DNA from: Actinomycetales bacterium
GTDB lineage: Bacteria; Actinomycetota; Actinomycetes; S36-B12
Reading direction: 5' to 3'
Length of the DNA: 64,000 bases
Assembly: GCA_016125355.1 (NCBI GenBank)
Contig: WGLX01000022.1
Location: forward strand, 1 to 64,000
The notes beneath the pieces are model-generated. The model saw only the letters and a program-made list of their open reading frames with translations. It was not told the DNA's origin and did not search any database. Every line of letters begins with the position of its first letter. The first letter of the stretch is position 1. A program made the position numbers and the translations under genes. This document shows, piece by piece, positions 1 to 64,000 of the stretch.

Positions 1-1201
1 CGTACGCCTGAGCAACCGCCTCGATGTCGGCGTCCGTGTGCGCCGTGGTCACCTCGTGCGTGTTCAGGACGAGGATGCCTCGTCGGAGCATCTCCTGCAG
101 GAAGAGCGTCTTCGCCTGGGCCAGCACCTCGGGATCGTCGAGATGCCACTGCTGGAAGAGCCACGCCGGGTGACCGCTGAAACTGAGGAACGTCCGAGAG
201 GCCTCAGGGCGAGCGGCCTCGACCTGGTCGGTCAGTGCTGACCCGATCTCGGCCAGCTGACGGATCGGCTCACCCGTGGCGTACCTGTCGAGGACAACCC
301 TGGCGGCGGCCAGAGAGAGAGTCTCGCCGCCGAAGGTGCCGCTGAAGAAGATCGACGGCATGACGCCCAGGATGTCCTTGCGACCGACGATGGCCGACAG
401 CGGGAAGCCGTTGGAGAGCGCCTTGCCGAAGGCGGCGAGGTCGGGCGTCACACCGAAGTACTGCTGCGCACCGCCCTCGGCGAAGCGGAATCCGGTGAGC
501 ATCTCGTCGAACACCATGACGACCCCGTGCCGATCGGTGACCTCTCGGACGCCCTCGAGGTATCTCGGCTCCGGCCACGTCGATGTCATCGGCTCCATGA
601 TGAGCGCCGCGACCTCGTCCGGGTACTCAGCCAGCACCGCCTCGATCGCGCCGAGGTCGTTGTAGGGGACGGCGTGCGTCAACGAACGCGTGCGCTCAGG
701 CACGCCCCGGTGCATGCTCGTCGATCCGATATACCAGTCCTGCCATCCGTGGTACCCGCACACGATCACGCGCTCGCGACCCGTGAAGGCGCGTGCGAGG
801 CGAATGGACGCAGACGTCGCATCCGTGCCGTTCTTGGCGAACCGCACGCTCTCAGCGCAGGGGACGAGATTGACCAGCCGCTCCGCGACCTCGGCCTCGA
901 TCGGGTGGGCGAGGGAGAGCGTCACGCCGTCCTGGATCTGACGCATGACCGCCTCGTTGATCTCCGGATCGCCGTAGCCCAGCGACACGGCGCCCAGCGA
1001 GCACACGAGGTCGACGTACTCGTTGCCGTCGATGTCCCAGGTGTGACTCCCCTGCGACCGCGCCGCGAAGAGCGGCGCCGCGCCCACCGGGTACTGGGTG
1101 CGCGATTTGCTGAAGGTCTGGGAGCCCAGCGGGATGACCGCCTCGGCGCGAGCGAGGTAGTCGATCGACGCTGCGTAGCGCTCCGCCAGTGACTCACCCA
1201 T
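1..1201 (-). CDS. class III PLP aminotransferase (glutamate-1-semialdehyde aminomutase-like), 3' end cut by window edge
   Basis: Probable PLP-dependent aminotransferase acting on a keto-sugar intermediate. The frame runs open from ATG at 1201 to the left edge, giving 400 residues; the family is usually around 430, so only the C-terminal tip is missing. Seen: the cofactor Lys260 in AFGKALSNGFP, the Asp in FDEMLTGFR (about 231-239), and NGTDAT near 124-129, where GSA aminomutases have a similar S/N-GTEA loop. Its start overlaps the stop of the cytidylyltransferase gene by 8 nt, so the two are translationally coupled and share an operon with the aldo/keto reductase. The sugar role comes from these neighbours and the divergent pseB; heme-type GSA aminomutase function is unlikely here. 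Confidence 0.85.
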   Translation of the reverse strand, partial: MGESLAERYAASIDYLARAEAVIPLGSQTFSKSRTQYPVGAAPLFAARSQGSHTWDIDGNEYVDLVCSLGAVSLGYGDPEINEAVMRQIQDGVTLSLAHPIEAEVAERLVNLVPCAESVRFAKNGTDATSASIRLARAFTGRERVIVCGYHGWQDWYIGSTSMHRGVPERTRSLTHAVPYNDLGAIEAVLAEYPDEVAALIMEPMTSTWPEPRYLEGVREVTDRHGVVMVFDEMLTGFRFAEGGAQQYFGVTPDLAAFGKALSNGFPLSAIVGRKDILGVMPSIFFSGTFGGETLSLAAARVVLDRYATGEPIRQLAEIGSALTDQVEAARPEASRTFLSFSGHPAWLFQQWHLDDPEVLAQAKTLFLQEMLRRGILVLNTHEVTTAHTDADIEAVAQAY

Positions 1202-1952
1202 GCATGGCTCCCGTGTCGAGACCGTCGAGTGCGGCATTCCGGGCCGCGTGCTCGGTGGTGCGGTTGAGGGCCGGCTCCTGTGCCAGCAGATCCAGGATGT
1301 CGTCGACGTCGAATGCCGGATCCCCCGGGTACAGCCGCTCGTAGACCTGCCGCACGAAGGCGAGGTCGTCTGGCGTGTCGACCGTCCATCGAAGGTCGGA
1401 GAGGTCCTGCTCGCCGGAGACGTTCAGCACCCGGAAGCGATCGGGCCGCCGGTACACGCCGAGGGTCACGTGCTCCCGTTCGTGCGGATCATCGCTGTGG
1501 GCCGCCACCCACCGGAGCACGTCGGCCTTCACCACCTCCACATCGAGACCATCCGGATATGTGGGCTGGAGCGTGTTGGAGACGTAGTCGACGCGCTCGG
1601 GATCGAACGCGGACACGACGCGGTCCACAACGACCGGACTGGCGAGGGGGCAGTCGGCTGTGAGCCTGACCACGACGTCGATGCCGTGAGTGTCGATCGC
1701 CTGGACGAAGCGAGCCAGCACGTCGTCCAACGACCCCCGCACCACGGGGACTCCGAGGGCCGTCACCACGTCGGCGAGCTCGTCGTCCGTGGGGTCGATC
1801 GACGTGGCAAGGACCAGCCCGTCGAGGGTGGTGGCTCGGCGCACTCGCTCGATCTGCCGAAGCACCATCGGCGCGCCGAGGATGGGCTGGAGGACCTTGC
1901 CCGGGAGCCGACTCGACGTCATCCGTGCCTGGAGCACTCCGATGGTGCGCAT
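1194..1952 (-). CDS. SpsF-like cytidylyltransferase
   Basis: Nucleotidyltransferase of the SpsF / acylneuraminate cytidylyltransferase type, expected to join CMP to a surface sugar. The 252-residue protein opens with the nucleotide-binding signature LQARMTSSRLPGK (residues 6-18) and has the metal-binding segment VVRLTADCPL. A longer upstream reading is possible, but ATG at 1952 follows AAGGATG closely and lies 20 nt past the reductase stop, as expected in an operon. The 3' end overlaps the aminotransferase start. SpsF-like enzymes occur in spore-coat, flagellar-glycan and capsule loci together with aldo/keto reductases and GSA-type aminotransferases, the set seen here. The actual sugar is unknown. 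Confidence 0.85.
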   Translation of the reverse strand: MRTIGVLQARMTSSRLPGKVLQPILGAPMVLRQIERVRRATTLDGLVLATSIDPTDDELADVVTALGVPVVRGSLDDVLARFVQAIDTHGIDVVVRLTADCPLASPVVVDRVVSAFDPERVDYVSNTLQPTYPDGLDVEVVKADVLRWVAAHSDDPHEREHVTLGVYRRPDRFRVLNVSGEQDLSDLRWTVDTPDDLAFVRQVYERLYPGDPAFDVDDILDLLAQEPALNRTTEHAARNAALDGLDTGAMHG

Positions 1953-1972
1953 GGCCCCATCCTTGCGGTCGC

Positions 1973-2815
1973 TCACGAGGACCAGCGCCGCGGGTCGATG
2001 AGGTCGACGTCCTCGGTAGCGAGCGCGCTCCAGTCCGCATCGACGTTGGCAGCCCAGGCGGCAGCCCACCGTTCGAGCTCGAGGGCGGACGTGACCCCCA
2101 CGACCAACTCGTCGATCCACGGGGTCGCCCTGACAAAGGCCACGCACAGGACCTGAGGGGACGTGCCGTGCGCGTTCGCGGCCTGCCGAAGTGCCTGGAC
2201 AGCGGGGTGCGCGGCCCGAGGGACGAGGCGCGGGTCCGCCAGTGCGACGCCCTGCACGTAGATGCTCCGGGCCTGAAGGAGCCCGCCCGAAGCCCGGAGT
2301 GCCCTCACCGCCACGCTGCTCGCGAGCCTCTGGTCAAGGACCGATGCTGGCATCTGCGCGACGTCCAGATGCCGGAAGGCGTCGAGGGCGGTGAGCAGGT
2401 CGGCCTCCTCGTACCCCGAGATGCCGACCAGGTCCACCTCCCCGCGCTCGCGTGCGGACTCCAGCACGCCCGCCACTCGGGTCCGCTCGCTCTCGCCCAA
2501 CGCTGGCCAGTCGTGCACCAGTAGGCGGGACACCCGGCGTCCCAGCCGACGGGTGCTCGCCTCGAGGCTGCGCTCGAGATCGGTCGCACTCGCTCCGGCC
2601 GCGGCGACCTTCGTCTGCACCAGGAACCCCTGCGCCAGGTGGCCGATCCGCTCCTCGGCATCGCCGTACCCGGGCGCCGTGTCCAGAGCGGCGATACCGA
2701 GAGGGGCGGCGACCGCCAGGGTTTCCGTGATGGCCTCGTCCGTGAGGCGGCCGCTCGTGTTCGTGACTCCGTAGTCCAGCCCCCACTGGGCGGTTCCCAG
2801 CATCACCGACGTCAT
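1973..2815 (-). CDS. aldo/keto reductase (sugar-pathway type)
   Basis: NAD(P)H-dependent aldo/keto reductase of 280 residues. The AKR tetrad is visible: Asp45 and Tyr50 in ALDTAPGYG, Lys69 in VQTKVAA and His101 in LLVHDW. It starts MTSVMLGTAQWG, a form typical of AKRs found beside SpsF-like enzymes in polysaccharide loci. It is the first gene of a leftward operon with the cytidylyltransferase and aminotransferase, divergent from pseB across a 64-bp gap. It probably reduces or oxidises a keto-sugar carbon before CMP activation; that role is inferred from context only. Confidence 0.85.
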   Translation of the reverse strand: MTSVMLGTAQWGLDYGVTNTSGRLTDEAITETLAVAAPLGIAALDTAPGYGDAEERIGHLAQGFLVQTKVAAAGASATDLERSLEASTRRLGRRVSRLLVHDWPALGESERTRVAGVLESARERGEVDLVGISGYEEADLLTALDAFRHLDVAQMPASVLDQRLASSVAVRALRASGGLLQARSIYVQGVALADPRLVPRAAHPAVQALRQAANAHGTSPQVLCVAFVRATPWIDELVVGVTSALELERWAAAWAANVDADWSALATEDVDLIDPRRWSS

Positions 2816-2879
2816 GGCCTGCCCTGTCGAGGTCGCTAGACTTCCGCCGCAAGGCTAGCCGACCGAGGGGATCCAGATC

Positions 2880-3863
2880 GTGCCCATCTTCGAAGGCTCG
2901 TCGATCCTCATCACGGGTGGGACGGGCTCGTTCGGCAAGGCCTTCCTGCGGCAGATGCTCGAGACGCGGAACCCCAACAAGGTCATCGTCTTCTCTCGTG
3001 ACGAGCTCAAGCAGTACGAGATGAAGCAGACCTACGGCGACGATCCCCGCGTGCGCTTCTTCCTGGGGGACATCCGGGACCGGGACCGCCTCCGGATGGC
3101 CCTGCACGGGGTCGACTATGTCGTACACGCGGCTGCCCTCAAGCAGGTCGACACCGCCGAGTACAACCCCATGGAGTACGTCAAGACGAACATCCTGGGG
3201 TCGGAGAACGTCATGCTCGCCAGCATGGATGCGGGTGTCAAGAAGGTGGTGGCGCTCTCCACGGACAAGGCGTCCTCACCCGTCAACCTGTACGGCGCAA
3301 CCAAGCTGACGGCCGACAAGCTCTTCATCTCGAGCAATCACTACGCGCACAACTACGGCACGTCATACGCCGTCGTGCGCTACGGCAACGTCATGGGAAG
3401 CCGCGGCTCGGTGATCCCCTTCTTCCGTGGACTGGCCCAGCGAGGCGAGCCCCTGCCCATCACCGACTTCCGCATGACCCGCTTCTGGATCACCCTCCCC
3501 CAGGCCGTGGAGTTCGTGCTGCGTAGCTTCCAGACGATGCAGGGCGGCGAGCTGTACGTTCCGCGTATTCCCAGCATGCGGGTGGTCGACCTCGCGGAGG
3601 CCATTGCGCCGGGCTCCGAGCTCGTCGAGGTCGGTATCCGCCCCGGCGAGAAACTGCACGAGGAGATGATCTCCGCCGAGGACTCCCGCCGGACCATCCG
3701 GCAGGCGGACCGCTACGTGGTGATGCCCACGCTCGCCGAGTGGGGGTTCTCCGAGCCCGAGGGGGAGGCAGTTCTCGACGGCTTCAGCTACACGTCGGAC
3801 ACGAACGATCTGTGGCTGTCCGTCGATGACCTCCGACGGATGCTGGACGAGCTGGACCTCTAG
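2880..3863 (+). CDS. pseB: UDP-N-acetylglucosamine 4,6-dehydratase (inverting), PseB-like
   Basis: Short-chain dehydrogenase/reductase that converts UDP-GlcNAc to the 4-keto-6-deoxy sugar with C5 inversion, the first step toward pseudaminic acid and some bacillosamine-like sugars. The 327-residue protein has the Rossmann motif TGGTGSFG (13-20), SRDELKQYEM typical of PseB/FlaA1, the catalytic cluster T128-D129-K130 and Y138/K142 (YGATK). Start GTG at 2880 follows GAGGGGATCC. It diverges from the reductase operon and abuts the next, convergent gene with no spacer (stop at 3861-3863). A PseC-type DegT aminotransferase is not present; the class III aminotransferase nearby may replace it. CapE/FnlA-type enzymes are a less likely alternative. 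Confidence 0.88.
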   Translation: MPIFEGSSILITGGTGSFGKAFLRQMLETRNPNKVIVFSRDELKQYEMKQTYGDDPRVRFFLGDIRDRDRLRMALHGVDYVVHAAALKQVDTAEYNPMEYVKTNILGSENVMLASMDAGVKKVVALSTDKASSPVNLYGATKLTADKLFISSNHYAHNYGTSYAVVRYGNVMGSRGSVIPFFRGLAQRGEPLPITDFRMTRFWITLPQAVEFVLRSFQTMQGGELYVPRIPSMRVVDLAEAIAPGSELVEVGIRPGEKLHEEMISAEDSRRTIRQADRYVVMPTLAEWGFSEPEGEAVLDGFSYTSDTNDLWLSVDDLRRMLDELDL

Positions 3864-4661
3864 TCACTCGCCGGGTGTGCGCCGCTGCATGTCCCACGCG
3901 TAGGCCGCCACGCAGGCCTCATAGGCCCCCAGTAGGCCGGCCACGATCGCGCCGCGAGCGCCGTCCTTGTAGCCCCTCCGCAGGACGTACCGACCGACTG
4001 AGCGCCGGGCCACCGCCTTCGCCAGCCCCGATGCGGAGAACTGATAGCCCTCGCGTACTCGCTCGGCGGCCTCCAGCCGGGCGTACCGGACGAGAGATCG
4101 GTCAACGAACTGGGCGACCGACTGGTAGTCGTAGTGGAGCATGCAGGCATCCACGTCGGCAGGGAGCGTCAGGATCTCTCCTCGAACGGGCACCTGCGAA
4201 TGGATATCGCAGTTCCACCCTCGGTCCCATGCGTCGGCCCGGAAGAAGCCAAGTTGCTGACTCCTGAACCAGCCACCGTGGTCGAGCCATCCGTCGAAGA
4301 ACCAGTACCGCCGGGCGTACCGGACTCCCGCGTAGCGTCCCTCCTCGGCGACTGACCGCAGCCGGGCCGCCAAGCCGGGAGTCATACGTTCGTCCGCGTC
4401 GAGACGGAGGAGATACTGGCCGCGCGCTGCCAGAAAGCCTTGGACGTCGAGCCTGTTGATGTCGCCGCCGTGCGGTTGCCCCGTCAGGACCGTGGCGCCG
4501 AAGGCTTCCGCGATCTCGGCTGTCCGATCCATACTGCCATCGTCGACGACGATCACCTCATCCGCGAGGCCACGGAGGGACGCGAGACAGTCTTCGAGAT
4601 TTGCCTCTTCGTCACGCGCCTTGATGACGGCGCTGATCAGCGGAGCCTGCACGGGCACCAT
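3864..4661 (-). CDS. family 2 glycosyltransferase (WaaE/KdtX-like)
   Basis: Cytoplasmic GT-A glycosyltransferase of 265 residues. The N-terminal half has VIVVDDGSMDRT and LLRLDADERM (the DxD-equivalent metal site), and the GGWFRSQQLGFFR region is typical of WaaE/KdtX-like GT2 enzymes that modify a lipid-linked core sugar. It converges tightly with pseB (adjacent stop codons) and precedes, 27 nt away on the same strand, an FkbM-like gene, so the two may form one transcript. ATG at 4661 was kept; GTG at 4652 is possible because GAGG sits 9 nt before it. Donor and acceptor are not predictable. Confidence 0.88.
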   Translation of the reverse strand: MVPVQAPLISAVIKARDEEANLEDCLASLRGLADEVIVVDDGSMDRTAEIAEAFGATVLTGQPHGGDINRLDVQGFLAARGQYLLRLDADERMTPGLAARLRSVAEEGRYAGVRYARRYWFFDGWLDHGGWFRSQQLGFFRADAWDRGWNCDIHSQVPVRGEILTLPADVDACMLHYDYQSVAQFVDRSLVRYARLEAAERVREGYQFSASGLAKAVARRSVGRYVLRRGYKDGARGAIVAGLLGAYEACVAAYAWDMQRRTPGE

Positions 4662-4688
4662 CCTCGCAGTCTCATGGATGGCTCGGGC

Positions 4689-5423
4689 TCAGGCTGGAAC
4701 CATCGTGTCCGGTCCTCCGCCACCGACCAACGGACGGCCGTACAGACGACTGGGGCCCGCCTTGCCGAGTTCGATGTAACTCACGCTTAGCGTTGAGTCA
4801 GCAACCGATCCGTCCAGATCCTCGATCAGCAGGTATCGGGGCCAGAATCGCGTGGGTACGTTTGCAATGAGTGAGTCCATGAGCTCGCGATCCAGCCCCT
4901 CGCAGTCGAGCTGAAGCAGCGACGGGGGTCCGCCGAATAGGCGGACAAAGGCATGCACGAGTCGACCCATCGACATAGCGGGCATCTCGACTGGCGCCAC
5001 GGCACCTTCGGTCACCTCGGACCAGGCATCCACGTGAGCCCTCTTCAGGGAGGACACCGCGGCCCAGCGCCGATCCGGTACGAAGAGGGTCGCACGCGTT
5101 CGTTCGTCAGGAGTCACCGCGACATTGACGAATCCGTCACCGGGCCTGAAGAGGCGCCACTGGACTGCCACCTTCGGGTTCGCGTCCACGCTCAGCCCCC
5201 TCCAGCCACGACGACGCAGGGCCCACGTGTTGCTCATCTTCACCGGATGAAAGGCCCCTATCTCCAGGTACGTTCCCGTGGCTGGGAGGTTCTCCAGTAG
5301 CAGACGCTGCTCACCGCGCTGCGACTTGTCCTCACGTGTCAGCCACGACGCGTTCCAGAAGGCGTCCGCAAGTCGCGGGAATCGTTCGCCAAGACGCCGA
5401 CCCAATTGGCGCTCGAGAGCCAC
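4689..5423 (-). CDS. FkbM-family methyltransferase-like protein
   Basis: Probable SAM-dependent O-methyltransferase of the FkbM family, 244 residues. Seen: a Rossmann glycine region TYLEIGAFHPVKMSNT, a second-strand acidic residue in GLSVDANP, and LLQLDCEGLDRELM, which corresponds to the family's I/L-D-x-E-G segment. FkbM proteins in glycan loci usually methylate sugar hydroxyls. Start GTG at 5423 lies exactly 6 nt downstream of TAGGGT, suggesting a leaderless transcript; an AGGGTGG stretch in the same place could also act as a ribosome binding site. It is followed by the GT2 gene at 3864. Confidence 0.75.
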   Translation of the reverse strand: MALERQLGRRLGERFPRLADAFWNASWLTREDKSQRGEQRLLLENLPATGTYLEIGAFHPVKMSNTWALRRRGWRGLSVDANPKVAVQWRLFRPGDGFVNVAVTPDERTRATLFVPDRRWAAVSSLKRAHVDAWSEVTEGAVAPVEMPAMSMGRLVHAFVRLFGGPPSLLQLDCEGLDRELMDSLIANVPTRFWPRYLLIEDLDGSVADSTLSVSYIELGKAGPSRLYGRPLVGGGGPDTMVPA

Positions 5424-5429
5424 GTCACC

Positions 5430-5435
5430 ACCCTA
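5430..5435 (-). promoter_or_regulatory. -10 box TAGGGT, leaderless start of the FkbM-like gene
   Basis: TAGGGT on the minus strand, 6 nt before GTG 5423. The spacing puts the expected transcription start on the first base of the start codon. Confidence 0.5.
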
Positions 5436-5499
5436 TGCGCCCTGCCAGTGACTCCTGCCCAGGCGGACTCAGATCTCATCCGCGTCGTGTCCCGCCTCA

Positions 5500-5505
5500 T
5501 AGACT
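5500..5505 (+). promoter_or_regulatory. -10 box TAGACT upstream of GTG 5513
   Basis: TAGACT with a 7-nt spacer to an in-frame GTG. It decides the start of the unrecognised protein at 5513; no ribosome binding site is seen there. Confidence 0.45.
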
Positions 5506-5512
5506 CGAGGCC

Positions 5513-6730
5513 GTGCTGGTTCAGCGACTGCAGCAACCTCCGTCGGTCCTCGCGTCGAAGGCCATACGCCGAGCGGCCAGCCCGTGGAGGCGGAGGGCGC
5601 TGGGTCGCGAAGAAGCTGCGGCTGTCCACTCAAGGAGGTCTCGAACCAGACCCCTCGTGTTCGACCTCGACCTCCACATCAGCGTCATAGAGGATCTGAA
5701 GCCCGCGTTGGCTTCGCGTGGGGTCGACATCCTTCATTGGTCCATCTCCGGACACAACCACATCCTCAGGGGGCGACATCGAGGGCCAGATCCCGTTTCG
5801 GTGGTCAATGCCCGAACCTGGCGGGACCTGAACGAGAATCTGATCGATCAGTTCCAAGATCGCTATCAGCGATTGCTCGCTGCATGCGACGGGTTCATCG
5901 CCTGCTACTCCCCGGCGTTTGCCGAGCTATACCGAGGGCTCGACAAACCGATCTTGGTCGTCAGCGCAACTCGTTACGAGGCTCCCTACTCCTCTCAGCC
6001 TTCCCAATGGGCTCGTCTCAATCAGTTTCTCGCAGATGAAACGTCGGCCGGTCGGTTGGTTCTTGCCGCTAACAACAGGGGTGACATCGACTACCTCCGT
6101 TGGTTCACCGGGGTGACTCCGCTGTACTCACCGTCGCTGTGCACGTACACGGCAATGTCCTGGCAGGGCGGCCACGGGCCCCGCGTGATTTTCGCGAGAG
6201 ACGCCGCCCTGTCAGCCACGATCACCCGGGAGTCTGGCGGAACTTGGAAGCCGGTTGCTGACGTACTCGGGATGCCTTACTCGTGGGCGGCACTGTCACG
6301 TTGCTCAGAGGTGCTCGTGGTGCCGTACAACATCAGCACGATGAGCCTCTTCGAGCTGGCAACTGCCGGCGTGCCGGTGACGGTTCCGTCGCGCCAGCTT
6401 CTACTGGAATGGGCCAAGTCCCACGCCGGAGTCCTAAGCGAGTTGAGCTTCTTTCAGGTCGAGCGTCTAGACCCCTCCAGACTCGAGACCGACGACCCCA
6501 ACAACTTCCGAGCACCCGGGTTCTATGACTGGTGGCTGGACCGCGCCGACTTCTACGACGAAACACTGATGCCGAACGTTCGCGTCATTTCTTCACTCGA
6601 TGAGCTTTCGGAACCGCACCCACTTCGCGAAGCCAGCGCCAACAGGCGACGGGCGACGCTCACTGACCGAAATTCCTCCCTCCTCCGAATGCGGAAGGAC
6701 ACCATCGAGGAGTTTTGCCGACTGATGTGA
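5513..6730 (+). CDS. unrecognised protein, possible GT-B-like glycosyltransferase
   Basis: I do not recognise the family. From GTG at 5513 the protein has 405 residues: an Arg-rich N-terminal stretch of about 48 residues, then a conserved-looking region starting LVFDLDLHISVIEDL. Near the C-terminal third, SEVLVVPYNISTMSLFELATAGVPVTVPS resembles the nucleotide-sugar-binding Rossmann half of GT-B enzymes, where an acidic residue precedes a short helix. GTG 5513 is preceded by TAGACT with a 7-nt spacer (leaderless type); GTG 5657 is an alternative, with AGGAGG 18 nt upstream. Codon use and base composition are less GC-rich than neighbours. It is followed 16 nt later by a GT25-like gene, likely one transcript. 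Confidence 0.6.
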   Translation: MLVQRLQQPPSVLASKAIRRAASPWRRRALGREEAAAVHSRRSRTRPLVFDLDLHISVIEDLKPALASRGVDILHWSISGHNHILRGRHRGPDPVSVVNARTWRDLNENLIDQFQDRYQRLLAACDGFIACYSPAFAELYRGLDKPILVVSATRYEAPYSSQPSQWARLNQFLADETSAGRLVLAANNRGDIDYLRWFTGVTPLYSPSLCTYTAMSWQGGHGPRVIFARDAALSATITRESGGTWKPVADVLGMPYSWAALSRCSEVLVVPYNISTMSLFELATAGVPVTVPSRQLLLEWAKSHAGVLSELSFFQVERLDPSRLETDDPNNFRAPGFYDWWLDRADFYDETLMPNVRVISSLDELSEPHPLREASANRRRATLTDRNSSLLRMRKDTIEEFCRLM

Positions 6731-6746
6731 AGGTGCGCCACAAACA

Positions 6747-7634
6747 ATGACCACGCCAGCGGGCATACTCGGTTCCGTGACCGGACCGCGAATATTGATC
6801 TGCGCGATCTCTTTCCCTCGCTCGCCGAGGGTCGAAGGCCTTGCGGCTTTGACGTCCACGGCACGTGAGCACTTGCAGGTGTCCGGCTTCTTCTCAGTTA
6901 TCGAGACCGAGTTTGTGACCTGGCAACAGGAGAGCGACAACCCGCCCCCGGGATGGAGCGCGGTCGCCCCTCGCGTGGGCAGTCGGCGGCAACACCAAAA
7001 TGCACGGGTCATCGACTTCTGGCAGAAGTTGAGTGGTCAGTGTCGCTGGAGGGAACTTCGGAGCCGGGCTGCCCGTGTCAAGCGAGCACTCTTGTGGCAA
7101 ATTTCGTCCCCTGGCTCGTCTACGCAAGCAGCTATGTACCTGTGGCGTGACGCAAACCTAACCGACAAGCACATTCGGGCTTGGGGACGCGCTCTGGAAG
7201 CGGGGTACGACTACCTCATGGTTCTTGAAGACGACGCACTCCTCCTAGAAGACGCAATCACAGTAATCAGCCAGGAGGTTCCTGAGATCCTACGGCGGGA
7301 AGAAGGCACAAGGATCCATCTCGAGCTCACGGCTCACTTCCCCCTATCTGCATTCGTGGCGACACCGGATGCGCTTGAGTGCGACAAGCAGGGCGCTTGG
7401 GTGAAGATCCCCCTGCTTGCCAATACAACATGCGCCTACATCGTTGGTCGGGATCTTCTCGAGAGCATGTACTCGACGCTGCTCGTGCACCCTGAGTACC
7501 GTCAGTTGGGCGCCGACTGGATGATCAACAGAATCGGCGCCTCGCTTGAGGACGGCGCTTGCCTGACATGGACTCGAGGTCGGGGGCCCTACTCAAACCA
7601 GTCACTGACTACGTCGACGTCATCAATCACATGA
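6747..7634 (+). CDS. family 25-like glycosyltransferase
   Basis: Likely GT25-type (LPS biosynthesis) glycosyltransferase of 295 residues. The key segment is YLMVLEDDALLLED (about residues 157-170), the acidic metal-binding motif of this family, and GADWMINR near the C-terminus resembles the conserved G-x-D-W region. It starts 16 nt after the preceding gene, so they are probably cotranscribed. ATG 6747 has only a distant AAGG; GTG 6777 would remove ten residues. The region's lower GC content and lack of strong ribosome binding sites suggest that this block was acquired. Acceptor and donor are unknown. Confidence 0.7.
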   Translation: MTTPAGILGSVTGPRILICAISFPRSPRVEGLAALTSTAREHLQVSGFFSVIETEFVTWQQESDNPPPGWSAVAPRVGSRRQHQNARVIDFWQKLSGQCRWRELRSRAARVKRALLWQISSPGSSTQAAMYLWRDANLTDKHIRAWGRALEAGYDYLMVLEDDALLLEDAITVISQEVPEILRREEGTRIHLELTAHFPLSAFVATPDALECDKQGAWVKIPLLANTTCAYIVGRDLLESMYSTLLVHPEYRQLGADWMINRIGASLEDGACLTWTRGRGPYSNQSLTTSTSSIT

Positions 7635-7670
7635 GCGGGAAGTGAATTCCCTGGCCACTTTGGCATCCAC

Positions 7671-8525
7671 CTACTGCTGCGTCATGACGTCCAGGAACTC
7701 GCGGAAGTGTTGAGAGACCCACTCTGCGCGGTCCACTTCCCTTCTCCGACGGAGGGATCCCTGGCCACGGCCGAGGATCGTCCTGAACAGTCTCCTCAGG
7801 TAGTAACGCAGCGGCTCGCGTTCGCGGAAGAGCTCGAATCCATGCCAATTCATGGGGGTTCCGGAGTCGGTGCCAAACGTGGTCCCGATTCCGAAGTAGC
7901 CCAATCGATCATCCAGAGACCACAGGCCTTCTTGAGCTTCGCCTTCCACCGAAAGAGGGCGCAGAACCCGCACCGGGATACCGAGTTCCTCTGCTCGCCA
8001 TGTCCACTCCTCGCAGCAGTCAGACCTGCCATTTGGATCTGCAGGCGGCCACCCGAGTCGCGCGAGAGTACCCACAGTCACAGCAAGGCACGATGGTGCC
8101 ACGTAGATGTGTCCCATGTTGTCTAGGTGGTTGGAGCGCTGAGCGTTTCCTGCTATGCAGCCCGCACTCGCCTCCGCAACGAGGGTGTCAAGGCACATTG
8201 AGTTGGTTGGAGCGCAGTCAATGTCGAGCAACACGATCACTAGTGCTTCGAACCTCGTGAGGTCATCCGTACGCGCACCTTCAACGAATCCTTCATGACG
8301 ACTCTTCAGAGTCCGCATGAGGTGGTTGACGTGTTCGTGATGAGCGAACGGTCCTCCGACTTGCCAGTGTGTGAATCTACCGCTGGAGGCGCGTTCCACC
8401 AACGCACTCTGCGCTTTCCACATTGCACGACTGATCGGTCGGTGCGTACCTTCGAACGAGAAGATGGAAGCGACGACGTCCGACTGGCTCCAAGGTCGAG
8501 CTATGACCTCGTATGTCGACTTCAC
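7671..8525 (-). CDS. unrecognised protein of a glycan locus, possible GT-A fold
   Basis: A 284-residue protein I cannot place in a named family. VIVLLDIDCAPTNSMCLDTLVAEA (about 97-120) looks like a GT-A strand ending in a DxD motif, followed by a helix. A Cys/Trp-rich stretch, GRSDCCEEWTW, lies near residue 190, and the last 60 residues are Arg-rich. It starts with GTG at 8525, preceded by a good GGAGGGTC ribosome binding site. A TAGAGT box at 8544-8549 could be its -10. It converges with the GT25-like gene and diverges from the next plus-strand gene, so it is a single-gene transcript. Confidence 0.55.
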   Translation of the reverse strand: MKSTYEVIARPWSQSDVVASIFSFEGTHRPISRAMWKAQSALVERASSGRFTHWQVGGPFAHHEHVNHLMRTLKSRHEGFVEGARTDDLTRFEALVIVLLDIDCAPTNSMCLDTLVAEASAGCIAGNAQRSNHLDNMGHIYVAPSCLAVTVGTLARLGWPPADPNGRSDCCEEWTWRAEELGIPVRVLRPLSVEGEAQEGLWSLDDRLGYFGIGTTFGTDSGTPMNWHGFELFREREPLRYYLRRLFRTILGRGQGSLRRRREVDRAEWVSQHFREFLDVMTQQ

Positions 8526-8543
8526 GACCCTCCAAGTGCCCCG

Positions 8544-8549
8544 ACTCTA
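8544..8549 (-). promoter_or_regulatory. candidate -10 box TAGAGT for the gene at 8525
   Basis: TAGAGT on the minus strand, about 18 nt before GTG 8525, with a GGAGGG ribosome binding site between. A leadered start, unlike most others here. No clear -35. Confidence 0.35.
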
Positions 8550-8634
8550 TCCCGATCCTAGGGTGTTCCCCCGGCTCTTGTTCGCTCGTAGACAGGTTGT
8601 CCGTCGATCAGTGCGGCCAGCACCGTTCCCCTCC

Positions 8635-8640
8635 TACGCT
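8635..8640 (+). promoter_or_regulatory. -10 box TACGCT, leaderless start at 8647
   Basis: TACGCT followed by 6 nt and GTG 8647. The same hexamer and spacing occur before rmlA and the GT4 gene at 62731. Confidence 0.55.
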
Positions 8641-8646
8641 TGTTCT

Positions 8647-9525
8647 GTGCCCGCCGAATTGCACCAAAGCCGGACTTTGAGCAAGCGCACGTTACTCATC
8701 GCCTTCGCCGACGGGTCTATGCGTTGGCGCAGGGCTGGGCGCCGTTTCGAGCGCGATGCCCATGCAACTGGGTGGTTCGCCGACGTCATCGTCTACACCG
8801 CCGATCGCATTCGCGCCGAGTTCCCGGAGTACTTCGCTGCCCGCGCGGAACTCTATGAGCAGCCGTCACCCGGTTTCGGCTACTGGGCGTGGAAAGCGTT
8901 CCTCCTCCTCAAGCACTTGGAGACGGCGCCAGACGCGATTTCTCGCGTCTTCTATCTGGACGTCGGCAGCCACTTCAACGTGACCGAGGCAGCGCACAAG
9001 CGCTTCCGTCTCTACGAGGAACGAGCTGACGAGACTGGATCTCTCCTCATGACGATGCCGCACCTGCCAGAGCGTGAGTGGACCAAGCCCGCCGTGATTG
9101 AGCACTTCTCCCTGTCTGAGGAACAGGCGCTGGAGGGCCAGTTCGTGGGGGGAGTGGTGATGCTTCCCCGCACGGATGCTTCCTTAGAGCTCTGTCGCGA
9201 GTGGGAGGCCGCCACCCTGCTCGATGGCCAACGCCTGCTGCGGGACCCAGTGACAGACGACGAGAGAGGCCCGTATCTGAAGCACCATCGTCACGACCAG
9301 TCCGTGCTCAGTTGCCTCGCGAAGAGTCGGGGCATTGAGGGGATACCCGACGAGACGTTCTTTGCTCCCGACTGGGCCGAACGCGGGCGCGACTACCCCA
9401 TCTGGACCGTGCGGAACAGATCCGGAGTCCGCTTCAGCTCCAATCCGCCGTGGTTCAGGTCCAAGAGGATCGCGGAACGGGCATACCTCGCCGCTCGGAC
9501 CCTAGGCGCGACCGATCGAACGTGA
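8647..9525 (+). CDS. hypothetical glycosyltransferase-like protein
   Basis: A 292-residue protein typical of capsule or O-antigen loci. It carries PGFGYWAWKAFLLLKHLE followed by VFYLDVGSHFN, a pattern (aromatic-rich motif, then an acidic strand) seen in poorly characterised GT-A-like surface-glycan proteins, and HHRHDQSVLSCLAKSRG in the C-terminal half. The start was chosen at GTG 8647 because TACGCT stands exactly 6 nt upstream (leaderless) and there is no ribosome binding site; longer readings lack coding character. Its last 24 nt overlap the 3' end of the opposite-strand GT2 gene. Substrate unknown. Confidence 0.65.
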   Translation: MPAELHQSRTLSKRTLLIAFADGSMRWRRAGRRFERDAHATGWFADVIVYTADRIRAEFPEYFAARAELYEQPSPGFGYWAWKAFLLLKHLETAPDAISRVFYLDVGSHFNVTEAAHKRFRLYEERADETGSLLMTMPHLPEREWTKPAVIEHFSLSEEQALEGQFVGGVVMLPRTDASLELCREWEAATLLDGQRLLRDPVTDDERGPYLKHHRHDQSVLSCLAKSRGIEGIPDETFFAPDWAERGRDYPIWTVRNRSGVRFSSNPPWFRSKRIAERAYLAARTLGATDRT

Positions 9526-10299
9526 CGCCGCACTCCGCGCGAACACGGGGACCGAGCGGATCCACTCCGCGGCTGCTCGCCAACCGTGAAGCTCGAAGAC
9601 CTCGCACCTGGCTCGGTACGCCTGTCGAAGCGACTCCCGCCATCGGCGCGCCGATACTCCGTCGAGACGGAACACCGAGACCGGAGTCGCCAGAGCCACC
9701 GGGTCAGAGCGCTCGGAGAGTGCGAGCATCATGCGGTAGTCCGCCGCGATCGGGTACGCCTCGTCGAATCCGCCTGACGAGCGAAGGATTCGTGTACGGA
9801 CGATCGACGCGGGATGCCAAGGGAACCGGCCGCGACGGAATCGGCGCCCCTTCTCCTCGGGGTAGGAAAACTCCCCCGACAAGCGGCGGCGACCCCGGGA
9901 ATCCTCGAGGATCAGACGACCGTAGAGCCAGTCGGGATCCTGCGCGACGATCGCGCTCCGGAAGGCCTGTAGAACGTGCGGTGAAGCGAGCCGATCACCT
10001 GCGTTCGCGAACATGACGAAGGCTCCACGTGCCTCGTGCAGGCCCGCGTTCATCGCGGCGTAGACGCCCTCTGGCGGAGTACTTATGAGGCGGGAGATCC
10101 TCGCCAGCGGCTCGGGGGCGTCGATGCAGGTCACGGGAGGACCGGAGCTGTCAACGACGATCCACTCGACTTCGTCGAGGTCCTGATCGGCGATCGATGC
10201 CGCCGTGGCGGATAGTCCCGCAGGGTCATCCTTCACCGCCGTGACGATCGTGAGCCAGGGTGCTGGCTGCTCCTTCTCCGACGCCGACAGTTCGGTCAT
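9502..10299 (-). CDS. family 2 glycosyltransferase
   Basis: GT-A enzyme of 265 residues related to WcaA/colanic-acid-type GT2 proteins. Typical parts are LTIVTAVKDDPAGL at the N-terminus, VEWIVVDSSG, GVYAAMNAGLHEARG, and VMFANAGDRLASP, where NAGD stands in place of the usual DxD, as in this subgroup. GGFDEAYPIAADYRMMLAL is the acceptor-side region with a conserved acidic residue. It stands alone on the minus strand between two plus-strand genes, and its 3' end overlaps the upstream convergent gene by 24 nt. ATG at 10299 follows a weak GAGCGGGGC. Confidence 0.88.
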   Translation of the reverse strand: MTELSASEKEQPAPWLTIVTAVKDDPAGLSATAASIADQDLDEVEWIVVDSSGPPVTCIDAPEPLARISRLISTPPEGVYAAMNAGLHEARGAFVMFANAGDRLASPHVLQAFRSAIVAQDPDWLYGRLILEDSRGRRRLSGEFSYPEEKGRRFRRGRFPWHPASIVRTRILRSSGGFDEAYPIAADYRMMLALSERSDPVALATPVSVFRLDGVSARRWRESLRQAYRARCEVFELHGWRAAAEWIRSVPVFARSAASRSIGRA

Positions 10300-10382
10300 G
10301 CCCCGCTCATTCCCAACACGACCACTGGCACCGAGTAGGTTCTGACGCGTGACAGGGACAGTCCGCGAAGGTCGCTGATCGC

Positions 10383-11540
10383 GTGCGCATCACGGCCGTG
10401 CACAGCGCCTACGCCTCCACGTCTGTGAGCGGCGAGAACCTTGCCGCCGAGTCACAGACACAAGCCCTGAAGGATGCTGGGCACGTCATCGATCTCTTTG
10501 AACGCAGGACCGATGACCTTGCCACCCGGGCAGCGTATCCACTGATTGTGTCCGCGCAGGTCGCGTCGGGCCGCGACATGACGGGCCGCGCCACGCCGGC
10601 ACCCGAAGGCCGTGATCACGTCCTGCTCGTGCACAACCTGTTCCCGAACTTCGGCACGCGATGGATCACAGACTGGCCGGGCCCTGTGGTCACGATGCTC
10701 CACAACTACCGCTACGTCTGCGCGAACGGCCTCCTCCTGCGCGGTGGAAAGGTCTGCACGGAGTGCGTCGCAGGATCGAACTTCTCGGCGCTCCGCTACG
10801 GCTGCTACCGCGATTCACGACTGGCGACCCTGCCGATCGCCATCGGCAACCGCAGGCCAACTCGGCGGCTTCCCCAGCTCACACGGGCAGCCGCAGTCAT
10901 CGCACAGACAGAGCGCGCGATGTCGGTGTTCGCTCAGGCGGGGGTTGCCGAAGCCTCATTGCGGCTGGTGCCCGGCTTCACCGACGTGCCCGCAGCGCGC
11001 CCCGGTGGACCGCGCAAGAACTGGGTCTTCGTGGGCCGCATCTCGGAGGAGAAGGGACTGCGCGAACTCCTGGCCATCTGGCCCGAGGGCGAGCACCTGG
11101 ACGTGATCGGCGAGGGGTCCCAACGAGCCGAGCTGGAGGCGAGCGCGCCGGCCGGAGTCCGATTCCTCGGAGCCATGTCCCGGGACGAGGTCGTCTCCTC
11201 GCTCGCGGGGTACCAGGGACTCGTGTTCCCCGGAGTCTGCTGGGAGGGCGCCCACCCCATGGTTGTACGCGAAGCACTCGCCCAGGGGACCCCCGTCCTC
11301 GCATCGACAGGGAGCAGCGCGGCCGACCTGGTTGCCCGCGCCGGCGGTGGCGGCGAGTACCTCCAGAACTCGGCGGAGTCACTGCGGGCGGGGCTGCGCG
11401 CGCTGCGGTCGAGCGCCGACGAACTCGGGCGTGCGGCCCACCAGGTCGCGGTGGAGACGTTCTCCCGCAACCGCTGGCAGGCCGAGATGAGCGCCATCCT
11501 CGAGGAAGCCGTCGCACAGCGCCTGCGGACACGGACCTAG
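10383..11540 (+). CDS. family 4 glycosyltransferase
   Basis: GT-B enzyme of 385 residues. The N-terminal acceptor domain starts with RITAVHSAYASTSVSGEN, close to the glycine loop of GT4 proteins, and includes a Cys pair in GKVCTECVAG. The C-terminal domain has WVFVGRISEEKGL, EGSQRAELE, and VFPGVCWEGAHPMVVREAL, where the E-x7-E retaining-GT4 motif is partly kept. GTG at 10383 has AAGG 11 nt upstream. A TAGGTT box at 10336-10341 could start transcription at a short leader. The stop overlaps the stop of the opposite ABC gene by 3-4 nt, making a very tight convergent pair. Confidence 0.9.
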   Translation: MRITAVHSAYASTSVSGENLAAESQTQALKDAGHVIDLFERRTDDLATRAAYPLIVSAQVASGRDMTGRATPAPEGRDHVLLVHNLFPNFGTRWITDWPGPVVTMLHNYRYVCANGLLLRGGKVCTECVAGSNFSALRYGCYRDSRLATLPIAIGNRRPTRRLPQLTRAAAVIAQTERAMSVFAQAGVAEASLRLVPGFTDVPAARPGGPRKNWVFVGRISEEKGLRELLAIWPEGEHLDVIGEGSQRAELEASAPAGVRFLGAMSRDEVVSSLAGYQGLVFPGVCWEGAHPMVVREALAQGTPVLASTGSSAADLVARAGGGGEYLQNSAESLRAGLRALRSSADELGRAAHQVAVETFSRNRWQAEMSAILEEAVAQRLRTRT

Positions 11541-13414
11541 AGGCCGAGCAGCCTCGCCTGCCGATCGAAAGCCGGGTGACTCGCGCGCACCTCGTCGAAG
11601 GTGCCCCGAGCGAGCACGCGTCCGTCCTCCAGGTACAGGAGCTCATGCGCGGAGCGCACGGTGGCGAGGCGGTGGGCCACCGTCACCGTGGTGACCTGTC
11701 CGGCCATCTCGGCCAGCATGGCCGTGATCGAGGCCTCGGTCTCGGCGTCGAGGGCGCTGGTGGCCTCGTCCAGCACGAGCAGCTTGGGTCGCGAGTAGAG
11801 GGCCCGAGCAATGCCCAGTCTCTGTCGCTGGCCCCCGGAGAGGCGCACCCCGCGCTCACCGATGACGGTGTCCAGTCCCTCGCGAATCTCGCGCAGGAAT
11901 GCGCCGAGATGGGCACGGTCGAGGGCCTCCCACACGAGGTCGTCCGAGATGTCGTCCAGAGGCAGGCCCAACGCCACATTCTCACGAACGGTCCCGGACG
12001 CCAGCGCCACGGCCTGCGGCACATAGGCGATCGCGCCCGGCCACCGGGTAGCCGCCTCACCCGGAGGCAGGCCGCAGATCTCGATCGACCCCGAGTCTGG
12101 TCGAAGCACGCCGAGGACGAGGTCGGCGAGGGTCGACTTGCCGGCTCCGGTCGACCCGACAAGGGCGATGGACCTTCCCGGCAGGAGATCGAAGGTGACG
12201 TCCTCCACGGCCGCTTCCACGGCCTCCGGATAGCGGTAGGTCACCCCTCGAACCAGAATGCTCGGCACGAAGTCCGCGTGACCGTCGTCGATACCCGCGA
12301 GGTAGCGGGGCAGGTCGAAGTCGTCGGTGGAGAGCGGCCGCGCGCCCAACTCGTCCTCGAGGTCGTACGTGGGCTGCGCGCGCGTCTCCGCCTGCCTGAT
12401 GCTGATGAGGGACACCTGCAGCCGCAGGAGCGAGGGCATGACCCGTGCACCCGCAGCAAGGAACAGGGCCATCGACCCCACAGCACTCGCCGGATCTCCC
12501 GTGCCCGACTGCGCGATGACGAGTGCCAGGGCTCCCACGACCAGAGCAGTCTCGAAGACGTACTTGGGCACCTGCGCCACGTACTGGACGTCGGCCTGCG
12601 CCCCGGCCGCTCGCCACATGGTCTGGGAGATGCGGTCCCGGTACAGGCTGCGCTTGTTGGCCACGGTGATCTCCCGGTATGCCGACAGCCCCTCCTGCAC
12701 GGCCGAGAGGCCCGCAACCGACATGTCCTTGAGGAGGGTCCCCGACCGCCGCGCCAAGGACCCGAGGATCCGCTGGAGCACGAGGGCGATGACGACGAAG
12801 AAGCCGATGGCGGCGAGAGTCACCAGCGGATCGATGATCAGCAGCGTGACCGTGAGCACCGAAAGGAGGGCCACATCGCTCAGCGCCAGCGACAAGGAAC
12901 CGAGCAGAGAGACCGTTGCCGCCGTCGTGCCCTCCATCAGCGCGAAGGCGACCTCCTGACTCGTCCGCTTGTGCAAGAAGGTCACCGGTCGGGCGAAGAG
13001 TTCTCCCGTCAACCGTGACGCCACCTGGGCCTGCCGTCCGGCGAGGAACCGCAGGACCCGCCGGATGAGCACGACCGCCGTGACGCTCTTGAGAACCAGG
13101 AATGCGGCAGCGACCAGCGCGAGCGCCAGCGCGACATTGAGCAGTGGCCAGTCCTCGAGGCCCAGCCAGTCGATGGCCGTCTGCGCGTATCCCGGAATGC
13201 CTGACTCGGAGCCGATGGCTGACACGGCGATGGTCGCGACCAGGCCGACGAGGAGAACGCCCAGGAGATCGAGCATGGACAGGAACATCTGGATGCCGAC
13301 GGCGGCGCCGAACTTGACTCGATCCCGTTTCTCCAGGAGGGCCAACGATCGACGAACCGCGTAGCGGACGCCGGATGGAGACACTGCCACCGGACTTGCT
13401 CCCTGCCCGGACAT
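11537..13414 (-). CDS. PglK-like ABC transporter, permease and ATPase fused (lipid-linked glycan flippase type)
   Basis: Half-size ABC exporter of 625 residues: membrane domain of about six helices (35-340) followed by an ATPase with Walker A GSTGAGKST (420-428), signature LSGGQ (525-529) and Walker B LLVLDE (545-550). Proteins of this kind near phosphoglycosyltransferases flip undecaprenyl-diphosphate oligosaccharides (PglK, WlaB). Its ATG at 13412-13414 shares one base with the TGA of the phosphoglycosyltransferase gene (TGATG), so translation is coupled. It is the last gene of the heptose operon and ends against the GT4 gene. A clear paralogue lies at 25594-27531. General lipid-flippase function would be the alternative. 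Confidence 0.9.
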   Translation of the reverse strand: MSGQGASPVAVSPSGVRYAVRRSLALLEKRDRVKFGAAVGIQMFLSMLDLLGVLLVGLVATIAVSAIGSESGIPGYAQTAIDWLGLEDWPLLNVALALALVAAAFLVLKSVTAVVLIRRVLRFLAGRQAQVASRLTGELFARPVTFLHKRTSQEVAFALMEGTTAATVSLLGSLSLALSDVALLSVLTVTLLIIDPLVTLAAIGFFVVIALVLQRILGSLARRSGTLLKDMSVAGLSAVQEGLSAYREITVANKRSLYRDRISQTMWRAAGAQADVQYVAQVPKYVFETALVVGALALVIAQSGTGDPASAVGSMALFLAAGARVMPSLLRLQVSLISIRQAETRAQPTYDLEDELGARPLSTDDFDLPRYLAGIDDGHADFVPSILVRGVTYRYPEAVEAAVEDVTFDLLPGRSIALVGSTGAGKSTLADLVLGVLRPDSGSIEICGLPPGEAATRWPGAIAYVPQAVALASGTVRENVALGLPLDDISDDLVWEALDRAHLGAFLREIREGLDTVIGERGVRLSGGQRQRLGIARALYSRPKLLVLDEATSALDAETEASITAMLAEMAGQVTTVTVAHRLATVRSAHELLYLEDGRVLARGTFDEVRASHPAFDRQARLLGL

Positions 13415-14907
13415 CACACCGCCCCTCGACCGCGGAGGACGGCGCGCACCGTACGCGCGAGGAGCACGACGTCGCCGGAGAGGGACCACGACTCGACGTA
13501 GAACAGGTCCAGCTGCAGCGCCTGCGCCCAGTCCAGGTCGCTTCGCCCCTCCACCTGCCAGAGGCCGGTCATCCCAGGCTTGAGGGCAAGGCGCCGGTAG
13601 GCGGTCTGCTCGTACCTGTTGACGTCGTCCAGGGGGTGGGGTCGTGGACCGACCAGGCTCATGGAGCCGCCGACCACGTTCAGCAACTGGGGCAGCTCAT
13701 CGAGCGACCACCGACGCAGGAAGCGCCCGACGCGCGTCACGCGCGGGTCGTCGGGCAGCTTGAAGCCGGGCTCGTGCAGCTCGTGCTCATGTCGCAGGGC
13801 CTGGCGATCGTCGTCGGCGCCGTCAACCATGGTGCGGAACTTCAGCATCGTGAAGGGTTCGCCGCCCTGTCCGATGCGTACCTGCCGGAAGATGACCGGG
13901 CCGCGTGAAGACAGTCGGACAGCGAGCGCGCACGTCACGAGGACTGGGCTCAGCACGACGATCAGGATCGCCGACCCGACGAGGTCGAGCGCGCGCTTGG
14001 CGAAACGCTGGGGGCGTGACAGGGCCGCCTCATCCAGGTGCAGAAGCGGCAGGCCTGCGGCCGGGCGCACGCTGAGCCGGGGACCGCCCACGTCCATCAT
14101 GGCCGGGGCGATGAGGAGGTCGACGGATCGCCCCTCCAGGTGCCAGGCCACCTGTCGAACGGCTTCACCCGTCAGCGACTCTGAGGGCGCGATCGCGACG
14201 GCAGCGGCTTCGGTGCGATCCACGAGGTCGTCCAGGCCGGCCAGCCATGCCTCCAGGGCGGCCGCCCCACTGTCATCATCCGCCGTCGGAGCCGGGTAGC
14301 GGCCGGCCACGAGGTAGCCCGCGTAGGTCTCGCGCTCCAGCCGGTCGCACAGCTCATCCGCCACCCGTCCAGTGCCGACCACGACCGTGTGGTTCATGAA
14401 GAGCCGGTCGGCCCGCCGACGGTACAGCCAGCCGCGCCAGGCGAATCGCCCGGAGACGACGAGGAGCACGCCCAGGGGCAGCGAGACGAAGGCGTACGCG
14501 CGGGAGATGTCGGCCCGGACGAGGTAGCTGAGACCGGCCACGACGGCGAAGGTGTACAGGGTGGCGGAGACCACCCGCCGGATCTCCTCGGTGCCGAGGC
14601 CGATGAAGCGCTGGTCATATGAACCGCGGAGGGCGAGCATGGCCCACCAGAGCGCCATGATCGCGACCGGGACGCCGTAGATGGCCAGCACGGGCGAGAT
14701 GGCCCAGGCCGACGCCCGAGAGCTGACGAGGAGCCCGACCAGCATGGACAGGCCCAGGAGGACGCCGTCCGTGAGGATCAGACGGGCGCGAAAGGGCCCG
14801 AGGGCCGCGCCTCGGGTGGCCGCCGTGGACACGGCAGAGCCCGCGCCGGTCGCATCGCGGTACCGCTGAGTGACCGAGAGACCGTCCCAGCCGCCTTCGC
14901 TCGTCAC
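13414..14907 (-). CDS. polyprenyl-phosphate glycosylphosphotransferase (WbaP/WcaJ-like)
   Basis: Initiating phosphoglycosyltransferase, 497 residues, that moves a sugar-1-phosphate from its nucleotide donor to undecaprenyl phosphate at the inner face of the membrane. N-terminal half: four or five membrane helices (about 40-170) and a CoA-binding-like Rossmann segment VVVGTGRVADEL. C-terminal catalytic domain (about 305-497): a re-entrant helix after KRALDLVGS, GPVIFRQVRIG, MLKFRTMV, DELPQLLNVVGGSMSLVGPRP and LKPGMTGLWQV, all diagnostic. GTG at 14907 follows GGGAGGG. Coupled to the ABC flippase by TGATG and placed 34 nt after a methyltransferase. It is probably the first committed step for the glycan that carries the heptose made by the upstream genes. 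Confidence 0.93.
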   Translation of the reverse strand: MTSEGGWDGLSVTQRYRDATGAGSAVSTAATRGAALGPFRARLILTDGVLLGLSMLVGLLVSSRASAWAISPVLAIYGVPVAIMALWWAMLALRGSYDQRFIGLGTEEIRRVVSATLYTFAVVAGLSYLVRADISRAYAFVSLPLGVLLVVSGRFAWRGWLYRRRADRLFMNHTVVVGTGRVADELCDRLERETYAGYLVAGRYPAPTADDDSGAAALEAWLAGLDDLVDRTEAAAVAIAPSESLTGEAVRQVAWHLEGRSVDLLIAPAMMDVGGPRLSVRPAAGLPLLHLDEAALSRPQRFAKRALDLVGSAILIVVLSPVLVTCALAVRLSSRGPVIFRQVRIGQGGEPFTMLKFRTMVDGADDDRQALRHEHELHEPGFKLPDDPRVTRVGRFLRRWSLDELPQLLNVVGGSMSLVGPRPHPLDDVNRYEQTAYRRLALKPGMTGLWQVEGRSDLDWAQALQLDLFYVESWSLSGDVVLLARTVRAVLRGRGAV

Positions 14908-14941
14908 AACCGCCCTCCCAGGACCCCGACAGGGTCAGGGG

Positions 14942-15817
14942 CTATGCCTTGGTCGCCTCGATCACGCCGGAGGAGCACAGGAACATCCCCCGCCAGGTGT
15001 CAGTGTCCTCCATCGCGATGCCGGCGGTGCGGAATGACTGCCCCAACTCCCCGGCCATCATCGGCGGCGTCACGTGGTAGTTGTACCAATGGAACCGGAC
15101 GTCGGTGAAGCCGTGCTCCCGGACCAGGTCCGCCAGCTCGAAGGGGTTGTGGAACTTGGCGAGGATCTCGTCATACGCCGGCCCGTTCACGTCCCACTCG
15201 CGCTTGGGCGGCTTGTCCATGGCCAGCCTCGGCTCCAGACCGGCCCGCACGACGTCCTTGACCTCCTGCGGCTGGTCCTTCAGCAACTCCTCCTCGATGA
15301 ACTCCATCGTGAGCCGGTTGAACGACCACAGGCTCATCATCGAGTTGCGGAACTGGAGGAACAGCGTGCCGCCGGGCTCGATGAAGGCGCTCATGTTGTC
15401 GATCACGACACCCTCATCACGCACGTGCGGCAGTACCCCGAGGGCCATAACCGCGTCGTACGGTCCCGCAGCGATGGCCTCGGTAAGCGTCGAGCGGTCC
15501 TGGATGTCGCCCAGGGTGAGCACCGAGGAGTCGAAGCCCTTGGCCTCGAACTGGGCCTTGGCCACGCCCAGCATCCCCTCGGTGAGGTCGCTGCCGCCGA
15601 CCCGGAGGCCCAGCTCGGCCATCGCTGCCAAGGGCGAGCCGTCGCCGATGCCGAGCTCGTAGATGCTCGTCAGCCCGAGTGCCTGCACGCGCTCCTTGAT
15701 CCGCTTGAGCCGGAAGTAGTTGGCCGGATACTCCTTGGAGGTCAGGATCTTCGACTCGTCGTACTGCTCCGAGTACGTGGACGAGCTGGCGTTGTAGTGA
15801 TCGGCGACTTCAGCCAT
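14942..15817 (-). CDS. SAM-dependent methyltransferase
   Basis: Class I methyltransferase of 291 residues. The SAM-binding glycine loop is YELGIGDGSPLAAMAE (about 56-71), the second strand gives GGSDLTEGML, and the post-II region is TLGDIQDRSTLTE. It resembles enzymes that methylate small molecules or sugars rather than nucleic acids. It lies between a DUF4910 gene, whose stop it overlaps by one base (TGATG at 15815-15819), and the phosphoglycosyltransferase, inside the heptose operon; methylation of the heptose or a biosynthetic intermediate is a reasonable inference. No membrane segment. Confidence 0.85.
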   Translation of the reverse strand: MAEVADHYNASSSTYSEQYDESKILTSKEYPANYFRLKRIKERVQALGLTSIYELGIGDGSPLAAMAELGLRVGGSDLTEGMLGVAKAQFEAKGFDSSVLTLGDIQDRSTLTEAIAAGPYDAVMALGVLPHVRDEGVVIDNMSAFIEPGGTLFLQFRNSMMSLWSFNRLTMEFIEEELLKDQPQEVKDVVRAGLEPRLAMDKPPKREWDVNGPAYDEILAKFHNPFELADLVREHGFTDVRFHWYNYHVTPPMMAGELGQSFRTAGIAMEDTDTWRGMFLCSSGVIEATKA

Positions 15818-17151
15818 CAGGTCACGGCTCCCGGTTGTAGACGATTGCTCTGGTGCTCCATCCGGATGAGGTCATGGTCCATGAGCTCCTGCACCATGGC
15901 AAGGATGGTCGCCTCGTCCTCGCCGAACAGCTCGGCCATGTCCGACACCGCGTAGGTGCCGTCGGCATAGGCGAGGATGTTCGTGCGGAGCATCACCTCG
16001 TCGGACGTGTTCTTGTTCAGCATCGTGTGGTAGAGCCCTCGCTTGCCGAGCTGCGGCTCGCCGTAGGCGGCGGTGACGGGGACCGGCTCATGCTCCAGTG
16101 TCTCGATGCACGCCTTGACGACGTCGAATCCGCCCTGCAGCCCAGCTGGGGTCACAACGTGCTCAAGATCGTCCAGGGAGGTGTGGTACTCGGGGTAGTC
16201 GCCATACCGGCTGCGCATGATCGAGATGAAGGGCAGGTCGACACCTGCCGATGAGTACGTGCGCTCGTCACTGCCACGCTCCAGGTAGGAGTAGTGCACG
16301 ACGTTGGGCAGGCCGGCCAGCACCCTCTTGGCGACTCGATCGATCCTGGTGTTCCCGTGACGCGAGGCAAGGTAGGTGTAGGCCCGGTCGTCGCCGATGC
16401 AGGTGAGCTGGAAACCCGCGATGACCCTCTCCTTGAGCCGCTCCAGGTTGCGGCTCGCGTAGGTGATCGCACCGATGGACTCCGGCGTGAAGGCGATCCG
16501 GTACGTGTAGTGGCGATGGGGCAGGGCCGTCAGCCACTGGGCGAGGGCCGTGGCGACAACCGGCCCGGACAGCTCGTTGTTCGCCAACGACGGATGACAC
16601 ACGTACGTGCTGAGGAAGATCTCGTCGTCCGTCTCGCCCGGCAGGATCAGTTCGCCGTAGGTGAGGCTCCCGGGTACGTGGTCCGCGTCGATGACGGCGC
16701 GGTAGGTGCCGGGCTTGAGTTCCGCTCGGACCCGGTCCGGCAGGCAGAAGCCCCAGGTGCGGTGGTAGTAGCTGGTGATGAAGGGGATGGCGTCGGGCTG
16801 CTCGGGAATCGAGTGCAGATGGGGTTGGAGCTCCTCCAGGGTGAACTCGCCGTCGACACCGGTCGAATAGCCGACCACATGCAGGTTCGAGTCCTCGAGG
16901 TCGACCACCACCTCGCCATCCGGTCCGATGAGTCGGGCACCTCGGATGACCCACTCCTCGGGCACCGTCCAGTCGAAGACCTGCGTCCCCGACGGCACCT
17001 CGTGGATCGTGAGCCCCGGAAGCTGCCCCTTCAGGATGGCGAGCGTCTGCCGGACACCGGCTCCGGTGATGCTCCGGTGGATCGGCCAGAGTTCGCGGGC
17101 GAGCGCGTGCATGGCATCGCCCTGCGGCGTCATCGATACGGGAGCCGTCAT
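15817..17151 (-). CDS. DUF2172/DUF4910 aminopeptidase-like protein with C-terminal winged helix
   Basis: A 444-residue protein of the DUF2172/DUF4910 group, whose core has a zinc-aminopeptidase (M28-like) fold although known members sit in glycan loci and the true substrate is uncertain. Seen: the metal-ligand regions STYVCHPSLANNELSGP (about 178-195) and TPESIGAI, a third region YPEYHTSLDDL, and a C-terminal winged-helix-like segment near YAVSDMAELFGEDEATI. Start ATG at 17151 makes a 4-nt ATGA overlap with the gmhA stop, and the end overlaps the methyltransferase start. Being locked between gmhA and the methyltransferase suggests a sugar-modifying role, perhaps amide hydrolysis, rather than peptide turnover. 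Confidence 0.82.
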   Translation of the reverse strand: MTAPVSMTPQGDAMHALARELWPIHRSITGAGVRQTLAILKGQLPGLTIHEVPSGTQVFDWTVPEEWVIRGARLIGPDGEVVVDLEDSNLHVVGYSTGVDGEFTLEELQPHLHSIPEQPDAIPFITSYYHRTWGFCLPDRVRAELKPGTYRAVIDADHVPGSLTYGELILPGETDDEIFLSTYVCHPSLANNELSGPVVATALAQWLTALPHRHYTYRIAFTPESIGAITYASRNLERLKERVIAGFQLTCIGDDRAYTYLASRHGNTRIDRVAKRVLAGLPNVVHYSYLERGSDERTYSSAGVDLPFISIMRSRYGDYPEYHTSLDDLEHVVTPAGLQGGFDVVKACIETLEHEPVPVTAAYGEPQLGKRGLYHTMLNKNTSDEVMLRTNILAYADGTYAVSDMAELFGEDEATILAMVQELMDHDLIRMEHQSNRLQPGAVT

Positions 17152-17747
17152 GCGTGCGGATGCGGGTTGGTCGGACCACCGAAGCCTTCATGAGTGAGGG
17201 CCTTGAAGAGCCAGTGGACGACGACGAGATGGACGTTCTCCAGGACCTGCATGTCCGTGGAGTCCACCCGCAGTTCGATGTCGGCCCACTCGGAGAGCTT
17301 GCCGCCGTTGCGACCCACGAGGATCGCCACCGGGTAGCCGTTCTCCCTGGCCCACCGTGCCGCATTGACCACGTTGGGGGAGTTCCCACTACCCGAGATG
17401 GCGAGTACGGCATCGCCACGACGAGCCAACTGCTCCAGCTGGTTGCGCATGGCGTCCTCGAAGCCGAAGTCGTTGGCCCACGCGGACTGGGTGATCGCCT
17501 GTTCGTTGATGCTCAGAGCCCGGATCGGGGCTTCCAGGCTGGCGCCGATCCCCTTGCCCACATCGCAGGCCATGTGCGATCCGGTCGAGGAGGAGCCGCC
17601 GTTGCCCATCGTCCAGAGGATCCCCTGGCTGTCCTGCAGCCCTCGGATCAGGTCGGCAAGGGCCGTCAGCACGTCCTGGTCGAGCGCCTGGATGGCATGC
17701 ACCGTCTCGTCTAGCGAGAGCTGGGCGCGCGCGAGATCAAGACTCAT
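17148..17747 (-). CDS. gmhA: phosphoheptose isomerase (SIS domain), GmhA-like
   Basis: Sedoheptulose-7-phosphate isomerase giving D-glycero-D-manno-heptose 7-phosphate. A single SIS domain of 199 residues: TMGNGGSSSTGSHMACD near 46-62 is the phosphate/sugar loop, and LAISGSGNSPNVVNAARWA is the second SIS motif. The ATG at 17747 overlaps the kinase gene by 11 nt; a longer reading exists but the SIS fold starts here. Downstream it overlaps the DUF4910 gene by ATGA. With the adjacent HddA-like kinase and the HddC-GmhB fusion it completes the core heptose-activation set. A related SIS isomerase for another sugar phosphate is possible but less likely in this company. Confidence 0.88.
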   Translation of the reverse strand: MSLDLARAQLSLDETVHAIQALDQDVLTALADLIRGLQDSQGILWTMGNGGSSSTGSHMACDVGKGIGASLEAPIRALSINEQAITQSAWANDFGFEDAMRNQLEQLARRGDAVLAISGSGNSPNVVNAARWARENGYPVAILVGRNGGKLSEWADIELRVDSTDMQVLENVHLVVVHWLFKALTHEGFGGPTNPHPHA

Positions 17748-18702
17748 GGATGACGCCTGCTCCTTGGCTGCTGATCCGGAAGCCGAGTCGCTTCGGGAAC
17801 TGAACGGCGAACCGCTCATGGGCCTCGGCGGGGACATAGAACGCCAGGTACCCACTGCCACCGGCCCCCAGTAGTTTCCCACCCGTCGCCCCAGCACCCA
17901 TCCCCCGGGTGTAGAGGTCGTCGACCTCGGCGTTGGAGACCCCCTCCGCGACCTCGCGCTTGAGCTGCCAGGCCTCGTCCAGCAGCGGTCCGAGCCCATC
18001 GAGGTCCGACAGCAGGAGGCGCCGACCCTGCTCCACGAGACCCACCATGCGACGGGTGACGTCCTCACCGCGGGACCCGGACGTGACGCCGCCGCCCTGC
18101 CGTGCCAGCAGCTCGCTGGCGCTTCGTGGACGGCCGACCGGGACGAGGTGGAGGTTCGATTCCAGCGCTGCGATATCGACGGCTCCCAGGCCGATCGACT
18201 CGACCTGGACCTCCCCGCCCGAGAAGCGGATCAGGTTCACGCCGCCCAGCGCGCTCGCCCACTGGTCCTGGTAGCCGATCGGCTCCTTGAGCACCTCGAT
18301 CTCGATCTCGCACGCCTCGCGGGCAAGGTCCACCGGACTCGTCGGAATCCCGCACAGGTGTCGGACGAAGGCCAGGAACGCCACGGTGAAGGACGATGAC
18401 GACCCCATGCCCGTCCCGGCCGGGACATCGGACATGACGGCGATGTCGATGTCCGTGACCCCGTAGCGGTCGAGCACCACGCGGGCGATCGGATGCTGCA
18501 GCTCGCGGGCAGCGTCGACATCCTCGCTCCTGGAGTACTTCAACAGGATTCCCGCCCGATGCGTGAACGGGTGGCCCACGACGTACACGCGCCGGTCGAT
18601 GGCGAAGGACAGGACCGCGCCCTCGTTCGACTCGAGGAAGGCCGGCAGGTCGGAGCCGCCGCCGAAGAGGCTCACCCGCAAGGGGCCCTGCGCGATCAGC
18701 AC
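17737..18702 (-). CDS. hddA: GHMP-family sugar kinase, D-glycero-D-manno-heptose 7-phosphate kinase-like
   Basis: GHMP kinase of 321 residues that phosphorylates heptose 7-phosphate at C1 (alpha, GDP-heptose branch) in characterised relatives. Seen: the N-terminal PLRVSLFGGGSDLPAF (7-22), typical of HddA; the ATP-binding motif DVPAGTGMGSSSS (about 91-104); and the C-terminal GGKLLGAGGSGYLAFY. The start is GTG at 18702, which overlaps the stop of the nucleotidyltransferase-phosphatase gene by 7 nt; the upstream extension has no homology-like character. Fucokinase/L-fucose-1-phosphate families look similar, but the operon supports the heptose assignment. Confidence 0.87.
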   Translation of the reverse strand: MLIAQGPLRVSLFGGGSDLPAFLESNEGAVLSFAIDRRVYVVGHPFTHRAGILLKYSRSEDVDAARELQHPIARVVLDRYGVTDIDIAVMSDVPAGTGMGSSSSFTVAFLAFVRHLCGIPTSPVDLAREACEIEIEVLKEPIGYQDQWASALGGVNLIRFSGGEVQVESIGLGAVDIAALESNLHLVPVGRPRSASELLARQGGGVTSGSRGEDVTRRMVGLVEQGRRLLLSDLDGLGPLLDEAWQLKREVAEGVSNAEVDDLYTRGMGAGATGGKLLGAGGSGYLAFYVPAEAHERFAVQFPKRLGFRISSQGAGVIHES

Positions 18703-19970
18703 CTGACGACCTCGATTCCCCGGCGGATGGCATCGGCTGCCACTGGATAGCAGTCTTCCGCATCGTCCACGTCGCACAGCGCGCTGACATGCACGAACCG
18801 CATCCCCGCGCCGCGGGCGAACCCGCGATCGCGGTCCGTGTCACCGACCATGGCGGATCTCCCAAGGTCGATGTGGTGGCGGGATGCAGCCACCCTCGCG
18901 AGATCGATGTCCGGCTTGCGGCACTCGCAGCTGCGCTTCAGCTCGGGCACCTCCCCGACGAACCCGCTGTCGGGGTGATGCGGGCAGAAGAGGTAGTCGT
19001 CGACAAAGGCGCCCTCGGCGCCCAGCAGCCGGTCCATCCGGGCTCGGACCCGCTGGTGGTCCTCGAAGCTCATGAAGCCCTTGGCGAGACCCGGCTGGTT
19101 GGTGACCACGATCACCGGGACCCCCGCCCTGTTCGCCTCGCGGATGGCAGCGGCCACCCCAGGAAGAAGGACGTAGCCCTCAGGCCCGTAGAACTCGGGT
19201 TCGGCGGGGTTGATCACGCCGTCCCGATCGAGGAACAGGCCCGGCCGGGCAGTCAGCTGGCCGCGCCGCGCGAATGCACCACTGTCCACGTCGGCTCGCG
19301 CAGACACCAGCCGATCCGGCGTGCCCGTGTCCTTCAGGTAGTGACTGCTGACGAAGGCGAACAGGTCGCCCTCGCGCGCCGCCTGGGGCAGGATGTCCGA
19401 CCCCACGTCGCGGAGGTGGCCGTATCGCGAGAGAGCGTCGCGCGTGATCGCGAACAGCCCCGCGGAGGACATGTTCGGTACGTGGTCCCGTGATTCCGAC
19501 TTCGGCACGACCAACACCCGTCCGTCGTGGCTCGAGAAGGCGGCGTCGCTGTCCTCCGGGTGCGTGCTCGGGTGGACGACCACGGCTACGCCGACCCCGG
19601 AAGCCCGCCAGTCGTCGAGGAGGTGCTGGACGGGCATGGCCATGAGGATGTCGCCCAGGATGACGAGGAACTCGTCGGCGTCCGTGTGCTCTGCGGCCAG
19701 CCGGAGTGCCGCAACCGTGCCCTCCTGCCGTTCCTCATGGATCACGCGGACCGCTGCCACCTCGGAGGCCAGATCGTCGCACAGCTCCTGAACCTGGTCG
19801 CCAAGGTGGCCCGCGACGACGAGTGCCTCGTCGATCTCCGAGGGTTCGAGGAGCCGCAAATGCCAGGCCATGAGCGACTCACCAGCGACTTCCTGGGCCA
19901 ACTTCGCTCGTCCGGGATCGGCCGATCGGGTGCCCTTGCCACCCGCCAGGACCACCGCGACAGCCTTCAC
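18696..19970 (-). CDS. bifunctional nucleotidyltransferase / heptose-bisphosphate 7-phosphatase (HddC-GmhB fusion)
   Basis: Two heptose-pathway enzymes in one 424-residue chain. Residues 1-235 are a sugar-1-phosphate nucleotidyltransferase (AVAVVLAGGKGTR at 4-16, VILGDILM near 103-110), expected to make GDP- or another NDP-heptose. Residues 243-424 are a HAD phosphatase of the GmhB type: LFLDRDGVIN (246-254), VIVVTNQPGLAKG, the zinc site CPHHP with CECRKP, and MVGDTDRDRGFA. GTG at 19970 gives a 4-nt GTGA overlap with the epimerase stop; ATG at 19982 is possible. Separate hddC and gmhB genes are the common arrangement, so the fusion is notable. Stop overlaps the kinase start. Confidence 0.9.
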   Translation of the reverse strand: MKAVAVVLAGGKGTRSADPGRAKLAQEVAGESLMAWHLRLLEPSEIDEALVVAGHLGDQVQELCDDLASEVAAVRVIHEERQEGTVAALRLAAEHTDADEFLVILGDILMAMPVQHLLDDWRASGVGVAVVVHPSTHPEDSDAAFSSHDGRVLVVPKSESRDHVPNMSSAGLFAITRDALSRYGHLRDVGSDILPQAAREGDLFAFVSSHYLKDTGTPDRLVSARADVDSGAFARRGQLTARPGLFLDRDGVINPAEPEFYGPEGYVLLPGVAAAIREANRAGVPVIVVTNQPGLAKGFMSFEDHQRVRARMDRLLGAEGAFVDDYLFCPHHPDSGFVGEVPELKRSCECRKPDIDLARVAASRHHIDLGRSAMVGDTDRDRGFARGAGMRFVHVSALCDVDDAEDCYPVAADAIRRGIEVVRC

Positions 19971-20896
19971 GAAGGCGCCCACTCCCTGGCCAGATCCTCG
20001 GCCGCCCGCCGGACCGCTGCCCGCGACGTGGTCTCGATGGTGAACCCAGCCTGCCGCATGGTCGAGGTGTCGAACTCGTAGCGCGGCACATCACCTGGCC
20101 AGCCAAAGGGCGAGTCCTGGTAGCTCACGGCAGGGGTGGCGCCGATCGCGGAGCACACCTCCGTGACGATGCCCTTGACGTCGATGAGGTCCGGAGGCCC
20201 GATGTTCACCCGGGTGATGCCTCTTTCGGCACGGGACAGGAAGTACTCGATGCCGTCGATGAGCTCGGCAACGTGGACGTAGGGCTTGGTCTGGTTCCCA
20301 TCGCCGAGGACGTCGAGGCGACTCGGGTCGCTCCGCAGTTTGCGCACGAAGTCGAACACCACGCCGTGCGTGGCGAGCGGCCCGACCACGTTGGGGAAAC
20401 GGACCATCAGGATCGGCAGGTCAGGGCGTTGAGCGGCCAGCGATTCGAGGACGTACTCACTGGCCAGCTTCGCCTTGCCGTACCAGCTGACCGGTTCGGG
20501 GAGAGCCTCCGACTCCTCGGCCAGTGGCGCGTTCGAGACGCCGAAGATCGCCGATGACGAAGCAAAGACGAGGCGGCGCACCGGTACGCGCGCCACCGCC
20601 GCCCTGACCGCCAGCGTAGTCATCAGCGTGTCGCCGAAGTCGAGACTGGCGTCGGCGACGCCCGCTGAGATGTCGCTGTTGGCGGCGAGGTGGTACAGGG
20701 TCTCGGGTCGGACGTCGGAGAGCACCTCGCGGACGAGCTCGGCGTCCTGCGCATCGCCCTGGACGAACCGTCCCGCGAACGAGTGGGTGGCATCCTTGAC
20801 ACGATCCAGAACGACGACCTCCCGGCCCTGATCAACAAGCCGGCGCGCGAGGTTGCGCCCCACGAATCCGGAGCCACCGATGATGAGGTCGGGCAC
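19967..20896 (-). CDS. NAD-dependent sugar epimerase/dehydratase (extended SDR)
   Basis: Extended SDR of 309 residues. Rossmann motif GGSGFVGRNL (7-16), VFASSSAIFG with the catalytic Ser region, and WYGKAK with the catalytic Tyr and Lys. SGFVG at the N-terminus and SWYGKAK resemble NAD-sugar epimerases more than GDP-mannose dehydratases. As the first gene of the operon with heptose enzymes, it may epimerise or dehydrate the activated heptose; no direct evidence. GTG at 20896 has no ribosome binding site but stands 6 nt behind TAGGCT with a TTGGAC -35, giving a leaderless promoter for the whole operon. Confidence 0.85.
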   Translation of the reverse strand: MPDLIIGGSGFVGRNLARRLVDQGREVVVLDRVKDATHSFAGRFVQGDAQDAELVREVLSDVRPETLYHLAANSDISAGVADASLDFGDTLMTTLAVRAAVARVPVRRLVFASSSAIFGVSNAPLAEESEALPEPVSWYGKAKLASEYVLESLAAQRPDLPILMVRFPNVVGPLATHGVVFDFVRKLRSDPSRLDVLGDGNQTKPYVHVAELIDGIEYFLSRAERGITRVNIGPPDLIDVKGIVTEVCSAIGATPAVSYQDSPFGWPGDVPRYEFDTSTMRQAGFTIETTSRAAVRRAAEDLAREWAPS

Positions 20897-20902
20897 GGAC
20901 AG

Positions 20903-20930
20903 AGCCTACCCAGTGCTGTAGCGGGTCCAA
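20903..20930 (-). promoter_or_regulatory. promoter of the heptose operon (TTGGAC, 16 nt, TAGGCT), leaderless
   Basis: On the minus strand, TTGGAC (20925-20930) is followed by 16 nt, TAGGCT (20903-20908), 6 nt and GTG 20896. This is the most complete promoter in the window and would drive eight genes down to 11537. Confidence 0.6.
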
Positions 20931-21006
20931 CCGACGCCGAACACTCCAGCGTGGTTCGGCGCGGCCATGGGGCGCGTCAGACTGACCTAGGAGCCGACGC
21001 CAACGG

Positions 21007-22482
21007 TCACGAGACCGTCGGTTGGACGCTCGACTGGGATGACTTCACGCAGACCCTGATGCCGTCGGCGTCGGTGCACCGGTAGTAGCGCGTGAGGATG
21101 TCTTCCACGCCGTCGAGGTAGGAGTTCCACGCCGTGGCGCCGCTGACTGGCCGGGCGTCTCGGTCGACCAGAATCACCTGCGCGCCCGGCAAGCATCGCA
21201 ATGACTCGGATAACAGGCTCTCGGAGTCGTAGAACGCCTGGAAGAAGCGCCGGCAGGCCAGGCTCCAGTCACGCAGGCCACGCGCGCTTCCGTCGTCATC
21301 AGCCTGACCGACCCGTGCATAGGAGGACGGAGGACCGGTGCCTGCGATCAGGCGTGACTGGTCAGGCTCCATGGTCTGCAGGTTGATCTGGGCGCGCGCA
21401 TACTCGATGGGGGTGGTGTAGATCGACGGTGATGGCGCACCAGCCAGGAGCCAGGTGCCTCCGGCGAGGGCCGCGATGAGGAGTGGCGTGAACCGACCGC
21501 GGGCATCCGATAGGGCACCACCGACGATGACAAGCGACAGCAGAAGCGAAGGGGTGAGCACCAGGGCGTGGTGGATCCACAGTCCGGTCAGTGACAGGAC
21601 ACCCACCCCGGCAGTCATAGTCCCTATCCAGAACCACAGCAGTTCGCGTTGAGCACTCCCTGGCTGTCGCAGAGGGCTGTTCCTCCACAGGAGCCCGAGG
21701 CCCACAAGGAGCAGCGAACCGACGAGGGAGAGTGCCACACGAGCGTCCAGCACATTGCGCAGGTGCTGGAACAATCCGCCGATGACAGTCAGGTCCTGAA
21801 CATCGTTCGCGTAAGCGGCATTCCCACTCAGGGTCTCCAAGTACGGGAGCAGTTCACCTCGCACCGCGAGCAGGGCCACTACTCCTGCGCCCGCACCCGC
21901 CGCCGCTGCGCCACCCAGAAGCACACCTCGCCAATCGCGCCTCACAACGACGGCAATGAGCAGTACCACCACTCCTATGGGGAGCATGATGAGCTTGTAG
22001 AAGGCAAGCACCCCGAGCAGCAGGCCGCCTACCACCCAGCGGGCACGTAGTGCCACCGCGGCCACCCAGAGAACGAGGGCAATACCGGGCAACTCGCTCA
22101 CTCCGGCGTAGAACGGCCACCCCGTGATGATCCACGGGCTGCAGGCGAGCCCGATCACCACCGCGACGCGGAGCCGGATTCCCACCCCGCGGGCTATCCA
22201 GACAACCGCGAGGGACGCCGCGGCGAGCGTCATCACCTCAAGCAGCCAGGCTCCAAAGGGGGTCGGGTATCGAAACACGGCCAGCAGGTAGTGGAACAGC
22301 GGATCCTTGTTCTCGAATACGTCGACGTAGAGCCTGTCGCCGGCCAGGAGCCTCTCACTGACACTTACGTACAGGCCGAAGTCCCCGACGGGGATCGGGA
22401 GAGAGCGAAAAACCGCCACGACCCACGTGCAGAAGACGATCAGCGTCGGGACTGGACCCACTTCCCTCAGAAAGCTGCGCAA
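21007..22482 (-). CDS. polytopic membrane protein, GT-C-like glycosyltransferase candidate
   Basis: An integral membrane protein of up to 491 residues with about ten hydrophobic helices (10-350) and a soluble C-terminal tail of about 120 residues. The first extracellular loop has an acidic pattern VGDFGLYVSV followed by ENKDPLFHYLL, the arrangement found in GT-C enzymes that use polyprenyl-phosphate sugars. The reading begins at TTG 22482, only 2 nt after GGAGG, so the true start may be GTG seven codons later. It is not visibly linked to the heptose operon, which has its own promoter 110 bp downstream. Function beyond a membrane glycan role is unknown. Confidence 0.7.
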   Translation of the reverse strand: MRSFLREVGPVPTLIVFCTWVVAVFRSLPIPVGDFGLYVSVSERLLAGDRLYVDVFENKDPLFHYLLAVFRYPTPFGAWLLEVMTLAAASLAVVWIARGVGIRLRVAVVIGLACSPWIITGWPFYAGVSELPGIALVLWVAAVALRARWVVGGLLLGVLAFYKLIMLPIGVVVLLIAVVVRRDWRGVLLGGAAAAGAGAGVVALLAVRGELLPYLETLSGNAAYANDVQDLTVIGGLFQHLRNVLDARVALSLVGSLLLVGLGLLWRNSPLRQPGSAQRELLWFWIGTMTAGVGVLSLTGLWIHHALVLTPSLLLSLVIVGGALSDARGRFTPLLIAALAGGTWLLAGAPSPSIYTTPIEYARAQINLQTMEPDQSRLIAGTGPPSSYARVGQADDDGSARGLRDWSLACRRFFQAFYDSESLLSESLRCLPGAQVILVDRDARPVSGATAWNSYLDGVEDILTRYYRCTDADGIRVCVKSSQSSVQPTVS

Positions 22483-22614
22483 GACCTCCGCTCCTCACCG
22501 TCACCGTCACCGACAGTCCCGGGGGACTCTCTCGACCACTGACCAGACCCTAGGCTCCCACGAGTGTCTGCGTGCCAATGACCACTTGCTCGACCCGTGC
22601 GAGAGAATCCCCTC

Positions 22615-23454
22615 ATGCCGCACTCGGTCTCGATTCAGATCTGCGCCCTCAACGAGGAGGCAAACATCGCCGAATGCCTGAGCGCGGTCGTTGCGAACCA
22701 ACCCGAGGAGATCGTGATCATCGACGGCGGTTCCTCGGACCGCACGGTGGAGATCGCGCGCGAGTTCGGTGCCCGTGTCATCGAGGCAGGCCGCCTCGGC
22801 CTCGGACCCTCCCGGCAGCTGGGCTACCGATCGACCAGTTGCCGCTACTCGGCCTTCGTCGACGCCGATGACCGGCTGGCTCCGGACTGGACGGACATCA
22901 TGATCGAGGAGCTGGAGGCCGGCGGCTACGCCGCCCTCCAGAGTTCTCTGCGCGCGGTTCAGACCGGAAGCTGGTGGAGCAGGGGCTGGAACCAGTACTT
23001 CATCGAAAGCGTGCGTCCCACTGCAGACACCACCATGGTGGGGCGACCAGCGCTCTTCCTCACGTCGGCCCTGCTCCAGAACGACGAGGACCTGATATCG
23101 CTGGACGAGGACACGCACCTGTCCCGACGTTTCGAGCTCCAAGGGCTACGACAGGGCATCGGGACCGCCATCGCCTACCGGCACGTCGAGGATTCGTGGC
23201 CGCTGAACCGCAGGAAGTGGCAGTCGTACGGACGTGGCTACCGTGGCTTCGTCAATGAGCATCCCAGCCGTCGCAATGCGCTTATCCGTCACATGGCCCT
23301 GACCATCCCGATCTCGCGGTCCTGGCGCCCCGTCAAGCGTGGCCATATCGATCAACCCGCCTTCGGGCTGTTGATGGCCGCCTCCATCGGCATCGGATGG
23401 CTCCAGGGGCCAGGCTCGCTGGAGACGCCCAAGGCCGCGAATCGTGACAGCTGA
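22615..23454 (+). CDS. family 2 glycosyltransferase
   Basis: Inverting GT-A enzyme, 279 residues from ATG 22615. Motifs: SIQICALNEEANIAEC, VIIDGGSSDRT, and FVDADDRLAPDW, the DxD metal site (about 82-93). ALQSSLRAVQTGSWW and HLSRRFELQG fill the acceptor region. A GTG at 22597 would add six residues, but ATG has GAGAAT 6 nt upstream, a weaker version of the leaderless pattern seen elsewhere. The last 11 nt overlap the next membrane-protein gene, so the pair is cotranscribed. The specific sugar is unknown. Confidence 0.87.
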   Translation: MPHSVSIQICALNEEANIAECLSAVVANQPEEIVIIDGGSSDRTVEIAREFGARVIEAGRLGLGPSRQLGYRSTSCRYSAFVDADDRLAPDWTDIMIEELEAGGYAALQSSLRAVQTGSWWSRGWNQYFIESVRPTADTTMVGRPALFLTSALLQNDEDLISLDEDTHLSRRFELQGLRQGIGTAIAYRHVEDSWPLNRRKWQSYGRGYRGFVNEHPSRRNALIRHMALTIPISRSWRPVKRGHIDQPAFGLLMAASIGIGWLQGPGSLETPKAANRDS

Positions 23455-24649
23455 CGCCCGCAACGTCCCGCACCCCGTAGCTGAGTCGGGTCCTCAATCC
23501 GTCAGTCGTGGCCGGGCCCTGCCGGTGATCGCCATCGTCGTCGTTGTCGCTGAGCTTCTTCTGCTCGCCACGTCGTACGCGCGGGTCATCGGGTCGGGCG
23601 GTGAGGCGTGGCAGACCGGCGATTGGCTCATCAATTACGCCGGAGGGATCGTCCGGCGAGGTTTCGTGGGGTGGCTGATCTGGCTGCCCAACGGAAGTGT
23701 GCCGGTCCTCCCCCTGACGTACGTGATCCAGATTGGGCTTCTCGCGGCGTTCTGCTCCATCGGATTCGTCCTGTTCTGGAGGACGAGTCGCACCGCGCCG
23801 TGGTTCATGGTCGCCTTGTCTCCCGCCTTCCTACTCTTCCCGTTCCTGTCGCCTGAGGGTGGCCTGCGAAAGGAACTTCTCGCGCTCACGGCCATCGGGA
23901 TCATGGCGATGGCCGTTCGGTTCGGCTGGCCCGTGTTCGCCGTGATCCCGGCCATCGCGCTATTCCTACTGTCCGCCCTCGCACATGAGGCCATGGCGCT
24001 CACCCTGCCCGGCGTTATCGCTCTGCTGCTGCTCGGTCAGCGCCGCCTGGGGTGGTCTCGACGGGCCGTCGCTGCACTCCTCGCAACCGCATCCATCGGC
24101 AGCCTGGCCGCCCTCGCGTGGGGGATCCTGCACCCCGCCGACGCGACCCAGGTCGCGCAGATCTGCGACTCCTGGGTCAGCGGGGGCCTGGACCAGAGGC
24201 TCTGCCGGGGATCATTGGACTACCTGGACACGAGTGCCCTCGAGGCGATCCGCCAGACCATCTCCATGTACCCGTCGTACTTCGCGCTCGTCCCCCTCAT
24301 GGTCCTGTCCCTCGTCCCCTTCTACGCCCTGGGTGCCCCGCGACGCGTCTGGTTGCTCATGGCGGCCATATCAATCACCCTCACACCGCTCTTCGTTGTC
24401 GGCGTCGACTACGGCCGATGGGTCTTCATCATCACCTCGATCTCCTCCCTCTACTGCCTGGCCGATCCCTTCGCCTCAGACTTCCGGCCACGTTCGGTCC
24501 CGGTGTGGATGGCGCTCCTGTTCGTGGGGCTGTGGTCGATTCCCTACACGGGCGCTACTACGGACTCGTCGTTGCTCATGCAGGTCGCGAAGCCGACCTA
24601 CCAATTGATCGCCGAGCGATCCGCGGAGTTGCTCTCGGGGCGACTCTGA
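23444..24649 (+). CDS. polytopic membrane protein of a glycan locus
   Basis: A 401-residue integral membrane protein with about nine to eleven predicted helices between residues 27 and 385. Notable loops are GDWLINYAGGIVRRGFVGWL near the N-terminus, LSPEGGLRKELLAL, and SALAHEAMALTLPG, which look like conserved polar sites in membrane glycosyltransferase or polymerase-type proteins. The GTG start lies inside the end of the GT2 gene (11-nt overlap). A role as a Wzy-like polymerase or GT-C enzyme is only a guess; no named family was recognised. It converges with the GT25-like gene 21 nt downstream. Confidence 0.65.
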   Translation: MTADARNVPHPVAESGPQSVSRGRALPVIAIVVVVAELLLLATSYARVIGSGGEAWQTGDWLINYAGGIVRRGFVGWLIWLPNGSVPVLPLTYVIQIGLLAAFCSIGFVLFWRTSRTAPWFMVALSPAFLLFPFLSPEGGLRKELLALTAIGIMAMAVRFGWPVFAVIPAIALFLLSALAHEAMALTLPGVIALLLLGQRRLGWSRRAVAALLATASIGSLAALAWGILHPADATQVAQICDSWVSGGLDQRLCRGSLDYLDTSALEAIRQTISMYPSYFALVPLMVLSLVPFYALGAPRRVWLLMAAISITLTPLFVVGVDYGRWVFIITSISSLYCLADPFASDFRPRSVPVWMALLFVGLWSIPYTGATTDSSLLMQVAKPTYQLIAERSAELLSGRL

Positions 24650-24670
24650 ACCGTCGCCCGGCCCTGGCCG

Positions 24671-25570
24671 TTACCGTAGGACGTTCGGGACGCCAGAACG
24701 CTGCGCTATCGGTGCCGGTGAGACGACCCAGCAGGCTCCTGGAAGCACGTCCTTCGCCATCCTCATCAGGGCCTCATTCACCTTGAAGTCGATGGGGATC
24801 ACCGGCGAGAGCGGGATGTCCCTCATCGTCGCCGTCACCTGCTCGAGGAAATCTCGGTGGTAGAGAACGGCACAGACCGTGTTCGTGACCGGTCGTGCGG
24901 CCTGGAACAGACGCCAGCCGCTCCCCGGCAGGGCCTCCTCCGTCAGGAGGTGCTCGATCCCGAGCTGGCGGGGGGTGAAGGACTCCGAGAGGTTCATCGT
25001 CTGTGGTCGCCCTACCTCCTCCGCGGAGTCGAGGAACGACGTCAGGTGCTGGGCGAATGCTGGGACATCGTCGACCCAGGCGTCGTCCTCAAGGAGAACT
25101 GCCCATGTGGCATCGGAGCGCACCGCCAACTCCATGAGGCGCATGTGCGCCAGTTCGATGTTCGCCAGCCGCCGGACCATACGGACTCCGGCATCGGCAT
25201 CCTGCCCGCTGCTGCGCCACGGTGGCGCGAGCTTGAGCCGCCGCCATACCCGGCGGACCGTCAGAAGTGCCCTCCCGTCGGCGCCGAGGGGGGCGCCGCG
25301 CACGTAGGCGCGCCATCGGCCCTCGACTGCGAGTTCCGCGTCGATCGATGCTCGAACCTCAGCCGGCGTGATCACGAGGACCTCGGGGGACCACAGATTC
25401 TCCGCGACCACGGCGACCTCTACCGAGCGACCGAGGCCGACAAGGGCGCTCTCCAGGGACCGGATCAGCCCCCCTTCCCCCGCCGCCTCGGGGAACCGCG
25501 AGGCAGGGTGGGTCACGAGGCCCAGGAAGACGTCAGAAGGCACAGGCACCGCTCTGTAGGGATGGAGCAC
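24671..25570 (-). CDS. family 25-like glycosyltransferase
   Basis: Probable GT25-type enzyme of 299 residues. WAVLLEDDAWVDDVPAF (about 165-181) is the family's acidic metal-binding motif; ELAHMRLMELAVRSDA before it matches the helix that usually precedes it, and SPVIPIDFKVNEALM takes the place of the conserved C-terminal D-W region. It starts at GTG 25570 with only 23 bp to the divergent ABC gene. A second GT25-like protein is at 6747-7634, but the two are not close copies. Donor and acceptor are unknown. Confidence 0.72.
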   Translation of the reverse strand: MLHPYRAVPVPSDVFLGLVTHPASRFPEAAGEGGLIRSLESALVGLGRSVEVAVVAENLWSPEVLVITPAEVRASIDAELAVEGRWRAYVRGAPLGADGRALLTVRRVWRRLKLAPPWRSSGQDADAGVRMVRRLANIELAHMRLMELAVRSDATWAVLLEDDAWVDDVPAFAQHLTSFLDSAEEVGRPQTMNLSESFTPRQLGIEHLLTEEALPGSGWRLFQAARPVTNTVCAVLYHRDFLEQVTATMRDIPLSPVIPIDFKVNEALMRMAKDVLPGACWVVSPAPIAQRSGVPNVLR

Positions 25571-25581
25571 GCGGACGCCAG

Positions 25582-25587
25582 TAGATT
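25582..25587 (+). promoter_or_regulatory. -10 box TAGATT, leaderless start of the second PglK-like gene
   Basis: TAGATT, 6 nt, then GTG 25594. It lies in the 23-bp gap to the divergent GT25-like gene. No convincing -35 and no ribosome binding site. Confidence 0.55.
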
Positions 25588-25593
25588 AGCCAT

Positions 25594-27531
25594 GTGGTGG
25601 ACGGAGAATCGCCAGCGACGGGCGACCCGTTCGCCGATCGGGGTGGCAAGAGCGTGCAGGACTTCTCCCCCGAGGGGGTCCTGCCAGCGGTCCGACGTTC
25701 CTTGGCCCTGCTGCTGCCGCGGAGGCGTCGCCTCTTCGTTCTCGCGGCCGTCGTGCAGGTTTCGCTCGGCCTTCTGGACCTGCTGGGGATCGTGCTCGTC
25801 GGGGTTCTCGCGACCGTGGCCGTGTCCGGCACTGGACTGGCCAGCATCCCTGTCCCCGTGCAGTCCATCCTCGATCTCCTCGGACTCGGCGGGCTCACCG
25901 TTTCGCAGCTGTCCGTGCTGGTGGCGGGCGCAGCCGTCGTCGTGCTCGTGGCCAAGACCGGCCTTTCCGCACTCATGTCCCGCCGGATCTTCCGGTTCCT
26001 CGCGAACCGCCAGGCCGAGGTCTCGGCCCGGTTGGCTCGAGAGTTCCTCAGCCGCCCGCTGCTCGATGTCCAGCGGTGGACGACGTCGGAAGCGGTCTAC
26101 GCACTGGGCAGCGGTGTCGGGGCAGCAGTCGTCGTCGTCTTGGGGTCCGCCGTCACCATCGCCGCCGAGTTGTTCCTCTTCCTGATCGTCGGCATCTCGC
26201 TGCTGTACTACGACCTGATCCTCACCCTCGTTGCGCTTGTGCTGTTCGCAGTGATCATCCTGTCGATGAACCGCTTCCTGACCCGGTGGGGCGCTCGAAA
26301 CGCCCAGATCATGACGGACTCCTCGATCCAGACGCTGTCCGCAGTGTCTGAGGCCCTGGAGACGTACCGGGAGGCGACTGTCCTGCACCGTCGCGACCTC
26401 TACGTCTCCCGCTACGAGGCACTCATCGGGCGCTACGCGGTCGCCACCGCCAACCAGTCCTACATCATGGAGATCCCCAAGTACGTCCTCGAGGCGACGC
26501 TGTACCTCGCGGTGCTCGTCCTCGCGGTCGTCCAGTTCCTCACCAAGGATCTGGGTGCAGCAGCGTCAACAGTCGCCGTCTTCCTGGCTGCGGGATCACG
26601 AGTCGTTCCCGCCCTCCTGCGGCTTCAGGGCGCCTACATCGGGATCCGGAACGGCTCGGTGACGGCGCTGCCGACCTACTACCTCGCCGACTTCCTCGCC
26701 CACCGCCGCAAGCAGGAGGGCCGGAAGATGCCCGACCGGACAACGGTCGAGTCGGCCTCCGCCATCCGTGAGCGCATTGCCCGCGGTCACGGCGACTTCT
26801 CGCCGACCGTCGAAGTGCGGGGCGCGTCCGTCACCTACCTGGGTGCGTCGCTGCCGGCACTCGAGGACGCGGACCTCGACGTGGCGCCGGGAACGTCGGT
26901 GGCGCTCGTGGGCAGTACCGGAGCCGGAAAGTCGACCCTGACGGACGTGATCCTCGGCGTCCTGGAGCCGGACACCGGATCGGTCACCATCAGCGGGGTC
27001 GCGCCCCGGGAGGCGATCTCCCGTTGGCCGGGGGCCATCTCGTACGTTCCGCAGCAGGTGGCACTGGTGTTCGGAACCGTGCGGGACAACGTCGCCCTCG
27101 GCCTGCCACCTGAGGCCGTCGATGACGCCCTCGTATGGGAAGCACTTGAGCGGGCCCGCATCGCCGACTTCCTGAGGGACAGCCGCGAGGGCCTGGACAC
27201 GCTCATCGGCGAGCGGGGGGTCCGCCTGTCCGGCGGCCAGAGACAACGACTGGGAATCGCCCGGGCCTTGTACACCCGACCACTGCTCCTCGTCCTCGAC
27301 GAGGCGACATCCGCGCTCGATGCAGAGACCGAGCAGGCGATCGTCAACACCCTCAACGACCTCGAAGGCGAGGTCACCACGATCACCGTGGCCCATCGAC
27401 TGGCGACGGTTCGACGGGCCGATCAACTGCTGTACTTGCGACACGGACAGATCGAGTGCCGAGGGACCTTCGAAGAGGTGCGCGCGCAGGTTCCCGACTT
27501 CGATCGGCAGGCTTCACTCCTGGGTCTGTGA
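25594..27531 (+). CDS. PglK-like ABC transporter, permease and ATPase fused (second copy)
   Basis: Half-size ABC exporter of up to 645 residues, a paralogue of the protein at 11537-13414: both share an AVRRSLALL segment followed by a LLDLLG helix at the N-terminus and an almost identical ATPase. Seen: a membrane domain of about six helices, Walker A GSTGAGKST, VRLSGGQRQRLGIARAL and LLLVLDEATSALD, then the H-loop VAHRLATVR. It likely flips a lipid-linked glycan. GTG 25594 stands 6 nt after TAGATT, giving a leaderless start. The dioxygenase-like gene follows 30 nt later and is probably in the same transcript. Confidence 0.9.
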   Translation: MVDGESPATGDPFADRGGKSVQDFSPEGVLPAVRRSLALLLPRRRRLFVLAAVVQVSLGLLDLLGIVLVGVLATVAVSGTGLASIPVPVQSILDLLGLGGLTVSQLSVLVAGAAVVVLVAKTGLSALMSRRIFRFLANRQAEVSARLAREFLSRPLLDVQRWTTSEAVYALGSGVGAAVVVVLGSAVTIAAELFLFLIVGISLLYYDLILTLVALVLFAVIILSMNRFLTRWGARNAQIMTDSSIQTLSAVSEALETYREATVLHRRDLYVSRYEALIGRYAVATANQSYIMEIPKYVLEATLYLAVLVLAVVQFLTKDLGAAASTVAVFLAAGSRVVPALLRLQGAYIGIRNGSVTALPTYYLADFLAHRRKQEGRKMPDRTTVESASAIRERIARGHGDFSPTVEVRGASVTYLGASLPALEDADLDVAPGTSVALVGSTGAGKSTLTDVILGVLEPDTGSVTISGVAPREAISRWPGAISYVPQQVALVFGTVRDNVALGLPPEAVDDALVWEALERARIADFLRDSREGLDTLIGERGVRLSGGQRQRLGIARALYTRPLLLVLDEATSALDAETEQAIVNTLNDLEGEVTTITVAHRLATVRRADQLLYLRHGQIECRGTFEEVRAQVPDFDRQASLLGL

Positions 27532-27561
27532 CAGGCTTCTCCCCGAGCCAGAGGAGGTCAT

Positions 27562-28599
27562 GTGTCGGAGGGCAATCGGCTGGTCGAGCCACTGCTTCGT
27601 CGCATCAGGTACTCAAAGACCATCAAGGCCGTTCAGCGGTTCGAGCAACAGCCCCCGGAGCATGCGCGAACCGGCGGTCAGGAGTTCTACGACATGCGGT
27701 CGGCGATGGACATCTCGCCCTCGACCGGAAAGGCCATCTCGCGCAGAGCCCTGAGGTCATCCCGAGGCGGCATCCCGACCGACGAGCAGGCCCGCACGAG
27801 CACCTTCGTCGACTACTCCGAGATCGACGCCTGCGTCCAGGGCCTTCGCCGCGACGGCGTCTACGTCTTCCAGCGAGCCCTTCCCAGCGACGTGGTGACG
27901 CGCATGCGAGAGTCCGCGCTCGCCGTCCCGGCTACGGCACGTGGTCTCGACGCACCTCCCGCCCCCTTCCCACGATCGGATCCTCAGGTCGGTCGCTACG
28001 ACATCAGCGAGAACGACACGATGGCCAGTCCGGAGATGCAGGACTACTGCAGTGACCCGGCCCTGGCGATGATCGCCGCCCGCTACCTCGGGCAGCCCGT
28101 GATCCAGGATCAGACCGCACTGTGGTGGACAACCACCAAGGGCGCCGAGGACGCGGCGATGAACGCCTGGCTCTTCCACCAGGACCGGGATCGGCTGTCG
28201 TTCCTGAAGTTCTTCTGCTACCTCACCGATGTCGGCCCCGCCAACGGTCCCCACACGGTCGTCCGTGGCACACATGAACGGCTACCCCGTGAGCTCGCCA
28301 CGGATGGGCGCAAGGATGACGAGCTCATCCGCTCCGTTGGCCTGTGGGATCGGGTGATCGAGCTCACCGCACCCGCGGGAACCTTCATGGCCGTCGACAC
28401 CGTCGGTCTGCACAAGGGTCAACCCCCGGTGGAAGCCGACCGGTGCGTGCTTCAGGTCGAGTTCGCCACCTCACTGTTCGGCGCCCCGGTGGACTACCCG
28501 GTGTTCACGCCCTCGGCACTGGCCACCGAGCGCTACCGGCAGATGCCACAGATCCTCCAGCGATGGCGCGGCGCGTTCACCGAGCCGTCAGCCGGCTGA
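27562..28599 (+). CDS. phytanoyl-CoA dioxygenase (PhyH)-family Fe(II)/2-oxoglutarate oxygenase
   Basis: Non-heme iron, 2-oxoglutarate-dependent oxygenase of 345 residues. The iron ligands appear as His206 and Asp208 in FHQDRD and His284 in VGLHKG, with Arg294 in DRCVLQVEF as the oxoglutarate anchor. GTG at 27562 is preceded by AGAGGAGGTC, a strong ribosome binding site. PhyH enzymes hydroxylate lipids or small molecules; in a glycan operon behind an ABC flippase it may hydroxylate a sugar, a sugar lipid or an acyl decoration. Its last 23 nt overlap the end of the opposite-strand gene. Substrate cannot be read from the sequence. Confidence 0.85.
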   Translation: MSEGNRLVEPLLRRIRYSKTIKAVQRFEQQPPEHARTGGQEFYDMRSAMDISPSTGKAISRRALRSSRGGIPTDEQARTSTFVDYSEIDACVQGLRRDGVYVFQRALPSDVVTRMRESALAVPATARGLDAPPAPFPRSDPQVGRYDISENDTMASPEMQDYCSDPALAMIAARYLGQPVIQDQTALWWTTTKGAEDAAMNAWLFHQDRDRLSFLKFFCYLTDVGPANGPHTVVRGTHERLPRELATDGRKDDELIRSVGLWDRVIELTAPAGTFMAVDTVGLHKGQPPVEADRCVLQVEFATSLFGAPVDYPVFTPSALATERYRQMPQILQRWRGAFTEPSAG

Positions 28600-30088
28600 T
28601 CCTGCGGCTCTGCATCGCGTCGGAAACCTTGAGGGTCAGTTCACTCGCCTCCGCCAGCCGGATGCCGGCAAGGGAGGCCTCCTCACCACGACCCTGCACG
28701 TGAGCGAAGGTGAAGCCACGACGCTCCATCATCAGGCCGTAGGGAATCGCGGCTTCGGGATGGGGCGTGGGCGGATTGTCGATCAGCGGACGGATCTGAT
28801 CGGCTGAGGTCACCCGCGTGGCGCATCCCAGGAGGTCGTACGCCGAGGGACCCATGACCGCGACGGGGCGACCGAGGAATGCCGACTCCACCCCTGCCGT
28901 CGAACCGTAGGTGAAGACGACATCGGCCTGTTGCATCAGTGCGTACGAGTCCACCGGTGACGACGGATCGATGTGCAGATCCGGGGCGGCAGCCTCGACG
29001 GCGGCCATCCAGTCGGCGAGGTCATCGGCGGGCTTCAGTCGCATGTGCGGATGGGTCCGCACCACGAGCGAGGTTCCTGGCCGCGCGCGCACCGCCTCGG
29101 CGAGTTCCGCCAGCGCCCGCTCCTGGGAATGCAGGTAGTCGGCCCAGTCGAGGTCCAGTTCGACGATCTCGTCCCCCGACGAGCTGAAGTACACGACGAG
29201 GCGGTCCGCATCGGGTACGCCTTCGACATGGCCCCTGCGCTGGATGCCGGTGAACACGCGGTTGTTCACATCGGCATGCGTCTGCCGGTTGACGAACCAC
29301 CGTGAGCCGACCTCGTCCCGCTCACTCGGATCCCAACCCTCGTACATGCGGAGCATGCGGCGCTGCAGGTCTGCCCAGTCGTGCGTGGTCGCGGTCGTGA
29401 GGTCGAAGTCCGTCTCGTACCCGCCCGTGTCGTAGTAGAGGACGCGCACCCCGAGTTGCTGCGCCGCGGCCGCGACGGCGCGGTCGTGCGTGAAGCGCCC
29501 GTTGTAGACGACAACCGTGGTGATGCCACGGCGACGGATGAGCTCCTGCGCCTGGTCGAACGCCCAGGCGTACGACCGGACGGCGAGCTCGACGTAGCGC
29601 CTGGGCCACTCGTAGGACTCCCGGATGGGCGTGTCGTCATCCGGGTGTACCTGGAGGATCGATCGCCCCATGTCGGAGCCGCGGTAGGCGAGTGATCGCA
29701 GCGCGCTACGCGTGATCCGCATGGGGAGTTCGGGAATCGCTGCGGTGTCGAGCCGCCGCAGTGGCGGGGCGGCGAAGCACTCCCTCGGCAAGCCAGCCGC
29801 CAGCAGCGCGCGGTGGGCATTCTCATCGCGGGTCCGCGAGCCGAGCAGTCGGGCGATCCGTCGGCTCGCGCGCCATCCGGGGTCCCGCAGGGGCGTCTCG
29901 TCTGCCCAGAGGCCGACGGTGACATCGGAGCCCAGGGCTCGCGCTTCCAGGGCGGTCTCGATCACCGCGCCCAGGGCGAAGGTCCACTGATTGAAGCTGA
30001 TGAGGCCGATGTGCCGCCGCTCAGCCGGGGAGAGGTTCTCCTCCAGGTAGCCCCGCAGGGATGGGAACTCCGCTCGAACCACTGTCAC
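28577..30088 (-). CDS. capsule-polysaccharide-type GT-B protein
   Basis: A 503-residue protein that looks like a capsule biosynthesis (KpsS/LipB or CDP-glycerol transferase-related) GT-B enzyme. Supporting segments are VVYNGRFTHDRAVAAAAQQLG in the middle, RLVVYFSSSGDEIVELDLDW, LVVRTHPHMRLKP (an R-T-H-P-x-x motif usual in this group), and ADVVFTYGSTAGVESAFLGRPVAVMGPS as the C-terminal nucleotide site. I prefer GTG 30088, preceded by AGGAGC at 6 nt spacing, over ATG 30106. It overlaps the dioxygenase gene at its 3' end and follows a membrane-protein gene by about 25 nt. Confidence 0.75.
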   Translation of the reverse strand: MTVVRAEFPSLRGYLEENLSPAERRHIGLISFNQWTFALGAVIETALEARALGSDVTVGLWADETPLRDPGWRASRRIARLLGSRTRDENAHRALLAAGLPRECFAAPPLRRLDTAAIPELPMRITRSALRSLAYRGSDMGRSILQVHPDDDTPIRESYEWPRRYVELAVRSYAWAFDQAQELIRRRGITTVVVYNGRFTHDRAVAAAAQQLGVRVLYYDTGGYETDFDLTTATTHDWADLQRRMLRMYEGWDPSERDEVGSRWFVNRQTHADVNNRVFTGIQRRGHVEGVPDADRLVVYFSSSGDEIVELDLDWADYLHSQERALAELAEAVRARPGTSLVVRTHPHMRLKPADDLADWMAAVEAAAPDLHIDPSSPVDSYALMQQADVVFTYGSTAGVESAFLGRPVAVMGPSAYDLLGCATRVTSADQIRPLIDNPPTPHPEAAIPYGLMMERRGFTFAHVQGRGEEASLAGIRLAEASELTLKVSDAMQSRRISRLTAR

Positions 30089-30113
30089 AGGGCGCTCCTG
30101 ATGCATCCGATCC

Positions 30114-31367
30114 CTATCCGAACAGTCGGAAGGTGGCCTTCAGATTGGCGAGGACCAGGACAAAAGCGCCCAATACAACACCTGTCCCCCACGTTATCCG
30201 AGCCAACTGCACCGCCCTGCCATGGAACTCCGCCGTCACTCTCGATGGAAGGACCCCATCGACATAGTGCGGTATCGCCTCACTGGAAAGACTCGCCCAC
30301 CGAGCCACTCCGACGACCACCAATGGTAGTAGCGGTAGGGCGAACCGCGTGGTTCCGATGTCCAGCCGGGTCACCGCCGAAGCCCCAAGCGTCAGCAAGC
30401 CGACAGAGATGATGAACGCGCCGACGACGGCAGCGCCTCGCCGACGCGTCCTGAGATCCTGGAATGCCGTGAAGGCGACAGCCACAGTCACCGTGGTGCC
30501 TACCACCAGAGTCAGGGATGTCGTGCTTCTCGGGAGAAGCAGCTGTCCCATCGAATTCATGGAATCAAGAACCGCGCCCTGCCAATCCAGCGCGCTCGAC
30601 TGCCGGAAGCCGAAGTAGCCCATTCCCACAGAGACATTGCGCAAGACCACAATCACCAGACCGCTGCATGCCAGCGCGCCAAACGCAAGAGCTTTCGTGA
30701 GGGCGTGCGGGCGCCGCAGCAGCGTGAAGACCCACCAGCTTGCCCCGATCAGCACGGGGACGAAGAACGACACCGCGAAGCGCAGCATCGTCGCCGCGGC
30801 AATGGTCAACGAGGACAGGAGGACCAGCGTGGCGGCGTGGGGACCGCCTCGGAGTGCGATGACGATGAGGAGCGCTGCCGTTGTGGTCAGTGCTGCCGCC
30901 GGGAGGTCGCTCAATGCCGCGGTCGACATCTCGATGAGGTTGGGGTTGACAGCCACGAAGACCGATCCAGCGACGACAAACAGCAGGCTGAGTCCCACTT
31001 CGCGGACCAGCAGGGCGGTGGCGAAGGTCATCACAGCGACAGCCGCGACATTCACCACGATGACGCCTGCCGAGAGGCTCAGTCCCAACCCGAGGAGGAC
31101 CGCCAGCAGGTACGGGTAGCCCGGAGGGAACTGACCGCCTGTCGAGCGGCTGAACTCCTCGATGCCGCTGCCCCGGGCGATGGACTCCGCAGCCTCAAGG
31201 TAGTGCCGAGAGTCTTCGGAGATGAGGAGTCCCCGACTGGTCGCCAGACTGCACAGCACGACGCCAAGAACGGAGGCGAGAAGGCCGACGACGACCGCGC
31301 TTCGCAGCCCCGAACCGGTCGAGGTCGGCGGCCGCACTGCAGCTTCAGATCCCTTCTTCACGCTCAT
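30114..31367 (-). CDS. polytopic membrane protein, GT-C-like
   Basis: An integral membrane protein of 417 residues with roughly nine to ten helices. The first loop, LLISEDSRHYLEAAESIARG followed by GGQFPPGYPYLLA, has the D/E-containing site and the P-P-x-Y-P element common to GT-C family glycosyltransferases (PMT/ArnT-like). The ATG at 31367 lies 23 nt inside the end of the upstream gene and lacks a ribosome binding site; GTG at 31334 is an alternative that removes the overlap. Likely uses a polyprenyl-phosphate sugar outside the membrane; this is a family-level inference only. Confidence 0.7.
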   Translation of the reverse strand: MSVKKGSEAAVRPPTSTGSGLRSAVVVGLLASVLGVVLCSLATSRGLLISEDSRHYLEAAESIARGSGIEEFSRSTGGQFPPGYPYLLAVLLGLGLSLSAGVIVVNVAAVAVMTFATALLVREVGLSLLFVVAGSVFVAVNPNLIEMSTAALSDLPAAALTTTAALLIVIALRGGPHAATLVLLSSLTIAAATMLRFAVSFFVPVLIGASWWVFTLLRRPHALTKALAFGALACSGLVIVVLRNVSVGMGYFGFRQSSALDWQGAVLDSMNSMGQLLLPRSTTSLTLVVGTTVTVAVAFTAFQDLRTRRRGAAVVGAFIISVGLLTLGASAVTRLDIGTTRFALPLLPLVVVGVARWASLSSEAIPHYVDGVLPSRVTAEFHGRAVQLARITWGTGVVLGAFVLVLANLKATFRLFG

Positions 31368-32805
31368 CGACGGCTACCAGCCGCGACCCTTCTCGTGGGG
31401 TCGGGACTCCGCCAGTCCGATCGGAGAAGTGGCGAATCAGCCACCAGATGCAGGTGGCCAAGAGCACGTAGAAGGGGATCTCGAGGAAGATCTTCAGGCG
31501 ATCCGCCTCTGTCCAGATCGGCCCATCTTGCGGTCGATCTGGGAAGTAGCGGTTGGACCAGATAACCGGCGCCGCCACGAGTCCGTAGAAGACGATGAAC
31601 CATCCATAGCGCCAGAGCAGCCGCCCGAACCCGCGAGCCCCCTTCAGGTACACCAGCGTTGCCAGCGTCAGGAGAACCAGTAGGATATATCTCCAACCGG
31701 AGAACAACCAGTCGTATCCGGCCCGCCACGGGATGACCTCGACGAAGTAGTTCTGGGTGTACTTGGACGTCGGTTGGAGCATCTTCGGCACGGTGATCTG
31801 CGCGCTCTTGATCAGCCGACTGGCCGCCTCGAGTGGGTGGTGGACCAGAAGATCGTTTGCCGCCGCGGAGGCCCGGTAGTTGTCGATCATCGTCTCTTGC
31901 GTGTTGAAGCGGCTGCTGAACACCAACGCGTTGTCGATGTACTTCTGAGGAACGTCGATGGGTGGTATCTCGCTCGGCTCGATCCACAGCATCCCCGCCC
32001 TGTGATAGCCCGACTGCGTCGAACTGTCCCAGGTTCCATACATGACCTGCTGCTTGATGGGCATCACGAGGATGAGTCCGAAGAGAACGAGATTCGCAGC
32101 CATGACCCACCACGCGCGCCGCTTGGCGATGAACCAGAACGCGACGATCGCGATCCCGATGATCACGATCACCTGCAACTGCGTGATGTTGCGCGTGAGC
32201 GAGGCCAGCAGCAACGCCGCGAGGAAGCCGGTGGAGTAGCCGAGTTGGCGGGTCCGGAGGAATCGGTACAGCAGGTAGAACATCGTGGTCACGAACATGA
32301 CCGCCAAAGGCGACGGCTCCAGCAGTTGCATGATCGTGATGTAGCCGGGGGAGATCGCCCAGAGCGCGGTACCGCCAAGGGCCCACCACCCGTTGCGCGT
32401 CAGGTCGCGGATCCACAGGTAGATCACGGCATTGGTGACCCCGAAGCACACGGCGTACAGCTCGTACAACCGGAAGTCCACGTTGATGAAGTTGGGCCCA
32501 AGGCCGGCATTCGTCTCGGGGAGCATCAGGACGTAGCGGATCGCGTCGAGCAGCGGCGGGTAGACGTGGTCGTACCACAGCGCCCGCGGGCCGAAGGGGA
32601 GCATGTCCTCCAGGCCCAACGTCTGCATGGTCCAGTTGGAGGTCCAGTCCTGGAGGCGGTAGCCATCGGGAAGACCCGGGTGCGCCAGCCGGAAGGTGCG
32701 CTCGGCCCAGTGCATGGCCACGGCCGACACCACGACGATCAGTGAGGGGGCGATCCAGCGAGGCCACGTGCCTCGCCTGTTCAGGAGCCGATCTGCGACG
32801 TTCAT
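31345..32805 (-). CDS. polytopic membrane protein of a glycan locus
   Basis: A 486-residue integral membrane protein starting MNVADRLLNRRGTWPRW, with about ten helices and large extracytoplasmic loops: NWTMQTLGLEDMLPFGPRALW..YDHVYPPLLDAIRYVLM near the N-terminus and a long loop with QVMYGTWDSSTQSGY in the middle. The Y-D-x-x-Y-P-P pattern resembles GT-C active-site loops. ATG at 32805 was chosen because it follows the GT2 stop at 32811 by 5 nt. The 3' end overlaps the next gene. Exact reaction unknown; transfer of a lipid-linked sugar is plausible. Confidence 0.68.
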   Translation of the reverse strand: MNVADRLLNRRGTWPRWIAPSLIVVVSAVAMHWAERTFRLAHPGLPDGYRLQDWTSNWTMQTLGLEDMLPFGPRALWYDHVYPPLLDAIRYVLMLPETNAGLGPNFINVDFRLYELYAVCFGVTNAVIYLWIRDLTRNGWWALGGTALWAISPGYITIMQLLEPSPLAVMFVTTMFYLLYRFLRTRQLGYSTGFLAALLLASLTRNITQLQVIVIIGIAIVAFWFIAKRRAWWVMAANLVLFGLILVMPIKQQVMYGTWDSSTQSGYHRAGMLWIEPSEIPPIDVPQKYIDNALVFSSRFNTQETMIDNYRASAAANDLLVHHPLEAASRLIKSAQITVPKMLQPTSKYTQNYFVEVIPWRAGYDWLFSGWRYILLVLLTLATLVYLKGARGFGRLLWRYGWFIVFYGLVAAPVIWSNRYFPDRPQDGPIWTEADRLKIFLEIPFYVLLATCIWWLIRHFSDRTGGVPTPREGSRLVAVDEREEGI

Positions 32806-32810
32806 CGCGC

Positions 32811-33599
32811 CTACCCTGCCCTCCCGCGGGCCCGCGTCGCGCGCCGAGTCACCTCGGCGGCCGCGAGCCGCGTTGCCGCGCGCACAGGGCCCTCCCACAG
32901 CCACGCCAATCGTCGCGCTGTGGGCGACAGGGCCCGCCTGCGCGCCAGTTCGGACTCCCTGAGCGACGTGGTCCGGTCACTGACCGTGAGGGAGTCCCCG
33001 TGCCACCGGAACGACGACACCACATCGCCCACGTCGACGAAGCGTCCCATCGGCTGGATCTTCAGGAGAAGGTCCAGGTCGAAGGCGAACCTCAGAGTCT
33101 CGTCCACCCCCCCGACCCTGTCCCACGCGGTGCGCCGAACCAGCATGCCCGGCTGCGGGATGAGGTCGGGGCCCCACTTCAGGATCCGCGGCGCCCAACG
33201 GCCCGCGCGACTGATCCAGAGTTCCTGTCCGGACTCGTCGACATACCGGCAGGCCCCGTAGGCCAGGACGGCCCCGGGATCAGCATCGAGGGCCGCCACC
33301 GTGCGCCCCAGCGAGCCCGGTTCGAGCAGGTCGTCGTCGCCGAGCCAGTTCACGTATTCGTGCCACGGCTGGGCTGCCCGCACGCCCGCATTGACGGCCG
33401 CCGGAAGGCTGCCGGGATCGGGAATCAGGCCTGCGGAGAAGCGCTCCGCGAGGTCCTCGAGGCCGGGTCGGCCCATCGGGGCGACGATCACGATGTCGGC
33501 TGGAACGTCCTGGGTGGCTATCGAGCCCAGATTCTCCTCGAGGAGGCCGAGCCGGGTACCCAGGGTCGGGACCACGATGAGCACGCGGGAGCCAGCCAC
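32811..33599 (-). CDS. family 2 glycosyltransferase
   Basis: GT-A enzyme of 262 residues. Seen: VLIVVPTLGTRLGLLEENL, ADIVIVAPMGRPGL, and YVNWLGDDDLLEPGSL (about 82-97), the metal-binding acidic cluster. The C-terminal fifth is Arg- and Ala-rich. GTG at 33599 is exactly 6 nt downstream of TACAGT, so the gene heads a leaderless operon that continues through two membrane proteins and the capsule-type GT. The intergenic space to the divergent gene is only 23 bp. The sugar specificity is unknown. Confidence 0.87.
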   Translation of the reverse strand: MAGSRVLIVVPTLGTRLGLLEENLGSIATQDVPADIVIVAPMGRPGLEDLAERFSAGLIPDPGSLPAAVNAGVRAAQPWHEYVNWLGDDDLLEPGSLGRTVAALDADPGAVLAYGACRYVDESGQELWISRAGRWAPRILKWGPDLIPQPGMLVRRTAWDRVGGVDETLRFAFDLDLLLKIQPMGRFVDVGDVVSSFRWHGDSLTVSDRTTSLRESELARRRALSPTARRLAWLWEGPVRAATRLAAAEVTRRATRARGRAG

Positions 33600-33605
33600 G
33601 CCGAG

Positions 33606-33611
33606 ACTGTA
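33606..33611 (-). promoter_or_regulatory. -10 box TACAGT, leaderless start of the GT2 operon at 33599
   Basis: TACAGT on the minus strand, 6 nt before GTG 33599. It overlaps the opposite-strand -10 by two bases in a 23-bp intergenic region. Confidence 0.55.
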
Positions 33612-33615
33612 GCGT
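33610..33615 (+). promoter_or_regulatory. -10 box TAGCGT upstream of ATG 33623
   Basis: TAGCGT, 7 nt, then ATG 33623. It favours ATG 33623 over the GTG at 33614, which lies inside this box. Confidence 0.45.
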
Positions 33616-33622
33616 GACGCCG

Positions 33623-34582
33623 ATGAGCGAGAACCCTCCCGTCAGCCGGGTCATCATCGTGCCCCGCAACGGGCTGGCCAACCGGCTGCAGGCGTGGGCC
33701 TCCGCAGCGATCCTCGCCGCACAGGTGGACGCGCCCCTGCAGGTGCTCTGGCAGCCGGAACCCCCCGCACCGGCACTCCCGGACGAGTTGTTCGACGCGG
33801 CACTCGTCACTCGCAGCTTCGTGACAGCCGACGAGGTGACCCGCATCCTCGGCAGCACCCATGAGGCCCTGCCTCGCTACCTGACCACCACCGACCAGTT
33901 CATCGCGCTCGCGGGCCACGACCGGGGTGAGCAGGTGTTCATGGCGGACCTCGCCATGCTGCTCGCCAGGCGTGAGGTCACGACGCCACTGGTGCTGATC
34001 GCCGGAGGCCAGTTCCATCTGGACAGCTCCGAGGACTTCACCCGGCAACGTCAGATCTTCTACGCCGGCATCCGGTGGTCCCCTGCTGTGCGCGAGCGAG
34101 TCGAGCATGCTGTCGACGACCGCGGCCCGTTCGTCGCCCTCCACATCCGCGAGACCGACCGGTCCGTGCAGGCCCCACCGGCCGCGGCCATCCGAGATGC
34201 CTTGGGCACCCTGCGGGAACGCAGTCACTGCACGAGCCTGTTCGTGGCGGCCGACAGCGAACAGGCCACCGCGCGGTGGTCCGAGGAGGCGAGGAGGATC
34301 GGGTTCGAGCCGTGGAGCCTGGTTGACGCGCAACGGGACCGCACGGTCCTCGACGGCGCCATCGACTCGGCTGCGGACTGGCTGATCCTCGGCCGCTCGG
34401 TGGGCATGGTCCACCCCGCCGCATCGACGTTCTCCGTGGAGGCGGCCGTCGCGGCGGGTATCCACGATCAGGCGATCGCCCTCGAGGCGTCACCGGGCCG
34501 GCAGCGGGTGCGACGGTGGCGTGGTCATGCGGCATCTGCCGCCAGCTGGCCACGTCGTCGGCTGCGCCGGCGCCACCTCTAG
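33623..34582 (+). CDS. putative glycosyltransferase with HxRxTD-like motif (fucosyltransferase-like)
   Basis: A 319-residue protein with VPRNGLANRLQAWASA near residues 11-28, similar to the glycine-rich N-terminus of NodZ/GT11/O-fucosyltransferase-like enzymes, and FVALHIRETDRS, matching their H-x-R-x-x-D motif. GFEPWSLVDAQRDRT and LGRSVGMVHPAASTFS lie in the C-terminal half, where these enzymes bind the GDP-sugar. Start ATG 33623 has TAGCGT 7 nt upstream; the longer GTG start at 33614 would sit inside this box. A GDP-sugar donor would fit the gmd gene elsewhere in the locus. Family assignment is tentative. Confidence 0.65.
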   Translation: MSENPPVSRVIIVPRNGLANRLQAWASAAILAAQVDAPLQVLWQPEPPAPALPDELFDAALVTRSFVTADEVTRILGSTHEALPRYLTTTDQFIALAGHDRGEQVFMADLAMLLARREVTTPLVLIAGGQFHLDSSEDFTRQRQIFYAGIRWSPAVRERVEHAVDDRGPFVALHIRETDRSVQAPPAAAIRDALGTLRERSHCTSLFVAADSEQATARWSEEARRIGFEPWSLVDAQRDRTVLDGAIDSAADWLILGRSVGMVHPAASTFSVEAAVAAGIHDQAIALEASPGRQRVRRWRGHAASAASWPRRRLRRRHL

Positions 34583-35697
34583 CGGGACAGGGCCGCGGCG
34601 AGCCACTCGTCCACGGCGGCCTCGTACCGGCCACGCTCACCGGCAACCCAAGAGCGGTACGACGCCTGGTCCTCAGCGGCATGGGCCGGATCGTCGAGGA
34701 CGCGCCGAACCGCGTCCGCGGCGACGGCCGCCCAGCCCTCGCCGTAGGGGACGCGGTACTCGACAGGAAGCGGTACGTCCTGCCAGCAGTAGCCGGCGCC
34801 ACGCGCGAGGCAGACCACCGGGGTCCCGAAGTGGGCGGCCTCGCGCGGCATCCGGTCCCTCCCCGGCAGGTGTCCGAGTTCGAGGTAGACCGTTGCCGTC
34901 GAGAGCGCTTCCGCCACCTCCTGGAAGGACATTCCCTCGATGGCTCGGAACCTCACCTCCGGGAGAAGGCGGGCCACGTCGTCGATCAGCGACCAGCTCT
35001 TGGCCTTGTTGTAGAGCACCACATCGCGCTCACGGTGGCCGCCGCTGACCTCGACCACCCGGATGGGGTCGGTGATGATGGGTGCCTTTGCCCCAAGCAC
35101 CTGCCGGACGAACCCCTGGGCGTAGTAGGACTGGGCGAAGAAGGAGACACCGCTGCCGATCACGGAACGCGCGTAGTGCATCGAGATGTCCTCGATGGCC
35201 CACGCACGCGGGTTCCGCCACCCGCCGGTTCGGCGAGCAGCCTCCTTCAGGATCGGGAACGGTCCGGGCGCCGCGACGCCCAGTGACCACGAGGCCGGCC
35301 CGGACGGAGTCTCGGGGACATGGCCGGGCGGGAAGGGGGAGCAGCACTGCTCGCTGGGGCGGAAGTAGCGCGCTCTGGGGTCGGGGCTGTTGTTGACGCT
35401 GAACCAGCCCATCCAGGTGCGCTCGGCGGGTACCTGCCGGAACTCGCGACGCGACTCGATCGGGCTCACCTCGGAGCTGACGAAGTATGCGCTGCGCGGG
35501 TCCTGAATGGATTCCCGGACCTCGAAGTCGTAGATGTCGTACTCGGGGTCGTTGCGGCGCCCGCGGTAGTTCCGCATGGGAATCAAGTACGCCTCGACGC
35601 CACGGCGTCGGATGGCATCCACCAGCTGGGTGAGCGCCTCAGGACCCGCCGTCCGCTCCCCGAGCGGCGACGCGACGTAGAACACCGGCGTTGCCAT
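34579..35697 (-). CDS. GT-B-like glycosyltransferase
   Basis: A 372-residue GT-B-like protein. The C-terminal half is the clearer part: IITDPIRVVEVSGGHRERDVVLYNKAKSW, LLPEVRFRAIEGMSFQEVAEALSTATVYLELG and DRMPREAAHFGTPVVCLARGAG, the usual nucleotide-sugar strand-turn with an E-x-A-x-x-G-T-P-V element. The N-terminus starts VFYVASPLGERTAGPEAL, close to a sugar-acceptor glycine loop. ATG at 35697 follows GAGGGG. The stop overlaps that of the opposite gene by a few nt. Last gene of the leftward operon that starts at 46618. Confidence 0.75.
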   Translation of the reverse strand: MATPVFYVASPLGERTAGPEALTQLVDAIRRRGVEAYLIPMRNYRGRRNDPEYDIYDFEVRESIQDPRSAYFVSSEVSPIESRREFRQVPAERTWMGWFSVNNSPDPRARYFRPSEQCCSPFPPGHVPETPSGPASWSLGVAAPGPFPILKEAARRTGGWRNPRAWAIEDISMHYARSVIGSGVSFFAQSYYAQGFVRQVLGAKAPIITDPIRVVEVSGGHRERDVVLYNKAKSWSLIDDVARLLPEVRFRAIEGMSFQEVAEALSTATVYLELGHLPGRDRMPREAAHFGTPVVCLARGAGYCWQDVPLPVEYRVPYGEGWAAVAADAVRRVLDDPAHAAEDQASYRSWVAGERGRYEAAVDEWLAAALSR

Positions 35698-35727
35698 GCA
35701 CCCCTCGCAATCGTGGCTCCCGGCACC

Positions 35728-37470
35728 CTACGGCAAGAACCCGCCCTCGATGGAGCCCGTACGCAGGCGCAAGTCCGGGTTCGGCCGCGGCGTGCAGAGG
35801 GGGAAGACGGCCCAGCACTGCTCGCCGGTCGACGGCACGCTCAGCGTGATGCCGTCCTTCGCGTCGACACGTTCCACGGCCGGTTGCGGGACCGGCGCCA
35901 CCGCGTAGGGGATCGAGATCCCCAGCCTCCACGAGCGTTCGGCCGTGATCGACCCCCAGTCGAGCCGCACGACGGCAGAGAAGGCCACCACCAGCAGGAC
36001 GGGAACGGCGACGGCAGCCGCAACGACATTCATCGCGCGCCCTCGCCTTCCCGGTGGGAGGGACAGCCGCCACAGGAACCATCCGATCGGCACCGTGGCG
36101 AGGGTGAACACCGGTCCCCACGCGAACCGGAAGGACGGGGGGGTCACGGACCACCAGACGAGCACCATGACAGCACTCGGCACGCTGGCGATCAGGAGGG
36201 CCCGCCAGCGCAGGCTGGCGCCGCGCCGCCGGCAGACCACGGCGAGGCCGATCGCGAGAAGGGCGAGGAGCCCGACGAGCGCGAACTCCCACTGATGCGG
36301 GAGCCTGCCCAGCCACGCCCCTACCCACTGCCACCCGTGCGCCGCGTTCCACAGGTCGTTCGGGTCTCGGTGGTAGCCGAGGGTGGCGATGCGCTCACTC
36401 GCCGGATCCACGGCCCGCCACGGAACATCGAAGGCAAAGAGGGACAGCGGATACTGCAGCCAGCCGCTCAACCGGTAGTCGCGCAGGGTCGCCACCGCGG
36501 CAGCGACGGTCGCGCACGCAGCGAGCACCGCCACCGCACGCCACCACATCGGCGATCCGGCGCGGCCACGTCGCCATCGCAGGGCCACCATCACCGCGAG
36601 GACGGCGATCGCGTAGGCGAACATCGTGGGCCGCAGCAGTACCAACGCGACCGACAACGCCGCCGCGGTGGCGCCTTCGGCCACCCATGCACGGCGAACA
36701 GCCACGGCGTCAGCGATGAGGGCGGAGGCAGCGACAGTGACGGCGAAGACGGCCGAGTCCTGCGATGGACTGGTGACCCAGTAGTCGGACAGCGCAACCA
36801 TCGGGACCAGAACCGTCACCGCGCCGGCGGCAAGGACCCACACGCCGGGCCCGGTCCGCGACGTGCGTGCGCGGATGAGCAGGTCCAGGCACAGCAGGGC
36901 GATCACCGCGCCATTGAGCAGCCGGAAGCCATCCATACCCCAGGGGCCGTTGCCCAGAAGCGCCGCGAGCGGGAACTCCGCGTTTCCGTAGCCGAGCGGG
37001 AAGTACACGTTCGCCAGTCCGGGGATGGTCGGGTAGGCGGCGGCGTACTGGATGGCGCCCAGGTGATAGAGCCCGGAGTCGTAGTTGGTCACCGGTCCCA
37101 GGGCGGCCACCGCGAGGTAGACCATGGCGCCGCCCGTGGCGGCGGCGATCCACCAGAACCCTCTCGTCCTTGCCTGCGCGGACGCCCATCCCCTCCGCCT
37201 CCACAGAGCCGCACTGACCGCCGCGCAGACAATGGCCAACAGGGAAACGGCGACGGCCGCCTGGGCCGAACCCAGCGGAGCGACGAGGTTGATCGCATAG
37301 GCAGCCACGGCCAGCACCAGGAGCCCCCACCACAGCCCCCGACGCACGTCGGCCCACCCCATCGGACCTCGGTGCAGCAGGAGCGAAAGCGGCAGGCCGA
37401 CCACCGTGGAGAGCAGGGCCACCCCCGACCAGGTGAGGAGGACCAGCAGCGCGCCCGAGACGATGAGCAT
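35728..37470 (-). CDS. large polytopic membrane protein (LIC_10190-like)
   Basis: A 580-residue integral membrane protein with about thirteen helices, ending in a soluble tail. ALGPVTNYDSGLYHLGAIQYAAAYPTIPGLANV (about 124-156) is a conserved-looking extracytoplasmic loop with N-Y-D-S-G-L-Y-H, found in a family of bacterial membrane proteins annotated from Leptospira (LIC_10190) and often present in surface-glycan loci. A GT-C-type activity is suspected for these but not established. It lies 11 nt before the UDP-xylose synthase gene in the same operon. No signal peptide beyond the first helix. Confidence 0.68.
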   Translation of the reverse strand: MLIVSGALLVLLTWSGVALLSTVVGLPLSLLLHRGPMGWADVRRGLWWGLLVLAVAAYAINLVAPLGSAQAAVAVSLLAIVCAAVSAALWRRRGWASAQARTRGFWWIAAATGGAMVYLAVAALGPVTNYDSGLYHLGAIQYAAAYPTIPGLANVYFPLGYGNAEFPLAALLGNGPWGMDGFRLLNGAVIALLCLDLLIRARTSRTGPGVWVLAAGAVTVLVPMVALSDYWVTSPSQDSAVFAVTVAASALIADAVAVRRAWVAEGATAAALSVALVLLRPTMFAYAIAVLAVMVALRWRRGRAGSPMWWRAVAVLAACATVAAAVATLRDYRLSGWLQYPLSLFAFDVPWRAVDPASERIATLGYHRDPNDLWNAAHGWQWVGAWLGRLPHQWEFALVGLLALLAIGLAVVCRRRGASLRWRALLIASVPSAVMVLVWWSVTPPSFRFAWGPVFTLATVPIGWFLWRLSLPPGRRGRAMNVVAAAVAVPVLLVVAFSAVVRLDWGSITAERSWRLGISIPYAVAPVPQPAVERVDAKDGITLSVPSTGEQCWAVFPLCTPRPNPDLRLRTGSIEGGFLP

Positions 37471-37481
37471 CGCGGCGCGGC

Positions 37482-38429
37482 TCAGGTCAGGGTGTCGCGG
37501 AAGTACTGGATGGTCCGGGACAGCCCGTCGGAGAGCGGGATCGTGGGCTCCCAGCCGAGCAGTTCCTTCGCGCGGGTGATGTCGGGCTGCCGACGGACCG
37601 GATCGTCCTGGGGCAGGGGCAGGTAGTCGATCCCGGCGCTGGTACCGGTCTGCTCGATGACGAGCCCGGCCAGCTCCGCGATCGTGAACTCCCCGGGGTT
37701 GCCGAGGTTGATCGGACCGGTCACGTCATCCGCCGAGTTCATGAGGGCGAGGAGGCCCTCGATGAGGTCGTCGATGTACTGGAAGGAGCGGGTCTGTGAC
37801 CCGTCGCCGTAGACCGTCAGCGGACGGCCCTCGAGTGCGGCGACCACGAAGTTGGAGACGACCCGACCGTCATGGGGATGCATGCGAGGGCCGTAGGTGT
37901 TGAACAGTCGCGCCACCTTGATGCGCAGTCCGTGCTGCCGGTGGTAGTCGAAGAAGAGCGTCTCGGCTGCGCGCTTGCCCTCGTCGTAGCAGGCGCGTGG
38001 TCCGATCGGGTTGACGTTGCCCCAGTAGTCCTCGGTCTGCGGGTGAACGGTCGGGTCGCCGTACACCTCACTCGTGGAAGTCGTGAGGATCTTGGCACCG
38101 GTGCGCTTGGCGAGACCCAGCATGTTGATCGATCCGTGCACGGCCGTCTTCGTCGTCTGCACCGGATCACGCTGATAGTGGATGGGGCTGGCGGGGCAGG
38201 CCAGGTGGTAGATCTCGTCGACCTCGACGTAGAGGGGGAAGGTGACGTCGTGCCGGATGACCTCGAAGCGTGGATCCTCCAGGAGGTGCGCGATGTTGTC
38301 CTTGGTGGAGGAGTAGTAGTTGTCGACACAGAGGACGTCGTAGCCGTCAGCGAGCAGCCGCTCGCACAGGTGCGAGCCGATGAAGCCGGCTCCCCCAGTG
38401 ACCAGTGCCCGGCCCTTGGCGATGCTCAC
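37482..38429 (-). CDS. UDP-glucuronate decarboxylase (UDP-xylose synthase)
   Basis: Extended SDR of 315 residues converting UDP-glucuronate to UDP-xylose. Seen: [19 protein letters not shown] (8-26), [30 protein letters not shown], which is diagnostic for UXS, then [10 protein letters not shown] and YDEGKRAAE with the catalytic Tyr and Lys, and [16 protein letters not shown] at 38429 follows GAGGGAGGGC and overlaps the upstream gene by GTGA. It supplies xylose, or an arabinose precursor, to the GTs of the same operon. UDP-glucose dehydrogenase, the source of its substrate, is not in the window. Confidence 0.92.
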
Positions 38430-39352
38430 GCTGCCCTCCCTCGTCGCGACCTAAGGTAGCGATCCGCCTGCCCGAGCATGCCCCGCCACGTCGCCTGGAA
38501 GTGGTGCCGTCGGGTCCACGCATCCGCACGTGCATCGTGGACGACCGGGACCTCGGGCAGGGGAAGGCCGATGGGACGGATCGGCTGGAGCTCGTCCCGA
38601 TCCTCGAGGGTGTGGGTCGCCGACTCCCCGAAGCCGATGTTCTCGATCAGGTTGACGTTGCTCGTGGCCGTCCACGCGTCGTCCGCCATCGCGGCAAGGA
38701 CCAACTGCCCGTCCCACGTGTCCACCTCCTTGCGAGCCAGGAGCTCGAAGGTGCTCGCCCAGTAGACGGTGCTCGGCACGGAGTGGCCGACCCGGGACCA
38801 CAGGCGGTGGACGGGCAGGGTGCCCCGCCAGCCGGCGATGTCGAGATGATGCTTGGCCCACGACCGACGCCACGTCGCCCAGCCCCAGATGTGCGGCACC
38901 TGGCTGAACCGGTAGGGCAGGTCCGGGCGCGACAGATGATCTGGCGGAACGAAGTTGCAGCCGGAGATGGCGAAGACCCGATCGTCGTGCTCGTACCGCT
39001 CGAGGAGTTCCTCGCAGTAGGGGAAGAACGACGGGTCCGGGATGATGTCGTCCTCGAGGATGATCCCCCGACCCTCCTGCGCGAAGAACCACGAGATGGC
39101 CGTGCTCACGCCGAGCCCACAGCCGAGGTTCGAGTCCTGGAAGAGCGTGTGCACCTGGCAGGGCCAGTCGACGGTGCCGACGAGATCGCGGCACGCCTGC
39201 ACCCGATCGGCCTCATCCTCGCGCCCAGGGCGTGGCCCGTCGATCGCGACGTAGAGCCTGAGGGGTTTGACCTCGCGCAGGCGGTCGAGCAGGACCGCGA
39301 GGTGGTCCGGGCGGTTGAACGCCATGACGAGCACCGGCTCAAGGACCGTCAC
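38426..39352 (-). CDS. GT-A glycosyltransferase (GNT-I/HlpA-like)
   Basis: A 308-residue nucleotide-diphospho-sugar transferase of the type often named hemolysin-like HlpA, with similarity to the GNT-I fold. [16 protein letters not shown] is the N-terminal strand, [17 protein letters not shown] (about 103-120) the metal site E-D-D, and [16 protein letters not shown] the conserved aromatic region. GTG at 39352 overlaps the DUF2304 gene by 14 nt, and the end overlaps the UXS start. It probably adds one sugar to the glycan that uses the xylose produced next door. Confidence 0.82.
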
Positions 39353-39695
39353 GACGCTCCTTCAGCTGGCGGACCTCGTTGTCCAGCAGGGCGATCTCCT
39401 CGGCCAACCGCCGGAGACGGGCCTCGTGGCGGCTGAGCTCGTAGCTCATCTGGATCGACACGAGGATCAGCAGCACGATGGTGACGAAGAACAGCAGGTT
39501 CGAGGGGGTCTCGACCCCGACGAGGTTGCTCAGCCAGCGCAGCGCCCCCGGGACCACGGACAGCACGAGCGCCGCACCACTGAACAGCAGCCACAGGACG
39601 GCGTACTTCTCCCGCAGCACACCGCGGCGCATGAGCCAGAACACGAAGACGAAGACGATGATCGAGGCGATCGCGCCGAGGATGTTGGCGGTCAT
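39339..39695 (-). CDS. DUF2304 small membrane protein
   Basis: A 118-residue protein with three helices: the first near residues 5-22, the second at 31-50 and the third at 66-86, followed by a charged, coiled-coil-like tail. DUF2304 members usually stand beside DPM1-like glycosyltransferases and are thought to act as membrane partners, possibly anchoring the transferase. That is the case here: the next upstream gene is a DPM1-like GT2, whose stop overlaps this ATG (39692-39695). Small size and high hydrophobicity fit the family. Confidence 0.87.
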   Translation of the reverse strand: MTANILGAIASIIVFVFVFWLMRRGVLREKYAVLWLLFSGAALVLSVVPGALRWLSNLVGVETPSNLLFFVTIVLLILVSIQMSYELSRHEARLRRLAEEIALLDNEVRQLKERRDGP

Positions 39696-40411
39696 GCGTC
39701 ATCACCCCGCATCCGCCCTCCCTTTTGCAGGCTGGTCGCGATGATCGCGAGGGTCGCGCGACCGAGGTAGAGCGCCGACCACAGTGCGTTCTTGCTCGGG
39801 CGCCCGGTCTGCCGGAAGTACATCGTCACCGGCGCCTCGTGGATGACCAGTCCCCGGCGGATGGCGATGGCCAGCGAGCCGACCGTGTCGCCCAGGTAGT
39901 CCGCCGGGTAGTCGACGGCGAACAGGTCGATCGCCCGCTTGCCGGCGGATCGAAAGCCCGAGGTGGGGTCGGAGATCGGCGCCTTGTTCATGCGCGAGAG
40001 GGACTTCGACAGCAGCACCATCGCCCACCGACGGGGCCCGCCCACGAAGTACATCGAGTCGGGATGGAACCGGGTGCCCACGACCACATCCGCATCGGCG
40101 AGGCCCTCGATCAGCCGATCGAGGTCGGCGGGGTCGTGCTGGCCGTCCGCGTCCACCTGGACCAAGGCCTGGTAGCCGTTCCGCTTGGCGTGCAGGAAGG
40201 CCGTGCGCATGGCTCCTCCCACCCCGACGTTGAAGGGCAGGGAGACCACGGTCGCCCCCGCCTCCCGCGCCACCGCGGCAGTGTCGTCGGTGGAGCCGTC
40301 GTTGACCACCAGCACATCGGCGTCGGGACGATGCTCACGGACCTTCGCGATGACGTCGGCGATGGATCCCTGCTCGTTCCAGGCGGGGATCGCGACCAGC
40401 ATGCCCGTCAT
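39692..40411 (-). CDS. DPM1-like polyprenyl-phosphate glycosyltransferase (GT2)
   Basis: Small GT2 enzyme of 239 residues, like dolichol-phosphate mannose synthase, that moves a sugar from NDP to polyprenyl phosphate. Seen: MLVAIPAWNEQGSIADVI, LVVNDGSTDDTA, LVQVDADGQHDPADL (metal site) and ISDPTSGFRSAGKRAI, all standard. The start is ATG 40411, inside a 4-nt ATGA overlap with the DUF2142 gene; the far longer reading in the same frame is not coding. It has no large C-terminal membrane domain, so the neighbouring DUF2304 protein may supply it. The product would feed the GT-C-like membrane proteins. Confidence 0.9.
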   Translation of the reverse strand: MTGMLVAIPAWNEQGSIADVIAKVREHRPDADVLVVNDGSTDDTAAVAREAGATVVSLPFNVGVGGAMRTAFLHAKRNGYQALVQVDADGQHDPADLDRLIEGLADADVVVGTRFHPDSMYFVGGPRRWAMVLLSKSLSRMNKAPISDPTSGFRSAGKRAIDLFAVDYPADYLGDTVGSLAIAIRRGLVIHEAPVTMYFRQTGRPSKNALWSALYLGRATLAIIATSLQKGGRMRGDDA

Positions 40412-41877
40412 GCCTGGACCTGGGGCGCATGACGACTGGGCACGAAGACTCCTGACACGAGAACGGCTGTGGTGGCGGCCATCGCCAGTGTAATGAGCAG
40501 CAAGGGAATCGCCGTCAGTCCGACCCATGCGGGCTGCACCCTGATGTCGAAGAGGCCGACCCCCGACCCGTAGGCATAGCGGTGGGCATTGGCCCAGAAC
40601 GCCACCATGCCTGACAGCCACAGCCCCACCACCAGGACGCGCACGGGTGCCCGCGGGAGCGTCAGCGGCCGGCTCGGCCGAGGGGGCAGCAGGAGCGTGG
40701 CCAGCACGAGGCCCAGCAGGGGCATGATGTAGCGCGGCTGCACGACCTCCCCCACCCCCAGGCCCTCCTTCTGCAGGAAGATCAGTGGCACCGCGGCGAG
40801 AGCCACCGCGGCGAGGACGACTCCGGCTGTCTTGCGAGGCCACAGGCTGCTCAGGCCAGCCCACGCGAGTCCCCCGATCGCGAGAACCCCGACGATCGGG
40901 ACGACCGGCGGCATGACGGTGTCATTCCAGCCGAGAGCCCATCCGCCCACGATGCCCTGGAAGAGCGCCGGCAGGTAGACCGCGTTCGTCAGCAGGAGGC
41001 CCACGCCGCGGCTCGCCGTCCCCATCCCGGCCTCTCCACCCGCGACGGCAGGACCGCTCGCCAGCAGGTAGGACGTGACTCCGAGCAGGCCGAGCGCCGC
41101 CACGACTGCTGCCGAGCCACGGTTGGCGCGGATGCGCGCCAGGCCGCCGATCACGAGCACCAGCACCGCCGTGAACGCGAGGTAGGCCGAGGCATCGACA
41201 CGGCTCGTCACCGCCATCAGGGCGGTGACGAGCGCCCCGGCGGCCACGAGCCACGTCCTGCGACTGCGCCAGTCGTGACGGTGCAGCAGCGCCAAGGCGA
41301 AGCCCCAGAACAGCACCACGCCGGCCGAGGCCCACCCGCTCGGATTCGTGGACGCCACGACGAAGAACCCGAGCGGGATGAAGGTCACGAGGGCGGCCAC
41401 GGTGGTGGCGAACGAGATCCCTGCAGGCACCGTCCTCAGCAGCAGGGCGAGCAGCAGGCTCACGAGGCCCGCGTTGGCCAGCCGCATCATCAGCACGGAG
41501 CGCTCGACGTCTCCGCCGACGAACAGCCCCATCGTGCGGTAGTAGCCCGAGGGGTAGAGGTGCTCCACGTCGTTGACGTGCGTGACCGGCACGGGGGCTG
41601 GGTCTGCGAGGGCACCTCGCGCACAGTCCGCGGTGACGCTCGCCTCGTAGCGGAAGCACTCTGAAGCCTGCGCCACCGCTCGGGGCACGAGCACCACGTT
41701 GGAATCCGCCGGATCCGTCGTGCACTGGCCGGCGGCGCACCAGATGGACGCGAGGTGGTAGTCATCGTCCGGGGCCGATCCCGCCGGACTGGTGAGCGCC
41801 CAGCCGGCACACGCAAGGAAGAAGGCGAGCGGCAGCCAGAGCCATCGCCATCGCCTCATGGCGTCTCGCCCCGTCAT
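40408..41877 (-). CDS. DUF2142-family polytopic membrane protein
   Basis: A 489-residue membrane protein with about eleven helices that fits DUF2142, a family of predicted membrane glycosyltransferases found in actinobacterial glycan loci. The extracytoplasmic N-terminal region starts after the first helix with SAPDDDYHLASIWCAAGQC, which has the acidic D-D-D-x-H motif of the family, and the long loop before helix 2 has paired cysteines. VEHLYPSGYYRTMG follows. ATGA overlaps tie it to both neighbours in the operon. GT-C activity is inferred from family, not shown. Confidence 0.82.
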   Translation of the reverse strand: MTGRDAMRRWRWLWLPLAFFLACAGWALTSPAGSAPDDDYHLASIWCAAGQCTTDPADSNVVLVPRAVAQASECFRYEASVTADCARGALADPAPVPVTHVNDVEHLYPSGYYRTMGLFVGGDVERSVLMMRLANAGLVSLLLALLLRTVPAGISFATTVAALVTFIPLGFFVVASTNPSGWASAGVVLFWGFALALLHRHDWRSRRTWLVAAGALVTALMAVTSRVDASAYLAFTAVLVLVIGGLARIRANRGSAAVVAALGLLGVTSYLLASGPAVAGGEAGMGTASRGVGLLLTNAVYLPALFQGIVGGWALGWNDTVMPPVVPIVGVLAIGGLAWAGLSSLWPRKTAGVVLAAVALAAVPLIFLQKEGLGVGEVVQPRYIMPLLGLVLATLLLPPRPSRPLTLPRAPVRVLVVGLWLSGMVAFWANAHRYAYGSGVGLFDIRVQPAWVGLTAIPLLLITLAMAATTAVLVSGVFVPSRHAPQVQA

Positions 41878-43016
41878 GCCGTGGCGACCGCTTCGGCAAC
41901 CCCCGCAGCGAACGCCGCCCAGGTGGGGACGCGGCCGGGATCGAGCTCATCCCGGAGCCCCTCCAGCAGGCCCGGCTGACTCCACGCAGAGAACTCCGCC
42001 ACGAGATCGCCGTGCTCCAGGGCCCGGATGCGCCGCGCACCATGACCCTCCATCAGGTCACCGGCGGGCTGCACGCCGTCGTACAGCACAGGTGTCCCGA
42101 GACGGATCGCCTCGAGGACCGGGATGCCGTAGCCCTCGACTCCGATGGAGAGGAAGGCGGACGACCCGTGCACCAGTTCCCGAACCGAGTCGTCGGACGC
42201 ACCCTCGACCCACCGCACCCCGCCTTGGTCCACCTGCTCGCGGATCGCCCGGTTGATCGCGTCGTCGGAGGCCGACGCACCCCCGATGAAGATCAGCTCG
42301 GCGTCCAGCCCCTCGATGTCGACGGCCTCCCGGAAGGCGGCCGCGATCTGCACGGGACGCTTGCGCGCCTCCAGGGTGCCGAGGCGCACGAAGGTGGGTC
42401 GCGTGGCGGGCTCCGGCGCGAGTACCTCCAGATGATCTCCGCCAGGGTGGGCGATGGAGATCGCCCGCGCCGGGTCGCGGCGCAGCCGGCCGAGGATGCT
42501 GTCACGCGCGTAGGCGCTAATGCACACGACCGAGTCCACGCGGGCGAGGAGGCGGAAGTACTCGCTCACCCAGGCGCTCGATCCCGGCGTGAACCGGTAG
42601 TTCGCCGGCTCCGTCATGGGCAGGGTGTCATAGCCGATCATGACGGTCGGGACGCAGCGGGTGAACAGCTCGAGCCGCTGCAGCACCGAGGGCAGGTAGG
42701 AGACCTCGGGTAGCAGCCAGGCGTCGTAGATCGAGAGCAGGTCGCCGTCCTTCACGCGCACGGGGGTAGCGGCGACGAGCCATTGGTTCACGAGATCGCG
42801 AAGATCGGTGCCGGGATCACGCGGCGTGAAGGGGATGGTGAGCAGCTCTGCCGCCTGCGCCGGCGTGAGGAGGCCGTGCCCACCCTCGACCGGCACGACG
42901 AAGTCCGCCAGGACGTCGCCCTCCGGCCACTCTCTCGCCAGGTACTGCAGCACCCGCTGGATCCCCGATCCGTACGGGTCACGGACGAACTGCTCGATGT
43001 CGATCCCGACGTGCAT
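41874..43016 (-). CDS. family 4 glycosyltransferase
   Basis: GT-B enzyme of 380 residues. It opens MHVGIDIEQFVRDPYGSGIQRV, a glycine loop like those of GT4 enzymes that occur with FkbM proteins. SVVCISAYARDSIL, FVRLGTLEARKRPVQIAAAF (the C-terminal domain entry) and LSIGVEGYGIPVLEAIRLGTPVL (E-x7-E) are classical. Its ATG shares one base with the stop of the 1200-residue fusion gene (TGATG at 43014-43018) and its own stop overlaps the DUF2142 gene. Donor sugar unknown. Confidence 0.9.
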   Translation of the reverse strand: MHVGIDIEQFVRDPYGSGIQRVLQYLAREWPEGDVLADFVVPVEGGHGLLTPAQAAELLTIPFTPRDPGTDLRDLVNQWLVAATPVRVKDGDLLSIYDAWLLPEVSYLPSVLQRLELFTRCVPTVMIGYDTLPMTEPANYRFTPGSSAWVSEYFRLLARVDSVVCISAYARDSILGRLRRDPARAISIAHPGGDHLEVLAPEPATRPTFVRLGTLEARKRPVQIAAAFREAVDIEGLDAELIFIGGASASDDAINRAIREQVDQGGVRWVEGASDDSVRELVHGSSAFLSIGVEGYGIPVLEAIRLGTPVLYDGVQPAGDLMEGHGARRIRALEHGDLVAEFSAWSQPGLLEGLRDELDPGRVPTWAAFAAGVAEAVATA

Positions 43017-46000
43017 CAGCCCTGCACCCCCGTCACATGGGTCAGGAGCATCCGGTGCAGTTCCTCGGCGTACCTCGCCGGTGACTTCCTCTCGAGGTAG
43101 TCACGTCGCATGCGCTCGAGGGCCTCGTCGCCCCACGGATCGGCCAGCCGATGCTCGACCGCCTCGGCGACCATCACCGGGCTCACGTCGTCGGGCAGCT
43201 GGTCCACGAATGGCGGAGTGTCGACGTCCAGGCAGATACCGCGGTTGGCCACCGCCGGAGTCCCGTAGGCGGCCATGTCACTCAATGGCCCGCTGACCCC
43301 CAGCAGCGGGCTGACGCGAAGCTGTATGCCGAGGTCGATTCCCAGGACGTAGTCGCGGAAGGTGTCGTCGTCGACGAAGCCGGTGATCTCGAACTCCGCG
43401 ATGCCGGCGTCGGCAGCCCGGGTGCGCAGGTCATCGGCCAACGAGACGGGCGCCGAGCCCACAAGATGCAGGCTCACACGGTGTCCCCACTGGCTCAGCC
43501 AGGCAGCTGCCTCCACGACGACATCGGAGAGCTTCGTCCGGGTGTCGATGAAGCCGAAGGTCGCGAGGTGGACCGTGTCGTCGTCGAATCGCAGCCTGGC
43601 GCGAGCCGCTGCTCGCATCTCCCATGTGATCGTGTCCTCAGCTGGCCGCCGGTAGTTGGCGAACGGCAACAGCTGCAAGGGCACGCCGGTGTCGACGGTC
43701 ATGAACTCCTGTGCCGTCGGCGTGTGGCCGATGATCATGTCCGCCCGGCGCGCCACCTCCCAGAAGCCGGTGCTCTCGAGGAGCCGCATGTCGGCGATCT
43801 GATCGTCGAGGGGTGGATCCAGCCGCCGACGTCCCTTGCCACGGAGCATCACCTGTTCGAGGCCTCCGCGATCACGGAGTGCCAGGTACAGCTCCACGAG
43901 TCGCGTGTCGTGCGTGATCACCACGGCGTCCATCGCCTCCAGGAGCTGGATGAACGGCAGGTGGAAGTGGCTGTTGCCGACGACGGAGACGAGCACGTCG
44001 TGGTCGTGTCCGCGCGTGACCAGATCGTCGACGCGGCCCGAGCGCAGCGCGACGCCTTCGATCGAGTCGGCGTCCGGGTCACCGTCAGTGGTCGTGTACA
44101 CCGTCACGTCGCAGAGCCGCGCGAGCTCGGTGATGGTGGCGGCGGTGAAGTCGGCCACACCGGTCCGCTGGGGGGGCCATGGGGTGGCCACCCCGACACT
44201 GAGTGGCCGGCTCCCCGTGTACGGGATGGGCGACGGAATGTCGACGTTCGTGGCCTTCAGCTTGTCGAGCACCGAGGCGGCAACGACCTCCTCCAGCACG
44301 GCGTGGTGATGGCGCATGAGGCGCCCCAGCTGCCGTTGACGGACCCCCGGCTTGCCGGCCGTCGCCCGGACCGCCTTGGCAATCGAAGCGGGGCTGCGTG
44401 GATCGGCGAGGAAGGAGCCGGCGCCGATGAGCTCACGATGGGCCGGGATGTCGCTCGCCACGACCGGAGCTCCCGCACGCAGGGCCTCGATGACCGGGAG
44501 GGACAGGCCCTCGTCGAAGGACGGGACGACGACGACCCGAGCCTCCGCGAGAAGGGCGTCCATCTCGGCGTCGGTCATGCGCTCCGCGGTCCGGGCTTCC
44601 CCGGGGCGCATGGCCGCCGCGATCGACAGGTGGTGGACACGGTCTCCCGTGCCTGCCATGCCGATGACCACGACGTCCCGTGACGGGTCCCCCGAAGTCG
44701 CGGCAGCGACCCCTGCCAGTCCGCCGAAGGTGTTCTTTCGCGCGTCATCTCCTGTCATGACAACGATCGGACCGGTGCCCGGCCCGGGGCCGACCAGGTT
44801 CACGGGCAGCACGTCCCTCGGCCACGCGACGGTTGCCGGCACCGCGTTCGGCCCCTCGCTCGGGCTCCCGAGCAGCGTCAGCACCTCCTGACGCGTCAGG
44901 GACGAGATGCAGACGAACTCGTCGTACCGCCTCAGCGCGTCGAGCCCGGCCGCATACTCGGCCCGAGCCGCGACGTTGCCGAGGTACACCGTGGGGTGAT
45001 GCATCGGGATGAAGTCGTAGACGATCGCGATCTTGTGGGCGGTGCTGTGCAGGAGCGGGACGAGCGGCGCGGCGGTCGCCGTCATCGGGGACGGCTCGAC
45101 AAGCACGCCGAAGGAAGGCGTCTCGCGCTCCTCCACGCGGACGATCTGGCGGCAGCGTCCGGCCAGTACCTCGGGGAGATCCTCCAGGCCACGGTCGACA
45201 AGGAGTACCAGCCGGTCGTCGCCCACGGCCGCACGCGTGGCCAGCAGTGCCGCCCGTGCGAAGCGTCCGATGCCCCGGGTCCCAAAGGCGGCTGTCTGAA
45301 GGCTGCGGGCGTCGAACAGGACCAGGTTCCCGCCCGCCCAATGCGCACTTGCCGGGGCCTCCGCCAACCGCAGCCTCAGCCGCAGCGCTGCGCGGAGCCG
45401 GCCGAGCTCATCGTCATGGTTGTCAACGCGACGTTCGAGCATCGCATCGGAATCATGGGGGTCCGCCAGCCAGTCGCGGATCGCGGCTGCGTCCTGCTCG
45501 GTGAACGCATGCAGGTCGAGGCCCACGGACGGCGCAGGCGGCAAGCCCTCCGGCGTGATCCAGCCGAGCTCATCCGACGTCGACGCCGCCAGCAGATCGG
45601 GATGGGTGAGGTGCTGCATGTTCACGGTCACGTGACGCAGGTGCCGCTTCCGGACGACGGCGCGCTGAACCGGTCCAGGCAGCCGCTGGGCGACCGCCCG
45701 CCCCCGGTGGACGACCGCTTTCCCGACGCGCGCGACCTGGCGCGCGTAGCGCCACGTCCGCGAGCCCTCCACCTGGATCAGGGCCGATCGCAGCTCATGA
45801 ATCTGCTTCTCGTACTCCTCCTTCGGCACCTCTCCGCGGATGTCGTTGAGGATCAGCTCCCGCTGCCAGGCACGTCGGACCGCCGCCCGATCGACCCGGT
45901 TCCGGGAGTCGGCCTGGTCGGCCAGCACCCAACCGTGCTCGCCCGCGTCGACGGCATTGAAAGGGACGGCGATGGCGTCCGCCAGGTCCGCATGCTCCGA

Positions 46001-46618
46001 AGCCACGTACCAGCGATTGACGCCGTCGAAGGCCGCCAGCTGATAGTCGTGGGCCAGCAGCCGCGGCTCCCACTCCTCGTGGCTGGGCTGAGTCGTCCCG
46101 GGGAGTACCGCCTCCACGCAGAGCACCCACGGCCGGAGGGACGTCAGCGAGAGGCCGCTCAGGACGATGGGCTCCGCCCCCTCGACGTCCACGGACATGA
46201 AGTGGACCTCGGACACGTCGTGGTCGGCCAGGATTGTGTCGAGGGCATCGGTGTGCACCGGGGCGGCGATCACGTCGAACCCACGGACTCGCGCGGCCTC
46301 GGCCTCGCCCGGATCGAGGGTGCCGAGGCCCGTTCCGGGCACGCGGTAGAAGGTCAGTTCGCCGGGCTCGGAGCCGGCCGCCATCTGGACCACGACGTCG
46401 TCGGGCCGGTGGACCCGCAGTTCCTCGGCGAGCACGGGATCGGCCTCGACCAGGAGACCCTTCCACCCGAGATCGTGCAGGCTTGCTGTGATCGACAGGT
46501 GCCGGGGCTCGTTGGCGCCCACATCGACGTAGGTGAGGGTCGCGGGGTCGCGGTCTCGGAAGGCGCGCCAGACGCGGATGTCCTCCGCGTTCTGCGCGTA
46601 CGAGACCTTGGGGGGCAC
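43016..46618 (-). CDS. FkbM methyltransferase fused to two GT4 glycosyltransferase domains
   Basis: A 1200-residue multi-enzyme. Domain 1 (about 1-250) is FkbM-type: YVDVGANEPRHLS, WKGLLVEADP, HFMSVDVEGAEP. A charged linker (270-330) has SRTWRYARQVARVGKAV, a basic amphipathic helix seen at the ends of many actinobacterial GTs. Domain 2 (about 430-790) is a GT4 with VYDFIPMHHP, VVMTGDDARKN and PSFDEGLSLPVIEAL (E-x7-E near 700). Domain 3 (about 800-1190) is a second GT-B with TPWPPQRTGVADF, VHLATFGFID and SGPLSDMAAYGTPAVAN. The gene starts at GTG 46618, 6 nt after TAGCCT, with no ribosome binding site. It heads a nine-gene operon. Confidence 0.88.
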   Translation of the reverse strand: MPPKVSYAQNAEDIRVWRAFRDRDPATLTYVDVGANEPRHLSITASLHDLGWKGLLVEADPVLAEELRVHRPDDVVVQMAAGSEPGELTFYRVPGTGLGTLDPGEAEAARVRGFDVIAAPVHTDALDTILADHDVSEVHFMSVDVEGAEPIVLSGLSLTSLRPWVLCVEAVLPGTTQPSHEEWEPRLLAHDYQLAAFDGVNRWYVASEHADLADAIAVPFNAVDAGEHGWVLADQADSRNRVDRAAVRRAWQRELILNDIRGEVPKEEYEKQIHELRSALIQVEGSRTWRYARQVARVGKAVVHRGRAVAQRLPGPVQRAVVRKRHLRHVTVNMQHLTHPDLLAASTSDELGWITPEGLPPAPSVGLDLHAFTEQDAAAIRDWLADPHDSDAMLERRVDNHDDELGRLRAALRLRLRLAEAPASAHWAGGNLVLFDARSLQTAAFGTRGIGRFARAALLATRAAVGDDRLVLLVDRGLEDLPEVLAGRCRQIVRVEERETPSFGVLVEPSPMTATAAPLVPLLHSTAHKIAIVYDFIPMHHPTVYLGNVAARAEYAAGLDALRRYDEFVCISSLTRQEVLTLLGSPSEGPNAVPATVAWPRDVLPVNLVGPGPGTGPIVVMTGDDARKNTFGGLAGVAAATSGDPSRDVVVIGMAGTGDRVHHLSIAAAMRPGEARTAERMTDAEMDALLAEARVVVVPSFDEGLSLPVIEALRAGAPVVASDIPAHRELIGAGSFLADPRSPASIAKAVRATAGKPGVRQRQLGRLMRHHHAVLEEVVAASVLDKLKATNVDIPSPIPYTGSRPLSVGVATPWPPQRTGVADFTAATITELARLCDVTVYTTTDGDPDADSIEGVALRSGRVDDLVTRGHDHDVLVSVVGNSHFHLPFIQLLEAMDAVVITHDTRLVELYLALRDRGGLEQVMLRGKGRRRLDPPLDDQIADMRLLESTGFWEVARRADMIIGHTPTAQEFMTVDTGVPLQLLPFANYRRPAEDTITWEMRAAARARLRFDDDTVHLATFGFIDTRTKLSDVVVEAAAWLSQWGHRVSLHLVGSAPVSLADDLRTRAADAGIAEFEITGFVDDDTFRDYVLGIDLGIQLRVSPLLGVSGPLSDMAAYGTPAVANRGICLDVDTPPFVDQLPDDVSPVMVAEAVEHRLADPWGDEALERMRRDYLERKSPARYAEELHRMLLTHVTGVQG

Positions 46619-46624
46619 CGTCCA

Positions 46625-46630
46625 AGGCTA
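46625..46630 (-). promoter_or_regulatory. -10 box TAGCCT, leaderless start of the FkbM-GT-GT operon
   Basis: TAGCCT on the minus strand, 6 nt before GTG 46618. No ribosome binding site is present. It would drive the nine-gene operon down to 34579. Confidence 0.55.
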
Positions 46631-46665
46631 GGGGGGAGGGCGCAGCCAGCGGTGCACCGACGTCC

Positions 46666-46725
46666 GGGACAGGTGAGCCAAACCGGCGTGTTTTGTCTCG
46701 CTTCTCCCGCGTCACGGGACAAACG
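46666..46725 (-). repeat. 60-bp hairpin repeat, copy A (solo)
   Basis: Minus-strand copy beginning CGTTTGTCCC and ending TTTGGCTCACCTGTCCC, lying a few bases after the stop of the gmd paralogue. It aligns with copies B and C over 60 nt without gaps. The long hairpin is imperfect here (about four mismatches), and a small inner hairpin CCCG/CGGG is kept. It lies between tandem minus-strand genes and may end the gmd transcript. Confidence 0.75.
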
Positions 46726-46732
46726 CGTCAGG

Positions 46733-47716
46733 TCACGGGATCTGCCAGAGCGCGTCCGGGTCGTCGAGCAGGAGCAGGTCGTACTCCACCATCTTCGTGG
46801 CGATGTGATCGAAGTCGACGGTGTGCCGCCAGCCCAGTTCCAGGTAGGCCGCCCGACTGTCCCCCACGAGGATGTTCGAGTCCACGGGACGCTCGTGCTC
46901 CGAGGCCGTCACGACGTGCATGCGCCAATCCGAGATGCCGACAGCGCGGAAGGCCCGCTGGATGAAGAAGGACAGGCGGTGTGAGATGCCGGTCGCGAGG
47001 ACATAGTCGTGAGGACGTGCCGCGCCAGCCATCTTGCGCATGGCGTCGACGTAGTCCGGTGCCCAGCCCCAGTCCCGCGCCACCTCGATGTTCCCCAGCT
47101 CCAGCGTGTCCTGCATGCCACGCGCGATCCGCGCCACGGCCTTGGAGATCTTGCGAGTCACGAAACGATCGCCGCGTAGGGGTGACTCGTGGTTGTAGAG
47201 GATCGCCGAGGCGGCGAACAGGCCCTCGTCCCGGGCCGCATTGAGGATGGCGATCGCCTCCGCCTTCGACCGCGCGTAGGGCGTCTGGGGCGCGTAGGGC
47301 GAGGACTCCGTCTGAGGCGACCGGTCAGCACCCTCGAAGATGGTCCCGGAGGCGGCCTCGATGAGGGCTGGCGTCCTGCCCCGGCGAGCCAGGGTGCGGA
47401 CCCCGCGAAGCAGCGCTCGCACCGCCTCCACGTTGACCTGGACGGTCAGCTCCGGATTCTCGACGGACTCCATGATGGAGCTGATACCGCCGAAGTTGAA
47501 GACCTGATCGGGCTGGGCCTCGACCACGATGGACTCCAGCTGAGCCGCGTCCGCGAGATCGCACTCGACGAGTTCGGTGCACGGGGCGTACCGGAGAAGT
47601 TCTGCGGGATCGGTGCCCGGCTTCAGGACCCCGACGACCTGATGACCCTCGCGACACAGCTTCGAGGCTAGGATCGTGCCGTCCTGGCCGGCGGCTCCGG
47701 TCACGAGTGCGCGCAC
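46733..47716 (-). CDS. diverged GDP-mannose 4,6-dehydratase paralogue (extended SDR)
   Basis: A 327-residue protein that clearly follows the gmd pattern (TGAAGQDGTILASKL at 6-20, YNHESPLRGDRFVTRKISKAV, ARDWGWAPDYVDAM), yet its active site differs. The catalytic cluster reads S123-G124-T125, where gmd has T-S-E; the glutamate needed for dehydration has no equivalent, although Tyr147 and Lys151 are kept. It may reduce or epimerise the product of the neighbouring gmd, or act on another GDP-sugar. GTG 47716 lies 8 nt after the gmd stop, with AGGG at good spacing. The 3' end runs into a 60-bp hairpin repeat. RMD function is a further option. Confidence 0.83.
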   Translation of the reverse strand: MRALVTGAAGQDGTILASKLCREGHQVVGVLKPGTDPAELLRYAPCTELVECDLADAAQLESIVVEAQPDQVFNFGGISSIMESVENPELTVQVNVEAVRALLRGVRTLARRGRTPALIEAASGTIFEGADRSPQTESSPYAPQTPYARSKAEAIAILNAARDEGLFAASAILYNHESPLRGDRFVTRKISKAVARIARGMQDTLELGNIEVARDWGWAPDYVDAMRKMAGAARPHDYVLATGISHRLSFFIQRAFRAVGISDWRMHVVTASEHERPVDSNILVGDSRAAYLELGWRHTVDFDHIATKMVEYDLLLLDDPDALWQIP

Positions 47717-47724
47717 ACGAAACC

Positions 47725-48729
47725 CTAGAACTGGCCTTCAGGGGCGCCGTCGAGGCGGGCGATGTCGGCGTCGACCATGATCTTCGCCAGCTCAGGAGGC
47801 AGCACCTTCGCCTCCCAGCCGAGCTTCTCCTTGGCCTTGCTCGCGTCACCGATGAGCTCGTCGACCTCGGTCGGGCGGAGGAACTTGGGGTCGAAGCGCA
47901 CGTAGTCCTCCCACTTGAGGCCGACGTGGTCGAAGGCGAAGCTCAGGAAGTCGCGGATCGTGTAGGCAGTCCCCGTGGCGAGGACGAAGTCCTCCGGCTC
48001 ATCGGCCTGGAGCATGCGCCACATGCCGTCGGTGTACTCCGGTGCGTACCCCCAGTCGCGGATGGAATCGAGATTGCCCATCCACAACTCCGACTGCGTG
48101 CCCTTCACGATGTTCGCCACGGCCAGCGTGATCTTGCGGGTCACGAAGGTCTCCCCGCGCCTCGGTGACTCGTGGTTGAAGAGCTGACCATTGACCGCGA
48201 ACATGTCGTAGGCCTCGCGGTAGTTCTTGGTGATCCAGTACGAGTACACCTTGGCGGCGCCGTAGGGGCTGCGCGGGTAGAACTCGGTCTGCTCGTTCTG
48301 CGGCGGCGGGGCCGCGCCGAACATCTCGCTGGTCGACGCCTGGTAGAACCGGATCGAGGTGTCCACGCTGCGGATCGCCTCGAGCATGTTCAGCGTGCTC
48401 ACGCCCGTGGCCTCGGCCGTGTACAGCGGCTCATCGAAGGAGACGCGCACGTGTGACTGGGCGGCAAGGTTGTAGACCTCGTGCGGCCGGATGTCGACGA
48501 CCAGCTGGTGCATCCGCGCCGCATCGGTGACATCGCCATAGTGCAGATGAAGGTTCTTGCCGGGAATGTGCTCGTCGTGGTGCAGGTGGTCGATCCGCGA
48601 CCTGTTGAACGTCGACGAGCGACGCACAACGCCGTGCACCTCATAGCCCTTCTCGAGCAGCTGCTGGGCCATGTACGAGCCGTCCTGGCCCGTCACGCCG
48701 GTGATCAGGGCACGCTTCGCCTCGGTCAA
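47725..48729 (-). CDS. gmd: GDP-mannose 4,6-dehydratase
   Basis: Produces GDP-4-keto-6-deoxy-D-mannose, the precursor of GDP-rhamnose, GDP-fucose and related sugars. The 334-residue protein has ALITGVTGQDGSYMAQ (7-22), VVRRSSTFNRSRIDHL, the catalytic set T133, E135, Y156 and K160 (ASTSEMFG and YGAAK), LFNHESPRRGETFVTRKI and LDSIRDWGYAPEY. I chose the rare TTG start at 48729 because AGGAGG stands 5 nt before it; the longer reading through an upstream ATG is not supported. The paralogue follows 8 nt later. A TAGGCT box (48757-48762) may be the -10. Confidence 0.95.
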   Translation of the reverse strand: MTEAKRALITGVTGQDGSYMAQQLLEKGYEVHGVVRRSSTFNRSRIDHLHHDEHIPGKNLHLHYGDVTDAARMHQLVVDIRPHEVYNLAAQSHVRVSFDEPLYTAEATGVSTLNMLEAIRSVDTSIRFYQASTSEMFGAAPPPQNEQTEFYPRSPYGAAKVYSYWITKNYREAYDMFAVNGQLFNHESPRRGETFVTRKITLAVANIVKGTQSELWMGNLDSIRDWGYAPEYTDGMWRMLQADEPEDFVLATGTAYTIRDFLSFAFDHVGLKWEDYVRFDPKFLRPTEVDELIGDASKAKEKLGWEAKVLPPELAKIMVDADIARLDGAPEGQF

Positions 48730-48756
48730 CGTTCCTCCTGTGGATAACTCGGGCAA

Positions 48757-48762
48757 GCCTAC
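48757..48762 (-). promoter_or_regulatory. candidate -10 box TAGGCT for gmd
   Basis: TAGGCT on the minus strand, about 27 nt before the TTG start; the same hexamer serves the heptose operon. An AGGAGG ribosome binding site stands between, so this message would have a short leader. Confidence 0.4.
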
Positions 48763-48770
48763 CGCCTGCC

Positions 48771-48776
48771 TACACT
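48771..48776 (+). promoter_or_regulatory. -10 box TACACT, leaderless start of the GT2 gene at 48783
   Basis: TACACT, 6 nt, then GTG 48783, in the 53-bp gap shared with the divergent gmd gene. Confidence 0.55.
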
Positions 48777-48782
48777 GGCACC

Positions 48783-49649
48783 GTGAGCCCAACGGTCGCG
48801 GCGGTTGTCCCCACCTTCCGCCCCGACGGTGCGCACCTGCTGAGCGTCGTGACCGGCCTCATGCAGGAATCCGTTCCCTGTCTCGTCGTCGACGACGCCA
48901 GTCCGTGCACGTTCGACAGGGCGCTGGCCTCGGTCGCAGCCGAGGGCGTAGGCGTCGTGCGACACCAGCGCAACAAGGGGATCGCGCGCAGCCTGAATGA
49001 GGGCCTTCGCTTCGCAGCGAGCTTGGGTGCCGAATGGCTGCTGACCGTCGACCAGGATTCGTCCCTGCCCCCCGGCCATGCTGCGGCGCTCGTGGAGGCG
49101 GTCGTCATGGCCGAGGACAACCTCGGAGACGGTCAGGTCAGTGCCGTCGCGGCCGGGGTGATTTCGGACGCCAGCGGCGCCCTCGGCTATCCCACGATCA
49201 TGCGGAAGGGACTGCCCATCACCGAGGAGGTCATCCAGACCGGGACCCTCTGGCGCGTCGACGCGCTGTCCGCGACAGGAGGCTTCGATGAGCGGCTCGG
49301 CATCGACGCGGTCGACGCGGCGGCCTGTCTCGCCCTGCGGTCAGCGGGACGGGTGATCCTTCTGGTCCCTGACCGGTCTCTGGGCCATCGTCTGGGGAAC
49401 TCTGCTCAGATCCGGATCCTCGGCCGCGTGGTGGTCTCATCAGGTCATTCACCGGAGCGGCGCGAGACCATCATCCGAAACCGACTGCGACTGTTTCCCG
49501 CCGAGTTCCGTCAATCCCCCCGCCATGCGCTGAGGACGCTCCGCCGGACTGCCGTGGCAACCGCCCTTGCCGTGAGCATCGAGGACGACCGCTGGGCCAA
49601 GGCGCGTGGGGCACTGCGAGGACTCCGGCCGGCGGGCCCCAAGGGATAG
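48783..49649 (+). CDS. family 2 glycosyltransferase (rhamnosyltransferase-like)
   Basis: GT-A enzyme of 288 residues. VAAVVPTFRPDGAHLLSVV, LVVDDASP, GVVRHQRNKGIARSLNEGL and LLTVDQDSSLPPGHA (metal site) match bacterial rhamnosyltransferases of the RfbF type. GGFDERLGIDAVDAAACLAL is the acceptor-side acidic region. GTG at 48783 is 6 nt after TACACT, so the message is probably leaderless. It diverges from gmd across 53 bp and converges with the next GT2. A deoxyhexose donor is likely given the gmd and rml genes nearby, but not proven. Confidence 0.87.
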   Translation: MSPTVAAVVPTFRPDGAHLLSVVTGLMQESVPCLVVDDASPCTFDRALASVAAEGVGVVRHQRNKGIARSLNEGLRFAASLGAEWLLTVDQDSSLPPGHAAALVEAVVMAEDNLGDGQVSAVAAGVISDASGALGYPTIMRKGLPITEEVIQTGTLWRVDALSATGGFDERLGIDAVDAAACLALRSAGRVILLVPDRSLGHRLGNSAQIRILGRVVVSSGHSPERRETIIRNRLRLFPAEFRQSPRHALRTLRRTAVATALAVSIEDDRWAKARGALRGLRPAGPKG

Positions 49650-49650
49650 G

Positions 49651-49680
49651 GGTCCCCGGTTGCCTCCTCGCGGGGCGACC
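49651..49680. terminator. small hairpin between convergent GT2 genes
   Basis: GGTCCCCG (49651-49658) can pair with CGGGGCGACC (49671-49680) with a two-base bulge. It lies just after the stop of the GT2 gene at 49649, and the opposite gene ends at 49702. No U-tract; support is only positional. Confidence 0.35.
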
Positions 49681-49701
49681 GGTGACGGCTGCACACCCGC
49701 C

Positions 49702-50661
49702 CTACAGCGACGCGTCGAGGTAGGCCCAGGCCCTCCAGTAGGCGCCCCTGGCCCGGGATGACACGGGTCGAGCAACGTGCTGGGTTCGCGCCCAGGCGTC
49801 CAGGTCACGGAGTGCGTCATTGGACAGGGCAAGCAGGTCGGCGACGTGTTCGACTGAGATATCGGGATGCACCCGTGCGACCGCATCGGGCGCCCCCTCG
49901 GGATCCTTGCCGTCCAGCAGCCAGCGATGCTCGTAGCGACGCCGGTTGTGGAACGCGAGGAAGTGGCGAAGGGTGGACCCCGTACTTCCCGAGCCAGCGT
50001 GCCGGGCCAGTGCAGAGGCCGTCAGGGCCACGCGCCAGCCGGTCGAACGGAGCCGCTGCGTGAAGTCGATGTCCGCGTACTGCACCGGGTAGTACCGCCA
50101 ATCCCAGCCACCCGCGGCGTCCCATGCTTCGGACCTGATCAGCATCCCGCTGCCCGCGATGTAGTCGAGGTCGTCGGGAACCCGAAGGCGGTCGAGCCTC
50201 CGCGATCGCATCGGCCACCCCCGAACGACGTGCCCCCCATCGTCCAGGTAGCCACCGCCCGAACGCCTGGCCACCCGTCCCTTGTCATCAACCATCATGG
50301 GGCGGACGCCGCCCAGTCCTGGATCCGCCTGCATCGCCGAGCGGAGCCCCTCGAGGCAGCCGGGCAGGATCGTCATGTCGTCCTGGACGACCCAGAGGTA
50401 CTCCGCGTCGACGAGTCGCCGGCCGAAGGTCAGGCCGCCGGCCCATCCGAGGTTCACGCCCGTACGGACCGTCACGACCCGGCCGTCGCGCTCGGGCGGG
50501 CGATGGCCGTCGCCACCGTTGACCACGACGAGAATCTCGAGGTCCTCGGAGCCTGATGAGCCCAGAAGGGACCGCACACACGCGGCGAGCCGCGGAAATG
50601 CTCCGAGGGTGGGCACCAGCGCGACGATCGGTGCCGCGACGAGCGAGTCGCCTCCGGTCAC
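49702..50661 (-). CDS. family 2 glycosyltransferase
   Basis: GT-A enzyme of 319 residues: PIVALVPTLGAFPRLAACV, EILVVVNGGDG, and LWVVQDDMTILPGCL (metal site Q-D-D, about 108-122), with ADIDFTQRLRSTGW near residue 200, similar to galactofuranosyl- and rhamnosyltransferases. GTG 50661 forms a GTGA overlap with the stop of the RmlC-like gene, so the two are coupled. It ends 53 bp from a convergent GT2, with a small hairpin between them. Sugar specificity unknown. Confidence 0.87.
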   Translation of the reverse strand: MTGGDSLVAAPIVALVPTLGAFPRLAACVRSLLGSSGSEDLEILVVVNGGDGHRPPERDGRVVTVRTGVNLGWAGGLTFGRRLVDAEYLWVVQDDMTILPGCLEGLRSAMQADPGLGGVRPMMVDDKGRVARRSGGGYLDDGGHVVRGWPMRSRRLDRLRVPDDLDYIAGSGMLIRSEAWDAAGGWDWRYYPVQYADIDFTQRLRSTGWRVALTASALARHAGSGSTGSTLRHFLAFHNRRRYEHRWLLDGKDPEGAPDAVARVHPDISVEHVADLLALSNDALRDLDAWARTQHVARPVSSRARGAYWRAWAYLDASL

Positions 50662-51200
50662 CGGAACTGGGTGGGGAAGAACTGGCGCACGTCTACGGGG
50701 ATCTCCGCGGTGTCGATGGGGAGCGTGCGTCGATCGGGGCTCTCGTAGTCGTACGGCATGGTCGGGAAGTTGATGAGGAAGGCCTCATCCGGGCCCACAT
50801 TCACATCGGCGTGCCACACCCCCCTGGGAATCGTGAGCTGCCGGACTCCCTCTCCCGTGAGCATGACCTTCTGCACAAGCCCCGCGGTCGGCGAGTCCGG
50901 ACGACCGTCGAACAGGACGACCAGCACCTCTCCGGAGATGAGGGTGTAGCGATCGTTCTTGTGGTCGTGAACGCCCCATCCCTTGGTCGTCCCCGGCCGG
51001 ACGGTGAAGCAGTAGGAGTACACGAACGGTTCGGTCCAGTAGTCGTCGCCGTGGGTCCATACCTCGAAGACCCGGCCGCGATGGTCGACATGGTTGACGG
51101 GACTGTGCGTGCGCACGCCGTCAATCATCACGGCCAGGCTCGACCCATCGGGCCGGACGGTGGCTACGTCGGGATTGCCTCGAAGATCTTCACCGCTCAT
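50658..51200 (-). CDS. RmlC-like cupin (dTDP-4-dehydrorhamnose 3,5-epimerase family)
   Basis: Cupin of 180 residues in the RmlC family, expected to epimerise a dTDP-4-keto-6-deoxy sugar or a close relative. Seen: [36 protein letters not shown] (His likely catalytic or metal-facing), [15 protein letters not shown] and [13 protein letters not shown] near the end. Family members of this shape are often annotated only at family level. ATG 51200 follows AGGAGGAAGG. It diverges from rmlA; a TATAGA box at 51263-51268 may be its -10. RmlB and RmlD are absent from the window. Confidence 0.78.
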
Positions 51201-51262
51201 GACTGGCCTTCCTCCTGGGCCGCGCCACCGGGATTCCCTGAAAAGCCCGTTTGGCGACTCCA

Positions 51263-51268
51263 TCTATA
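51263..51268 (-). promoter_or_regulatory. candidate -10 box TATAGA for the RmlC-like gene
   Basis: TATAGA on the minus strand, about 62 nt before ATG 51200, leaving a leader with AGGAGGAAGG. No good -35. Confidence 0.35.
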
Positions 51269-51285
51269 CCAGCGGAGCCGGCCGT

Positions 51286-51291
51286 TACGCT
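51286..51291 (+). promoter_or_regulatory. -10 box TACGCT, leaderless start of rmlA
   Basis: TACGCT, 6 nt, then ATG 51298. Decides the rmlA start, which also matches the family's N-terminus. Confidence 0.6.
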
Positions 51292-51297
51292 GCCCGT

Positions 51298-52164
51298 ATG
51301 AAGGGGATCATCCTGGCCGGGGGGACCGGCAGTCGGCTGTGGCCGATCACCAAGGGCGTCAGCAAGCAGCTTCTGCCGGTCTACGACAAGCCGATGATCC
51401 ACTACCCGCTCGCGACCCTGATGGCAGCGGGGCTTCGCGAGATCCTGGTCATCACGACCCCGGAGGACTCCGAGTCGTTCTCCCGCCTGCTCGGTGATGG
51501 CTCGCCGTGGGGGATGACCATCCAGTACGCGGTGCAGCCCCGGCCGGAGGGCCTGGCGCAGGCGTTCCTCATCGCCGAGGACTTCCTCGCCGGAGACCAA
51601 GCCGCCCTCATCCTCGGCGACAACCTCTTCTACGGCCCTCGGCTGGGCCGCCACCTCGGCGAACTGACGGACCAGGTGGGGGCGCATGTCTTCGCCTACG
51701 AGGTGGCCAATCCGAGGGAGTACGGCGTCGTGGAGTTCGACGAATCGGGCACGGTCATCTCGGTCGAGGAGAAGCCCGAGAAGCCGAAGAGCAATTACGC
51801 CATTCCCGGCCTGTACTTCTACGACGAGACGGTCGTCGAGGTTTCCAAGACGATCACACCCAGCGCACGGGGTGAGCTCGAGATCACGTCTGTCAACGAC
51901 CACTACCTCCGGGCCGGCACGCTGACCGTCACCGTGCTCGAGCGTGGCACCGCATGGCTCGACACCGGCACGTTCCGGTCTCTGCAGGACGCCGGAGAGT
52001 TCGTCCGAGTCATGGAGGACCGCACCGGCACCAAGGTGGGCTGCGTCGAGGAGATCGCGTGGCGCAATGGCTGGATCACCGATGAGGAGCTTCGGGCCCT
52101 CGCCGAGCCGCTGCTGAAGAGTGGCTACGGGGACTACCTGGCCCGGCTAGTGCAGCAGGCCTGA
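51298..52164 (+). CDS. rmlA: glucose-1-phosphate thymidylyltransferase
   Basis: Makes dTDP-glucose from glucose 1-phosphate and dTTP, the entry to dTDP-rhamnose and other dTDP-deoxysugars. 288 residues, normal for RmlA. Seen: [34 protein letters not shown] at the N-terminus, the metal Asp108 in ILGDNLFYG, the [20 protein letters not shown] segment, and [10 protein letters not shown]. The long upstream reading is not coding; ATG 51298 lies exactly 6 nt after TACGCT, the leaderless pattern. It diverges from the RmlC-like gene. The vapBC pair follows 50 nt downstream but has its own promoter. Confidence 0.95.
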
Positions 52165-52189
52165 GCCCCGGGCGCGACGGCTGCCTCAC

Positions 52190-52215
52190 GTGTAACGAGG
52201 TGTATCGTTGGTGTA
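52190..52215 (+). promoter_or_regulatory. vapBC promoter/operator: three phased GTGTA units over TATCGT
   Basis: GTGTA occurs at 52190-52194, 52200-52204 and 52211-52215, spaced 10 and 11 nt, about one helical turn. TATCGT (52203-52208) lies 6 nt before ATG 52215. A repressor on one face of the helix would cover the leaderless promoter. Confidence 0.55.
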
Positions 52216-52418
52216 TGTCACGCACAAACATCGACATCGATGACTCCGCTGTCGAATCCGTGATGGCGCGATACCACCTCACGACCAAGCGCGACGCGGT
52301 CAACTTCGCGCTCCGCATGCTGGCGGCCGAGCCGGCCACCCTGGAACAGGCACGGGAACTGCGGGGATCAGGGTGGCAGGGCGAGCTCGAAGACATGCGA
52401 GCCGCCCGAACGCCATGA
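52215..52418 (+). CDS. vapB: VapB-type antitoxin
   Basis: A 67-residue antitoxin of the VapB (ribbon-helix-helix, type II) kind: SRTNIDIDDSAVESVMARYHLTTKRDAVNFALRML is the DNA-binding fold, and the C-terminal tail with an Arg/Trp-rich end would wrap the toxin. Its stop overlaps the vapC start by ATGA. ATG 52215 is 6 nt after TATCGT, and three GTGTA units (52190, 52200, 52211) spaced 10-11 nt cover this promoter, as expected for an autorepressing complex. Confidence 0.92.
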   Translation: MSRTNIDIDDSAVESVMARYHLTTKRDAVNFALRMLAAEPATLEQARELRGSGWQGELEDMRAARTP

Positions 52419-52798
52419 TCCTCATTGACACCTCCGCGTGGATCGAGTTCCTGCGCGACACCGGAAGCGATGTCTGCAACCGCGTGGACCGACAGCTCGA
52501 CGGGCCGATCGCCTCCTGCGACCCGGTGGCCATGGAGGTGCTCGCCGGCGCGCGGTCGGACGCACACCTTGCTGATCTGCGAGGGCTTCTCGCTCGAACG
52601 ACGATGCTGCCCACCCTTCCGGTTCACTACGAGCAGGCCGCAGCCATCTACCGCACGGGTCGCCGCGCAGGATTGACCATTCGGCGCCTGGCCGACTGCT
52701 TGATCGCTGCAGTGGCCATCGATCACGGGGTCCCGGTCCTCCACGCGGACCGCGATTTCGACGCCATTCGCCACGTCACTCGGCTGGTCATCGGCTGA
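52415..52798 (+). CDS. vapC: VapC-type PIN-domain ribonuclease toxin
   Basis: A 127-residue PIN-domain endoribonuclease. The acidic residues of the active site are Asp5 (ILIDTSAWIEFLR), Glu41 (AMEVLAG), Asp94 (LADCLIAA) and Asp112/Asp114 (HADRDF). It starts inside the vapB stop (ATGA), the usual coupling that makes the antitoxin dominant. The pair sits between rmlA and a GT4 operon on the other strand, in a glycan locus otherwise free of defence or stability genes. Target RNA unknown. Confidence 0.94.
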   Translation: MILIDTSAWIEFLRDTGSDVCNRVDRQLDGPIASCDPVAMEVLAGARSDAHLADLRGLLARTTMLPTLPVHYEQAAAIYRTGRRAGLTIRRLADCLIAAVAIDHGVPVLHADRDFDAIRHVTRLVIG

Positions 52799-52817
52799 CG
52801 CGGCCGGCGCGCCATGA

Positions 52818-54503
52818 CTACCGGCGGAAGACCCGCCTCAGCTTCTGGGCGGCCCGGTAGCTCCTGCTCGACAGCACCGCTGACAGGGCGGCGGCATCCG
52901 CGGCCGCCGTGTCCGCACCGACGGCGCTCGTGGGCACCTCCGGCATGTGGATGATGCGTCCGAAGAAGCGGGTCAGTTCCCCGGCGAATCCGCGCCACGT
53001 GTAGGTGTCAAGGGCCTCCTCCAAGGCTTCCACCCGCGCCTCCCGCAGCGCCTCGTCCGACAGCAGCGCCACCAGATCGGCCGCATAGTCGTCGACGGAC
53101 CAGCCCCGCGGCATGCCGCTGATCCCGGCGATCTCACGCAGCGGGCCGAAGTCCGTGAACACCGTGGGCGTGCCCAGGGACGCGGCCTCGTAGGGGACGA
53201 ATCCGAAGCCCTCCGCGCTGGTCGGGTACAGGACGACCGTGGCATGGGCCAGCAGCCATGCGCGGCTCTGCGACGAGACGTGACCGACCGTGTGAATGCG
53301 TCCTCGCAGGTCAAGGTGCCGCGCGATGAGGTCGTCCTCCTGCTCCTTCGAGCTGCTGCTCTTGACGTGCAGTCCGGCGAGTACCAGGTCACAGGGCTGG
53401 CCCGCCTGCAGGGCCGCTTCCCACACCTTGATGGCGAAATCGCGGTTCTTGTGCTGGAAGTCGTTGCCCAGCACAGCCACAAAGCGCTTGCCCCCCAAGG
53501 ACTTCACCAGCTCAGCGAGATCCTCGCCCGGCTCCTCAGGAGCCAGTTCCACGGAGACATGATCAAGTCCCAGCGGAAGGGCCAGCACTCGTTCGGGGTC
53601 GAGCCGCGGCACCTCCTCCAGCAGTCGTGCCGCGACGTCCGCGCTGATCGTCGTGATGCCGTCGACACTCAATGCGATCCGCCGTTGGAGTGCGCGGTAG
53701 GCGTGCCAAGCCTCCGGAGAGCCGTGGTATCGGGGGATGTCGTACGCGATCAGGTCCAGGTAGGTCGTCACCACCCGGGCGCCGAGCCGACGGGCGGCCG
53801 CGATGTTGCTGCGGCCATCGATCTGGTTCGGGTACCAGACGACGTCCGAACGCGGGGCGTCCTCCTCCGGGCCCAGCAACCGGATGCGCTCGCGATCGGC
53901 CAGGTGGGCGGCATACTCGGGCAGCTCGTCGAGGCCGACGAGGCGGATCTCGGTCACGTCCTCCTGCTCGGCCAGAGCCCCAAGCGCCGCCGTGGTGAGC
54001 ACCTGGGCACCTGTCTCGAAGGGACCGAGCCAGGTCACGTCGACGGTGACCGTCAGTCGACCGGGCTTGGGGCTGTAGGCGCGCATCGCGAAGTGCCGCG
54101 AGGAACTCGGGTCGTCCGCCTCCCGCGCATCCACCTCGGCCGCGTGCCGGTGGCCTTCGGCTCGCAGCACGTCGGCGTCGGAGGTGATCCACCAGTCGTG
54201 CCACAGGCCACGCTCTGACGCGCGGCGGGCCCAGTTCTCCAGTCCGTCCTCGGCATCGGGATCGAACGCGCCGACAAGATCATCGAGATCCGCCGCGACG
54301 GCGATGAGCGCCCCGGCCGGGGCGGCCGCCCGCAGCCAGGAGCCGCTACGCGAGGGCCCCGGGACGAGCGACAGCGACGCGATCCGCGGGTCGGAGTCGA
54401 TGCGCGACGTGAACTCGCCCAGCCGATCCATGGTGAGCAGGGCCGGGTCCCCGACCACGGTCAGCGTGCGCCCCTTGCGCGACCGGATGACTTCTGCCGT
54501 CAC
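52818..54503 (-). CDS. family 4 glycosyltransferase with N-terminal extension
   Basis: A 561-residue protein with a GT-B domain covering about 150-520. The first 140 residues form a separate acidic domain of no known family. GT4 hallmarks are VTVDVTWLGPFETGAQVLT, DVVWYPNQIDGRSN, ITTISADVAARLL, FVAVLGNDFQHKNRDFAIKVW and PTSAEGFGFVPYEAASLGTPTVFTD (E-x7-E). The tail ends SRSYRAAQKLRRVFRR, a basic amphipathic helix. GTG 54503 forms a GTGA overlap with the tandem-GT2 gene, so it is last in the Wzm-Wzt operon. Confidence 0.88.
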   Translation of the reverse strand: MTAEVIRSRKGRTLTVVGDPALLTMDRLGEFTSRIDSDPRIASLSLVPGPSRSGSWLRAAAPAGALIAVAADLDDLVGAFDPDAEDGLENWARRASERGLWHDWWITSDADVLRAEGHRHAAEVDAREADDPSSSRHFAMRAYSPKPGRLTVTVDVTWLGPFETGAQVLTTAALGALAEQEDVTEIRLVGLDELPEYAAHLADRERIRLLGPEEDAPRSDVVWYPNQIDGRSNIAAARRLGARVVTTYLDLIAYDIPRYHGSPEAWHAYRALQRRIALSVDGITTISADVAARLLEEVPRLDPERVLALPLGLDHVSVELAPEEPGEDLAELVKSLGGKRFVAVLGNDFQHKNRDFAIKVWEAALQAGQPCDLVLAGLHVKSSSSKEQEDDLIARHLDLRGRIHTVGHVSSQSRAWLLAHATVVLYPTSAEGFGFVPYEAASLGTPTVFTDFGPLREIAGISGMPRGWSVDDYAADLVALLSDEALREARVEALEEALDTYTWRGFAGELTRFFGRIIHMPEVPTSAVGADTAAADAAALSAVLSSRSYRAAQKLRRVFRR

Positions 54504-56239
54504 AGCGCCTCGTAGATCCGTGCGAGCTGCTGATTGAGGGATGGCGAGTAGTACGGGTCAATCGGGTACTCGGCGGTCCAGCGGCTGCGGAACAGCTCAG
54601 CCTCCGCGGGATCCGACTTCTTGCGAGCCATGGTCGCACCCTCGTGGTGAGTGAAGTGGGCGTACGGCGTCCACGCTACGCGATGGCCGGCATGGTGGGC
54701 CCGCAGGCAGAAGTCCACGTCATTAAAGTCCTTGGCGAACGCGTGGTCGAAACCGCCGATCTCGTCGAAGACCTCGGCGTCGACCAGCATGGCCGCGGCC
54801 GTGACAGCCAGGTAGTTCCGCGGGGTGAGGGTCGAACCGAAGTAGCCGGGGTCCTTGCCTGGTTTCGCGATCCAGCAATGGGTAGGGCCGCTCGGCAGCA
54901 GAACAATGCCGACGTGCTGCAGTCGTCCGTCGGGGTAGGTGAGCTTGCAGCCGACGATGCCCACGCCCTCGATCTGCCCGAGCTCGAGCATTCGGGTCAC
55001 CGGATCGGGCTCGGCCACAGTCGTGTCGTCATTCAGGAGCAGCAGGTAGTCGCCGGATGCCGCAGCGCGGCCGGTGTTGATGGCGTCGGAGAAGTTGAAG
55101 GCGTCCGTCTCGTAGACGACGTGCTTCAGAACGTGCCGCTCCGGGACATCCACCTGCACGTCGGGAATCACGCCGGTCGTGACGACGACGACCTCGAGCC
55201 GCGTCTGCGACTCCCGCGCGAAGAGCGAACGGACGGCGTCGTCGACGAATCGACCCGCTCCGCTCAGGTTGGGAGTGCCGATGGTCGGGATGATCACGGA
55301 CACCAACGGATCCTCGATGAGCCTCGGATGCACCTCATTGAGGCCGGGCACGCGACTGGGCGAGACCTCGCCGCCACCGAACGTGCGATCGAGGTGGTCG
55401 GCCTGCGCTCGCGCGGCAGCGTCCTGTGCCCACGGCTTCGCGTCGATGGTGAGCGCGGTCGACTCGCTCCACGCGCGCCAGTGGTAGTACGGGCGTGGCA
55501 GGTGCACGACCCGGCGAAGCCGCGGCAGCAGCCGCAGGGCCAGGTCGAAGTCCTGCCCGCCGTCCATCTCCGTGCGCAGGCCGCCCACCTCGCGCACGTC
55601 GCTGGTGCGGAACACCGTGAAGTGGCAGAGGTACATCTGGGTGAGCAGCAGTTCCGGGGAGAAGTCGGGCTTGCAGTAGAGCTCGAAGTGCTCGCCGCGA
55701 CCGTTCACCTTGTCCTCGTCGGAGTACACGGCGTCCGGACGCTCTGACCCCCCGATGGCATGGGAGAACGCCTCGATGCAGCGGGCCTCCAGGACATCGT
55801 CATGATCGAGCATGCCCACGTACTCGCCGCGCGCTTCGGCGAGTGCGGCATTGAGGGCCGACGAGATACCGCCGTTCTCCTTGCTGATCACCGTGATCCG
55901 GGCGTCGTCACGGTGGGCTTCGGCGAAGGCGGCCAGGTAGTCGTTGACGTCCGTCTTCGTGGACCCGTCGTTCGCGACCACCAGCTGCCAGTTGCGTGCC
56001 TGCTGGGCCAGCACCGACTCCAGGCACTCGGTGAGGAAGCCGAGCGGCGGGTTGTAGACCGGGACGATGACGGAGATGGTCACGTCGTGGTCGGTCGACC
56101 CGGGAGCGACGGCAGCGCCCTCAGCGAGCCACGCCTTGTACTGCTTGCCGATGTTGCGCTCGTAGACCTTGCGCTTGATCCAGCGCTTGACGCGCCCGGC
56201 GCGACGCTTCGCCTTGATGAGCGGATTCGACTCCTTCAT
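54500..56239 (-). CDS. tandem family 2 glycosyltransferase (two GT-A domains)
   Basis: A 579-residue protein with two GT2 domains. Domain 1 (about 55-270): ISVIVPVYNPPLGF, VVANDGSTKTD, YVGMLDHDDVLEA. Domain 2 (about 330-560): VSVIIPTIGTPNL, LLLNDDTTVAEPDP, ITGC-type region and FAKDFNDVDFCLRAHHAG. The first 40 residues are very basic (KAKRRAGRVKRWIKRKVYE), perhaps membrane-binding. ATG 56239 is chosen because it lies 7 nt after the wzt stop; the longer reading overlaps that gene in another frame. Tandem GT2 proteins often polymerise or extend O-antigens with two sugars, consistent with a Wzm/Wzt system. Confidence 0.9.
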   Translation of the reverse strand: MKESNPLIKAKRRAGRVKRWIKRKVYERNIGKQYKAWLAEGAAVAPGSTDHDVTISVIVPVYNPPLGFLTECLESVLAQQARNWQLVVANDGSTKTDVNDYLAAFAEAHRDDARITVISKENGGISSALNAALAEARGEYVGMLDHDDVLEARCIEAFSHAIGGSERPDAVYSDEDKVNGRGEHFELYCKPDFSPELLLTQMYLCHFTVFRTSDVREVGGLRTEMDGGQDFDLALRLLPRLRRVVHLPRPYYHWRAWSESTALTIDAKPWAQDAAARAQADHLDRTFGGGEVSPSRVPGLNEVHPRLIEDPLVSVIIPTIGTPNLSGAGRFVDDAVRSLFARESQTRLEVVVVTTGVIPDVQVDVPERHVLKHVVYETDAFNFSDAINTGRAAASGDYLLLLNDDTTVAEPDPVTRMLELGQIEGVGIVGCKLTYPDGRLQHVGIVLLPSGPTHCWIAKPGKDPGYFGSTLTPRNYLAVTAAAMLVDAEVFDEIGGFDHAFAKDFNDVDFCLRAHHAGHRVAWTPYAHFTHHEGATMARKKSDPAEAELFRSRWTAEYPIDPYYSPSLNQQLARIYEAL

Positions 56240-56246
56240 CGCGGGC

Positions 56247-57479
56247 TCACTCGAAGGTGACCTCGATGGGCAGCTCGACCAGTCCCTGGCCGATCTCGCC
56301 CCGCGGGCTGCGGACCGCGAACTCCACCGCGTCGTTCCAGGAGTCGAGGAGCCGCGATCCGGTGTAGTCGAAGATATCGATGTGGACGCGGTAGCGGCCC
56401 GGCAGCAGGGGGTTGTCCGGCACCGCCATGCGCACGGTGTGGTCACCCTGGATGGTTCCGAAGTCGATCCCCCAGCGATGGTTGCTGAGCATGGTGACGA
56501 GCGTCCCCGAGTCATGCTGCAGGGCCACGCGGACGTTCGGGCCGAGCACCGACTCGGGCGCCGTGATGCCGATCTGCACGGCGAAGGTGGTCCCTGTCTC
56601 GGCGTGTGAGATAGCCGTGCCTCCGGCGTCGGTCACCTGGGCGCTGACGGCCCGAACGGTCTGGTCTCCCGCCCGTACGGCCTCGTCCTCGCGGACCGCC
56701 GACACGAGCGGATTGCGGGCCGCCTCCTCGGCGTTCACCTTGCGGAGGTATGCCGCGATGGTCTCGACCGCGGGACCGTGCTGCTGCATCTGGCCGCGCT
56801 CGAGCCACGCGACCTCGTCGCACAGTCCCTCCAGCTGCCCGAGCCCATGGCTGACGACGATGATCGTCTTGCCGGCCCTTCGCAGCGAGTACAGGTGGTC
56901 GAAGCACTTGCGCTGGAACTCCTCGTCGCCGACGGCGAGCACCTCGTCGACGAGGAGAACGTCCGGCTTCATGTGCACGGCGACGGAGAAGCCCAGCCGG
57001 ACGTACATGCCGCTGGAGTAGTGCTTGACGGGGTCGTTGATGAACTCGTTGAGGCCGCTGAAGTCGATGATCTCGTCGGTGACGGCGGCGATCTCCTTGC
57101 GCGACAGTCCGAGGATCGAACCGTTGAGTGCGATGTTCTCGCGGCCGGTCATGTCCGGGTGGAAGCCGGCGCCGAGCTCGATGAGGGCGGCCACGCGACC
57201 CTGCGTGGCGATCGAGCCCTCCGTGGGCCGATAGATGCCGCCGATCATCTTGAGCAGCGTGGACTTCCCCGAGCCGTTGTGCCCGATGAGGCCGTAGACC
57301 GCGCCCTGGGGAATCCGCAGGCTGACATCCCGAACCGCCCAGAAGTCCTGGGTGTTCTTCGCCTTGCCGCGAACGATGCGCTCCTTCAGCGAGTTCCGTC
57401 GATCCGCATGCCGCAGGAACCGCTTTCCGACGCCCTGGACGTCGACGGCGTACTCGTGAGTACCGGCCATCGGACTCAT
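56247..57479 (-). CDS. wzt: ABC-2 polysaccharide exporter, ATP-binding subunit (Wzt-like)
   Basis: ATPase of an O-antigen-type exporter, 410 residues. Seen: Walker A GHNGSGKST (66-74), HYSSGMYVRLGFSVAVH around the signature, LLVDEVLAVGD (Walker B) and VVSHGLGQL (H-loop). Residues about 270-410 form a beta-rich C-terminal domain like the Wzt carbohydrate-binding module, which in E. coli O9a recognises the finished chain terminus; here it may sense a modified end. ATG 57479 follows GGAGG at 9 nt. The Wzm gene is just upstream and the tandem GT2 gene 7 nt downstream. Confidence 0.93.
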   Translation of the reverse strand: MSPMAGTHEYAVDVQGVGKRFLRHADRRNSLKERIVRGKAKNTQDFWAVRDVSLRIPQGAVYGLIGHNGSGKSTLLKMIGGIYRPTEGSIATQGRVAALIELGAGFHPDMTGRENIALNGSILGLSRKEIAAVTDEIIDFSGLNEFINDPVKHYSSGMYVRLGFSVAVHMKPDVLLVDEVLAVGDEEFQRKCFDHLYSLRRAGKTIIVVSHGLGQLEGLCDEVAWLERGQMQQHGPAVETIAAYLRKVNAEEAARNPLVSAVREDEAVRAGDQTVRAVSAQVTDAGGTAISHAETGTTFAVQIGITAPESVLGPNVRVALQHDSGTLVTMLSNHRWGIDFGTIQGDHTVRMAVPDNPLLPGRYRVHIDIFDYTGSRLLDSWNDAVEFAVRSPRGEIGQGLVELPIEVTFE

Positions 57480-57522
57480 GGTGCCGATCCTCCGGGGCTC
57501 GCTGCGCTCACTCCTCGTCTCG

Positions 57523-58320
57523 TCACAGCAGCTCCCCGATGTCCTCACTGCCCCGCTCGAACGCGAGGAACCCGAGCCAGAACACCACGATGCCGCCGAG
57601 GACCAACGACGCGATCGCCCACAGCGGCGGCGCCACCAGCGAGTACATGACGTCGTGCATCCCCTGGACGTACCACGTCATCGGGTTGAGCTTGATCACC
57701 CAGCCGAGCAGCTCGTTCTGTCCCTCCACCATGCTCACCGGGTAGAGGACGGGCGTGAGGAAGTACATCGCACCGAGCACGACGGCCACGATGTACTGCA
57801 CGTCGCCGTAGCGGGCGTTCAGAACCGACAGCACGAGGCCGACGCCCTGGGAGAACAGCAGCGTCCCCAGCAGGATGGGAACGGCCAGGATCCAGGTCCA
57901 CCCGATGTTCCTCAGGAACAGGAACATCAGGATGAGCACCACCAGCTCGAGCAGGACCTGGACAAGCTGCACGATCGAGGCGCCGAGGATCGGCGTCCAC
58001 GCGGGGAACTGGACCTTCTTGAGAAGTTCTCCGTTCGACTTCAGCTGGGTCATCGAGAGGTTGAGGATGCTCGAGAAGAGGTTCCAGGTCACGATCCCCG
58101 TGAAGAGGAACGCAGCGTAGGAGGAGCCATTGCCGTTGCCCAGGGGTGGGGCCTGGATCCGGAAGACGACGCTGAACACGGCGGCGAAGACCACGAGGGT
58201 GGCCAACGGCTGCAGCAGGGACCACGCCCAGCCCAGGACGCTCGAGCGGTATCGGGTGGCGAAGTCGCGGTTGGCGAAGGCCCAGACCAAGGCCCGACGC
58301 GAGTAGAGGTCGGTCAGCAC
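57523..58320 (-). CDS. wzm: ABC-2 polysaccharide exporter, permease subunit (Wzm-like)
   Basis: Integral membrane subunit of 265 residues with about six helices: GWAWSLLQPLATLVVFAAVF, IVTWNLFSSILNL, VQVLLELVVLILMFLFL, VGLVLSVLNARYGDVQYIVAV and a C-terminal pair. The conserved LNARYGDVQYIV and LYPVSMV regions fit ABC-2 O-antigen/teichoic-acid permeases (Wzm, TagG). GTG at 58320 was chosen because AGGAGGGG stands 9 nt before it. It heads an operon of wzm, wzt, tandem GT2 and GT4. A TAGGAT box lies about 30 nt further upstream. Confidence 0.93.
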   Translation of the reverse strand: MLTDLYSRRALVWAFANRDFATRYRSSVLGWAWSLLQPLATLVVFAAVFSVVFRIQAPPLGNGNGSSYAAFLFTGIVTWNLFSSILNLSMTQLKSNGELLKKVQFPAWTPILGASIVQLVQVLLELVVLILMFLFLRNIGWTWILAVPILLGTLLFSQGVGLVLSVLNARYGDVQYIVAVVLGAMYFLTPVLYPVSMVEGQNELLGWVIKLNPMTWYVQGMHDVMYSLVAPPLWAIASLVLGGIVVFWLGFLAFERGSEDIGELL

Positions 58321-58435
58321 AGGCGTCCGCCCCTCCTCCACATGATGGCGCGATCCTACCTGTCGCGCCGTCGTCCGATGTGCGTCCATTTGCCGGGCTT
58401 CGTGGTTACTCTCGGAGGGACATCAAGGAGGCACC

Positions 58436-59704
58436 ATGTCCCGTACGACCATGCGGTCACGAGCCGGCAGGGCCCTGCTCGCCGGCGCACTCGCCCTCGG
58501 ACTCGCCGCCGGCACCGCGCTCGCGGCCGGCGCGCCCGCATCCGCCGCGTCGAACGGCTTCATCGCCGTGCCGAACGGCATGGTCGGGGTCAGCGAGAAC
58601 ATCACGATCAACGCACCTGGTGCCAAGGGGCAGATCGTGACCATCGGTCTGCAGCTCGGGGCCACCTCGCAGACGTTGCAGACGACCATTGGCTCGAACG
58701 GGTTCGGAGCCGTGACGTGGACGCCCACCGGCGCGGGCACGTGGACCATCAACGGCCTCGGCGTGATCGCCAACCTGGGCTCGACGAGCGCATCCGTGGC
58801 ACCGATGTCGACGTACACCGTGCTGCTCGCGCAGAGCGCGCTGCAGCAGTCCGCCAACAACAACCTGCTGGCCGGCGTGGTCGCACCCATCGGCACGCTG
58901 GCTCCCACGGGCACGGTGACCCTGCAGACCGGTGGCAGCGGCAATGCACTCGTCACCGCGCCGCTGACGGGGGCCTTCGGCGGAACGACGGCCACCGCAA
59001 CGATCCCGTGGACGCCCACGGTCGGCGGACCCTTCGCCCTTCAGGCCACGTACAACCCGGCCTCGGGCGGGCAGGTCGGCTCCACGAGCCCGATCTCGCA
59101 GCCTGTTATCTCCGCCGGCGTGACCACGGTGTCGGTCCGGTGGCCGACCAACCTGTACGTCGGAACGCCCACGGTGCTCCAGGCGGTGCTCGGGTCGGGC
59201 ATCCCGAACGGCAGCGTGGCCTTCACCTTCGACAACGTGGGCATCAGCGGCTCCATCCCGACGGTGAACGGCGTGGGCACCTTCCAGTGGACCCCGCCCA
59301 CGAGCGGCGTCCACACGATCTCCGTGAGCTACTCGGGCGGCACGCCCAACTCCGCGGGCACGTTCCCGTTCAGCGGTACGGCGTCTCAGGTGGTGCAGAT
59401 CCAGGGCGCGCGTCCGGCGGACAACCTCACGGTGGATCCGCCGACCCAGCCGGTCTGGAACATCGCGCAGCCCATCTCGATGACGGCGGGGTCGACGGTG
59501 ACGCTGGTCGGCTCGAGTCAGTCGGGGACGCCGGTGATCTTCAGCGAGCAGGGGCCATGCGTCATCGCCGGTGCCGTCCTGACCGCGCTGAGCGCCGGCC
59601 AGTGCCAGGTGACGGCGATGTCCCCCGGCAATGCCAGCCTCACGCCCGGGAGCGAGACCTACACCATCACGGTGACCAACCCGCCCAAGCGCAAGAAGCG
59701 CTAA
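58436..59704 (+). CDS. secreted Ig-like-domain surface protein
   Basis: An exported protein of 422 residues. The signal peptide (1-37) has an Arg-rich start and an A-S-A cleavage site at 35-37. The mature part is Ser/Thr/Gly/Val-rich and beta-stranded, with at least three Ig-like repeats: W-T-P-T-G/V-G-x-W motifs near 100 and 180, GTFQWTPPTSGVHTISVSY near 283, and a last domain with GPCVIAGAVLTALSAGQCQVTA, a known actinobacterial Ig-like pattern with a Cys pair. It ends PPKRKKR, basic, with no LPXTG. ATG 58436 follows AAGGAGG. It diverges from wzm, and its stop is followed directly by a 60-bp hairpin repeat. Confidence 0.85.
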   Translation: MSRTTMRSRAGRALLAGALALGLAAGTALAAGAPASAASNGFIAVPNGMVGVSENITINAPGAKGQIVTIGLQLGATSQTLQTTIGSNGFGAVTWTPTGAGTWTINGLGVIANLGSTSASVAPMSTYTVLLAQSALQQSANNNLLAGVVAPIGTLAPTGTVTLQTGGSGNALVTAPLTGAFGGTTATATIPWTPTVGGPFALQATYNPASGGQVGSTSPISQPVISAGVTTVSVRWPTNLYVGTPTVLQAVLGSGIPNGSVAFTFDNVGISGSIPTVNGVGTFQWTPPTSGVHTISVSYSGGTPNSAGTFPFSGTASQVVQIQGARPADNLTVDPPTQPVWNIAQPISMTAGSTVTLVGSSQSGTPVIFSEQGPCVIAGAVLTALSAGQCQVTAMSPGNASLTPGSETYTITVTNPPKRKKR

Positions 59705-59706
59705 CT

Positions 59707-59766
59707 CGTTTCTCCCACGTAGCGGGAGAGGTGAGCCAAAACCACGGGTTTTGGCTCACCTCTCCC
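59707..59766 (+). repeat. 60-bp hairpin repeat, copy B
   Basis: Plus-strand copy beginning CGTTTCTCCC directly after the stop of the Ig-like gene and ending TTTGGCTCACCTCTCCC. It contains a perfect palindrome. It lies between two convergent genes and, with copy C in the opposite direction, brackets the AbiEi/DUF559 gene. Confidence 0.8.
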
Positions 59767-59768
59767 GC
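59722..59768. terminator. perfect 22-bp stem with 3-nt loop, likely bidirectional terminator
   Basis: Arms 59722-59743 and 59747-59768 are exact reverse complements around the loop ACG. The stem holds an AAAA/TTTT run near the loop instead of a trailing U-tract. The position between convergent stops suits a terminator, but the element is also part of the repeat family, so its primary role is open. Confidence 0.55.
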
Positions 59769-59780
59769 TCGTACGTGTCG

Positions 59781-60776
59781 TCATCCCGCCTGGGCGAGCC
59801 CTCCGGCAGTCCAGATCCGTTTCGCGACGGCCCGCATCGAGCCGCTCGCCTCACGCCAGCCCCACCGGACCACGCCGTAACCCGCCGCACGGATTCGATC
59901 CTCGCGGCGCTTCTCCCTCATGAGCACCTCGCGGTCTGTGTACTTGAGTGCCCCGTCCGCTTCGCCGATCACCCGCAGGTGCGAGAAGAGCATGTCGACG
60001 ATGCCTGCCAGCCCGTTCGCATCCGTAATCGGGGCCTGTAGTTCCGGCTCAGGCAGACCAGCCCGGATCAGCCGAAGCCTTGAGAGGGTCTCCACGGGGG
60101 TCTGGGCACCCGTCCTGACGTGCGGTAGGGCCGCAGTGAGGACGCCCGCCCCCGCCAACCTCGGCCACCTCGTGCTCAATGCGCGGAGCCGATGGACCGC
60201 GGCCGGGTCGCGCCAGGCAAGCCCGTCGAGAGTGGCCACGGCCCAATCGCCGTCACTCGCCATGGCCGTCGTCGTCGCGGCGAGGTCGCGTCCCACGACG
60301 AGCAACCCACCGACCCCTGTGACGTCCTCGTCGCCCACATCCAGGACGTGTACGACGGCCGGTGGCAATCGATCTACGGCCGAGATCCGGCGCCGCAGCG
60401 CCCTGCTGTCGCGCCCACGCGGCCGCACAAGGTGCACCGTGCCCAGGAGGCTGCGGTCGCAGGGCAGTCCCCAGGCGACCGCAGCCGAGGGGCCGAACAG
60501 GGCAACGTCGCCGGGCAGGGCGAGCAGTGTCGCCGCCGCAATCAGCCGATGGCGCTCCTCCGGTCCAGCCGCTTCGTCGAGCGTCAGCCGATCCACGTAC
60601 ACGCCGTGATGGAGTCGTACCCACTGCTTGTTGCGGCGCATGGTGAGCACGGAGGTCGGGTCGAGTCCCCAGCCGGCAAGGTCGCTCCGGCGGAAGGCGC
60701 CTCCTTGAGCTGCTGCGCGCTCGCGGACCAGTTGGCGGAGTTCTGCGAGCTCCTGGGACGTACGTCGATCGGGCAT
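59781..60776 (-). CDS. AbiEi-like N-terminal domain plus DUF559 (Vsr-like nuclease fold) protein
   Basis: A 331-residue protein of the common actinobacterial type. Residues about 10-65 form a winged-helix region (GGAFRRSDLAGWGLDPTSV, QWVRLHHGVYVDR) like the AbiEi antitoxin N-terminus; the middle is AbiEi-4-like; residues about 240-315 match DUF559, with an Asp in GIVDMLF, GEADGALKYTDRE (E-x-D...K of the PD-(D/E)XK fold) and RREDRIRAAGYGVVRW. It is not part of any glycan operon and no AbiEii partner is next to it. It is bracketed by inverted copies of a 60-bp hairpin repeat with perfect 16-bp ends. ATG 60776 has no strong ribosome binding site. Confidence 0.88.
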   Translation of the reverse strand: MPDRRTSQELAELRQLVRERAAAQGGAFRRSDLAGWGLDPTSVLTMRRNKQWVRLHHGVYVDRLTLDEAAGPEERHRLIAAATLLALPGDVALFGPSAAVAWGLPCDRSLLGTVHLVRPRGRDSRALRRRISAVDRLPPAVVHVLDVGDEDVTGVGGLLVVGRDLAATTTAMASDGDWAVATLDGLAWRDPAAVHRLRALSTRWPRLAGAGVLTAALPHVRTGAQTPVETLSRLRLIRAGLPEPELQAPITDANGLAGIVDMLFSHLRVIGEADGALKYTDREVLMREKRREDRIRAAGYGVVRWGWREASGSMRAVAKRIWTAGGLAQAG

Positions 60777-60824
60777 GGAGGAACCCTGCCGAGGCAGCCG
60801 ACGTCACTCAACCGACCCTCCACA

Positions 60825-60884
60825 GGGACAGGTGAGCCAAAGCGTCCTCTTTTGACTCACTTGTCCCGCGTCGCGGGAGAAACG
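60825..60884 (-). repeat. 60-bp hairpin repeat, copy C
   Basis: Minus-strand copy beginning CGTTTCTCCC after the stop of the GT4 gene and ending TTTGGCTCACCTGTCCC. Its arm at 60825-60841 is identical over 17 nt to that of copy A. The stem has two mismatched positions and an 8-nt loop; the inner hairpin CCCGC/GCGGG is intact. Confidence 0.8.
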
Positions 60885-60886
60885 AG

Positions 60887-62731
60887 TTAGGCGCCGCGGC
60901 CCTTGACCTTGCGCAGGGGAGCGGTGATCTTCCAGGAGCGGGTGTTCCGCATGAAGTCCATCTCCTGCCGCAGGGCCTCGGCGGCGGCCCGGTGTGCGAC
61001 GACCTGTGCCTGCAGGTCGTCCGCCCGGAGAACCACAAGGGACCGGATGCCCAGGAAGCCCTCGATCGAGTCCGACGCATCTGCCACCGTGAGCGTCACC
61101 TGTGCCGGCTCGCCCGTCTGGCCGTCGCCGAGCGGGAGCGAGATCACCGAGCCCAGGTAGACCTGCTCACTGACCGGACCACCCGGCCCGGCCGCGACGA
61201 TGCGCGCCACGCCGGGCATGGAGCGCGTGGACAGCAGCACCAGGAGCGGGCCGTCGGCGGGTCGGGAGAGGCGGATGTCCACCGACCGTCCGGGCCGGAT
61301 CTCGTAACCCCATGTCTGGGGAGAGCCGACGGCCCCGACGACCACCTCGTCCGCGGTCAGGAAGTCCTCCGTGCCCCGCGGCTGGCGCAGCATGGGCGTC
61401 AGGCCCTCGTCCTGCAGATGCGCGAGGTACTGGTCCGCAAAGCCACTGTCGGGCGCGGCTGACGGCACGCTCAGCATGTACTCGTGCCCGAGCTCGATCT
61501 GGGGGAACACCGGCGTCCTCGCTTCCATCCGTCGAACGGCACAGACCTCGTCCATGATGACCCTCGCGACCGAGTCCCACGTGATCGCCGGACGCGAGTC
61601 CTCCGCTATCCGCGCCTCGCGAGCGCCGCGTGCCGCGACGTTCAGTGCCTTGCTCTCGAGCACGCGCACGAAGTCGTCCACGTCGTCGCTGGCGAAGTAG
61701 TCGGCGAGCTCACCGCCCGCCTCGCGAAGGGAGGAGTTGTCGGCAACCACCGCCATGCGACCGAAGGCGAGACTCTCCGACACCGGCAGGCCCCAGCCCT
61801 CGTAGCGGGAGGGGTACACGGTGAACTCCGCATGCGCGTAGAACGAGGCCAGGTCCGCATCGCTCACGCTGCTCGAGAGCACGCTCACCTTGCCCCCGAG
61901 TCCGCCTGAGCGCACGTACGCGTCGAGGAACTCGTCGGCATGCCACCCGAGCCGCCCGATGCACACGAGGTCCGGCACGTTCTCGGCTCCTCGGTCGTCG
62001 ATCAGCCGCTCCCACGCGCGCAGCGCCAGCACGTGGTTCTTCCGCGACTCGATGGTGCCGACGAACAGGGCGTAGGGGCGCGGCCACGGCTCGCGGCTCG
62101 TGTCGTACTGCTCGGGATCGAGCCCGCACGGCAGCCCGGTGACCCGGCCGGGCGGCACAGCCCAGCCGCGCTCGTCGCAGTACTCCGTGAAGTCCCGCCG
62201 GCTCGACGCCGAGATGGCGGGCACAGCGGAGCCGGTAGCCGCCACCAGGGCGAGGTACCGCTCGAACAGGCGGTTGACGGCAGCCGTATGTCCCGTCTGC
62301 AGCACAGGTGTCAGGTCGTAGAGCAGGTAGACACAGCGTGCCCCCGCCGCGTGCGCCCGTCGCGCGGCGAGCATCAGGGCGTCATTGATCCACACCGCCC
62401 CCAAGAACACGAGCGTGGTCTCCTCGTCGATGGACACCGGCTCAGCCGACCGGGCTCGCTCGAGGCAGGATCTCGACGCCTGGGCGAGGGCGCCGCGATC
62501 GGGCGCCGGATTCCGCGATCCCGCCCCCGTCCGGATCAGCAGGTCGATCTCGTGATCGGAGAGCGCGACCAGTTCGCCCCGCGAGCGGTCGAGGACGACG
62601 GGAACGGGCGGCTCATCGGAATCGAGCATTCGCGGAGCCGTCTCCGCGATCACCCGCTGAACACCCGAGACCGACTCCTGGCGCTGCAGGAACTCCACGA
62701 GGTCGGTGACGTCGAGGAGCAGCCCTGCCAT
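60887..62731 (-). CDS. family 4 glycosyltransferase with C-terminal beta-rich extension
   Basis: A 614-residue protein from ATG 62731. GT-B domain about 1-420: MAGLLLDVTDLVEFLQRQESVSGVQRV, VYLLYDLTPVLQTG, AISASSRRDFTEY, ALFVGTIESRKNHVLALRAW and YPSRYEGWGLPVSESLAFGRMAVV (E-x7-E). The rest (about 440-590) is a beta-rich region of unknown family and the end is NTRSWKITAPLRKVKGRG, a basic helix common in this locus. ATG 62731 is 6 nt after TACGCT, which explains the absence of a ribosome binding site. The stop codon TAA lies in the 16-bp outer end of the downstream inverted repeat. Confidence 0.88.
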   Translation of the reverse strand: MAGLLLDVTDLVEFLQRQESVSGVQRVIAETAPRMLDSDEPPVPVVLDRSRGELVALSDHEIDLLIRTGAGSRNPAPDRGALAQASRSCLERARSAEPVSIDEETTLVFLGAVWINDALMLAARRAHAAGARCVYLLYDLTPVLQTGHTAAVNRLFERYLALVAATGSAVPAISASSRRDFTEYCDERGWAVPPGRVTGLPCGLDPEQYDTSREPWPRPYALFVGTIESRKNHVLALRAWERLIDDRGAENVPDLVCIGRLGWHADEFLDAYVRSGGLGGKVSVLSSSVSDADLASFYAHAEFTVYPSRYEGWGLPVSESLAFGRMAVVADNSSLREAGGELADYFASDDVDDFVRVLESKALNVAARGAREARIAEDSRPAITWDSVARVIMDEVCAVRRMEARTPVFPQIELGHEYMLSVPSAAPDSGFADQYLAHLQDEGLTPMLRQPRGTEDFLTADEVVVGAVGSPQTWGYEIRPGRSVDIRLSRPADGPLLVLLSTRSMPGVARIVAAGPGGPVSEQVYLGSVISLPLGDGQTGEPAQVTLTVADASDSIEGFLGIRSLVVLRADDLQAQVVAHRAAAEALRQEMDFMRNTRSWKITAPLRKVKGRGA

Positions 62732-62737
62732 GCGCAC

Positions 62738-62743
62738 AGCGTA
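62738..62743 (-). promoter_or_regulatory. -10 box TACGCT, leaderless start of the GT4 gene at 62731
   Basis: TACGCT on the minus strand, 6 nt before ATG 62731. Confidence 0.55.
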
Positions 62744-62762
62744 GGGGAGCAGGCGAGGCCCG

Positions 62763-62768
62763 TATCCT
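62763..62768 (+). promoter_or_regulatory. -10 box TATCCT, leaderless start at 62775
   Basis: TATCCT, 6 nt, then GTG 62775, in the 43-bp gap between divergent genes. Confidence 0.55.
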
Positions 62769-62774
62769 GCCGAC

Positions 62775-64000
62775 GTGGCCGGACCGGGTTGGCGCTCCCG
62801 TGCTGCGGACGGGCTGATCGTCCTGGGCCTGTCCGCCTTCGCGGCGTTCTTCTCGGGTGCGCAGCGGTGGACGGGCTTCAACTCGCCGGACTCGGAGTTC
62901 TACGCCTCCTTGGCACTGTTCGGCGACGACGTCGCCGGTCGGGCGATCGATCCCGCCTACACGACCACGCGTCTGGGCTACATCGTGCCCGTCCGGGGAC
63001 TCACCTCCGTCCTGGGTGCATGGACCGGCTTCGCTCTCTGGCGCTTCCTCCTGATCCTCGCCATCGTGGGTGCGCTCTACGGACTCGTCCGCCTCGCGAG
63101 CACCCGACAGCTGGCGACGCTGGTCGCCGCCGCGGGGGCGCTGAACACCGTCGTGCTCAGCTTCGTCGGCAACACGTATCTCACCGGCACCCTGATGGCC
63201 GGGGTGCTGCTCCTGATCCTGCTCGGTGCGTGGCCCGTGCTCGCGGCGCCGCGATCGACCTGGCTGCCCCCGCTCTTGTCGGGCGTCGTCGTCGCATGGC
63301 TGGTGATGGTCAACCCGTACGGCGGGCTGCTCGGCCTGTCCCTGTGGTTCGGGCTGAGGACGTACCTGCTGGTGACGGAGCCGGACGGTCGCTGGCGCAG
63401 CCTGGGGCGTGATGCAGCGATGGCGGTCGGCGGCTTCGCGCTGACCACCGGCGCGTTCCTGCTGGCTGGCACCTGGGTCTTCCCCGGACGGTCCTGGCTG
63501 GGCACCTACCTCGATTGGAACGCGCGCCTGGACTACTCGGTGTTCGTGGGCGACGAGGCGGTCTGGCAGCGCGACATCGCCCTGCTCGTGCCTGCGGTGG
63601 CTGTGCTCATTGCCGCCACCGCCACGCTCCTCGCGCGGGATCGACGAGCGGCGGTGGCAGGCCTCGTCGTTGCCGTCCTCAACGGCGTGTTCACCTTCGG
63701 CTACCTGCGACTCGTCCCAGGTCCATGGCTGGAGGCACCGACCTATGTGGCACTGCTCTGGCCGGGAGCCCTGGCCGGCGTGGCGCTGTCGTTCGCAGCC
63801 ATCGTCGGCAGCCGAACCCTGGGGTGGCTCGGGTGGGTCCTCGGCGTCGCGGCGCTACCGTTCGCGCTGTGGGCCGGGCGATGGGACCAGGACGTGTCGG
63901 GAGGCGCCGGGCTGCTCGTCGCTGGCGTCGTCCTGCTGCTCTTCGTCGTCACGGCCCTCGCCTGGAGGCGCGCCCCCGAGCGCTGGCTGAGCGGTGCCCT
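62775..64000 (+). CDS. polytopic membrane protein, 3' end cut by window edge
   Basis: The frame stays open from GTG 62775 to the right edge, giving 408 codons. At least ten hydrophobic helices are visible. The first loop, QRWTGFNSPDSEFYASLALFGDDVAG, has the acidic D-S-E-F-Y motif of GT-C-like membrane proteins, then AYTTTRLGYIVPVRGL, and a later loop has TYLDWNARLDYSVFVGD. It is not a member of a family I can name. GTG 62775 has TATCCT 6 nt upstream (leaderless) and is divergent from the GT4 gene across 43 bp. Confidence 0.72.
   Translation, partial: MAGPGWRSRAADGLIVLGLSAFAAFFSGAQRWTGFNSPDSEFYASLALFGDDVAGRAIDPAYTTTRLGYIVPVRGLTSVLGAWTGFALWRFLLILAIVGALYGLVRLASTRQLATLVAAAGALNTVVLSFVGNTYLTGTLMAGVLLLILLGAWPVLAAPRSTWLPPLLSGVVVAWLVMVNPYGGLLGLSLWFGLRTYLLVTEPDGRWRSLGRDAAMAVGGFALTTGAFLLAGTWVFPGRSWLGTYLDWNARLDYSVFVGDEAVWQRDIALLVPAVAVLIAATATLLARDRRAAVAGLVVAVLNGVFTFGYLRLVPGPWLEAPTYVALLWPGALAGVALSFAAIVGSRTLGWLGWVLGVAALPFALWAGRWDQDVSGGAGLLVAGVVLLLFVVTALAWRRAPERWLSGA

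Follow-up and report, generated by a model that had tools for sequence, protein, structure and literature searches.

A gene for an AbiEi-like protein with a predicted Vsr-fold nuclease domain, bracketed by palindromic repeats, as a probable mobile element of actinobacteria

In the 64-kb stretch of DNA analysed here (the window), we found a DUF559/AbiEi gene flanked on both sides by a 43-bp palindromic unit, R1, in inverted orientation (Table 1). The initial annotation had described perfect 16-bp inverted ends, each continuing into a hairpin, with one gene between them. We confirmed that the ends (CTAACTCGTTTCTCCC; 59701-59716(+) and 60875-60890(-)) match exactly in opposite orientations, that a hairpin continues from each of them by folding, and that the interval holds a single gene of 331 aa; the full unit with both ends measures 1.19 kb. 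Apart from these ends and the left copy's own hairpin, the window has no perfect inverted 16-mers within 1.3 kb of each other, and 10 mononucleotide shuffles of the window gave 1 such pair in total. The left element folds into a long hairpin, with inverted 16-mers at 59721-59769. TAA stops of both neighbouring genes lie inside the ends, as had been noted, and such exact coincidences of stop codons with repeat ends are suggestive only. The left neighbour is a signal-peptide-like ORF without a family match, and the right neighbour is a glycosyltransferase gene. Inspection of the sequence for classical intrinsic terminators found no T-run after the stems, and Rfam gave no match near its gathering score; four sub-threshold Rfam matches to unrelated families were taken as chance. 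No tRNA genes that could serve as insertion sites were present in the window or in 20 module loci.

Table 1. The gene unit, its ends and a nearby R1 copy, in window positions
Feature	Positions	Strand	Remarks
Putative non-autonomous copy, 13 kb away	46666-46733	-	R1 50.9 bits at 46691-46733; 84% identity to right-hand copy
Left end element, one 43-bp unit plus inner arm of a truncated inverted second unit	59699-59768	+	R1 60.4 bits
Left end element, 43-bp unit portion	59699-59741	+	
TAA stop of left gene (58436-59704)	59702-59704	+	Within the element's outer end, unit columns 4-6
DUF559/AbiEi protein, 331 aa	59781-60776	-	
Predicted Vsr/I-Bth0305I-like nuclease domain, aa 224-328	59793-60107	-	Matches to 3r3p and 1cw0
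Predicted AbiEi-like N-terminal part, aa 8-221, winged helix and second domain	60114-60755	-	Match to 6y8q
Right end element, inverted relative to left, one unit plus truncated second arm	60825-60892	-	R1 60.9 bits
Right end element, unit portion	60850-60892	-	
TAA stop of right gene (60887-62881, glycosyltransferase-like)	60887-60889	-	Unit columns 4-6

The window protein scored above the cut-off for Pfam AbiEi_4 (32.2 vs 25 bits) and slightly below that for Pfam DUF559 (16.7 vs 20.6 bits), and it matched no known transposase family in Pfam or NCBIfam. In a predicted model, the N-terminal part resembled the AbiEi antitoxin fold (6y8q; Z 11.3, rmsd 5.4, 185 residues aligned) and the nuclease domain resembled I-Bth0305I (3r3p, Z 11.0) and Vsr (1cw0, Z 9.4). 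E229 and D261 are kept in 90/90 homologs and E272 and D274 in 89/90; these four residues form a conserved, putative active site.

We counted at least 21 dispersed R1 sites in this genome; among those listed, 13 are inverted doublets with a spacing of 50, 60 or 71 bp. What had been taken for a third, solo copy (46666-46728) is real, though diverged, and is one of these sites. The core GTGAGYCAAA occurs eight times genome-wide, always inside R1 elements, and the reversed core, used as a control pattern, does not occur genome-wide. Across 30 units, the feet of the palindrome read CTRRCTCG (outer) and GAGCCAAAA (inner). The palindromes showed strong predicted folding; this computation and that of flank similarity used a reduced number of mononucleotide shuffles. 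R1 also lies at many gene ends remote from DUF559 genes, as expected of non-autonomous copies. None of the six further Pfam DUF559 matches of this genome has a copy beside it. Gene context around the repeats was assessed with a crude GC3 script that missed the DUF559 gene beside the left element, and its orientation counts were discarded.

Together with this genome, 58 relatives yielded 86 testable DUF559-AbiEi genes, of which 65 were bracketed by repeats, against 0/129 adjoining ORFs. Named actinobacterial loci behaved similarly (51/74, or 44/66 after removing duplicates of the first set), and bracketing was found for 1/278 control ORFs near these loci and 0/28 control DUF222 genes. It is a general feature of DUF559-AbiEi genes to be bracketed by a repeat specific to the lineage. 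The initial annotation would have abandoned its idea had the repeat been unlinked to such genes; the link holds for lineage-specific bracketing, although not for the R1 copies at other gene ends. Its RAYT-like coupling of the DUF559 protein to hairpins is likewise supported as an association, with the enzymatic half still an inference. The best-scoring orientation of the bracketing repeats was inverted in 39/65 cases and direct in 26/65. At 34 bits, 21 of the 86 and 22 of the 66 testable genes had no repeat. Bracketing was scored as the best upstream-versus-downstream BLAST match, which at about 34 bits is short; over-extended gene starts lose the repeat, as at G007:C387, where repeats were visible in one analysis and missed in another. 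Relatives in genome contigs were recovered by an alignment-based search, a single-protein query having recovered none, and many Kribbella loci of the named set come from one syntenic position.

Repeat sequences vary from one gene lineage to another, in step with protein similarity. Flank repeats were similar in 12/14 pairs at protein identities of at least 55% and in 17/69 pairs at 45-55%, falling to 8/93 and 3/113 in the next lower bins and to 4/1791 below 35%; some similar-flank pairs reflect common gltA sequence, not repeats. One genome (G009, 73% complete) has the repeat and lacks a close protein, and another (G024) has close homologs flanked by repeats other than R1. The threshold for close homologs in this co-occurrence count (E < 1e-60) was picked after the table had been seen.

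At one Kribbella intergenic site, we observed an empty site, a solo doublet, a remnant or the whole unit, depending on the genome. A locus shared by all relatives with no empty site, which would also have counted against the initial annotation, is not what we saw, as empty sites exist. At another Kribbella site, whole units had been exchanged between flanks that are 95% and 98% identical, the proteins sharing 57% identity; another pair had 94% protein identity. The four flank proteins in the window had no match in the module loci of relatives; units of related lineages lie at different places. Insertion at gene 3' ends, as had been suggested, fits the window and several further sites. By eye, we saw no target-site duplication at the junctions in Kribbella, where the species have diverged. 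Movement of the gene unit is well supported.

We consider it likely, at roughly two chances in three, that we are dealing with a mobile element of 1.19 kb in which an AbiEi-Vsr-fold nuclease gene lies between inverted palindromic ends, its movement by the encoded protein being inferred. By analogy, our best reading is an actinobacterial counterpart of RAYT/REPIN systems in which an unrelated nuclease takes the place of the transposase. The dispersed inverted R1 doublets would be non-autonomous, REPIN-like copies of the unit. Binding of the cognate palindrome may fall to the AbiEi-like winged-helix part, which would probably dimerise on the inverted pair. With the ends folded or in cruciform shape, the C-terminal Vsr/I-Bth0305I-like PD-(D/E)XK domain could cut them at their outer edges or close by. 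A doublet alone or the whole gene unit, once released or copied, would then join intergenic DNA at gene 3' ends, perhaps with host repair, and stop codons within the repeat ends may limit damage there. In the absence of biochemistry, it is an inference that the protein binds and cuts the repeats, as are the sequence of strand events and the view that this protein and no other enzyme is the driver.

Homing offers a doubtful but not negligible alternative. In this view, the nuclease would cleave a fixed intergenic site in alleles that lack the unit or carry a different one, and homologous recombination through the flanks would copy the unit in; the repeats would serve as binding sites or terminators and owe their dispersal to some other cause. 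The closest match of the modelled nuclease domain is itself a homing endonuclease, units are exchanged while flanks stay conserved, and sites recur: 12 Kribbella loci share one position, and the gltA 3' end is the site of 6/30 loci and, by coordinates, of that in G007. However, cognate doublets at dozens of unrelated sites and the different places of related-lineage units do not fit a fixed site, and homing alone does not spread short doublets.

We regard as improbable that an unrelated transposase spreads the repeats as its terminal inverted repeats, with the DUF559/AbiEi gene, perhaps one for defence, merely carried along. PADLOC labels 18/20 homologs AbiEi, and other genes are bracketed now and then: a second cognate repeat family, likewise dispersed in this genome (83 BLAST pieces at about 40 places), has two inverted pairs that enclose other genes, so bracketing is not unique to DUF559. 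A search for decayed DUF559 genes inside two inverted pairs of that family, about 1 kb long, gave no match. But the repeat sequence tracks DUF559 protein similarity, and Y1/RAYT transposases (PF01797) are absent from 57/59 genomes including this one, a search that did not cover DDE or other transposase families.

Still harder to sustain is an AbiEi-like repressor whose operators flank its own gene and are scattered as a regulon, without mobility. The palindromes fold strongly and sit at gene ends, and one study describes how AbiEi antitoxins control their own expression by binding inverted repeats in the promoter (PMC7319586). Against this, copies also lie downstream, doublets occur chiefly at gene ends and not promoters, one site exists in empty, solo and full states, and the protein has an extra nuclease domain with conserved acidic residues. 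That REP-like repeats merely happen to flank an ordinary gene is hardly credible given the bracketing controls above, although the repeat is dispersed and largely remote from DUF559 genes.

Two papers (PMC3116915, PMC8266576) describe RAYT/TnpAREP genes flanked by palindromic repeats dispersed in the genome as REPtrons, cognate repeats that are intergenic and mostly inverted doublets, and different repeats for each RAYT lineage, as we found for DUF559-AbiEi lineages. By contrast, RAYT is a Y1 HUH transposase, and its repeats carry a GTAG tag at the hairpin foot; in the 30 R1 units no such tag was found there, GTAG/CTAC being confined to the hairpin apex or loop. The unit's insertion polymorphism also differs from tnpAREP, for which, according to PMC8266576, evidence of mobility is lacking. 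EDxHD/Vsr-like homing genes such as I-Bth0305I are, like the unit, present in some alleles of a site and missing from others, but the unit lies in no intron or intein and has its own palindromic ends, dispersed short copies and a predicted AbiEi-like DNA-binding part. The AbiE type IV toxin-antitoxin system shares the N-terminal fold, but here a nuclease domain is fused and NCBIfam identified neither direct window neighbour as AbiEii-like. IS elements with MITEs, including TIRYT/TIRtrons, share terminal inverted repeats and short non-autonomous copies; the unit differs in that its protein matches no known transposase family in Pfam or NCBIfam and in ends that are themselves hairpins or doublets, and no target duplication was visible by eye between the diverged species. 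We found no such system in the literature on COG2852, Vsr-like proteins and homing endonucleases.

DUF559/AbiEi proteins are very common in actinobacteria and are annotated as antitoxins or as unknown, and we know of no driver for REP-like repeats outside RAYT-bearing bacteria. The gene and repeats across actinobacteria suggest an unrecognised kind of mobile DNA. With rather less assurance than for the unit itself, we favour the view that Actinomycetota possess, in the AbiEi-DUF559 proteins, a large and so far unrecognised class of transposition enzymes, of Vsr/TnsA-type rather than HUH or DDE fold. These enzymes would move cognate REPIN-like doublets in trans and their own gene in cis to gene 3' ends, and each lineage would co-evolve with its own palindrome. 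If so, one enzyme family would account for both the orphan REP-like repeats and these proteins; REP-type mobile DNA would have a second, independent origin, in a nuclease fold akin to repair and homing enzymes and with evidence for movement of the gene unit itself; and dozens of enzyme-repeat pairs would be at hand for studying co-evolution of specificity. Dispersal of a cognate repeat is also seen in Galactobacter: its repeat, absent from four other genera, is present there in 28 pieces.

We found that genes for DUF559/AbiEi proteins are frequently bracketed by repeats. This association, together with the states of their insertion sites, makes for a well-supported class of mobile unit in which an AbiEi/Vsr nuclease gene lies between two palindromic ends, accompanied by dispersed non-autonomous doublets (two facing repeat units without a gene). 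That the nuclease is itself the mobilising enzyme is an inference, and the most economical reading.

The initial annotation described inverted 16-bp ends leading into hairpins around a single gene, and checks of sequence, ORF and fold found exactly this arrangement. Within the window, perfect inverted 16-mers no more than 1.3 kb apart were confined to the gene-flanking ends and the left copy's own hairpin. Using the right-hand copy as query, we matched 43 pieces in the genome (3.34 Mb, 45 contigs), and alignment of 30 units defined a palindrome of 43 bp whose stem has 14 pairs and whose loop has 3 bases. The unit is asymmetric (outer TTTCTCCC, inner GGGACA), so that two inverted units are able to pair together. 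A covariance model of this repeat, R1, identified at least 21 sites in the genome; the solo copy noted 13 kb from the gene is real, but is an ordinary diverged one among them. Among the R1 matches listed, doublets occurred at 13 sites, with start-to-start distances of 60 bp (nine), 50 bp (three) and 71 bp (one), steps near one helical turn that suggest a dimer seated on a single face of the DNA. In the relative G008 (L033-L080), some R1 copies form tighter three-unit arrays. The outer ends read CTRRCTCG, which builds in a stop codon (TAA, TGA or TAG), and both window neighbour genes terminate exactly there, as the flanking stops had indicated. Over 18 sites, the R1 stop columns were the terminus for 13 of 23 gene 3' ends facing R1 elements, a coincidence that is suggestive only, given a crude ORF caller.

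Coordinates of repeat-bracketed units and related features (G000, the window's genome; C, contig; L, locus record)
Feature	Location	Strand	Remark
DUF559/AbiEi gene	window 59781-60776	-	331 aa
Left repeat end	window 59699-59768	+	
Right repeat end	window 60825-60892	-	
Left flank gene	window 58436-59704		
Right flank gene	window 60887-62881		glycosyltransferase-like
Solo copy	window 46666		
Doublet	G000:C4:40053-40155		
Doublet	G000:C11:220294-220386		
Three-unit array	G008:C25:17802-17964		
Paralog in second repeat family	G000:C36:37614-38522		
Second-family pair around another gene	G000:C8:16938-17923		L206
Second-family pair around another gene	G000:C36:150537-151540		L207

Of 59 genomes, 40 contained matches to the window protein (E <= 1e-6), its own genome among them. 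We collected all 98 matches and three more Pfam hits of its own genome with their flanks (101 genes, 86 testable, the remainder lying at contig edges) and scored a gene as bracketed when its upstream and downstream flanks had a repeat in common (BLAST >= 34 bits, also >= 30). By this score, 65/86 genes were bracketed (68/86 at >= 30 bits), compared with 0/129 neighbouring ORFs given the same treatment at 30 bits (Fisher 1.4e-39 at 30 bits), and flanks paired from different genomes reached 30 bits in 6/591. A second set of 80 named loci from Kribbella, Arthrobacter, Leifsonia, Naasia, Knoellia and others gave 51/74 against 1/278 in its control, or 44/66 without nine loci overlapping the first set; genes for DUF222, another orphan nuclease family, were bracketed in 0/28. 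Counting against generality, 21/86 and 22/66 genes in the two sets lacked such a repeat. It also counts against that the best flank match in the 65 modules was inverted in 39 and direct in 26 (both orientations in 28), although such a split would partly follow from the palindromic nature of the ends. Folding z-scores from mononucleotide shuffles fell below -3 in 27/65 and 23/64 module flanks, compared with 3/117 windows 1.3-1.5 kb away.

The repeat sequence varied with gene lineage. Among the 2080 pairs formed by the 65 modules, flanks were similar in 12/14 pairs at >=55% protein identity, 17/69 at 45-55%, 8/93 at 40-45%, 3/113 at 35-40% and 4/1791 below; a few of these reflect a common gltA flank and no repeat. 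R1 had six or more listed matches in 10/59 genomes, and close homologs (E < 1e-60) were present in 9/10 of these R1-bearing genomes and 0/49 others. The exception, G009 (73% complete), has the repeat and no close homolog; G024 offers weak support because its close homologs have different flanking repeats. Galactobacter's own repeat occurred there in 28 pieces and was absent from four other genera. The window's genome has a second family, a 79-bp repeat around a paralog (83 pieces, about 40 places by our merging). Its inverted copies also bracket other genes, by eye encoding a PfkB-like protein of about 300 aa and a 282-aa HEAT-like one, possibly by cargo capture or coincidence. Separately, CAMAWO010000024.1 and related records (L213, L216, L217, L227) carry Bifidobacterium breve MAG titles, which may be wrong; their module contigs group with the freshwater actinobacteria analysed here.

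A locus shared by all relatives, with no empty site, would have refuted the proposed nuclease-repeat system; empty sites do exist. Across 16 genomes reached via Kribbella loci (one labelled Streptomyces), we located an intergenic site between convergent genes in 15. It held a full unit in three, a remnant in one and a solo doublet, roughly 95 bp long, in two; in three it was empty, with flanks joined within 2, 9 and 30 bp. One had an unclassified 147-bp gap, and five were rearranged or otherwise filled. Judged by eye, one of the doublets is similar to the repeat of the same genome's module elsewhere, and the other resembles that of the K. soli type. Related units (87.5% protein identity) lie here in opposite orientation in K. 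soli and K. sindirgiensis (L292, L294), reflecting either a flip or independent insertion. A second Kribbella position is common to 12 loci. Here the flanks of K. pratensis VKM Ac-2574 match those of K. soli at 95% and 98% identity as far as the repeat edges, but the enclosed units carry different repeats and their proteins are 57% identical; between K. soli and K. sindirgiensis, the proteins at this position are 94% identical. We saw no target duplication at Kribbella junctions by eye, in species that have diverged. The 3' end of citrate synthase is likewise a recurrent insertion site: DUF559 units lie there at 6/30 loci examined in the window's order (L321, L322, L325, L327, L337 and L343, from different genera) and, by coordinates, in G007. 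In the window's genome and G008 this site has neither unit nor R1, their own units sitting elsewhere. The module records of 11 relatives gave no match to four window flank proteins.

The proposed likeness to RAYT systems held for the repeat-gene association: the logic is alike, but the enzyme is unrelated, and Y1_Tnp (PF01797) is absent from 57/59 genomes, the window's among them. REPs of RAYT systems carry a tetranucleotide tag, and RAYT genes are single-copy, without evidence of gene mobility (PMC8266576); REPINs are inverted doublets spaced at 71 and 110 bp (PMC3116915); and one study reports CGTC REPs that lack a dedicated transposase, and RAYT relatives with flanking TIRs (PMC3733652). 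Judged by title or abstract start, none of the 14 open-access papers naming 'DUF559' was about repeats, and we found no description of a DUF559/AbiEi-repeat system in open-access literature (subscription papers and preprints lay outside this scope). The Vsr-like MTES_1575 REase is named in another context (PMC3710099), AbiEi proteins bind promoter inverted repeats (PMC7319586), and RepRanger lists Actinomycetota REPs, its available portion mentioning no transposase, RAYT or nuclease (PMC12306157).

In Pfam, the window protein matched AbiEi_4 and, weakly, DUF559, with no match in NCBIfam; at E 0.001, DUF559 was found in 12/20 homologs and AbiEi_4 in 11/20. An AlphaFold2 model built from A2, an alignment of homologs, had a pLDDT of 89.0 and pTM of 0.85. 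Comparing this predicted model by Foldseek and VIA-align, we found that the N-terminal two thirds resemble an AbiEi antitoxin structure (6y8q; Z 11.3, rmsd 5.4, 185 aligned). The C-terminal domain resembles I-Bth0305I (Z 11.0, rmsd 2.7, 93 aligned), followed by Vsr (Z 9.4), with TnsA a weaker match (Z 6.3). E229 and D261 are kept in 90/90 aligned homologs, and E272 and D274 in 89/90; from the modelled fold and Vsr/EDxHD chemistry, we infer these four to be putative catalytic residues.
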